This document shows, in pieces, positions 1-32,397 of a DNA stretch of 32,397 nt. A program made the translations under genes and the position numbers. Below the pieces are notes generated by a model. It was not told the origin of the DNA and did not search any database. It was given only the letters and a program-made list of their open reading frames with translations. The first letter of the stretch is position 1. Every line of letters begins with the position of its first letter. This DNA comes from Bryobacteraceae bacterium (GTDB lineage: Bacteria > Acidobacteriota > Terriglobia > Bryobacterales > Bryobacteraceae). The stretch is taken from positions 1-32,397 of the forward strand of contig JAIEPW010000068.1 of NCBI GenBank assembly GCA_019748195.1, written 5' to 3'.

Positions 1-7
1 ACGAAAC

Positions 8-2947
8 TTAGAAGGTGCGCCCGATGGAAAAACGGAACGTACTGGCGCGCTCCGCGAAGCTCTGCGGGCGGCCGAAGCTGGCGAAATATCCCAGGAAGGT
101 GGCTTCGTTGGGAAAGAACGAGCGATCCGCCACCAGGGGCGGCTGCAGGATGGCGTTGGCGCGGAGGGGATTGTAAGCCCAATAGAAACGGAAGGGAGCG
201 TTCACCACCGGCATCAGCACCTGCAATTCGACCCCGGTGGAGGCGCGGAAAACCTGGGTGCCGCGGGCGATCAACGCCTGGCGGTCGAAGTTCGCTTCGG
301 GGAAGGAGGTATTCAACTGCTCCACGCGGGATTCGTTCAACTGGAGCTGGTTAGGACGCAGGACACGGTTGGCGCCGATATCGAAGAAGGCGGCCAGGAT
401 CACCGGGCCGACGATGGGGATGCGGTATTCGAAGTTGTAAACAGCCTGGCCGTCGCCGCCGGGGAACACGATCTGGTAGATCGGCACGGTCTGGGTGACG
501 GGGGTCTGCACGGTCTGCCCGTTGGAATCGACCACCCCCTGGGTGCGGGCCGAGCCGTCCGCGTTCAACACCGGGATGACGGACGAACTAGGAACGTAGG
601 CCACGGGGCTAATGCCCCAGATCTGGAAGCCGCGGATATCGTTTTCGCCGCCCATGAAGAAGCGGTTGAAGGGCGGCGCGACGCGTCCGCCATATCCGGT
701 GATGAAGCGGACCAGGCCATGCATGCCGATCACGTGGCCGCGCTTGAATCCGGCGCGGAAGTACTTGAGATCGACGGTGGGCTCGAAAGTGTTCACGTTG
801 CCGCCCAGGAAGCTGCCGGCGAAGTTGGTGGAGACGAAGATGCTCTTGCCGGCCGTGGGCGTGATGGGGTGATTCACGGTGTTGTAGGAGTAGGTGGGAA
901 TCAACTGGCTGGTCTTGATGCCGCGCAACTGGTTGGGTCCGGCCAGCGCCTGCTGGAAGTTGATGAACTGGAAATACTGATCGCTGGCCACGGTGGACGT
1001 GGTGATGTCCTGGGTGTTGTAGCCGTAGCTGAGGCCGAGGCGGGCGAAGCTGCGCTTCAAGGGGTAGTTGGCGAAGAGGGTGAATCCGCGGCCGTTGGTG
1101 GTGTAATTCAGCAGGTTTTGCTGGCCGATGGCATTGAAGATGGGGAGGAGGTTGCGGCCGGAGAGCAGCGAGACCTCGCGGCCCTGATCGTAATTGAAGC
1201 GCTGCAGGAAGACGGTGAAGCCGACCTGAATGGGCTTATCGAGGAAGTAAGGCTCGGTGAAGGAGAAAGTGACATCGCGCACGCGATCGCCGATTTGCGC
1301 CGACAGGCTCAGGGTCTCGCCGAGGCCCAGGAAGTTATTGGTGGCGTACTGAAAGCCGATGAAGCTGCCGGCGATTCCCGACACGCCGCCGTTCAACTGG
1401 ATTGAGTTGCGTCCGCGCTCCTTCACCTTCAGCGTGAGGTCCACGGTGTTGGTGCGGGTGTCGCGCTTGATATCGGCGGATTCATTTTCCTTCAGGGTTT
1501 CGAAGTAGCCAAGCTGATTCAGCCGGAGGATGGACAGTTCCCACAGCCGGGTGTTGAAGACGTCGCCTTCATCGATCAGCAGTTCGCGGCGGATGACCTT
1601 GTCGCGGGTGGTGGTGTTGCCGGAGAAATCGATGCGGCGAACGAAGAATTGCTTGCCTTCGTCCACCGAGATGGTCAGGTCGATTTTGTCGGTTCCGGGA
1701 AGGGGCTCGAAGCCGGGCTCGCCGACGAAGTCGATATAGCCGAAGCCGCCGTAGAGCTTGCGGAGCTCGTCGAAGCCCTTGCGCAGCTTGGCGGTGGAGA
1801 AGATATCGCCCTCGCTCATCTGGAACACGGGGCTCATCAGCGATTCCGGAGTGCGGAAGAGTTTCACGCCGACGAAATTGATCTTGTTGAGCTTGTAGAG
1901 CCTGCCTTCATCGACGCTGACGGTGAGGTCGGCGCGTTTGCCGGGCTTATTGGGATAGAAGAGGGGGATACGGAACTTGCCGCCGCCGCCCACATCGCGG
2001 AAGTCGACCTTGTAGTCGGTGACCTTCGCGGTGAAGTAGCCCTTTTCCTGATAGGCGTTCTGGATCCGCGACATGTCTTCTTCGAGCTTGGTGGAGTCGA
2101 AGGTCTTGGAGAAGAGATTCTCGAGGAGGATGGAGCGGGGGATGCCGACGGGGCGGAGGTTGCGCATCGCGCGCACGACGTCGCGCTGCGAGAAGGCGCT
2201 GTTGCCCAAGACCTTGATGGCGCCGACCTTGACCTTGGGGCCTTCGTCGACCTTGAAAGTGACCTCCACCGACGAAGGTGGAATCTGGCGGAGGTCGGGC
2301 TCGACCTTGGCGTACTGGCGTCCGCGCTCGGCGAGGTATTCCTGCAGCACCAGGCGGGCGCGCTGGACGCGATTGGGATCGTATTGCGATTCCACGGAGA
2401 GGCCGACCTTGCGGTCCTTGAAGCGATCGAGGATTTCGGAGATGGTGATCGACTTCATTCCGTCATATTTGATGGAACGCACGATGCGGCGCTCGGTAAC
2501 GATGAAGCGGAGGATCCAGCCTTCCTTGCCCTGCTCGCGTTCCAGGCGGATGTCGTCGAATCGTCCGGTGTTCCAAAGAGCCATGAAGTCGCGTTGCAGC
2601 GCATCTTCGTCGAACTTGTCGCCCTTGCGGCTGAAGATGATGGCTCGCAAGGTGTCCTGGGGGACGCGGCGCGCGCCGCGGAACTCGATGGCTTCGATGA
2701 TGTCGGCGAATCCCGTGGGAGGCTCCGGCGCGGCGGTGGCGGGAGTTTGGAACGGACTTTGCTTTTTCTGAGGTTGGGGCTCCGGCTTGGGCTGGTCCGG
2801 GGTTTGCGGCACCTGCTCAAACGGGCTCTGCTTTTTTTGTTGCGGGGGATTGGGCTGCGGCTGCTGAGCCAGCAAGGTTGTCCCCACAATTCCCGGAAGC
2901 AGGATCACACAACTGGCGATCAGGCGTCCGGGCCTGTTGAACTTCAT
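8..2947 (-). CDS. bamA: Outer-membrane protein assembly factor BamA (Omp85 family)
   Basis: This 979-residue protein is the Omp85 insertase that folds beta-barrel proteins into the outer membrane. A signal peptide (about residues 1-27) is followed by a Pro/Gln-rich stretch (28-78) that repeats KKQSPF. Five POTRA-like units come next, at roughly 80-153, 154-238, 239-345, 346-430 and 431-515, most ending in a V-DEG-like strand. The C-terminal half is the 16-strand barrel, with the L6 motif ENDIRGFQ and a terminal Phe (RFSIGRTF) as expected of a barrel protein. It is longer than E. coli BamA (about 810 residues), mainly through the N-terminal extension and barrel loops. The ATG start is preceded by AGAGG directly against the start codon; a better placed Shine-Dalgarno is not obvious. 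The family assignment is secure, and bamA rather than a tamA-type paralogue follows from the five POTRAs. Confidence 0.93.
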   Translation of the reverse strand: MKFNRPGRLIASCVILLPGIVGTTLLAQQPQPNPPQQKKQSPFEQVPQTPDQPKPEPQPQKKQSPFQTPATAAPEPPTGFADIIEAIEFRGARRVPQDTLRAIIFSRKGDKFDEDALQRDFMALWNTGRFDDIRLEREQGKEGWILRFIVTERRIVRSIKYDGMKSITISEILDRFKDRKVGLSVESQYDPNRVQRARLVLQEYLAERGRQYAKVEPDLRQIPPSSVEVTFKVDEGPKVKVGAIKVLGNSAFSQRDVVRAMRNLRPVGIPRSILLENLFSKTFDSTKLEEDMSRIQNAYQEKGYFTAKVTDYKVDFRDVGGGGKFRIPLFYPNKPGKRADLTVSVDEGRLYKLNKINFVGVKLFRTPESLMSPVFQMSEGDIFSTAKLRKGFDELRKLYGGFGYIDFVGEPGFEPLPGTDKIDLTISVDEGKQFFVRRIDFSGNTTTRDKVIRRELLIDEGDVFNTRLWELSILRLNQLGYFETLKENESADIKRDTRTNTVDLTLKVKERGRNSIQLNGGVSGIAGSFIGFQYATNNFLGLGETLSLSAQIGDRVRDVTFSFTEPYFLDKPIQVGFTVFLQRFNYDQGREVSLLSGRNLLPIFNAIGQQNLLNYTTNGRGFTLFANYPLKRSFARLGLSYGYNTQDITTSTVASDQYFQFINFQQALAGPNQLRGIKTSQLIPTYSYNTVNHPITPTAGKSIFVSTNFAGSFLGGNVNTFEPTVDLKYFRAGFKRGHVIGMHGLVRFITGYGGRVAPPFNRFFMGGENDIRGFQIWGISPVAYVPSSSVIPVLNADGSARTQGVVDSNGQTVQTPVTQTVPIYQIVFPGGDGQAVYNFEYRIPIVGPVILAAFFDIGANRVLRPNQLQLNESRVEQLNTSFPEANFDRQALIARGTQVFRASTGVELQVLMPVVNAPFRFYWAYNPLRANAILQPPLVADRSFFPNEATFLGYFASFGRPQSFAERASTFRFSIGRTF

Positions 2948-3019
2948 CCTCTAGAGGCCGTTCCTTTCCACTGGCTAATCCCGGCTGACGCGGCCCGGAA
3001 GCCCATGGTTTCATCGGGC

Positions 3020-3054
3020 GGAACATGTTCATCGCGGCGAACTGTTCCGTTTTT
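3020..3054 (+). terminator. Hairpin followed by T5, intrinsic-terminator-like, plus-strand orientation
   Basis: GGAACA (3020-3025) and GTTC (3027-3030) pair with GAAC (3039-3042) and TGTTCC (3043-3048) around an 8-nt loop, with one bulged T. Five T residues follow at 3050-3054. Read on the plus strand this looks like a rho-independent terminator, yet both flanking genes are on the minus strand. It lies in the 116-nt gap between the membrane-protein gene and bamA, so it could instead be a symmetric regulatory site upstream of bamA. Confidence 0.4.
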
Positions 3055-3063
3055 CCGAATCTC

Positions 3064-3624
3064 CTATTCTAGCGGAAGCGAAGGAGGCGGTGCAGGAGAA
3101 TTCTGTTCTTCAACCGCTGCAACGACTTCCGGCTCGGGAGGGGGTGGAGCGGGGGGCGGGTCCGGCAGCCGCATCCGGCCCAGGCAGAGGCCGAATAAAA
3201 GATGACCGATGGCGGCGGCGGGCTGCGCCGCGCGCGCCGGGACCCAGGAATTGATGTTGGGCCAGATCCACTCAAAAGACAGCAAGTACCACAGCAGTGA
3301 GAGGGTGACGGCGTAAAGCTGGACGCGCCAGCGGTTGGCGCTGCCGCCTGCGGCGAGGCCGAAAAGCGCGCCGAGGGAGCCGCCGATGGCCAGGGTGAGG
3401 GCGAATCCGGCGACGGTATCGAAGCTCATTCCGGACCGGAAAGAGCGGTCGCCGAAGAAAGTGGAACCCATCAGATTGGGGAAGGTCCACCAGGCGCGGC
3501 CATGCCACAGCGAATTCAGGACGAAGAGGGCGGTCATGACCAGGCCGCCGGCGATCCCCGCCTCGATTCCGCTGAAAGCCCGCCAAAGAAGACGGCCGGA
3601 AGGCCGCGACCACTCGGATTGCAT
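3064..3624 (-). CDS. Hypothetical integral membrane protein with Pro-rich C-terminus
   Basis: I do not recognise this 186-residue protein. It has about four hydrophobic segments: near 22-42 (AGIAGGLVMTALFVLNSLW), 72-95 (a Gly/Ala/Leu-rich helix pair), 103-122 (VTLSLLWYLLSFEWIW) and 138-150 (IGHLLFGLCLG). The tail from about 155 is Pro/Glu-rich (PPPAPPPPEPE), probably disordered and outside the membrane. It lies upstream of bamA on the same strand with a 116-nt gap that contains a hairpin, so co-transcription is uncertain. The ATG start is supported by an extended -10-like box (TGC-TAGGAT, 3639-3644 on the minus strand) 14 nt upstream. Confidence 0.7.
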   Translation of the reverse strand: MQSEWSRPSGRLLWRAFSGIEAGIAGGLVMTALFVLNSLWHGRAWWTFPNLMGSTFFGDRSFRSGMSFDTVAGFALTLAIGGSLGALFGLAAGGSANRWRVQLYAVTLSLLWYLLSFEWIWPNINSWVPARAAQPAAAIGHLLFGLCLGRMRLPDPPPAPPPPEPEVVAAVEEQNSPAPPPSLPLE

Positions 3625-3638
3625 GAAAAGACTGCCTC

Positions 3639-3644
3639 ATCCTA
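3639..3644 (-). promoter_or_regulatory. -10-like box (TAGGAT) of the membrane-protein gene
   Basis: On the minus strand TAGGAT is preceded by TGC, an extended -10 arrangement, and ends 14 nt before the ATG at 3624. No convincing -35 is visible. The assignment is by sequence resemblance only. Confidence 0.35.
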
Positions 3645-3693
3645 GCACAGGGGTACGGCGGTACCGGGAGGGGAGGAAGGGGCAAAGAGGTGC

Positions 3694-3699
3694 CACAAT
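3694..3699 (+). promoter_or_regulatory. -10-like box (CACAAT) at a possibly leaderless start
   Basis: TGC-CACAAT (extended -10 style) ends 6 nt before the ATG of the ketosynthase at 3706. Transcription would therefore begin at about the A of the ATG. No Shine-Dalgarno is needed if the message is leaderless. The T at position one of the box is missing. Confidence 0.35.
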
Positions 3700-3705
3700 C
3701 GAGGC

Positions 3706-4956
3706 ATGCGACGCGTGGTGATTACCGGGATGGGCGCGGTGAGCCCGAACGGCATTGGCGTGTCCGATTTCTGGGATGCGACCAGCCGCGGACAGAGCGG
3801 CATCGGCCCGATCACGCGCTTCGATGCCTCGGAGTTGCAGGTACGAGTGGCTGGGGAAGTGAAAGGTTTTCGCGAGGAGGATTATGTGGAGCCGAAAGAT
3901 ATGGCTCACACCTCGCGGGCCACGCCGCTGGCGATTGCCGCGGTGGGGGAGGCGCTGCGGCAGGCGGGGATGGAGCCGGGGGCGATGTCGCGCGGGGAGC
4001 TGCGGGGGATCGGCGTGATCGTGGGCTCCGGCGGCGGGGCGGTGGAGTTCACCGAGGAGCAGTATCGCCTGTTCCACACCGGGAAGTGGCGGCAGTGTTC
4101 CGTATACGTGGTGCCGACTTCGACGATCGGGACGCTGGCGAGCGAAATTTCGATGAAGTTCGGTTTTCGCGGCGCCAGCCACGTGATTTCCACGGGCTGC
4201 ACTTCTTCCACGGACGCGATCGGGTACGCCTATCGCAACATCCGGTTCGGCGCGGCCGAGCGCGTGGTGGCGGGCGGCGTGGACGCTCCGATCGCGCCGC
4301 TCATCCTGCGGGGATTCCAGGCCATGCGGATCTTGTCGACGCGCTGGAACAGCGATCCGGCGCGGGCTTCGCGGCCCTTTTCGCGCGACCGGGACGGGTT
4401 TGTGATCGCCGAAGGGGCGTGGTTCTTCGTGCTGGAAGAGAGGGAGGCCGCGATCGCGCGGGGCGCCCGGATTCAGGCGGAGGTCCGGGGGTACGGTTCC
4501 ACCTGCGAGGCATTCCACCGGGTACGGCTGGAGGAATGCGGGGAGGAGCCGGCGCGCGCCATCGGGCTGGCGCTGGAGGAGGCGGGCATCCCGGCCACCG
4601 AGGTCGCTTATGTGAACTATCACGGGACTTCGACGGAGCTGAACGACCGGGTGGAGACGCGGGCGATGAAGCTGGCTCTAGGGGCGCACGCTTACCGGGT
4701 GCCAGGGTCGTCCCTGAAGAGCCTGATCGGGCATCCGCAGGGCGCCTGCGGCGCGGCGGGGCTGGCGGCGACGGTTCTGGCGATGCGCGACGGCGTGCTG
4801 CCGCCCACGGCGAATCTCGACGTGCCTGACCCGGATTGCGATCTGGATTATGTTCCGCGGGCCGGGCGCAAGGCAGCGATCGGGCATGCGGTGGCGAACT
4901 GCATCGCGTTTGGCAGCAAGAATTCGGCGCTGGTGGTGCGCAACGGGGAATGGTAG
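3706..4956 (+). CDS. Beta-ketoacyl-ACP synthase, FabF/KS-alpha-like
   Basis: This 416-residue condensing enzyme would carry out decarboxylative Claisen condensation of malonyl-ACP with an acyl chain. The thiolase-fold catalytic set is complete: nucleophile Cys165 in STGCTSSTDAIG, His306 in NYHGTSTELND, Lys338 and His343 in KSLIGHPQGACG. The Cys motif and the stretch PFSRDRDGFVIAEGA, together with the PDCDLDYVP near the C-terminus, resemble the KS-alpha of type II polyketide synthases (TGCTSGLD type) more than housekeeping FabF. No acyl carrier protein, chain-length factor or ketoreductase lies beside it, so it is an orphan here. A general annotator would call it FabF. I leave the symbol empty because its substrate is unclear. 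Confidence 0.85.
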   Translation: MRRVVITGMGAVSPNGIGVSDFWDATSRGQSGIGPITRFDASELQVRVAGEVKGFREEDYVEPKDMAHTSRATPLAIAAVGEALRQAGMEPGAMSRGELRGIGVIVGSGGGAVEFTEEQYRLFHTGKWRQCSVYVVPTSTIGTLASEISMKFGFRGASHVISTGCTSSTDAIGYAYRNIRFGAAERVVAGGVDAPIAPLILRGFQAMRILSTRWNSDPARASRPFSRDRDGFVIAEGAWFFVLEEREAAIARGARIQAEVRGYGSTCEAFHRVRLEECGEEPARAIGLALEEAGIPATEVAYVNYHGTSTELNDRVETRAMKLALGAHAYRVPGSSLKSLIGHPQGACGAAGLAATVLAMRDGVLPPTANLDVPDPDCDLDYVPRAGRKAAIGHAVANCIAFGSKNSALVVRNGEW

Positions 4957-4980
4957 GGGAGACCGCCGGGCGGCCTCCCC
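4956..4980. terminator. GC-rich hairpin between convergent genes
   Basis: GGGGAG (4956-4961) pairs with CTCCCC (4975-4980), then an A-C mismatch, then a further CCG/CGG stem around a small GC loop. It fills the 37-nt gap between the ketosynthase stop and the convergent YciE-like gene and could serve both strands. There is no T-tract, so it is a hairpin-only terminator candidate. Confidence 0.45.
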
Positions 4981-4993
4981 AGAAGCGGGTTCG

Positions 4994-5512
4994 CTAGGAG
5001 CGCTCGCCGGCCATTTCGAATTCTTCCATGGCGGCTTCCTGAAGAATCGGCTTGGCGATTTCGGTCAGCAGGTGATCGGCGCTTTCCTCCTCGCCCAGGG
5101 TATGGGACATCAGCGTGGCGACTTCGCGCTCGCCGATCAAGCGGGCCATGCTGCGGATGGTTCCGTAGGCGGAGATTTCATAATGCTCCACCTTCTGGGC
5201 CGCGGCGATGAGTCCGAGGTCGGAGGCGATCGGATCCTTTTCCTTACCTTCCTTGATGGCCTCCTGGCCTTCCTCGATAAGGCCCATCATGCCGGGGCAT
5301 TCCTTGGGCTGGGTCTCGCCGCCGAGCATCTCCAGGGCTTCCTTCAGGCGTTCGATCTGCATCTGAGTCTGGGTCAGATGTTTCTCGAAAGCCTCGCGAA
5401 GCTTGGGGTGGTTGGCGGCCTGCGCCATCTTGGGCAGCGCATTTAGCAACTGGCCTTCCGCGTGAAGGATGTCGCGCATTTCGTCAATGATCAATTCGCG
5501 TAGTTGGGTCAT
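4994..5512 (-). CDS. YciE/DUF892 ferritin-like protein
   Basis: This 172-residue protein belongs to the DUF892 (YciE) family of ferritin-like four-helix bundles with a di-metal site. Family members are associated with stress. It starts MTQLRELIIDEMRDILHAEGQ, which is typical of the family, and has the metal-site region KVEHYEISAYG near 119-129 and a late helix LGEEESADHLL. Length matches the family (about 160-180). A strong Shine-Dalgarno (GGAGGA, 5521-5526 on the minus strand) lies 8 nt before the ATG, which fixes the start. It sits 33 nt downstream of the manganese catalase on the same strand, so the two probably form a stress operon. The biochemical role of the family is not settled. Confidence 0.9.
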   Translation of the reverse strand: MTQLRELIIDEMRDILHAEGQLLNALPKMAQAANHPKLREAFEKHLTQTQMQIERLKEALEMLGGETQPKECPGMMGLIEEGQEAIKEGKEKDPIASDLGLIAAAQKVEHYEISAYGTIRSMARLIGEREVATLMSHTLGEEESADHLLTEIAKPILQEAAMEEFEMAGERS

Positions 5513-5545
5513 GGATAATTTCCTCCGTAAAAAGAAAGTGAGTGG

Positions 5546-6376
5546 TCAGGAACGCGTCTTCCTGGCGGGGGCGCGTTTCGCGGCTCGTTTGCTGCCGCCG
5601 TTGGACTGGCTGGAGACGTTACCGCTCCTGGATTCGCGAGGCTCGCGGGTGCCGCGTTCCTGGGAGAGGAACTCCTGGAAAGCCGGCGCGGTGACGAGTT
5701 CCCAGTCGCCGCCTTCATTCCAGGGTCCGCGAACATCGGGTTCGCCGCGATCGCCGAGACCGGTGGAGTCGTTGAAATACTGGTCGACGAGGCGAGGCGT
5801 CGGCGGGATCCGGCCGATGGAGAACGCCGGTTTGCCGAGGCTTTCCAGGGCGGCGGAGAACGCCTTCATATGAGTGATCTCGCGGCTCATTAGAAACTGG
5901 AGGGCGTCGATGGTGCCGGCGTCGTCGGTGAAGTCGATGAGACGTTCGTAGACGATCTTGGCGCGGGCCTCGGCGGCGATGTTACTGCGCAGGTCGACGT
6001 CGAGCTCGCCGGTGATTTTCAGATAGTCGGCGGTCCAGGGATTACCCTGGGAGTTGTGCAGAGCGACCCCGCCGCCGCCCGCGATGGCGATCAGGGGATC
6101 GGATTCGGCGGCCTGGCGATCGCTCTTGCAGGGCTTCAGATGCATGCGTGCGAGAGTGCCCACTACTTCCAGGTGGCTCAACTCCTCGGTGCCGATGTCC
6201 ATCAGCAGGTCCTTGCGTTCGGGATCATCGCAGTTGAGGCCTTGGATGGAATATTGCATGGCGGCGGCCAACTCTCCGTTGGCGCCTCCGAACTGCTCCA
6301 GCAACATGTTGCCGAAGCGCGGATCGGGCTCGCCGATGCGAACGGTGTACATCAGTTGTTTGACGTGGTGATACAT
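5546..6376 (-). CDS. Manganese (non-haem) catalase
   Basis: This 276-residue ferritin-fold enzyme would disproportionate hydrogen peroxide at a di-manganese centre in the cytoplasm. The ligands line up with the known family set: Glu35 (GANGELAAAMQY), Glu65 and His68 (TEELSHLEV), Glu136 (AAEARAKIVYERL) and His169 (SREITHMKAF). The spacings E65-x2-H68 and E136 to H169 (33 residues) agree with the structurally characterised enzyme. After the catalase core the C-terminus carries a Ser/Asn-rich linker and a basic tail (SKRAAKRAPARKTRS) that resembles histone-H1-like tails. A GGAGGA (6379-6384, minus strand) lies 2 nt before the ATG, an unusually short spacing. It is followed by the YciE-like gene. 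Confidence 0.92.
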   Translation of the reverse strand: MYHHVKQLMYTVRIGEPDPRFGNMLLEQFGGANGELAAAMQYSIQGLNCDDPERKDLLMDIGTEELSHLEVVGTLARMHLKPCKSDRQAAESDPLIAIAGGGGVALHNSQGNPWTADYLKITGELDVDLRSNIAAEARAKIVYERLIDFTDDAGTIDALQFLMSREITHMKAFSAALESLGKPAFSIGRIPPTPRLVDQYFNDSTGLGDRGEPDVRGPWNEGGDWELVTAPAFQEFLSQERGTREPRESRSGNVSSQSNGGSKRAAKRAPARKTRS

Positions 6377-6477
6377 GGTCCTCCGGGGCGAACAGCCGCG
6401 CCCGCAAAGGGAGGCGCGACGGGCTCGTAGGTGGACGGCGCTAGTATCGTGGACCGTTTCCCAGCCGGGCCAGGGTG

Positions 6478-6493
6478 TGTGCGGGACCGCACA
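6478..6493. terminator. Perfect 7-bp inverted repeat downstream of the kelch gene
   Basis: TGTGCGG (6478-6484) and CCGCACA (6487-6493) form a perfect inverted repeat around GA. It begins 10 nt past the kelch stop codon on the minus strand and precedes the manganese catalase. It could be a terminator hairpin without a U-tract, or an operator for the downstream stress genes. The 2-nt centre would force the inner pairs open if it forms a hairpin. Confidence 0.35.
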
Positions 6494-6502
6494 GGTTTGG
6501 GG

Positions 6503-7483
6503 TCAGGCGACGGGTTTCCAGGCCTTTCCGTCCCATTCCCAGGTGTCGTCTTGCTTGGCGTTGAACGTTCCGCCGTGCAGGACCACCACTTTACGATCCG
6601 CGTCATAAATCATGGCGTGCATGAAGCGGGGGCCGGGCCCCTCCACCTTGCGCTCGGTCCAGCGGGCGCCGTCCCAAGTCCAGGTATCGCCCTGGATGAG
6701 GAATTGGCCGCGGCGGGGGTTTCCGGTATCGCCGCCGTAGAGCACCATTTCGCCGCGTGCCGCGTCGAAGGCCATGCGATGACGGGCTCGCACTCCCGGA
6801 CCCTCGGTGGAGAGGAGCTTCCAGGACGTCCCGTCCCACTGCCAGAGGGAAGGTTCGTAGCGGTTCTTGTCGTCGAAACCGCCATACAGCAATGTGACGT
6901 TGCGGGCGGAATCGTAGGCCATGGCGTGGTGCGCGCGGGCGCCGGGGGTGGGGCCGTCGCGTTTCGACCACGCCGTGCCGTCGTATTCCCACGTATCGAG
7001 CTTCCACTGGATGTCGTTGATCAGGACCGCCCCGCCGTAGACGACGCTGGTGGCCCGTTTTTCGTCGTAGGACATCACCATATGATCGCGAGGGCCGGCG
7101 GGCGGGCCATTAAAAAAGCGTTCCTCCCAGGCCGACCCGTTCCATTCCCAGGTGTCGGCGTAGCGGTTGTTGTTTCCGCCCAGGCCGGCGAACACCACCA
7201 GCCTGTCGCGGCGCGCATCATAGACAAAGCCGCCGAGGGTGCGAGGAGACGGGCCGGTTCGATTGACCAGGGACCATTTTCCGCGGCGAAGGCCCCACAG
7301 TTCGGACTCCCGCGCCTGCGGCATCGCGACCTCGCCGCCGAACAGCATTACTTCCTTCCGCCCCGCGTGGTAAGCCAGCGCGTGGCCGCGGCGGACCGCG
7401 GGGCGATCGGGAGCGCCGCCCTGCGCCGCGGCGACACCCGCCGCTCCAAACGAGGCCATCATGGTTCTTCTGGAAATAAGCAT
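6503..7483 (-). CDS. Exported kelch-repeat beta-propeller protein
   Basis: This 326-residue protein consists almost wholly of kelch-type repeats of about 50 residues. Each contains a variant of P-x-R-x-x-H-x-M-x-YD-x-x-R, then LYGG, then DTWEWDG-x-x-W. At least five units are visible, starting near 33, 80, 130, 185, 235 and 285, consistent with a closed propeller. The N-terminus MLISRRTMMASFGAAGVAAA looks like a short Tat-type signal (SRR followed by a hydrophobic stretch), so periplasmic export is inferred. No catalytic residues of galactose oxidase can be assigned. Its 5' end faces the esterase gene divergently, with 53 nt between the start codons. Function is unknown beyond a likely binding or structural role. 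Confidence 0.85.
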   Translation of the reverse strand: MLISRRTMMASFGAAGVAAAQGGAPDRPAVRRGHALAYHAGRKEVMLFGGEVAMPQARESELWGLRRGKWSLVNRTGPSPRTLGGFVYDARRDRLVVFAGLGGNNNRYADTWEWNGSAWEERFFNGPPAGPRDHMVMSYDEKRATSVVYGGAVLINDIQWKLDTWEYDGTAWSKRDGPTPGARAHHAMAYDSARNVTLLYGGFDDKNRYEPSLWQWDGTSWKLLSTEGPGVRARHRMAFDAARGEMVLYGGDTGNPRRGQFLIQGDTWTWDGARWTERKVEGPGPRFMHAMIYDADRKVVVLHGGTFNAKQDDTWEWDGKAWKPVA

Positions 7484-7521
7484 CGCGGCTTGGACGCGCG
7501 AAAACCGCGGTTGTCACCCTA

Positions 7522-7527
7522 TATACT
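7522..7527 (+). promoter_or_regulatory. -10-like box (TATACT) before the esterase gene
   Basis: TATACT ends 9 nt before the ATG at 7537. A start point about 7 nt downstream would give a leader of two or three nucleotides. There is no Shine-Dalgarno in front of the ATG. No good -35 is present at the usual spacing. Confidence 0.4.
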
Positions 7528-7536
7528 GAGTCGAGT

Positions 7537-8469
7537 ATGAAGACCGCGTTACTCGCCGTCGTGTTCGCGCTCCCGGGGCTGGGCGCGGAGCTCAAGCTGG
7601 CGGAGTTCCTTTCGCCGATGGCGCCGAGGCCGGTCCCATACGCGGTGCTGCTTCCGGAGGGGCATCAGGAAGGCCAACCCTTGCCGTTGTTGCTGTACTT
7701 GCACGGCGGCGGAGGCGATCGGCGGGCGCTGGCGCAGATCCAGCCGATACTCGAGGAGCTGTGGAGCTCGGGGAAGCTCCCGAAAATGATCGTGGCCACG
7801 CCTTCGGTGACCCCGCGCTGCTTCTATATGGATTTCCAGGACGGGTCGGAGAAGTGGGAGACCCTGATTACCGGGCCGTTCCGCGCGATGCTGCAGAAGC
7901 TATACAACGCGTCGCCCGAGGCCAAGAAAAACTTTATCGGCGGCGTGTCCATGGGCGGCATGGGGAGCCTGCGCATGGCGTTCAAATTCCCCAGGCAGTT
8001 CGGCGCGGTGATCGCCTGGGAGCCGGGGATCGAGCCCATTCTGAAGTGGAGCGACATGAAACCGCGGCATCGCTTCTGGCGCGAGGACAGCCTGTTCGAG
8101 GCGGCCTTCGGGAAACCGGTGAATGCAACTTTTTGGGAGCAGAATAACCCCGCATCCATCGCCCACGCCAATCCCGGGAGGCTGATCGACGCCGGGCTTC
8201 AGATCTACCTCGAGTGCGGCAATGAGGACATGTTCCTGCTGCATGACGGCGCCGAGTTTCTGCACCGCATCCTGTGGGATGGCGGCGTGCGGCACGAGTA
8301 CCATTCCGTGCACAAGGCCGATCATGTGGGCAGATCGCTGGGCCCGCGCCTCCGCGAGGGCCTGGAGTTTCTGAACCAGGTTTTGAACCCGCCCCCTCCG
8401 GATGCCCAGGCGGAGCAAACCCGGAAGCGGATCATCGAGCCCGCCAAGAAGAAATGGGGTATCCAATAG
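7537..8469 (+). CDS. Secreted alpha/beta-hydrolase (esterase D / feruloyl-esterase-like)
   Basis: This 310-residue protein starts with a signal peptide (MKTALLAVVFALPGLGAELK), so it is probably exported. The alpha/beta-hydrolase fold is shown by the oxyanion-hole motif LYLHGGGGDRRAL, the nucleophile elbow GGVSMGGMG with Ser138, and a late catalytic His263 in HKADHVGRS. The overall pattern matches putative esterases of the PF00756 type, which hydrolyse carboxylic esters such as feruloyl or S-formylglutathione-like substrates. The exact substrate cannot be read from the sequence. A prolyl oligopeptidase gene follows 26 nt downstream on the same strand, suggesting a two-gene transcript for exported hydrolases. 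Confidence 0.85.
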   Translation: MKTALLAVVFALPGLGAELKLAEFLSPMAPRPVPYAVLLPEGHQEGQPLPLLLYLHGGGGDRRALAQIQPILEELWSSGKLPKMIVATPSVTPRCFYMDFQDGSEKWETLITGPFRAMLQKLYNASPEAKKNFIGGVSMGGMGSLRMAFKFPRQFGAVIAWEPGIEPILKWSDMKPRHRFWREDSLFEAAFGKPVNATFWEQNNPASIAHANPGRLIDAGLQIYLECGNEDMFLLHDGAEFLHRILWDGGVRHEYHSVHKADHVGRSLGPRLREGLEFLNQVLNPPPPDAQAEQTRKRIIEPAKKKWGIQ

Positions 8470-8495
8470 ATGCTCCGCACGTCAGTTGTATTGGT

Positions 8496-10598
8496 ATGAG
8501 AAAGGTCTACTTACTTTTGCTTGCAATGAGCCAGCTTACGCTTGCAGCCGAATCCGATTCCAAGCCGCCGGCGGCCAAGATCGTTCCGAAAGTCATGGAG
8601 CACCACGGCGACAAGCGCGTGGACAACTACTTCTGGCTGCGCGATCGCGACGATCCGGACACCATCAGGTACCTGGAGGCCGAGAATACATACACCGCGG
8701 CCTCGATGAAGCATACCGACGCGCTGCAGTCCAAGCTGTATGCCGAGATCCTCGGCCGGATCAAGGAAACGGACCTCAGCGTTCCGGTGAAGCGCGACAA
8801 CTTCTACTATTATTCGCGGACCGAAAAGGGCAAGCAGTACCCGATTTATTGCCGCAAGAAGGGTTCGCTCGAGGCGCCCGAGGAGATCCTGCTCGACGCC
8901 AACATCCTGGCGGAGGGCCAGAAGTATTTCCAGCTTGGAAATTTCGAAATCAGCCCGGATCACAAGCTGCTGGCCTACTCCACCGACACGGCGGGCGACG
9001 AGAGCTATACGCTGTACATCAAGGACGTGGCGGCCGGCACGCTGCTGCCGGATCGGGTGAAGGACACGTATTACTCGCTGGAATGGGCGTCCGACAACAA
9101 GACGCTGTTCTACACGACGTACGACGCGGCGCGGCGTCCGGACAAGGTGTGGCGGCACGAGTTGGGCGGGGCGAAGGACACGCTGGTATATCACGAGCCG
9201 GACGAGCGTTTCACCGTGGGGGTGAACAAGACCCGCAGCCGCGAGTTCATTCTGATCAACATCAACAGCTCCCTGACCACGGAAGTACGCTACATCCGGG
9301 CAAGCGAGCCGGGCGCTCCGTTCCGTCCGATCCTGCCTCGCGTGCAGGACACCGAGTACGACGTGGAGCACAACGGGGAGTATTTCTACATCCGCACCAA
9401 CGACGGCGCGAAGAACTTCCGGCTGGTGCGAGCCCCCATCGCCGATCCGTCGAAGAAGAACTGGCAGGAGCTGATTCCGGGGCGCGACCGGGTGACCATT
9501 GAAGGCATCGACGCCTTCCGCAATCACCTGGTGGCCGTGGAGCGCGACAACGGGTTGCCGAAGATCCGCATCCGCCGCCTGGCGGACGCTTCGGAACACT
9601 TTGTCGATTTCCCGGAGCCCGTGTACACCGCCGTTCCGGGCGGCAGCGCCGAGTACGACACCACAACGCTGCGCTTCAGCTACACGTCCCTGGTGACTCC
9701 GAATTCCGTGTACGACTACGACATGGAGACGAAAAAGCGAACGCTGATGAAGCGGCAGGAAGTCCTGGGCGGGTATGACCCGTCGCAGTACACGAGCGAA
9801 CGCATTTTCGCGAAGGCGCCGGACGGGGTGGAAGTGCCGGTTTCGCTCGTTTACAAAAAAGGATTTGCGCGCAACGGCAAGGCCCCCGCGCTGCTGTACG
9901 GCTACGGATCCTACGGGCTGAACTCTGATCCGACCTTTGCCTCCGACCGCCTCAGCCTGCTCGACCGCGGATTCGTTTTCGCCATCGCCCACATCCGCGG
10001 CGGCGCGGACCTGGGCAAGTTCTGGCATGACGACGGCAAGATGATGAAGAAGAAGAACACGTTCACCGACTTCATCGCCGCCGCCGAAGCGCTGATCGCC
10101 GGCAAGTACACCTCCAGCAATCGCCTGGCGATCATGGGCGGCTCGGCGGGCGGCCTGCTGATGGGCGCGGTGGTGACGTTGCGTCCGGACCTGTTTCACG
10201 CTGTGGTGGCCAAAGTCCCCTACGTCGACAACCTCAACACCGGTCTGGACGCGACGCTGCCGCTCACGGTGGGCGAATACGAGGAGTGGGGCAACGCGGA
10301 GAAGGACAAGACGTACTACGACTACATCAAGTCGTATTCGCCGTATGAGAACACCGGCAAGCTGAAGTATCCCAACATGCTGGTGACGGGGGGCTTGAAC
10401 GATCCGCGGGTATCTTATTGGGAACCGGCGAAATGGGTGGCCAAGATGCGCGCGGTGGCGGACAAGGGATCGGGCAAGCTGTTGTTGAAAACGAACATGG
10501 GGGCGGGACACTTCGGCGCGTCGGGGCGCTATGAACGCATCAAGGAAACCGCGTTCGACTACGCGTTCCTGCTGGACATGATGGGGATCAAGGAGTAG
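8496..10598 (+). CDS. Prolyl oligopeptidase, S9A family
   Basis: This 700-residue serine peptidase would cleave short peptides on the carboxyl side of proline. The N-terminal part is a seven-bladed propeller that filters substrates (about 95-430). The C-terminal alpha/beta-hydrolase domain holds the triad Ser550 (MGGSAGGLLMG), Asp636 (GGLNDPRVSYWEP) and His672 (GAGHFGASGR). The substrate-site motif IAHIRGGADLG is also present. I chose the ATG at 8496 because it gives a signal peptide (MRKVYLLLLAMSQLTLAAES); the open frame extends to 8274 but there it overlaps the esterase gene. The last 11 nt overlap the convergent DUF2277 gene. The protein is likely periplasmic. Confidence 0.93.
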   Translation: MRKVYLLLLAMSQLTLAAESDSKPPAAKIVPKVMEHHGDKRVDNYFWLRDRDDPDTIRYLEAENTYTAASMKHTDALQSKLYAEILGRIKETDLSVPVKRDNFYYYSRTEKGKQYPIYCRKKGSLEAPEEILLDANILAEGQKYFQLGNFEISPDHKLLAYSTDTAGDESYTLYIKDVAAGTLLPDRVKDTYYSLEWASDNKTLFYTTYDAARRPDKVWRHELGGAKDTLVYHEPDERFTVGVNKTRSREFILININSSLTTEVRYIRASEPGAPFRPILPRVQDTEYDVEHNGEYFYIRTNDGAKNFRLVRAPIADPSKKNWQELIPGRDRVTIEGIDAFRNHLVAVERDNGLPKIRIRRLADASEHFVDFPEPVYTAVPGGSAEYDTTTLRFSYTSLVTPNSVYDYDMETKKRTLMKRQEVLGGYDPSQYTSERIFAKAPDGVEVPVSLVYKKGFARNGKAPALLYGYGSYGLNSDPTFASDRLSLLDRGFVFAIAHIRGGADLGKFWHDDGKMMKKKNTFTDFIAAAEALIAGKYTSSNRLAIMGGSAGGLLMGAVVTLRPDLFHAVVAKVPYVDNLNTGLDATLPLTVGEYEEWGNAEKDKTYYDYIKSYSPYENTGKLKYPNMLVTGGLNDPRVSYWEPAKWVAKMRAVADKGSGKLLLKTNMGAGHFGASGRYERIKETAFDYAFLLDMMGIKE

Positions 10599-10827
10599 TT
10601 TCGGCCACGGGCGGGCTGGGCGCGGTTTTGGCCGGCGGCAGCGCGTCCAGCAGCTTGCGGCTCGCGCCGGCGATCTCCTCGATCGCGGACTGGAAGGCCG
10701 CTTCATGGTTCCGCGACGGCTTCTGAAAACCGCTGATTTTGCGTACGAACTGGCGGGCGGCGGCCCGGATCTCGTCCTCGGAAGGCAGTCCGGCGGGTTG
10801 CCGCAACCGTTTGATGCTCCTGCACAT
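10588..10827 (-). CDS. DUF2277 family protein
   Basis: This 79-residue protein matches the DUF2277 pattern: MCRSIKRLRQP at the N-terminus, then an EIRAAARQFVRKISGFQKPS core and a final helix IAGASRKLLDAL. The family is small, widespread in Gram-positive bacteria and acidobacteria, and has no established function. The C-terminal tail (PPAKTAPSPPVAETTP) is Pro-rich and probably disordered. Its stop codon overlaps the end of the prolyl oligopeptidase gene on the other strand by 11 nt. Confidence 0.85.
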   Translation of the reverse strand: MCRSIKRLRQPAGLPSEDEIRAAARQFVRKISGFQKPSRNHEAAFQSAIEEIAGASRKLLDALPPAKTAPSPPVAETTP

Positions 10828-10852
10828 AGCACCAGTTTAAGCCGGCGCCTGC

Positions 10853-10858
10853 TATCCT
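10853..10858 (+). promoter_or_regulatory. -10-like box (TATCCT) before the sugar transferase gene
   Basis: TATCCT ends 11 nt before the GTG at 10870 and only 2 nt before the alternative TTG at 10861. If it is a real -10, transcription begins after the TTG, which favours the GTG start. The same hexamer sits 10 nt before the GTG of the ABC-F gene. Confidence 0.4.
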
Positions 10859-10869
10859 AATTGGCGGAC

Positions 10870-12276
10870 GTGTTCAGCCGCCACCACCGCAAAACGAAGC
10901 TGCTGTTCTGCTTAGCGGAAATTCTGCTGATCGCCCTTGCCTTTGAAGCCGCCTACCAGACGCGCGCCCGCATGGACTTGCGCTCCGTCTTCTTCCTGAC
11001 GGTGCCGGTGAAAGCGCTTCTGCTCGGGTGGGCGATGGCCGTTTGGACCGCGCTTGGCTACTGGCTGGGCATTTATGAGCGGCTGGAGACCTCGCGGCCG
11101 CTGGCGGCGTTCGGCGACGGTGTCCGGCAGACGGCGATCGCCGGCGTCGCGATCGTCATTTTCGAGTTTGTTTTGCGCCTCGATTTGAGCCGCCTTTTCC
11201 TGGGCCTGTTCCTGGTGTACGCCGTCACGCTGATCGGCCTGTTTCGCATGAACGGGCGGCGGGTCGCACTATTTCTGCGGCATGAACCGAATCTGGTAAT
11301 GGTCGCCGGTCTGAACGAGAACGCCCTGCGCGTCGCGCGGCATCTGGAGCAGTCGTCGGCCTACGGCGTGGAACTGCTTGGGTTTCTTTCCGAGACCGGG
11401 GGCGCGCCGGCGGAAGTGGTCCTCTCCAAGGCGTACCCGGTTTACCCCCTCGATTCGCTGAACAGCCTGCTGCGGCGGTACGTGATCGACGAGGTGGTGT
11501 TCGCGGTCGACGGCCGAAAGCTCGCCGAACTGGATGAAATCTTTCTGCTGTGCGACGAAGAAGGCGTTCGCACCCACGTCGCCGTGGATTTTTTCCCGCG
11601 CGTGAACAGCGAGGTGTACCTGGAGCGTTTGGGATCGCAGCCGCTGCTGACGTTTTCGGCGACGCCGCACGATGCGCTGAAATTGTTTCTGAAGCGCACG
11701 CTGGACGTGCTGATCGCGGGCACGGCGTTGATCGTCCTAAGCCCGGTGATGGCTCTCACCGCGGTGCTGATCCGGCTGACCTCCGCCGGTCCGGCCATTT
11801 TCCGGCAGATCCGCTGCGGCTTGAACGGGCGGAAATTCGTGGTGTATAAGTTCCGATCGATGTGCCTGGACGCGGAGCAGCGGAAGGCGGAGGTGGCGCA
11901 CTTGAACACCAAGGATGAGGTAGTGTTCAAGATTCCGGACGATCCCCGGCTGACGCGCGTGGGAAAATGGTTGCGCAAGTTTTCCGTGGATGAGTGGCCG
12001 CAGCTCTGGAATGTGCTGAAGGGCGATATGTCGCTGGTGGGGCCGCGTCCGGCGATCCCGGAAGAAGTGGACCGGTATCAGACCTGGCAGCGGCGGCGGC
12101 TGCGGATGCGCCCGGGGCTTACCTGCCTGTGGGCGATCTCCGGCCGTGACTCGCTGGATTTTGAAACCTGGATGAAAATGGACATGCAGTATATCGACAA
12201 CTGGTCGCTGGCTCTCGATTGGGCGATCCTGTTGAAGACGATTCCCCACGTGCTTACCGGCCGAGGAGCTCACTAA
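10870..12276 (+). CDS. Polyprenyl-phosphate sugar-1-phosphate transferase (exopolysaccharide priming enzyme)
   Basis: This 468-residue membrane protein would transfer a sugar-1-phosphate from a nucleotide sugar to undecaprenyl phosphate, the first step of exopolysaccharide or O-antigen repeat assembly. Four N-terminal membrane helices (about 10-120) precede a Rossmann-like CoA-binding_3 domain (about 130-255). A hydrophobic segment then leads into the catalytic bacterial-transferase domain (about 275-465), with the motifs KFRSMCLDAE, RVGKWLRKFSVDEWPQLWNVL and GDMSLVGPRPA. The closing GLTCLWAISGR is typical of WbaP/ExoY-type enzymes. GTG at 10870 is preferred over TTG at 10861 because of the -10-like box; the difference is three residues. 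No other capsule genes are adjacent. Confidence 0.9.
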   Translation: MFSRHHRKTKLLFCLAEILLIALAFEAAYQTRARMDLRSVFFLTVPVKALLLGWAMAVWTALGYWLGIYERLETSRPLAAFGDGVRQTAIAGVAIVIFEFVLRLDLSRLFLGLFLVYAVTLIGLFRMNGRRVALFLRHEPNLVMVAGLNENALRVARHLEQSSAYGVELLGFLSETGGAPAEVVLSKAYPVYPLDSLNSLLRRYVIDEVVFAVDGRKLAELDEIFLLCDEEGVRTHVAVDFFPRVNSEVYLERLGSQPLLTFSATPHDALKLFLKRTLDVLIAGTALIVLSPVMALTAVLIRLTSAGPAIFRQIRCGLNGRKFVVYKFRSMCLDAEQRKAEVAHLNTKDEVVFKIPDDPRLTRVGKWLRKFSVDEWPQLWNVLKGDMSLVGPRPAIPEEVDRYQTWQRRRLRMRPGLTCLWAISGRDSLDFETWMKMDMQYIDNWSLALDWAILLKTIPHVLTGRGAH

Positions 12277-12281
12277 CCAAC

Positions 12282-12836
12282 ATGCAACTGGTTCCCACAC
12301 AAGAAGACGTAATCGACATTCTCCGCAAGACCGGCGGACTGCAGAAAGGGCGGGTGGAACCCGTCGGCATGTGGGGCGACACGTTTGTCGAGGTCGCCGC
12401 CACCATGCGCTATTACCAGTACGCCCGGATCCTGAGCGTCGGGCTGACGCGCAAGCTGCGAACCAACACGGAACTGCGGGCGATGATCTCCGAGCTCTCG
12501 ATTGTCGCCCCCGCCACCGGGGGCCTTCCGGTGGCATACGGCATCTGCGAAGCCTTGCGCGCCAAGCAGGTGTATTGGGCCGAGCGCGAGAATGAAACCG
12601 AACCGCAGCACTTCCGGCCCGGTCTGGAACCGCATCCGGGCGAGAAGATCCTGCTGGTGGACGACGTCCTGCGCACGGGCAAGAAGCTGACCGAGTTGAA
12701 GCGCATGATCGAGGAGCGGGGCGCGGAAGTGGTGGGCTTGGCGATCATCGTCTGGCAGCCATCGCCCAACTGTCCGGATTTCGCGCCACTGCCGCTGTAC
12801 TACCTGGCGAAACTCGAGAATCCGGCGGAGGGGTGA
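12282..12836 (+). CDS. Orotate phosphoribosyltransferase-like protein
   Basis: This 184-residue protein belongs to the type I phosphoribosyltransferase fold. The PRPP-binding loop is [18 protein letters not shown] (about 123-140), with the paired acidic residues. The N-terminal half starts like orotate phosphoribosyltransferases ([14 protein letters not shown]). The sequence is divergent from PyrE, and no pyrimidine genes surround it, so orotate as substrate is only a possibility. I use the ATG at 12282, 5 nt after the upstream stop; GAGGAG at 12263-12268 is a distant Shine-Dalgarno. It is followed at once by a RidA gene whose ATG lies 2 nt past this stop, so the genes are probably translated from one message. 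Confidence 0.8.
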
Positions 12837-12838
12837 TC

Positions 12839-13225
12839 ATGTCGCGACGCCTGATCAGCAGCGGCACCAAGTGGGAGCCCAGGGTGGGCTATTCGCGCGC
12901 CGTCCGCGTGGGAGCTCACGTCTGGGTCTCGGGAACGACGGCCACCGATGCCGAGGGAAACCTGGTGGGCCGGGGGGATCCGTACGCGCAAGCGTTGCAG
13001 ACCCTCCGCAATATTCAGTCGGCGTTGGAAAAAGCGGGAGCGCGCCTGGAAGACGTGGTGCGGACCCGGATGTACGTCACCGACATCTCGCAATGGGAAG
13101 CAATCGGACGGGCGCACGGCGAGTTTTTCGGCGAGATCCGCCCGGCGACGTCCATGGTGGAAGTGAAGGGGTTGATCGACCCGGCGATGGTGGTGGAGAT
13201 CGAAGCCGACGCGTACGTCGGCTAG
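12839..13225 (+). CDS. RidA/YjgF/UK114 family enamine/imine deaminase
   Basis: This 128-residue protein has the RidA fold, which hydrolyses reactive enamine/imine intermediates released by PLP enzymes and forms trimers. Recognisable are the early strand [19 protein letters not shown], the central [15 protein letters not shown] helix, the [12 protein letters not shown] segment and the closing [19 protein letters not shown]. The ATG is preceded by GGAGGGG (12827-12833) at 5 nt; a GTG two codons earlier overlaps the upstream stop but has poorer spacing. Housekeeping detoxification is likely. The link to the phosphoribosyltransferase upstream may be only transcriptional. Confidence 0.9.
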
Positions 13226-13241
13226 GCGAAGCGGGAACCGA

Positions 13242-13826
13242 TTGAAGCAGCCTCAAGTAGTGATGCTCGCCGGTCCGAACGGCGCGGGCAAGACCACCGC
13301 GGCTCCATACCTGCTGCGCGACACTTTTCAGGTTAGTGAGTTTGTGAACGCCGATGTCATCGCCCAGGGCCTGTCCGGGTTCGATCCTCAGGGCGCCGGC
13401 ATCGACGCCGGACGCATTCTTTTGAAGCGGGTTCAGCAGCTTTCCCGCGACGGAATCGACTTTGCGTTCGAGACAACCCTGGCGAGCCGGAGCCTCGCGC
13501 CCTTCCTCCGGAGGCTGCGAACGGAGGGCTACCGATTCCGGCTGGTGTTTCTCTGGCTGGAAAGCGCGGATATGGCGGTGGAGCGTGTGGCTTCCGGGGC
13601 TCGAATGGGCGGGCATTTCGTTCCCGAGGGCGATGTCCGGCGGAGGTATCACCGGGGGCTTAAGAACTTTTTCGATCTATACCGGGTTGTGGCGGATACC
13701 TGGACCATGCTGGACAATACGCACGGCAATCGGACCAGCGTCGCACACGGCTTCTTCGAGGAAACCGCGCACGTCGATGATTTCGGCCTCTGGTATAAGA
13801 TCAAGGAAGAGGCCGCGCATGGATGA
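13242..13826 (+). CDS. Zeta-toxin-like P-loop kinase
   Basis: This 194-residue protein resembles the zeta toxin family, kinases that phosphorylate UDP-N-acetylglucosamine in characterised members. A Walker A loop GPNGAGKTT lies at 11-19. FVNADVIAQGL and the FAFETTLASRS segment after it are family hallmarks, and a basic region ARMGGHFVPEGDVRRRYHRGLKN follows, where the family's lid arginines lie. The TTG at 13242 gives the usual KQPQVVMLAGPNG lead-in. A GTG at 13260 or ATG at 13263 would cut into the first strand. The next gene overlaps its end by 8 nt and encodes a small protein that is probably the antitoxin partner. True toxicity is unproven; some family members are orphan kinases. Confidence 0.82.
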   Translation: MKQPQVVMLAGPNGAGKTTAAPYLLRDTFQVSEFVNADVIAQGLSGFDPQGAGIDAGRILLKRVQQLSRDGIDFAFETTLASRSLAPFLRRLRTEGYRFRLVFLWLESADMAVERVASGARMGGHFVPEGDVRRRYHRGLKNFFDLYRVVADTWTMLDNTHGNRTSVAHGFFEETAHVDDFGLWYKIKEEAAHG

Positions 13827-14025
13827 CAAGAACCAGCGCATCGACGAAATGTTTCGCGACGGCAAGGCCATCCTGGCGGCGATGGAGCTCGCCTATTATT
13901 CCGCCGTTCTAAAGCACCGCGCAGCCGGTGTGCCGATGGTGTTCGGAAAAAACGGCAAGGTAATTCACGTGGACGCGAACGAGATTGAGATTCCTCCCGA
14001 GATCCTCGCTCGCCTGCGGCCTTGA
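13819..14025 (+). CDS. Small partner of the zeta-like kinase (putative antitoxin)
   Basis: This 68-residue protein starts with an ATG inside the end of the kinase gene (8-nt overlap), so translation is probably coupled. An acidic/helical N-terminus (DDKNQRIDEMFRDGKAILAAM) is followed by AVLKHRAAGVPMVFGKNGKV and a closing IHVDANEIEIPPEIL. From memory, small proteins with a similar HKRAGNP-x-W-x-(D/N)GK-x-V-x-(I/V)PPEE core occur beside zeta-like kinases in other phyla. That recollection, the overlap and the size lead me to call it an antitoxin candidate. The gene order (kinase first) is the reverse of the classical epsilon-zeta locus. Confidence 0.7.
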   Translation: MDDKNQRIDEMFRDGKAILAAMELAYYSAVLKHRAAGVPMVFGKNGKVIHVDANEIEIPPEILARLRP

Positions 14026-14124
14026 TCCGGGCTTGCCGAAGCCGCATAACGCGGTAGCCATCGCCCGCCCTGGAGCGTCCAACTCATGGAGAAGCCGCCG
14101 AGCCGCTTCCCGGAGGTTGCCGCC

Positions 14125-16635
14125 ATGCGCAAGAAACCGTTACTGATAGCAGCCGCCGCGGTGCTCATTCTAATTTTGGCCGTAGCTGCGTCCCTACCGC
14201 TTTGGCTGGATGTGAACCAGTTTCGAGGGGTGCTGCAAGCGCAATTGGAGAAGCGATTGAAGCGGCCGGTGTCGTTTGGAGAACTGAACCTGCGCAGCTT
14301 GCCGCTTTCCATCCGCGTCCAGGATGTGGTGATCGGCCAGCCTGCCGGATTCGACTCTACGGCGCCGTTTCTGAAGGCGGGCGAGATGTCCGTGGGCGTG
14401 CGGTTCTGGCCCCTGCTTCGCAAGCAGTTGGAGGCGTCCTCGGTGCGGCTGACCAGCCCGGCCGTGGAGCTGATCCGCGCTCCGCAAGGCAGGTGGAATT
14501 ACGAAACCGGCGAGGACTCCGGGGCCGGCTCCAACTGGACGCTGGGCGAGCTGGAGATCCGCGACGGAACGGTGGCGATCACCCGGGATGGGAATCGAAC
14601 CGTGTACGAGAATATTCAGGCGAAGGCGAACGGCGTCTCGGCGGAGGGATTGCAGTCGGCCGAGCTGGGGGTTCGCGTTCCCTCGCGGGAAATGACGGCA
14701 TCGATGCAGGCGAAGTTCCACCGCGACGGCGAATCGACGGTGGCGCGTGGCGCCGCGCGCGTGGAAACCAAAGAGCTGAAGGATCCTCTGCGGTTGCAGT
14801 TCGACGCCGCCATGGCCGCCGGGTTAATCACGTTCCGTTCGCTGCAGGCCGAGGCGGGAGCGCTGCGGGCGAGCGGCCAGGGTACCGTGGACTCGGGGGC
14901 GAAGCCGGCGGCGCTCTCGCTGGACCTGGAAACCAGGAACGCTCCGCTCGAGGACGTGCTGCGGCTGGCGGGGCTTTTCGGCGCCAAAACGCCGCGAGGG
15001 CTCTCGGCCAAGGGACGCCTGGACGCGCAGATTCACGCCGGGGGCACCGTGGAGCAGCCGGAGTTCCGCGGACGGATTCACGCGACAGAGGCGGAGATCA
15101 CGGCGGCGAATCTCAAGGAAGCGGTTCGCGCGGGCGCGCTGGTGATCGATCTGACGCCGCGAGCCCTCTCCACGACGCCTTTCGTGGTGGAGACGGGAAG
15201 CACGCGGTTGATGGCGCGCGCGTCGGTGGATGCTTACAACAGCAAGTCGCCCTTGGTTCGCGCGGAGTTGCAGACGCGCGGCGCGCAGTTGGCGGAGCTG
15301 CTGCGGATCGCGGAAGCCTACGGAGTGAAGCCCGAGGGGCTGGAGGGTAGCGGCCAGCTTTCCGTCGACATGCGCCTGACGTTGCAGGAGGGCAAGGCGC
15401 GATACTCCGGATCCGGCGATGTGAAGTCGGTGTCGCTGCGCACGCCGAGCCTGACGAAGCCGGTGAACATCGCGGCCGCTCATCTCGCCTTTGAGTCGGA
15501 TCGCATCCGGCTGGAGAACGTGAGCGCGGACATCGGCTCGCTGAATCTGAACGGGTTCTTTTCCATATGGGATTTCGAGCGCCCCAACATCGAATTCCAG
15601 GCGAACGCGAATGAGGTGAATGTCGCGGATCTGCGGGCCCTGGCGGGAAGCGGCGCGGGTACGGGGGATTCGAGCGGGCTGCTGGAGAAGATCACCGCTT
15701 CCGGGACGCTGACGGTAAACCGGCTGGTGCAGGAGGAGATCGTGCTCGCGCCGGTGCGCGCCACGGTCTCCCTGCGCGGGGGTCAGTTGCGGTTGGATCC
15801 GGTGACGGCTGGATTTCTCGGTGGCGAGCAGACCGGGAGCATCGCCGCCGATCTGACTCGCACACCGGCGGCCTATCAGATCTCCACGCGGATCGCCAAC
15901 GTGGAAGCCAACCGGCTGCTGAGCGCGACCACGCCGGTGCAGAACGTCCTGCACGGCCTGCTGGCGGGAAATCTGAACGTGCGTTTTGTGGGACAAAAGG
16001 ACCGCCTGGCGCCGAGCCTGAGCGGCGACGCGAGGATTCAGATGGGCGAGGGGCGGCTGGCGGGCGTGAACCTGGCCAATGAGCTGGCCGGGATCGCGCG
16101 CATGCTGGGCTTTCGCAAGAGCGGTGACGCCTTCACGAACATCCTGAAGTTGTCCGGCGCCATGCGAATGGACAACGGACTCGCTCGCACCGAGGATCTC
16201 CGCATGGATTTCAAGGGCGGATCGCTGACGGCGCAAGGGTCGGTGGGGCTCGCGGATCAGAGTTTGAATCTGCGGGCGACCGCGGTGCTGTCGCGTGAGT
16301 TCCTGGTGAACGCCACCGGCGGGATTCCCGGCGGTGACAAGGTGGGCGGGTGGCTGACCACCGCGCTCGCCAACCGCAACGGCGAGCTGGTGATTCCGGC
16401 GACCATCACCGGCACCTTGTCGAATCCCCGTTTCGCTCCCGATCCGGCGCGCGTGGCGCAGATGAAGCTGGAGGGAATGCTGCCGACGGCCAAGGATCCG
16501 GATTCGCTGTCGAGCGGCATCCTCGGCATTGTGGATGCGATCCGCGGGAAGCCGCAGGATCCCGCGGCGCCGAAGAGCCCGATCACCGACATCTTCGAAG
16601 CTTTCAAGAAGAAGCCGCCGCGGAAGAAGCCGTAG
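14125..16635 (+). CDS. AsmA family protein
   Basis: This 836-residue envelope protein has one N-terminal membrane helix (about 6-24) followed by a long periplasmic region of repeating beta-structure. The opening DVNQFRGVLQAQLEKRLKRPVSFGEL and the closing AsmA-like domain (around 600-780, with GEGRLAGVNLANELAGIARMLG and LSGAMRMDNGLARTEDLRMDFKGGSLTAQG) are characteristic. The AsmA/TamB superfamily is thought to form phospholipid-conducting bridges between inner and outer membranes. GGAGG at 14112-14116 lies 8 nt before the ATG at 14125, which I prefer over an in-frame ATG at 14086. The C-terminus is Lys/Pro-rich (FKKKPPRKKP). It ends 3 nt from the convergent TPR gene. Confidence 0.9.
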   Translation: MRKKPLLIAAAAVLILILAVAASLPLWLDVNQFRGVLQAQLEKRLKRPVSFGELNLRSLPLSIRVQDVVIGQPAGFDSTAPFLKAGEMSVGVRFWPLLRKQLEASSVRLTSPAVELIRAPQGRWNYETGEDSGAGSNWTLGELEIRDGTVAITRDGNRTVYENIQAKANGVSAEGLQSAELGVRVPSREMTASMQAKFHRDGESTVARGAARVETKELKDPLRLQFDAAMAAGLITFRSLQAEAGALRASGQGTVDSGAKPAALSLDLETRNAPLEDVLRLAGLFGAKTPRGLSAKGRLDAQIHAGGTVEQPEFRGRIHATEAEITAANLKEAVRAGALVIDLTPRALSTTPFVVETGSTRLMARASVDAYNSKSPLVRAELQTRGAQLAELLRIAEAYGVKPEGLEGSGQLSVDMRLTLQEGKARYSGSGDVKSVSLRTPSLTKPVNIAAAHLAFESDRIRLENVSADIGSLNLNGFFSIWDFERPNIEFQANANEVNVADLRALAGSGAGTGDSSGLLEKITASGTLTVNRLVQEEIVLAPVRATVSLRGGQLRLDPVTAGFLGGEQTGSIAADLTRTPAAYQISTRIANVEANRLLSATTPVQNVLHGLLAGNLNVRFVGQKDRLAPSLSGDARIQMGEGRLAGVNLANELAGIARMLGFRKSGDAFTNILKLSGAMRMDNGLARTEDLRMDFKGGSLTAQGSVGLADQSLNLRATAVLSREFLVNATGGIPGGDKVGGWLTTALANRNGELVIPATITGTLSNPRFAPDPARVAQMKLEGMLPTAKDPDSLSSGILGIVDAIRGKPQDPAAPKSPITDIFEAFKKKPPRKKP

Positions 16636-16638
16636 GAG

Positions 16639-17457
16639 CTAGGGAATCACCAGGCGGCGCAGGACCATGTCGCGCCGGGCGGCGGCGATGCGGTTGGCCA
16701 GCGGCACCGCGAACTCCGGATTCAGGCGGAGGCATTCCTCGAAGTCCTTCTGGGCCTCGGCTTCCTGGTTGAGGTAGAGCCGCGCGAGGCCGCGGTTTCC
16801 GTAGGCTTCGGCGCAATCCGGATTCAATTCGATGGCGCGGGAGGAGTCCTCGCGCGCTCCCTTGAAGTCGCCGGCGACGTAGCGGGTGGCGCCGCGGTTG
16901 TACCAGGCGTCGACCGCGTTGGGCTGGAGATCGATGAGCCGGGCGTAATCCTGGATGGAGCCCGCGAGGTCGCCAAGTTCCTTGCGGACATTGCCGCGGT
17001 TGTTCAGGGCGAGAACATGATCGCGATTCAGGTGGATGGCGCGGTCGAAGTCCTCGCGAGCGGGCATCAGGCGGCGCTGGGAAAGGCGAACCGTGCCGCG
17101 CGCGGCATAAGAGTCGGCGTGGCGGGGGTCCATGTCGATGGATCGGGACAGGTCCAGGTCGGCGCCGGTCAGGTCGCCCATGGCCTGTTTGGCGACGCCG
17201 CGGTTGTAATAGGCGGTGACGTTGAGCTCGTCGACGACGGCGATACGGGGAGCGGCCAGGAGTCCGGAGCCGCCGCGAACGGGGAATCCGGAGTTCTGCT
17301 CGATGGCCTTGCTGAACTCTTCGATGGCCCTGGCGAATTCCTGCTTGTGGAACCTGTCGATCCCTTTTTGGAAGTAACGAAGCGCCGCCTGCCGATCCTG
17401 CGCGGCCGCTCCGCCTCCCAGCGCCATCATCGCGATCACTGTCGCCATTCGCCGCAT
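16639..17457 (-). CDS. Exported TPR-repeat protein
   Basis: This 272-residue protein has a signal peptide (MRRMATVIAMMALGGGAAAQ) and about six tetratricopeptide repeats. Each has the A-x-x-x-Y-x-NRG-x-A pattern, for example VTAYYNRGVAKQAMGDLTGA, VLALNNRGNVRKELGDL, VDAWYNRGATRYVAGDF and CAEAYGNRGLARLYLNQEAEA. TPR arrays mediate protein-protein contacts; the partner is unknown. A TTG codon at 17460 precedes the ATG at 17457. The Shine-Dalgarno GGAGGTG (17462-17468 on the minus strand) fits the ATG. Its stop is 3 nt from the end of the convergent AsmA gene, so the two transcripts must overlap or terminate inside coding sequence. Confidence 0.88.
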   Translation of the reverse strand: MRRMATVIAMMALGGGAAAQDRQAALRYFQKGIDRFHKQEFARAIEEFSKAIEQNSGFPVRGGSGLLAAPRIAVVDELNVTAYYNRGVAKQAMGDLTGADLDLSRSIDMDPRHADSYAARGTVRLSQRRLMPAREDFDRAIHLNRDHVLALNNRGNVRKELGDLAGSIQDYARLIDLQPNAVDAWYNRGATRYVAGDFKGAREDSSRAIELNPDCAEAYGNRGLARLYLNQEAEAQKDFEECLRLNPEFAVPLANRIAAARRDMVLRRLVIP

Positions 17458-17595
17458 CAAGCACCTCCGAGTGTTGCTACAGAGAGATACTGATCCGGCC
17501 AGGTTCTGTTAATCCGTTCTACCCCGTAATTCGGCCGTCTCACAAACTAGCCGTCAGGATCGAAGCGAATCCGGCACCAAGGAAACTCTTCCCGG

Positions 17596-17601
17596 TACAA
17601 T
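17596..17601 (+). promoter_or_regulatory. -10-like box (TACAAT) before ilvD
   Basis: TACAAT is the best -10 match in the window. It lies in the 156-nt gap between the divergent TPR gene and ilvD and ends 12 nt before the ilvD ATG, leaving a leader of about five nucleotides. No -35 match is seen at 17-nt spacing. I see no leader peptide or attenuator, as might be expected for branched-chain amino acid control, in the rest of the gap. Confidence 0.45.
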
Positions 17602-17613
17602 CAGGCTCTGGTT

Positions 17614-19278
17614 ATGAACCCGCTTCGTTCCTCCACCATCACCCAAGGCCGGGACCGGGCTCCCGCGCGCGCCATGCTGAAGGCCATCGGTTTCACCGAT
17701 GAGGATTTGCGCAAGCCGATCATCGGGATCGCCAACACCTGGATCGAGACCATGCCGTGCAATTACAACCTCCGGGAACTGGCGGCTCGCGTGAAGGAGG
17801 GCATCCGGGAGGCCGGCGGCACGCCCATGGAATTCAACACCGTGGCGATCTCCGACGGGGTCACGATGGGCACCGAGGGGATGAAAGCGTCGCTTGTTTC
17901 GCGGGATCTGATCGCGGATTCGATCGAGTTGTGCGCGCGAGGTTACTTTTTCGATGGCCTGGTTGCATTGGTCGCCTGCGACAAAACGATTCCGGGCGCG
18001 GCCATGGCGCTGCTTCGGATGAACGTTCCGGGACTGGTGCTATACGGCGGGTCGATCCTGCCGGGCCGGTATCAGGGGCGGGACCTGACGGTACAGGACG
18101 TGTTCGAGGCCGTGGGCGCGAACGCCGCGGGCCGCATCAGCGACCTGGAGTTGCTGGAGATCGAGAACGCCGCGTGTCCCGGAGCGGGCGCCTGCGGCGG
18201 GCAATTCACGGCCAACACCATGGCCACGGTGATGGAGCTGATCGGCTTGTCGCCGCTGAACACGGCCGCCGTGCCCCAAGTGGACCCGCGCAAGGACGAT
18301 GTCGCGCGGCTGTGCGGGCGCATCATTCTGGATGCCATGAAGCACGGACGCCTGCCGCGGGCGATCGCGACGCGGACCGCGTTCCACAACGCCATCGCCT
18401 CGGTGGCGGCGAGCGGCGGATCGACGAACGCGGTTCTTCATCTTCTCGCGATGGCGCGGGAAGCCGGAGTCGCGTTGTCCATCGACGACTTTCAGGCGAT
18501 CAGCGAACGGACACCCCTGCTGGTGGACTTGAAACCAGCCGGAAGATTCGTAGCCGTGGATGTGGACAAGGCGGGAGGGATCGGCGTGGTGGCGCGGCGG
18601 CTGGTGGAGGGCGGCTTCGCCGACGGGTCGGCGCTGACCGTCACCGGCCGCACGCTGGCGGAAGAAGCCGCGGACGTGCGGGAGACGCCGGGGCAGGAAG
18701 TGATCCGCCCGCTGCATCAACCGCTCAAGAACAGCGGCGGGCTGGCGATCCTGAGGGGCAACCTCGCGCCGGAAGGCTGCGTGATCAAGGTGACGGGAAT
18801 CGAGCGCAAGTCCCAACGCGGACCGGCGCGCGTATTCGATTGCGAGGAAGACGCGATGCAGGCCGTCACGCAAGGAGCGATCGGCGCCGGCGATATCGTG
18901 GTAATCCGGTATGAAGGGCCGCGAGGCGGTCCGGGCATGCGGGAGATGCTCGGCGTTACGGGGGCGATCGTGGGCGCGGGTCTGTCCGATACCGTGGCGC
19001 TGATCACGGACGGCCGGTTCTCCGGCGCCACGCGCGGGTTCATGGTGGGGCACGTAGCGCCGGAAGCCGCCAATGGCGGTCCCATCGCCGCGGTGCGCGA
19101 CGGCGACACCATTCTGCTGGACATCGAAAACCGGCGGATCGAATTGGAAGTTCCGGCGGAGGAGATTTCCGCGCGGCTCAGCGAATGGAAATCACCGCCG
19201 CCCAAGTACACGAGCGGCGTATTTTCCAAGTACGTCCGGCTGGTCGGCTCGGCCAGCGAAGGCGCGGTGGTGGGGTAA
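17614..19278 (+). CDS. ilvD: Dihydroxy-acid dehydratase
   Basis: This 554-residue enzyme converts 2,3-dihydroxy-isovalerate (or -methylvalerate) to the 2-oxo acid, the third step of valine/isoleucine synthesis. Cys49 (TMPCNYN), Cys122 ([11 protein letters not shown], followed by the carbamylated-lysine position Lys124) and Cys194 ([12 protein letters not shown]) have spacings of 73 and 72 residues, as in the IlvD/Edd family members that bind a [2Fe-2S] cluster. [19 protein letters not shown] near the C-terminus is the other family signature. The length matches the short, plant/cyanobacterial type (about 555-570). No other ilv gene is adjacent. There is no Shine-Dalgarno; a -10-like box lies 12 nt upstream of the ATG. 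Confidence 0.96.
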
Positions 19279-19350
19279 GCGAGCTCGCGGATACAAGGCC
19301 ATAGCGCGCTTAAAGAGATGCCGGCGTGATTCCGCGAGCAGTAATGAATG

Positions 19351-20799
19351 TCAATCGCCTGCACTCCGCGTGTACAGTTGCCCGCTGCGCAGCAATTGAA
19401 CCGAATAAGAACTTGCCAGAAGATTCCGCACGCGAGCGTCCAGAAAGGGCGCGTGGGAGTTTGCAACGTAGACCTGCTCCACCTTCTTATCCCGAATCTC
19501 TCGCACGATCACTCCCCATCTTTCCGCTGTCCAATTTTCGGGCGACCATCCGGAGACCGAGATCGCTTGGCGGCGGCCCGTCAGCAAGTACAACCATGGG
19601 TTGCCGAAAATCACGAGCGGTGTCGAGCCGCCAAGATTTTCGACGTCCCGTAACGCGACCCTGGATTCCGGATGCACACGGGCCTGGAAGTTAGACCGGG
19701 AGCGGGTATCAATAGCACCCCGATGAGCCAGGAGCAAGCCCCAGGTCTGGGCGATGCGGATGCATGGGTGAGCGAGGCAAATTGCAAGGAACAGCATGGC
19801 GCCACGCCGCCGGAATCCCAACTCACCGGATTTGTGGACGAGCCACTCGATTCCAAGACCCGCAAGCACGGATAAAGGCGGAACCAGGAGCAGAATATGA
19901 TACGTCCACCACGAACGTGCCTGAACAAGGATTACCACCGCAGCCGAAAGGGACCAGTACGCAAGCGGTTGTAGGAGCGGAGACCGGTTGCGCACGGCGG
20001 CGTGCCCGCCCAAGAGCGCAAGCAATGTCACGCCGGTCAGCGACGCGGTCATCCAGAGGACCAATTCCGGGGCGCGGCCCCAGGCGACCGGCTGGTCCGC
20101 AAGGTACGCTCTCGGATAAACGAAGAGCGTCCAGAACAAGGCGCCCAAGCTGGCCCGTGACCCAAAATAAACGACGGTAGCGAGCACCGGTATTGCAGCT
20201 CCGGCTAGAATCCAGGCGCAGGCGGTCATGAATCGGGCCGACCGCCTGGCCGCGATCAACCACAACCCGGCACAGATGACCACAAATATCGGCTTGAAAA
20301 CGAACGCGATTCCGCCGCCCACCCCGGAGATCAGCCACGCGGTCGGTCCAACCCGGCAACACGCCATCAGCATCATCAACAGCGCAGGGAGAACCACGCC
20401 TTCCGGCTGTGTCAGGGTCCTTGCGTCCGCGATCGCGAAGTAAGTGACGCCGCAGACCGCCCCAGATGCCGCAGCCGCGAAGGAACTCGCCGCACACCGG
20501 CGCGCGGCGGCAAAGGCAAGGACTGCCGCAGCAAGCGTATTCAGAAGATCGAAGGCATGAAGGCCGGTTTCGGAGTAGCCGAAGATCGAACCGGCGACCG
20601 AGTACCAGAAGAAAATTCCCGGCGGCTTCAAGTCCCAGTAGTCGACGTAAAGACGGTCGCCTTCCGCCATCTGCTTCGCGCCCTGGAGAAACAGTGCTTG
20701 ATCGCCATGAAGGGGAAAAGGCAGATAGGGTAAACCGGTCAGAAGCACGACTGCACAGAGCACGGTTGCCGCGACAGCATCGTACTTCCGGGAGGGCAT
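19351..20799 (-). CDS. Membrane glycosyltransferase of GT-C/ArnT-PMT type
   Basis: This 482-residue protein has about ten membrane helices. The first loop carries FPLHGDQALFLQGAKQM and then DYWDLKPPGIFFWYSVAG, the acidic-residue and PPG pattern of GT-C enzymes that use polyprenyl-phosphate sugars (dolichyl-phosphate mannosyltransferase/ArnT-like). The C-terminal soluble part (about 360-482) contains short strands such as STPLVIFGNPWLYLLTGR. The substrate is unknown. The ATG lies 6 nt from a TATTAT box (20806-20811, minus strand), a leaderless arrangement. By eye the gene is less GC-rich than its neighbours, which might indicate different ancestry. Confidence 0.8.
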   Translation of the reverse strand: MPSRKYDAVAATVLCAVVLLTGLPYLPFPLHGDQALFLQGAKQMAEGDRLYVDYWDLKPPGIFFWYSVAGSIFGYSETGLHAFDLLNTLAAAVLAFAAARRCAASSFAAAASGAVCGVTYFAIADARTLTQPEGVVLPALLMMLMACCRVGPTAWLISGVGGGIAFVFKPIFVVICAGLWLIAARRSARFMTACAWILAGAAIPVLATVVYFGSRASLGALFWTLFVYPRAYLADQPVAWGRAPELVLWMTASLTGVTLLALLGGHAAVRNRSPLLQPLAYWSLSAAVVILVQARSWWTYHILLLVPPLSVLAGLGIEWLVHKSGELGFRRRGAMLFLAICLAHPCIRIAQTWGLLLAHRGAIDTRSRSNFQARVHPESRVALRDVENLGGSTPLVIFGNPWLYLLTGRRQAISVSGWSPENWTAERWGVIVREIRDKKVEQVYVANSHAPFLDARVRNLLASSYSVQLLRSGQLYTRSAGD

Positions 20800-20805
20800 A
20801 GGAAG

Positions 20806-20811
20806 ATAATA
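20806..20811 (-). promoter_or_regulatory. -10-like box (TATTAT) at a leaderless start
   Basis: On the minus strand TATTAT ends 6 nt before the glycosyltransferase ATG at 20799, so the start point would coincide with the ATG. The intervening CTTCCT cannot act as a Shine-Dalgarno. This lies in the 101-nt gap behind the TonB-receptor gene. Confidence 0.5.
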
Positions 20812-20900
20812 GCCGGGTGAAACTATGGCCTGTTTCCCCTCCCGGAGAAGGCTGCAGTGTTAGGGCAACCACCTGCTTTCAGACTGCGGGAGACCCGGAA

Positions 20901-23900
20901 TCAGAACACGAAGCGCGCGCTGAACTGCGCCCGCCGGGCGTTCGTGCCATCCGGGAAACCACCCGAGAATCGCCCGTTGCCGAGTCCCGAAGTCGGAGTC
21001 AGGATGAAGTTCGCGGCGGTATACGCCTGGTTGAACACGCCGGTGTTCGACTGCGTGTTGGTGACGTTGAACACTTCAAAGTTCAGGTACACGTTGCGGC
21101 GCTCCCCCAGGGGAAGGATCTTCGACAGGCGCAAGTCCGCCCGGTATATCTGGTCGATATCCAGGGACGAGAGCGGCCAGAACGGCGTTCGGAACGAACC
21201 GCCGAATCCGTTCAAGGTGGTGGGGAACGCCGAGCCCGCGAAGTTATTAGTGACGAAGATGGTCGCCGTATCGGGCTGGGCGCTGGCCAGCGTCACGATA
21301 CCGGAAAGCTGCCAGTTGTCCACCAGGTACTTCTCGAACCAGGTGTTCTGATCGGTCAGCTTGGGGTTGGCGATGAAGTTGGAGACGAAGCGGTGCCGCT
21401 GGTCGAGCGCGCCGGAGCCCTTCTCGAAGGCATAATCGCCGTTGAAGACCGTGCGGGGTCCGGTCGAGAAGAAGATGGAGTTGCTCGATCCGGATGTACC
21501 TTCCGAGCCTAGCGTGTTGATCGCGTGACCCCAGGTGTAATTGGCGTTCACCTGCATCCAGCCCGTGAACCGGTGGCGGAACTGCACGGCCATGGCGTTG
21601 TACCAGCTTTGTCCGCCGTTGTCGACTACGTTGATGCGGCGATAGCGCGGATCCACGCGGTTGGCCAGCCGGTAGGTGGGTGTCGTATATGTGCCCACCG
21701 TCTGCCCCGATTCATTGCGGATCTGATAGGTAACATCCGCGCCCAGAGGGCCGATGTTGTTGTCGCGGATCGTGGGCGTGTGCAGGCCTCGGGTCCAGAT
21801 GTAGGAAACCGTCAGCGACGTTTTCTTCGCGAGTTGCTGCTCGATGGCGAACGTGCCCTGCTGCGTGTAGGGATTTCGCAGGTCGCCGGCTGCCATGGTC
21901 AGGTCGACCACGCCGGAGGGGATAGCCAACCCCGCGGGCAGCGCATTGGGGAACACCGGAGCGCCGCTTTCGCCCGGCAACATCTGGATGGAGCCCTGGG
22001 TCCGGCCGTTCTGCAGCAGGAGAGTGCTGATCAGGCCGCCCGACAGCCGGCCGTAGAAGATTCCGTAGCCGCCCCGGAAAACGGTCCGATTATGGAAAGC
22101 GGAGTAGGCGAATCCGAAGCGCGGCGCCCAGTTCCTTCCGAACTCGGGGATGCGCGCGGTGGCGGGATAATCCGGGTTGCTGACGGAGGGCTGAGGCAGG
22201 TCATAGAACTCGTAGCGAACGCCATAGTTCAGGGTCAGGTTGCGGGTGACGCGCCACTGGTCCTGCACGTAAAACTGGTAGTCCCGGATGGTGAAGTCGA
22301 CCACCGGATTGCCCAGTCCCTGCTGGAACGTCTGCCAGCGGCGGGCTCCGGTGGTGTTGCCGGTCAGGTCGAGCGCGAAGTTGGTGACGTTGGCGTAGCG
22401 GTAGCTTCCGAACCGGTTTCCGATGCTGTCTACGTAATCCTGCGTGCTGGTGGTGTCGAAGCCGAACTTGTAGGCGTGCTTGCCGCGGGTATAAGAGAAG
22501 TTGTCGGCGAACTGGAAACGATTTTCGCTGGGGTTGATCCGGGGCAGGAAACCGGCGGAGCCCAGGTTGGACGCCGCGCCCACCTGCAGCACGATGGGTC
22601 CGAAGGCGGGGGTGGCGATCGCGGAGGAGAACTGGTCCGCCTGCCGGTCCTTGAACCAGCCGAAACGGAATTCGTTCACCATCGTGTTAGTGGGGATCGC
22701 GGTCCAGGAAAAGCGTCCGTAGCGGGCGCGCACGGTGGCGTCACCGTTATTGCCGAACGCGCCCCCGTTGTTCAGCGCCGCCGCGGACTGGATTCCGCTC
22801 GGCGAAATGAAGCGCAGCGAGTTGCCGGAGAAGCTGAAGCTGTTGCGATCCGTGGGACGCCAGTCGATCTTCAGGAAGAAGAGCTCGGAGTTTGCCTGGC
22901 GGGCCACCACCGGATTCTCGCGGAATCGCGCCAGCACCTGATTGGCGGCCTCGCACTGCGCCGGAGTCGCCGGGGCGCCGCAGCCGATGAAGTTTCCCGC
23001 TCCATCGGTGGTGCCGGGAGCGATCAGCGAGGATGCGATCGGGAAGTCGCGCCGCACGATCTCCGTGTTGAAGAAGTAGAACAGCTTGTCTTTCTGGATG
23101 GGTCCGCCGATCGATCCGCCGAACTGATTGCGCTTCTCCGGCGGGTTCACCGACGCGAAGCGGTCCCGCGCATTGAAATCCTGATTGCGGAAGAACCAGT
23201 AGGCGGTGCCGTGGAGCTCATTGCTGCCCGATCGCGTCACGGTATTCACAACGCCGCCCGAGGCGCGTCCGAACTCGGCGGTGAAGCCGGAGTTGAGCAC
23301 CTGAAACTCCTGCACGGCGTCCTGCGAGACCTGGGAGGGGATTCGGCTGCGGCCCGCGTTCTCCACAAAGAAGCTGTTTGTCGTGTCGTTGCCGTCCACC
23401 AGGAAGGCATTCCCCGCGTTCTGGCCCCGGAAACTCAGGTTGCCGAACGTACCGTCATTGGTGACGCCGGGCGTCAGCAGCACGAATGAGTCCACGCGCC
23501 GGCCGTTGATCGGCAGGTCGTCGATCTGCCGGCGTCCCACCACTTCCGAGACCTCCGTCTTGGTGTTGTCCACCAGCGGCACGGCCGACACCACTTCCAC
23601 CGCGGTGGTGGTATTGGCCAGCGCCAGCTTCACCTGCAGGTCCACCTGCTGGCCCACGGCCACCTCGATGCCTTCCTGGACGAAGTCGGCGAATCCAGGC
23701 GCACTCACTTTCACTTCATAACCCCCGGACGGAACCAGGGCGGGGGCCGAAAACAAGCCGGCCGACGTCGTTTCCAACGAACGGTGGATGCCCCTCTGCG
23801 GGTTGCTGACCGTAACCTTGGCGCCCGCGATGAGGGCGCCGCTCGGATCCACGACGGAGCCCGAAATGCTGCCCATGCCGGCCCCCTGGCCGAAACACGC

Positions 23901-23951
23901 GGGGGCCAACAGGCTCGCCGCGAATGAGATTGCAAGTGCTTTATACGTCAT
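20901..23951 (-). CDS. TonB-dependent receptor with carboxypeptidase-regulatory-like domain (Oar-type)
   Basis: This 1016-residue outer-membrane protein starts with a signal peptide (about 1-22). A carboxypeptidase-regulatory-like beta domain follows at about 27-112 (SISGSVVDPSGALIAGAKV, then a GGYEVKVSAPGF strand). A plug domain lies at about 115-260 (IDDLPINGRRVDSFVLLTPGV, LSFRGQNAGNAFLVDGNDTT, AEFGRASGGVVNTVTRSG). The rest is a 22-strand barrel ending in Phe (FSARFVF). Such Oar-like receptors are very numerous in Solibacter-type acidobacteria and are thought to take up or display large molecules; the ligand is unknown. No TonB-box can be named with confidence. The 108-nt gap upstream is shared with the divergent phosphatase gene. 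Confidence 0.92.
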   Translation of the reverse strand: MTYKALAISFAASLLAPACFGQGAGMGSISGSVVDPSGALIAGAKVTVSNPQRGIHRSLETTSAGLFSAPALVPSGGYEVKVSAPGFADFVQEGIEVAVGQQVDLQVKLALANTTTAVEVVSAVPLVDNTKTEVSEVVGRRQIDDLPINGRRVDSFVLLTPGVTNDGTFGNLSFRGQNAGNAFLVDGNDTTNSFFVENAGRSRIPSQVSQDAVQEFQVLNSGFTAEFGRASGGVVNTVTRSGSNELHGTAYWFFRNQDFNARDRFASVNPPEKRNQFGGSIGGPIQKDKLFYFFNTEIVRRDFPIASSLIAPGTTDGAGNFIGCGAPATPAQCEAANQVLARFRENPVVARQANSELFFLKIDWRPTDRNSFSFSGNSLRFISPSGIQSAAALNNGGAFGNNGDATVRARYGRFSWTAIPTNTMVNEFRFGWFKDRQADQFSSAIATPAFGPIVLQVGAASNLGSAGFLPRINPSENRFQFADNFSYTRGKHAYKFGFDTTSTQDYVDSIGNRFGSYRYANVTNFALDLTGNTTGARRWQTFQQGLGNPVVDFTIRDYQFYVQDQWRVTRNLTLNYGVRYEFYDLPQPSVSNPDYPATARIPEFGRNWAPRFGFAYSAFHNRTVFRGGYGIFYGRLSGGLISTLLLQNGRTQGSIQMLPGESGAPVFPNALPAGLAIPSGVVDLTMAAGDLRNPYTQQGTFAIEQQLAKKTSLTVSYIWTRGLHTPTIRDNNIGPLGADVTYQIRNESGQTVGTYTTPTYRLANRVDPRYRRINVVDNGGQSWYNAMAVQFRHRFTGWMQVNANYTWGHAINTLGSEGTSGSSNSIFFSTGPRTVFNGDYAFEKGSGALDQRHRFVSNFIANPKLTDQNTWFEKYLVDNWQLSGIVTLASAQPDTATIFVTNNFAGSAFPTTLNGFGGSFRTPFWPLSSLDIDQIYRADLRLSKILPLGERRNVYLNFEVFNVTNTQSNTGVFNQAYTAANFILTPTSGLGNGRFSGGFPDGTNARRAQFSARFVF

Positions 23952-24044
23952 GTAGTACGAGTCCCCAAACCCAGAGGCTACCAGTCTGAAATTTCAGTTC
24001 CGTTACGATTTCCTTCGGGGTTCCCATTGTCGCGCGTTTTTGGG

Positions 24045-24050
24045 TAACCT
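24045..24050 (+). promoter_or_regulatory. -10-like box (TAACCT) before the FHA-phosphatase gene
   Basis: TAACCT ends 9 nt before the TTG used as start at 24060. The sequence between has no Shine-Dalgarno. If this is the promoter the message is nearly leaderless. Confidence 0.3.
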
Positions 24051-24059
24051 AGTTTCACT

Positions 24060-25751
24060 TTGTCTTCAGTGACCAGCCACGCCGGAACGGCCCAGTTCAA
24101 CACCGCGGGGGAACTGCTGATTCATGACGGCGACGGCCGTACCCGCCGTGTGCAACTGGACCGGGACCGCTACGAACTGGGGCGCTCCAGCGTCAATTTC
24201 CTCTGCTATCCGGACGATTCCGGGCTCTCCCGTCATCACCTGGCGATCTATCGTAGCCCAAACGGCTGGATGGTGGAGGATCTGGGCAGCAAGAACGGGA
24301 CGCTGGTGAACGGGATTCGCGTGGACTCCGCGCGCCGGTTCGCGCCCGGCGATCGCATTTCGGCGGGCCATCTGACCATCGAGTTCGGGCAGGCGCCCAC
24401 CGCCCGGCAGACCGTGGTCTTCGTGGAAAGCGCGGCGGCGGAAGTGGCGGCGCCCATGGACGCCACCGTGGTGCAACGGCTGACCGACGTCCTCGGCGCC
24501 GAAGATTCCAAGGACCTCAACAAGACGTACGCGATGCAGGGCAGCCCGCAGATGCGGGCGTTGATCCAGGCCGGGCGGGAGCTGGTCCGCAACCGGACGC
24601 TGGAGGACCTGTTCAAAGTGATTCTGGACCTCGCCGTGGAAGCGGTGATGGCGGGCCGCGGCGTCGTGATGACGCTGGAGGGCGAGGATCTGGTGGTGAA
24701 AGCCGCCCGCGGCGACGGCTTCCGCATCAGTTCCGTGGTGCGGGATCGCGTGCTGGCGGAAAAGGCGTCGCTTTTGGTGCGCGACACGCAACTCGACCAG
24801 GCGCTGAAGAACCGGGAGAGCATCGTCGCCCACCGCGTTCGCAGCATGATGGCGGTGCCGCTGCAAACCAACGAGCAGGTGATCGGCTTGATTTACCTGG
24901 ATTCGCCTCACCTGATCCGCGAGTTCACGCGAGAGGATCTGAACCTGTTAACGGTGATGGCGAATGTCGCCGCCATCCGCATCGAGCATGCGCGCCTGGT
25001 GGAAGTCGAACGCCAGGACATGATTATTCAAAAGGAGCTGGGCCAGGCCGCCGAGATCCAGCGCGGGCTGCTGCCCAAGACCGCTCCCAACGTGGCGGGC
25101 GTGAACCTGGCGGGGTTCAACGTCCCCAGCCGGGCCGTGGGCGGCGACTACTACGATTTCTTCACCTATCCGGACGGGCGCGTGGGCCTGATTGTCGCCG
25201 ACGTGGCCGGCAAGGGTCTGCCGGCCGCGCTGCTGATGACCAGCCTGCGCGCGCGATGTCACGTATTGTTCGAGGAAGCCGCGGATCTCATGAACAAGGT
25301 AACGCGGCTGAACAAAGCCATTTGCGCCGACACGCCCGACAACCGCTTCATTACGTTCTTCATCGCCGTTCTCGATCCGGCGACCGGCGCGCTGACGTAC
25401 GTGAACGCGGGTCACAATCCGCCGCTGCTGGTCCGCGCCGCGGGCGGCGTCGAGCAGTTGGACCAGGGCGGTCCGGTGCTGGGCATCCTGCCCATCGCCC
25501 GCTACCGCGAGGTGAACGTGCAGGTGGAGCCGGGCGATTCCATCGTGTTCTACAGCGACGGGGTGACCGAGGCGGCCAGCCCGGAGGGTGAGGAGTTCGG
25601 AGAGGATCGCCTGGGCGCGTTTGTCGCGGCCCGTCCCCGGCAGGATGTCGCCGAGCTGATCGCCGAGATCAGCGCCGCTGTGAACGCCTTCACCAAGGGC
25701 GCGCCGCTCGCCGACGATCTGACCTTGCTGATCGCGCGCCGCAAGGCGTAG
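24060..25751 (+). CDS. FHA-GAF-PP2C (SpoIIE/RsbU-type) serine phosphatase
   Basis: This 563-residue cytoplasmic signalling protein joins three domains. An FHA domain (about 17-110) binds phosphothreonine peptides, with Gly41-Arg42-Ser43, SRHH and Asn79-Gly80-Thr81. A GAF sensor domain follows (about 160-315), then a short helical linker (QKELGQAAEIQRGLLP) and a PP2C-type phosphatase of the SpoIIE/RsbU class (about 335-560). Metal ligands are in place: Asp363 and Asp366 (GGDYYDF), Asp381 (VADVAGKG) and Asp500 (YSDGVTEA). Such enzymes usually dephosphorylate an anti-anti-sigma factor; none is encoded nearby. The start is TTG at 24060; GTG at 24069 is the alternative. The next gene follows after 23 nt. 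Confidence 0.9.
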   Translation: MSSVTSHAGTAQFNTAGELLIHDGDGRTRRVQLDRDRYELGRSSVNFLCYPDDSGLSRHHLAIYRSPNGWMVEDLGSKNGTLVNGIRVDSARRFAPGDRISAGHLTIEFGQAPTARQTVVFVESAAAEVAAPMDATVVQRLTDVLGAEDSKDLNKTYAMQGSPQMRALIQAGRELVRNRTLEDLFKVILDLAVEAVMAGRGVVMTLEGEDLVVKAARGDGFRISSVVRDRVLAEKASLLVRDTQLDQALKNRESIVAHRVRSMMAVPLQTNEQVIGLIYLDSPHLIREFTREDLNLLTVMANVAAIRIEHARLVEVERQDMIIQKELGQAAEIQRGLLPKTAPNVAGVNLAGFNVPSRAVGGDYYDFFTYPDGRVGLIVADVAGKGLPAALLMTSLRARCHVLFEEAADLMNKVTRLNKAICADTPDNRFITFFIAVLDPATGALTYVNAGHNPPLLVRAAGGVEQLDQGGPVLGILPIARYREVNVQVEPGDSIVFYSDGVTEAASPEGEEFGEDRLGAFVAARPRQDVAELIAEISAAVNAFTKGAPLADDLTLLIARRKA

Positions 25752-25774
25752 TATTTCACCCAAAGGACCACACC

Positions 25775-27517
25775 GTGATTCGACTTGCCACTGCATTCCT
25801 TCTCACCGCCTCGCTGCTTCCGGCGCAGCAGCTCACCGGATTCGACGAATTCGCCGCGCAAGCGATGAAGGACTGGCGCGTGCCGGGAGCGGCGATCGCC
25901 GTGGTGAAGGACGGCAAAGTCATCCTGTCGAAAGGCTACGGAACGCGCGACACGTCCAAGAGCCTTCCAGTGACGCCCCAGACCGTTTTCGCCATCGGCT
26001 CCGTCACCAAGTCTTTCACCGTGGCGTCGCTCGGCGTTCTGGCGGATGAAGGCAAGCTTGATTGGGACAAGCCGGTTCGCGAATACCTCCCCGGCTTCCG
26101 CCTCCACGACCGCTTCGCCAGTGAGCAGATGACGCCGCGCGATCTGGTGACCCACCGCTCCGGCCTCCCTCGCCACGATTCGGTGTGGTACAACTCGCCG
26201 CTCACCCGCGAGCAGATGGTGGAGCGGCTGCGCTATCTGGAGCCCAGCCGGGAGTTCCGCGCCGCCTATCAATATCAGAACCTGATGTTCGTCACGGCGG
26301 GTTATCTGGCGGGCAAGGTGGCGGGATCAACGTGGGAGGACCTGGTGCGCCGGCGGCTGTTCGCGCCCCTGGGAATGAAGTCGTCCAACTTCGCTGTAAG
26401 CGATTCGCGGAAAGCGCCGGACTTCGCCCTCCCCTATCGCCGCGTCCGCGATCAGGTGGAGCTGACGGATTTCCGCGTGATTGACGAGATCGGTCCCGCC
26501 GGCAGCATCAACTCGAACGTCGAGGACATGATCCGGTACGTGGCCATGTATCTGAATGATGGCAAGCACGAGGGCGCGCGGATCCTGTCCGGAGCGACGG
26601 TCCAGCAGATGACCACGCCGCAGATGGTGGTGCCGGGCCCGCCCCGGTGGAAGGAGACCGGGCACCAGAGCTACGGAATGGGGCTGATGATCGGAAGCTA
26701 CCGCGGGCGCAAGCTGGTGCAGCATGGCGGCAATATCGACGGCTTCAGCGCGCTGATTGCCATGCTGCCCCAGGAGAACGCCGGGCTGGTGGTGCTCACC
26801 AACATGAACGGGAGCAATCTGCCCGCCGTGCTCGCCTACCGCGTGTGGGATCTGCTGCTGGGCGCCGAACCGGTGGACTGGACCGCGCGCATGCAGGCGG
26901 ACGAGAAGCTGCAGCGCGCCTCCGAGGCCGCGGCTCGCGAAAAAGGCTACACCGCGAAGCGGGCGGGAACGCAGCCTTCGCATGACCTGGCCGAGTACGC
27001 CGGCGAGTATGAGCATCCGGCCTACGGCATCGTTCGCATCGGCAGGGAGAACAACGGGCTTACGTTCACCTTCAACGGCTTCACCGCGCCGCTGGCGCAC
27101 TTCCATTACGACATTTTCGAAATCGGCGAGAACTCGCGCGTGCTGGCGCGATCCAAGGTGCAGTTCCAAACCAGCCTGCAGGGCGATATCGCCGGGCTGA
27201 CGCTGCCCTTTGAAAGCAGCGTGAAGGAGATCGCGTTCGCGCGGCTTGCCGGCGCATCCATGCGGGAGCGCACGTTCCTGCAGCCGTTTACTGGATCGTA
27301 CGCGCTGGGTCCGCAGACGGTCACGGTGAGCCTGAAGAGCGATTCGGCGCTGACGCTGTTGATGCCCGGCCAGCCGCCGTACGAGTTGAAACCGGTTTCG
27401 GGAACGCGATTCCAGGTTCCTGGGCTTACCGGCTACAACGTCGAGTTCCGCCAGGAGTCCGGCGAGCTGATCTTCCACCAGCCGAATGGAACGTACGTCG
27501 CGAAGCGGACCAATTAG
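25775..27517 (+). CDS. Exported serine hydrolase, beta-lactamase class C fold
   Basis: This 580-residue protein has a signal peptide (MIRLATAFLLTASLLPAQQ) and the serine beta-lactamase/DD-peptidase fold (about 22-365). Ser76 and Lys79 form the SxxK motif (IGSVTKSF), YQYQN supplies the Tyr-x-Asn element (about 165), and QHGGNIDGF is the third (KTG-equivalent) box. The C-terminal third (about 400-580) is a separate beta domain of the DUF3471 type. Most such proteins are esterases or D-aminopeptidases rather than resistance enzymes, so antibiotic resistance should not be inferred. GTG start with AAAGGA (25762-25767) 7 nt upstream. It lies 23 nt behind the phosphatase gene and ends 6 nt from the convergent MgtC gene. 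Confidence 0.88.
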   Translation: MIRLATAFLLTASLLPAQQLTGFDEFAAQAMKDWRVPGAAIAVVKDGKVILSKGYGTRDTSKSLPVTPQTVFAIGSVTKSFTVASLGVLADEGKLDWDKPVREYLPGFRLHDRFASEQMTPRDLVTHRSGLPRHDSVWYNSPLTREQMVERLRYLEPSREFRAAYQYQNLMFVTAGYLAGKVAGSTWEDLVRRRLFAPLGMKSSNFAVSDSRKAPDFALPYRRVRDQVELTDFRVIDEIGPAGSINSNVEDMIRYVAMYLNDGKHEGARILSGATVQQMTTPQMVVPGPPRWKETGHQSYGMGLMIGSYRGRKLVQHGGNIDGFSALIAMLPQENAGLVVLTNMNGSNLPAVLAYRVWDLLLGAEPVDWTARMQADEKLQRASEAAAREKGYTAKRAGTQPSHDLAEYAGEYEHPAYGIVRIGRENNGLTFTFNGFTAPLAHFHYDIFEIGENSRVLARSKVQFQTSLQGDIAGLTLPFESSVKEIAFARLAGASMRERTFLQPFTGSYALGPQTVTVSLKSDSALTLLMPGQPPYELKPVSGTRFQVPGLTGYNVEFRQESGELIFHQPNGTYVAKRTN

Positions 27518-27523
27518 CGTTTG

Positions 27524-28759
27524 CTACCACAGCCACAGCAACACAAGTCCGGCGGCGAACACGACGAGGTAGGACGCGGCGACCCAGCGAAACAGGGACG
27601 CATGTCCGATCCAGGCCACCACCGCGGCCTTGAACACCAGGTTCGAGAGCACGGCCGTGATCACCAGCTTCCAGCCGGTGGTCGCGCTCAACGTGCCGCC
27701 GCTCACCAGGTTGGCAGTGGAGAGCGTGATCGCGTCCACGTCGGTGAGGCCGGAAATCGCGGCGACGAAGAACAGCGCGCCTTCGCCGAAGTAGTGCCGC
27801 GTGGCCGCCGCCGCGGCCAGAACGACGGCGTATCCCGCCGCGAACAGGAGCGCGGGCTTGAGCTCGGCCGGGTTTTCCGGCTTCGGAATCGCGGACTGCT
27901 TCATTTGCCGGAACCAGGCGATTCCGGCGAGCGCGAACAACAGTGCCGCCAGGATCAGCACCGGAATCAGCGCGGCGTGCAGCAACTCGCGCGAGATCAC
28001 CGCCATCTCCACCAGTACCCGTCCGAACACGACACCCGAAGCCAGCAGGATCACCATCAGCGCGGCTGGCAGCGTGGCAGGCTCCGCCTTGGAGGCGCGG
28101 GCGTAACTCACGGTGGTCGCGGTGCTCGAGACCAGGCCGCCCAGCAGCCCTCCCAGCACGGTCCCGCCGCGCTGCCCCAGCACCTGGAAAGCGATGTAAC
28201 CCGCCAGGCTGATGCCTACGATCAGTACCACCATCCACCAGATCTGGCGCGGATTCCAGACCTGAAACGGACCGTAGTTCTGATCGGGCAGCGCCGGCAG
28301 AATCACCAGCGAGATCAGTACGAAGCGCATGATCGCCTTCACGTCGTTGTCGCTTAGGCCGCGCGCGAAGCCGTGCATTTCGCCCTTGAACGCCAGCAGC
28401 GCGGCCAGCGCGCCGCCCAGCGCCACGGCTACGGAGCGGGGTCCGGTCATCACCAGCGCGCCGATTCCGTACATGGCGAACAGCGCGACCTCGGTGGTAA
28501 TGCCGGGGTCCCGATTCGCGCGGCCGCGCTCCAGCAGGTTCGCGGCGGCGATCACGGCGCCCAGCGCCAACAGCCCGGAGGGCAGCACCCATGCGCCGTG
28601 CGTGGTCGCCAGCATCGCCGACACCGATCCGAAGAGAGTCACGGCCGCGAAGGTCCGGAATCCGGCGAGTTGCGATGCCGCCCGCTCGCGCTCCAGGCCC
28701 ACCAGCAGGCCGAGCCCGAGCGCGATCGCGAGGTTGATGAAGACGTTGCCGCCGTTCAT
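27524..28759 (-). CDS. MgtC/SapB family membrane protein with DUF4010 domain
   Basis: This 411-residue inner-membrane protein has about eleven helices. The N-terminal MgtC domain (about 5-135) shows the family signature LGLGLLVGLERERAASQLAGFRT, and the remainder (about 170-405) is the DUF4010 membrane domain. MgtC proteins are linked to magnesium homeostasis and intracellular stress, but the function of the fused form is not established. I choose the ATG at 28757-28759; the frame stays open to 29071 only because it runs antisense through the ABC-F gene. A TAGGAT box (28773-28778, minus strand) and AAAGGCGG lie just upstream of the ATG. Confidence 0.85.
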   Translation of the reverse strand: MNGGNVFINLAIALGLGLLVGLERERAASQLAGFRTFAAVTLFGSVSAMLATTHGAWVLPSGLLALGAVIAAANLLERGRANRDPGITTEVALFAMYGIGALVMTGPRSVAVALGGALAALLAFKGEMHGFARGLSDNDVKAIMRFVLISLVILPALPDQNYGPFQVWNPRQIWWMVVLIVGISLAGYIAFQVLGQRGGTVLGGLLGGLVSSTATTVSYARASKAEPATLPAALMVILLASGVVFGRVLVEMAVISRELLHAALIPVLILAALLFALAGIAWFRQMKQSAIPKPENPAELKPALLFAAGYAVVLAAAAATRHYFGEGALFFVAAISGLTDVDAITLSTANLVSGGTLSATTGWKLVITAVLSNLVFKAAVVAWIGHASLFRWVAASYLVVFAAGLVLLWLW

Positions 28760-28861
28760 GCGAGCCGCCTTTATCCTAAGCCAAATGGCAGGGGGTGTGG
28801 CGAAGGTTCTGCCGCCACTCGCAAAGGTGACGCTGGTCCAAGGCGTGGATCGAATAACGAT

Positions 28862-28867
28862 TATCCT
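28862..28867 (+). promoter_or_regulatory. -10-like box (TATCCT) before the ABC-F gene
   Basis: TATCCT ends 10 nt before the GTG at 28878 and 4 nt before the GTG at 28872. The identical hexamer stands 11 nt before the GTG of the sugar transferase gene. This spacing is why I choose 28878 as the start. Confidence 0.4.
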
Positions 28868-28877
28868 GGTAGTGCCA

Positions 28878-30674
<1,797 letters not shown>

Positions 30675-30716
30675 CCTTGTCACGCCCGTCGGGCGGTTGC
30701 GTCTGTCTTCACAGGT

Positions 30717-30884
30717 ATGCCGGATTGGATTACAGCGATCGTGATACTGGCCGCGTATGTGGTGCTGATGCGCTGGATCCTGCCTCGCGCGGGCGTGCCG
30801 ACGTGAATGTCGGGCGGCTGCGACGCCGGTCGGCGTGGGGAAGAGGGTACGAGTCGTCGGGTCCAGAAGTCGAGGGCAGAGTGA
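30717..30884 (+). CDS. Candidate small membrane selenoprotein (TGA read as Sec); otherwise a 29-residue membrane peptide
   Basis: From the ATG at 30717 the frame encodes 29 residues: a short N-terminus (MPDW), one hydrophobic helix (about 4-22, ITAIVILAAYVVLMRW) and ILPRAGVPT, then TGA at 30804-30806. The same frame continues with Met-Ser-Gly-Gly-Cys and 20 hydrophilic residues to a second TGA at 30882-30884, for 55 residues in all. I recall small membrane proteins ending LP-x-LGVPT-C-MSG-x-C in other bacteria, where Cys occupies the TGA position; this is memory and unverified. A SECIS-like hairpin follows the TGA at the right distance. The residue would lie just outside the membrane in a U-x4-C pair, a possible redox site. 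The Shine-Dalgarno is weak (AGG close to the ATG). It could be co-transcribed with the ABC-F gene. Confidence 0.55.
30823..30836 (+). promoter_or_regulatory. Bacterial SECIS-like hairpin
   Basis: ACGCC (30823-30827) pairs perfectly with GGCGT (30832-30836) around the apical loop GGTC (30828-30831). There are 21 nt between the TGA and the loop. Known bacterial SECIS elements have a loop beginning with G, commonly GGUC(U) in E. coli fdhF, located about 16-37 nt past the UGA. Below the stem there is a G-G mismatch and one more C-G pair (30821/30838). The stem is short and the DNA GC-rich, so chance is possible. Confidence 0.5.
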
Positions 30885-30966
30885 CGGACGGTTGCCCCTC
30901 GGACGGTGCCTGCCGCTGCCTCCGGACGGTGCCTGCCTCGGACGGTGCCTGTTCCGCCTGCTCCGG
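30885..30966 (+). repeat. Cluster of REP-like repeats upstream of the RAYT gene
   Basis: The unit CGGACGGTGCCTG recurs here: a degenerate copy at 30885-30899 (GGTTGCC variant), then copies beginning at 30900, 30923 and 30939. Only the last (30939-30966) has the full form, continuing GTTCCGCCTGCTCCGG. The cluster begins directly after the second stop codon of the small ORF. Confidence 0.75.
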
Positions 30967-31164
30967 TCTGAAAATACCCCAGGGGTAAGTGGGGATACCC
31001 CCTTCGGGATATCACTGTTGATTCCACAGCTCTTAAGCTGGCCCTACTGGACTCCGACCCGGCCTTTTGCCGCAAAAATGGGATAAGGATTCCGCCCCTT
31101 ACCTTCCTCGTAACTCGTTGATTCCCTGTTAAACCACCCCCGCCTTCGGAGCAGCCGTAATTTT
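30967..31164. other. Non-coding stretch with two C/G-tract palindromes
   Basis: I see no convincing gene here. At 30975-30987 stands the perfect palindrome TACCCC-A-GGGGTA, followed at 30991-31002 by GGGG-ATA-CCCCC. Such paired tracts resemble operators of the CsoR/RcnR/CstR repressor family, or they could be part of the repeat-derived DNA. The remainder (31010-31164) is noticeably less GC-rich than the chromosome, with only a weak hairpin (CGGC-CTTTT-GCCG near 31062). Confidence 0.4.
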
Positions 31165-31188
31165 CCGGTGCCTGTTCCACCTGCTCCG
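31165..31188 (+). repeat. REP-like repeat, second upstream copy
   Basis: CCGGTGCCTGTTCC followed by ACCTGCTCCG is the same element as 30943-30966 with single differences. It ends 39 nt before the RAYT start codon. Confidence 0.75.
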
Positions 31189-31227
31189 CTGCTGAGAACA
31201 TACCGGAGTAAGAAGCACTATTCCTGT

Positions 31228-31920
31228 ATGCCCCGTCCCACTCGAATCGTAGTCCCCGGGCTCTGGCACCACGTCGTCCAGCGTGGCAATGAAGCCCGCC
31301 AGATCTTCTTCTCCGACGCCGATCGCCTCCTCTACCTCGACCTGGTTTCCCACTTCGCCGAGCGTTTTCAGACCCAGATCGTCGGCTTCTGCCTAATGAC
31401 CAATCACACGCACTGGATCGTGATCCCCCACCGCAGCGACTCGCTGAGCCGCACTTTCGGCAACGCACACGGCGATTACGCCCGTTATCGCAATCGTTTA
31501 CGCCGGGTAAAGGGGCACTTGTGGCAAGCCCGATTCTATTCCTGCGTGTGCGCCGATCTACACGCCTTAGCTGCACTGGCCTATGTGGAGAGAAACCCGG
31601 TACGGGCAGGCATTACGGATCGCGCTGAGGACTATGCCTGGTCATCGGCCGCGGCGCATTGCGGCTTAGGAGGTTGGGATAAGCTGGCTGGAGGCGATCT
31701 GAGCGGAAAAGGGTATAATCCAAACCGCTGGAAACGGCTGCTGGAGACCGGCAGCGCGCTGGAAGCGCTGGAGGCGCGGATCCGCGAGGCGACTCGCGAT
31801 ATGTCCGCTGCCGGTTCGGCTGAATTCATGGAAACAATGGAGTTCCTGACCGGCCGGCCGCTCCGCAAACCACCGCGCAGCCACACTTCGGCGACTGGCG
31901 TGGTTATGGCGACCGGCTGA
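31228..31920 (+). CDS. REP-associated tyrosine transposase (RAYT, Y1/IS200-like)
   Basis: This 230-residue protein belongs to the Y1 HUH endonuclease transposases of the RAYT branch, which nick single-stranded DNA at REP sequences. It begins MPRPTRIVVPGLWHHVVQRGN, typical of the group. The HUH motif is NHTHW (His60, His62) and the catalytic tyrosine is Tyr87 or Tyr84 in DYARYRNR. The RAYT-specific GHLWQARFYSC and YVERNPVRAG follow, with a C-terminal helical region. I use the ATG at 31228; a GTG 60 nt upstream is in frame but begins inside the REP repeat. All motifs are intact, so the gene may be functional. REP-like repeats flank it on both sides. Confidence 0.92.
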   Translation: MPRPTRIVVPGLWHHVVQRGNEARQIFFSDADRLLYLDLVSHFAERFQTQIVGFCLMTNHTHWIVIPHRSDSLSRTFGNAHGDYARYRNRLRRVKGHLWQARFYSCVCADLHALAALAYVERNPVRAGITDRAEDYAWSSAAAHCGLGGWDKLAGGDLSGKGYNPNRWKRLLETGSALEALEARIREATRDMSAAGSAEFMETMEFLTGRPLRKPPRSHTSATGVVMATG

Positions 31921-31923
31921 TCG

Positions 31924-31948
31924 CCGGAACACGGGGAACTGGCACCGA
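31924..31948 (-). repeat. REP-like repeat, first downstream copy (inverted)
   Basis: CCGGAACACGGGGAAC followed by TGGCACCGA is the reverse complement type of the upstream repeat (CGGTGCC-A/T-GTTCC). It begins 4 nt after the RAYT stop codon. Confidence 0.75.
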
Positions 31949-31965
31949 GAGGGGGAAGGCCGGTT

Positions 31966-31990
31966 CCGGAACAGGGGGAACTGGCACCGG
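31966..31990 (-). repeat. REP-like repeat, second downstream copy (inverted)
   Basis: CCGGAACAGGGGGAAC followed by TGGCACCGG differs from the first downstream copy at two or three positions. The two copies are 42 nt apart start to start. Confidence 0.75.
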
Positions 31991-32309
31991 GCAACGGGAC
32001 GACAAGTCTGCCCGTCCCGGCCGGGCCGTCGCCCGAGCCGGGTCGCGTTCTGCAACGATCTCCTCCGGCGGCTCGCGCGATAGGCGGCGTGGGCGCCCTG
32101 TATAAGCGAGGAAAAATCTGTCAGGTTTCGGAAACGTGCAGTGCTGCCCATCCGGCCCATTCCTCGCAAGGCGATGGGAACAGACCCCGAGCCGTGGGCG
32201 GCCGTCTGGGACGGATCATGCTATCCACGGGGCAGCGCATGTCTGGAGTCCATTGGACTCCAGGGAGGGGTTGAAGAAGGAGGGGAGGTCCGTAACTCTG
32301 TGACTCTTT
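31991..32309. other. Non-coding stretch between the RAYT unit and tRNA-Pro
   Basis: No complete gene is supported. A short frame starting GTG at 32089 reads VGALYKRGKI, which resembles the first residues of phage-type tyrosine integrases, but similarity stops after ten codons. A perfect 9-bp inverted repeat lies at 32243-32263. GC-rich short palindromes occur near 32010-32045 (CCCGTCCCGGCCGGGCCG). Confidence 0.4.
32243..32263. terminator. Perfect 9-bp inverted repeat downstream of tRNA-Pro
   Basis: CTGGAGTCC (32243-32251) and GGACTCCAG (32255-32263) flank a 3-nt loop. It lies 47 nt past the 3' end of the tRNA on the minus strand and could terminate or protect that transcript. There is no T-run on either side. 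Confidence 0.35.
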
Positions 32310-32387
32310 TGGTCGGGCCGCCGGGATTTGAACCCGGGACCTCTTGCACCCCAAGCAAGCGCGCTAGCCAGGCTGCGCCACGGCCCG
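32310..32387 (-). tRNA. tRNA-Pro (anticodon GGG)
   Basis: On the minus strand the cloverleaf is complete. The acceptor stem is CGGGCCG pairing with CGGCCCG and discriminator A. The anticodon stem CTTGC/GCAAG encloses the loop TTGGGGT, giving anticodon GGG. The T-arm is CCGGG-TTCAAAT-CCCGG. The CCA end is encoded (32310-32312). It decodes CCC and CCU. It is the last feature in the window and could be an integration site for mobile DNA, as tRNA 3' ends often are. Confidence 0.95.
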
Positions 32388-32397
32388 ATCCTCTCTA

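Follow-up and report, generated by a model that had tools for sequence, protein, structure and literature searches.

A probable membrane selenoprotein of about 55 residues with an in-frame UGA, and its relatives in samples of three phyla

Gene and features at the locus

The window (the whole stretch of 32,397 nt analysed here) carries a small reading frame that opens at an ATG (30717), runs for 29 codons and meets a TGA at 30804-30806. Past this codon, the same frame continues as MSGGCDAGRRGEEGTSRRVQKSRAE up to a further TGA at 30882-30884. Both the 29-codon ORF stopped by TGA and the frame open to 30884 had been noted in a preliminary description of this DNA, and both are as described there. 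Since the frame is open to 30882-30884, readthrough would give a product of 55 residues with selenocysteine (Sec, U) as residue 30. No alternative in-frame ATG, GTG or TTG was found upstream, back to the stop of the preceding gene at 30672-30674.

Table 1. Features of the locus in window coordinates
Feature	Position	Strand	Basis
Predicted selenoprotein ORF, 55 residues, MPDWITAIVILAAYVVLMRWILPRAGVPT-U-MSGGCDAGRRGEEGTSRRVQKSRAE	30717..30881	+	Stop TGA 30882-30884; homologues
UGA predicted to be read as selenocysteine, residue 30	30804..30806	+	Site codon across 179 loci
LPRAGVPT block (L22-T29), conserved, N-terminal to Sec	30780..30803	+	P/G/T kept in 178/178/177 of 179
Cys35, proposed redox partner of Sec (U-x4-C)	30819..30821	+	Equivalent Cys in 122/179
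Predicted single transmembrane helix, ~residues 4-21	30726..30779	+	Family hydropathy and charge
bSECIS-type hairpin ACGCC-GGTC-GGCGT	30823..30836	+	-6.7 kcal/mol; covarying stem of relatives; likeness to selD
ABC-F-type ATPase gene, upstream	28896..30674	+	Two ABC_tran stretches and ABC_tran_CTD (Pfam)

The product is predicted, from hydropathy alone, to be a single-pass membrane protein, as had been proposed earlier; the best 17-residue KD value is at least 1.6 in 168 of 179 family members. The C side of the helix is more positive than the N side in 158/179, and because the more basic side is expected inside (positive-inside rule), the topology is probably N-out/C-in with a cytoplasmic C-terminus.

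The upstream gene for an ABC-F-type ATPase ends 42 nt ahead of the selenoprotein ATG and is possibly co-transcribed with it; it is not a conserved partner of the selenoprotein family. Its left coordinate in Table 1 is the start of the Pfam query rather than a start codon, the true start lying slightly upstream or elsewhere in the ORF 28329-30674. Downstream, the selenoprotein gene is followed by an IS200-like (Y1) transposase gene. This transposase-domain gene (Pfam Y1_Tnp, 31228-31917) is possibly REP-associated. By eye, short GC-rich repeats, GGTGCCTG...CTGCTCCG, flank it around 30945-30965 and 31170-31190, with an inverted-looking copy near 31930-31990. A tRNA-Pro gene (anticodon ggg, ARAGORN) lies on the minus strand at 32310-32387, close to the end of the window.

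Homologues and the codon at the site

A translated search of 101 related genomes located the gene in 30. Profile A1 (32 rows) matched 94 of the 396 genomes sampled from the window's phylum. In the phylum that includes a Planctomycetaceae MAG it matched 27 of 294, two of these matches proving unrelated, and in that of a Myxococcales MAG 34 of 195, of which 30 loci were read. The gene is thus a member of a family present in samples of three phyla, which goes beyond the single case of the preliminary description. The resulting set of 179 loci leaves out eight repeats (L052, L149, L053, L147, L148, L173, L213 and L214), one phylum match with neither U nor Cys at the site (L140), one locus with no match (L150) and two that are part of a larger membrane protein (L195 and L196).

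Across the 179 loci, the site codon was TGA in 173, TGT in 4 and TGC in 2; TAA, TAG and other sense codons were never observed there. Where their final stop was read, these ORFs end in TGA (92), TAG (50) or TAA (35). TGA and Cys forms numbered 120 and 3 in Acidobacteriota, 23 and 3 in the Planctomycetaceae phylum, and 30 and 0 in the Myxococcales phylum. The Cys-codon homologues that had been anticipated at the TGA site therefore exist, in 6 of 179 loci. Homologues all ending before the TGA, named beforehand as a finding that would speak against a selenoprotein, were not what we observed, as the residues just past it are conserved.

The product has a median length of ~56 residues, with a tail of median 27. 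The U-x4-C pair of the preliminary description holds for 122/179 members, including the window copy, which have Cys at U+5; the rest of the 179 lack this spacing, though 166/179 have a Cys somewhere in the tail and 13/179 have none. In 613 sequence pairs, differences at codon positions 1/2/3 were 0.39/0.29/0.46 from U+1 to +6, 0.39/0.48/0.50 from U+7 to +12 and 0.69/0.62/0.71 from U+13 to +19. These patterns show clear protein-type constraint over the six codons that follow the UGA and weak constraint further on. In the window copy, every family-invariant residue of A1 is intact.

Some variation in the tail was also observed. Many tails of Myxococcales-phylum members (L200-L226) are rich in proline and arginine, e.g., UGMPPRPRDGA...GC, and in many of these members the tail Cys lies at or near the C-terminus, being at U+5 in 9/30. 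In L133, U is shifted by one residue towards the N-terminus (GLGUG), which looks like the loss of a single residue with Sec retained.

The downstream hairpin and the selenocysteine machinery

The hairpin reported earlier is present as stated, its loop lying 21 nt beyond the TGA; it consists of ACGCC (30823-30827), GGTC (30828-30831) and GGCGT (30832-30836). The preliminary description proposed that its GGTC loop is identical to the one recognised by SelB in E. coli fdhF. The bSECIS model requires a loop 16-37 nt after the UGA, a G in the first two loop positions and a minimum free energy of -7.5 kcal/mol or lower, the geometry and energy limit being those given in section 5 of PMC13188914. The geometry of the window hairpin fits this model, and its energy is -6.7 kcal/mol against the limit of -7.5 kcal/mol. 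With 5 bp, it ranks 137th in strength among 173 TGA members. The minimum-energy fold of 30804-30860 pairs other bases, with a z-score of -0.64. By itself, the window hairpin is within chance, and the above-chance case comes from comparison with homologues. An identical scan of the selD UGA in the same genome identified the hairpin GTCCAAA-GGT-TTTGGAC, with its loop at 20 nt and an energy of -5.9 kcal/mol. The two hairpins are alike in loop start, spacing (21 vs 20 nt) and strength, and both fall short of -7.5 kcal/mol.

Among the 173 TGA members, 126 have a hairpin of -7.5 kcal/mol or lower after the TGA, compared with a mean of 16.2 and a maximum of 26 in 100 runs of codon shuffling. Final TGAs of family ORFs, used as comparison codons, reach the same limit in 10/91, and Cys forms in 1/6 (p = 0.008). 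By group, such hairpins were present in 84/120 Acidobacteriota members, 29/30 of the Myxococcales phylum and 13/23 of the Planctomycetaceae phylum. Of the 154 members whose hairpin reaches -5 kcal/mol or lower, 148 have it 16-24 nt from the UGA.

Covariation was scanned in 77 gapless sequences sharing U-x4-C-x4-R, for column pairs more than 70 percent canonical. Columns 17-33, 18-32, 19-31 and 20-30 covary as one nested stem with G-C/C-G/A-U exchanges; 19-31 ranked first, 18-32 second, and 17-33 and 20-30 fourth and fifth. The non-nested pair 22-31 was third (z 7.5), and its high score shows the background due to relatedness. With 115 gapless sequences whose register was mixed, RNAalifold returned no structure.

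The source genome (5.83 Mb, 154 contigs, 99.67 percent complete) encodes a tRNA-Sec (72.8 bits, above cut-off; tRNA-SeC with anticodon tca according to ARAGORN), selB (361 bits), selA (485 bits) and selD (369 bits). A genome without selA, selB or tRNA-Sec had been put forward as evidence against the proposal, and all of these, with selD, were found. The selD gene itself has one in-frame TGA in the context AAG-U-ASK, which fits UxxK, the motif listed for SelD selenoproteins in Table 1 of PMC13188914. UGA is thus very probably decoded as Sec in at least one other place in the source genome.

The form of the gene was compared with the presence of SelB. Within the 101 related genomes, SelB was above cut-off in 27/27 genomes with the TGA form versus 0/3 with the Cys form (Fisher's test, p = 2.5e-4), the latter being three genomes of which one, G016, is 62 percent complete; G663, G677 and G734, Cys-form genomes from the phylum of L048, fall outside this comparison. 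In the three Cys-form genomes compared, the best tRNA-Sec matches were tRNA-Ser or tRNA-Leu. In the phylum sample of 396 genomes, selB at E <= 1e-62 was present in 88/94 genomes with a profile match versus 167/302 without one (p = 3e-13). The six matched genomes that lack selB at this threshold comprise one Cys form, three with tRNA-Sec, whose assemblies have about 280 to 420 contigs, and two with neither. In these last two, G339 and G470 (TGA forms L070 and L127), neither selB at that threshold nor a tRNA-Sec was found; their assemblies comprise about 950 and 390 contigs and are 90 and 97 percent complete, respectively. They may reflect either assembly gaps or real exceptions in which the gene was left after loss of the machinery. 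For the genomes behind L047-L051, four of five had selB above cut-off and the fifth had tRNA-Sec. The Cys form L021, from a genome without SelB, has TGC where its relatives L029 and L038 have TGA, with similar flanks. Its hairpin is still strong (-12.6 kcal/mol), as expected of a recent Sec-to-Cys change.

Taken on sequence evidence, the TGA inside this tiny membrane-protein gene almost certainly encodes selenocysteine. The best explanation, which we regard as very likely, is a single-pass membrane selenoprotein of ~55 residues, the UGA at 30804-30806 being decoded via SelB, tRNA-Sec and the downstream hairpin. Gene family, strict UGA/Cys exchange, machinery and a conserved SECIS-type hairpin are the parts of this reading that the sequences support.

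The family could be genuine and the window copy nevertheless be decaying, or poorly decoded through a shortened hairpin. The 5-bp stem and its rank of 137/173, a minimum-energy fold that favours other pairs and the absence of sulfur-type neighbours from the window are consistent with this view. However, the residues of A1 that are invariant in the family are all intact in the window, and its hairpin equals or exceeds that of selD in strength (-6.7 vs -5.9 kcal/mol), with similar loop start and spacing; we consider decay improbable. A plain stop, with a 29-residue membrane peptide and a likeness past the TGA arising by chance, is less credible again. It would agree with the chance-level score of the window hairpin (z -0.64) and with the scarcity of protein-type constraint past codon U+6. 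Against it, TAA or TAG occupies 0/179 sites versus 85/177 final stops of the same ORFs, Cys recurs at U+5 in 122/179, six Cys-codon homologues read straight through, and the SECIS-type hairpin is conserved. Re-initiation at the ATG that directly abuts the window TGA, giving a second tiny peptide (MSGGC...), has the least to recommend it, as 77/173 TGA members have a residue other than Met after U (Ala, Leu, Gly, Arg and others) and the Cys forms join both parts in one frame. Three observations led us to reject both plain stop and re-initiation: which codon occupies the site, which residue comes next, and the association with the Sec machinery.

Known families, neighbouring genes and possible function

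The family was compared with several libraries. NCBIfam release 20.0 contained no family for four proteins (E <= 1) or for 32 members (E <= 0.1), Pfam returned only scattered single-member matches (E 0.04 to 1.2) that resemble chance, and no relative was found in PDB at E <= 1. Rfam gave no match at E <= 1 across 30600-31000 of the window, and the plasmid collection gave no match. A 2026 review catalogues 119 prokaryotic selenoprotein families or subfamilies in its Table 1 (PMC13188914); no row of that table has the motif P-x-x-G-x-x-T-U-x4-C, and the string Acidobacteri- does not occur in the main text of the review. The deep-Sep paper reports one Acidobacteriota genome tested, with three known and no new selenoprotein genes. 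The family was likewise not found in the searched text of PMC12013277, PMC9312934, PMC1794560 and PMC5029168 or in the other openly licensed literature searched. With no NCBIfam or PDB match, chance-level Pfam matches and a motif absent from the table of the review, these proteins appear to form a new family of SelB/SECIS selenoproteins.

The family shares several traits with bacterial SECIS/SelB selenoproteins: a UGA within the frame, followed by a hairpin whose loop has a G near its start; exchange of Sec for Cys among homologues; occurrence together with selB and tRNA-Sec; and a Cys close to Sec that is probably its redox partner. Unlike the catalogued SelB selenoproteins, its product is small, a single helix with a short tail. 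The eukaryotic SELENOK and SELENOS are small, cross the membrane once and carry Sec close to a cytoplasmic C-terminus. The resemblance may be read as an analogy of layout only; Sec position, SECIS type and context differ from those of the family. The Tso/SAO operons, as treated in PMC13188914, encode Sec proteins, some of them small and some tied to membrane, sulfur or metal chemistry; in contrast to these, no NCBIfam model matches the family, so none of theirs in that library does.

A distant likeness to YgaP-like membrane segments was also considered. PF11127 (YgaP-like_TM) did not match any of 32 members at E <= 10. Aligning A1 with 37 neighbouring YgaP-TM stretches (hhalign) gave a probability of 70 over 25 columns, a weak alignment in which the end of the second YgaP-TM helix (ILRKLGV-like) lies against the family's VLPRLGV-T-U. 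Unlike YgaP-TM, the family has one helix instead of two, and the WCP motif is absent.

Neighbouring genes were identified by clustering ORFs around family genes and by Pfam searches on ten examples, with thioredoxin recognised by sequence. The recurrent neighbours are MBL + rhodanese (persulfide-dioxygenase-like), rhodanese + YgaP-like TM, lone YgaP-like TM, DUF302, TauE, ArsR-type regulators, RND pumps and P-II proteins. One or more of rhodanese, MBL, DUF302, YgaP-TM and TauE was present in 39/64 family loci, each spanning at most about 6 kb, versus 1/39 six-kb control regions displaced along the same contigs (p = 2.6e-10); since the markers were picked from the family loci, enrichment is measured here against a control that is not blind. 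In the same comparison of 64 loci with 39 controls, TauE alone was borderline (p = 0.05), and no significant enrichment was seen for the TolC, universal-stress or OsmC markers. The Cys forms L179 and L183 have an MBL-rhodanese gene directly upstream. In the window's lineage, the selenoprotein gene usually lies apart from sulfur-type partners: none of these markers was found within the 32-kb window, and in its taxonomic family a sulfur-type neighbour occurred in 4/20 wider loci, one of them via a weak match.

One lineage has the gene order YgaP-TM, selenopeptide, thioredoxin (L100, L101, L103, L104, L107, L110 and L116). In those seven loci, the thioredoxin start lies 58-61 nt after the beginning of the UGA, within the selenopeptide tail, and this position suggests that translation of the two genes is coupled in that lineage. 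On a wider count, a thioredoxin start ~58-67 nt past the UGA overlaps the selenopeptide 3' end in 8/9 loci (L143 too, with L081 adjacent). A recurrent cluster of RND pump, YgaP-like TM, P-II-like protein, ArsR-type regulator, selenopeptide and DUF302 was also seen, with varying order and members, at L115, L132, L134, L142, L144, L145 and L146.

In the mechanism we propose, SelB and tRNA-Sec would decode the UGA at 30804-30806 under the direction of the hairpin just 3' of it, placing Sec near the membrane, probably at the cytoplasmic face, with four residues between Sec and Cys. Sec and the nearby Cys would form a reversible redox pair, a relay at the membrane that accepts sulfane sulfur (persulfide) or electrons and passes them on. 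Its partners may be rhodanese, persulfide-dioxygenase-like and YgaP-like membrane proteins, with thioredoxin re-reducing the pair. According to the abstract of PMC4730233, YgaP is a sulfurtransferase integral to the membrane, and its catalytic rhodanese domain lies in the cytosol. We consider such a Sec/Cys redox relay, with sulfurtransferase partners and thioredoxin, about evenly balanced between right and wrong.

The main functional rival replaces sulfane sulfur with a metal or metalloid, which Sec would bind or shuttle for an RND efflux system encoded nearby. RND (18/64), ArsR-type (15/64) and P-II-like (13/64) genes near the gene, each 0/39 in controls, agree with it. However, rhodanese, MBL-rhodanese, YgaP-TM and DUF302 neighbours occur both with and without RND genes, and we regard this alternative as rather unlikely. 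Returning to the sulfane-sulfur reading, its broadest version is tentative: the family may be the selenium-dependent redox subunit of a membrane sulfane-sulfur module spread over at least three phyla. The proposed module would comprise YgaP-TM, DUF302, rhodanese/persulfide dioxygenase and thioredoxin, joined in some lineages by an RND pump and a P-II-like regulator.

The gene was matched in about a quarter of the sampled Acidobacteriota genomes (94/396, one later dropped) and in samples of two more phyla. If the selenoprotein reading is right, gene finders have probably cut it at residue 29 or left it uncalled, because its second half lies behind the UGA. The selenoproteome would gain a family without a relative in the libraries searched, at the small end of the size range, and selenium would be tied to sulfide/persulfide chemistry at the membrane. 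Sec and Cys versions in related genomes with and without SelB would offer a natural experiment. Should the sulfane-sulfur module also prove true, it would help to explain the retention of the Sec system by many soil bacteria.
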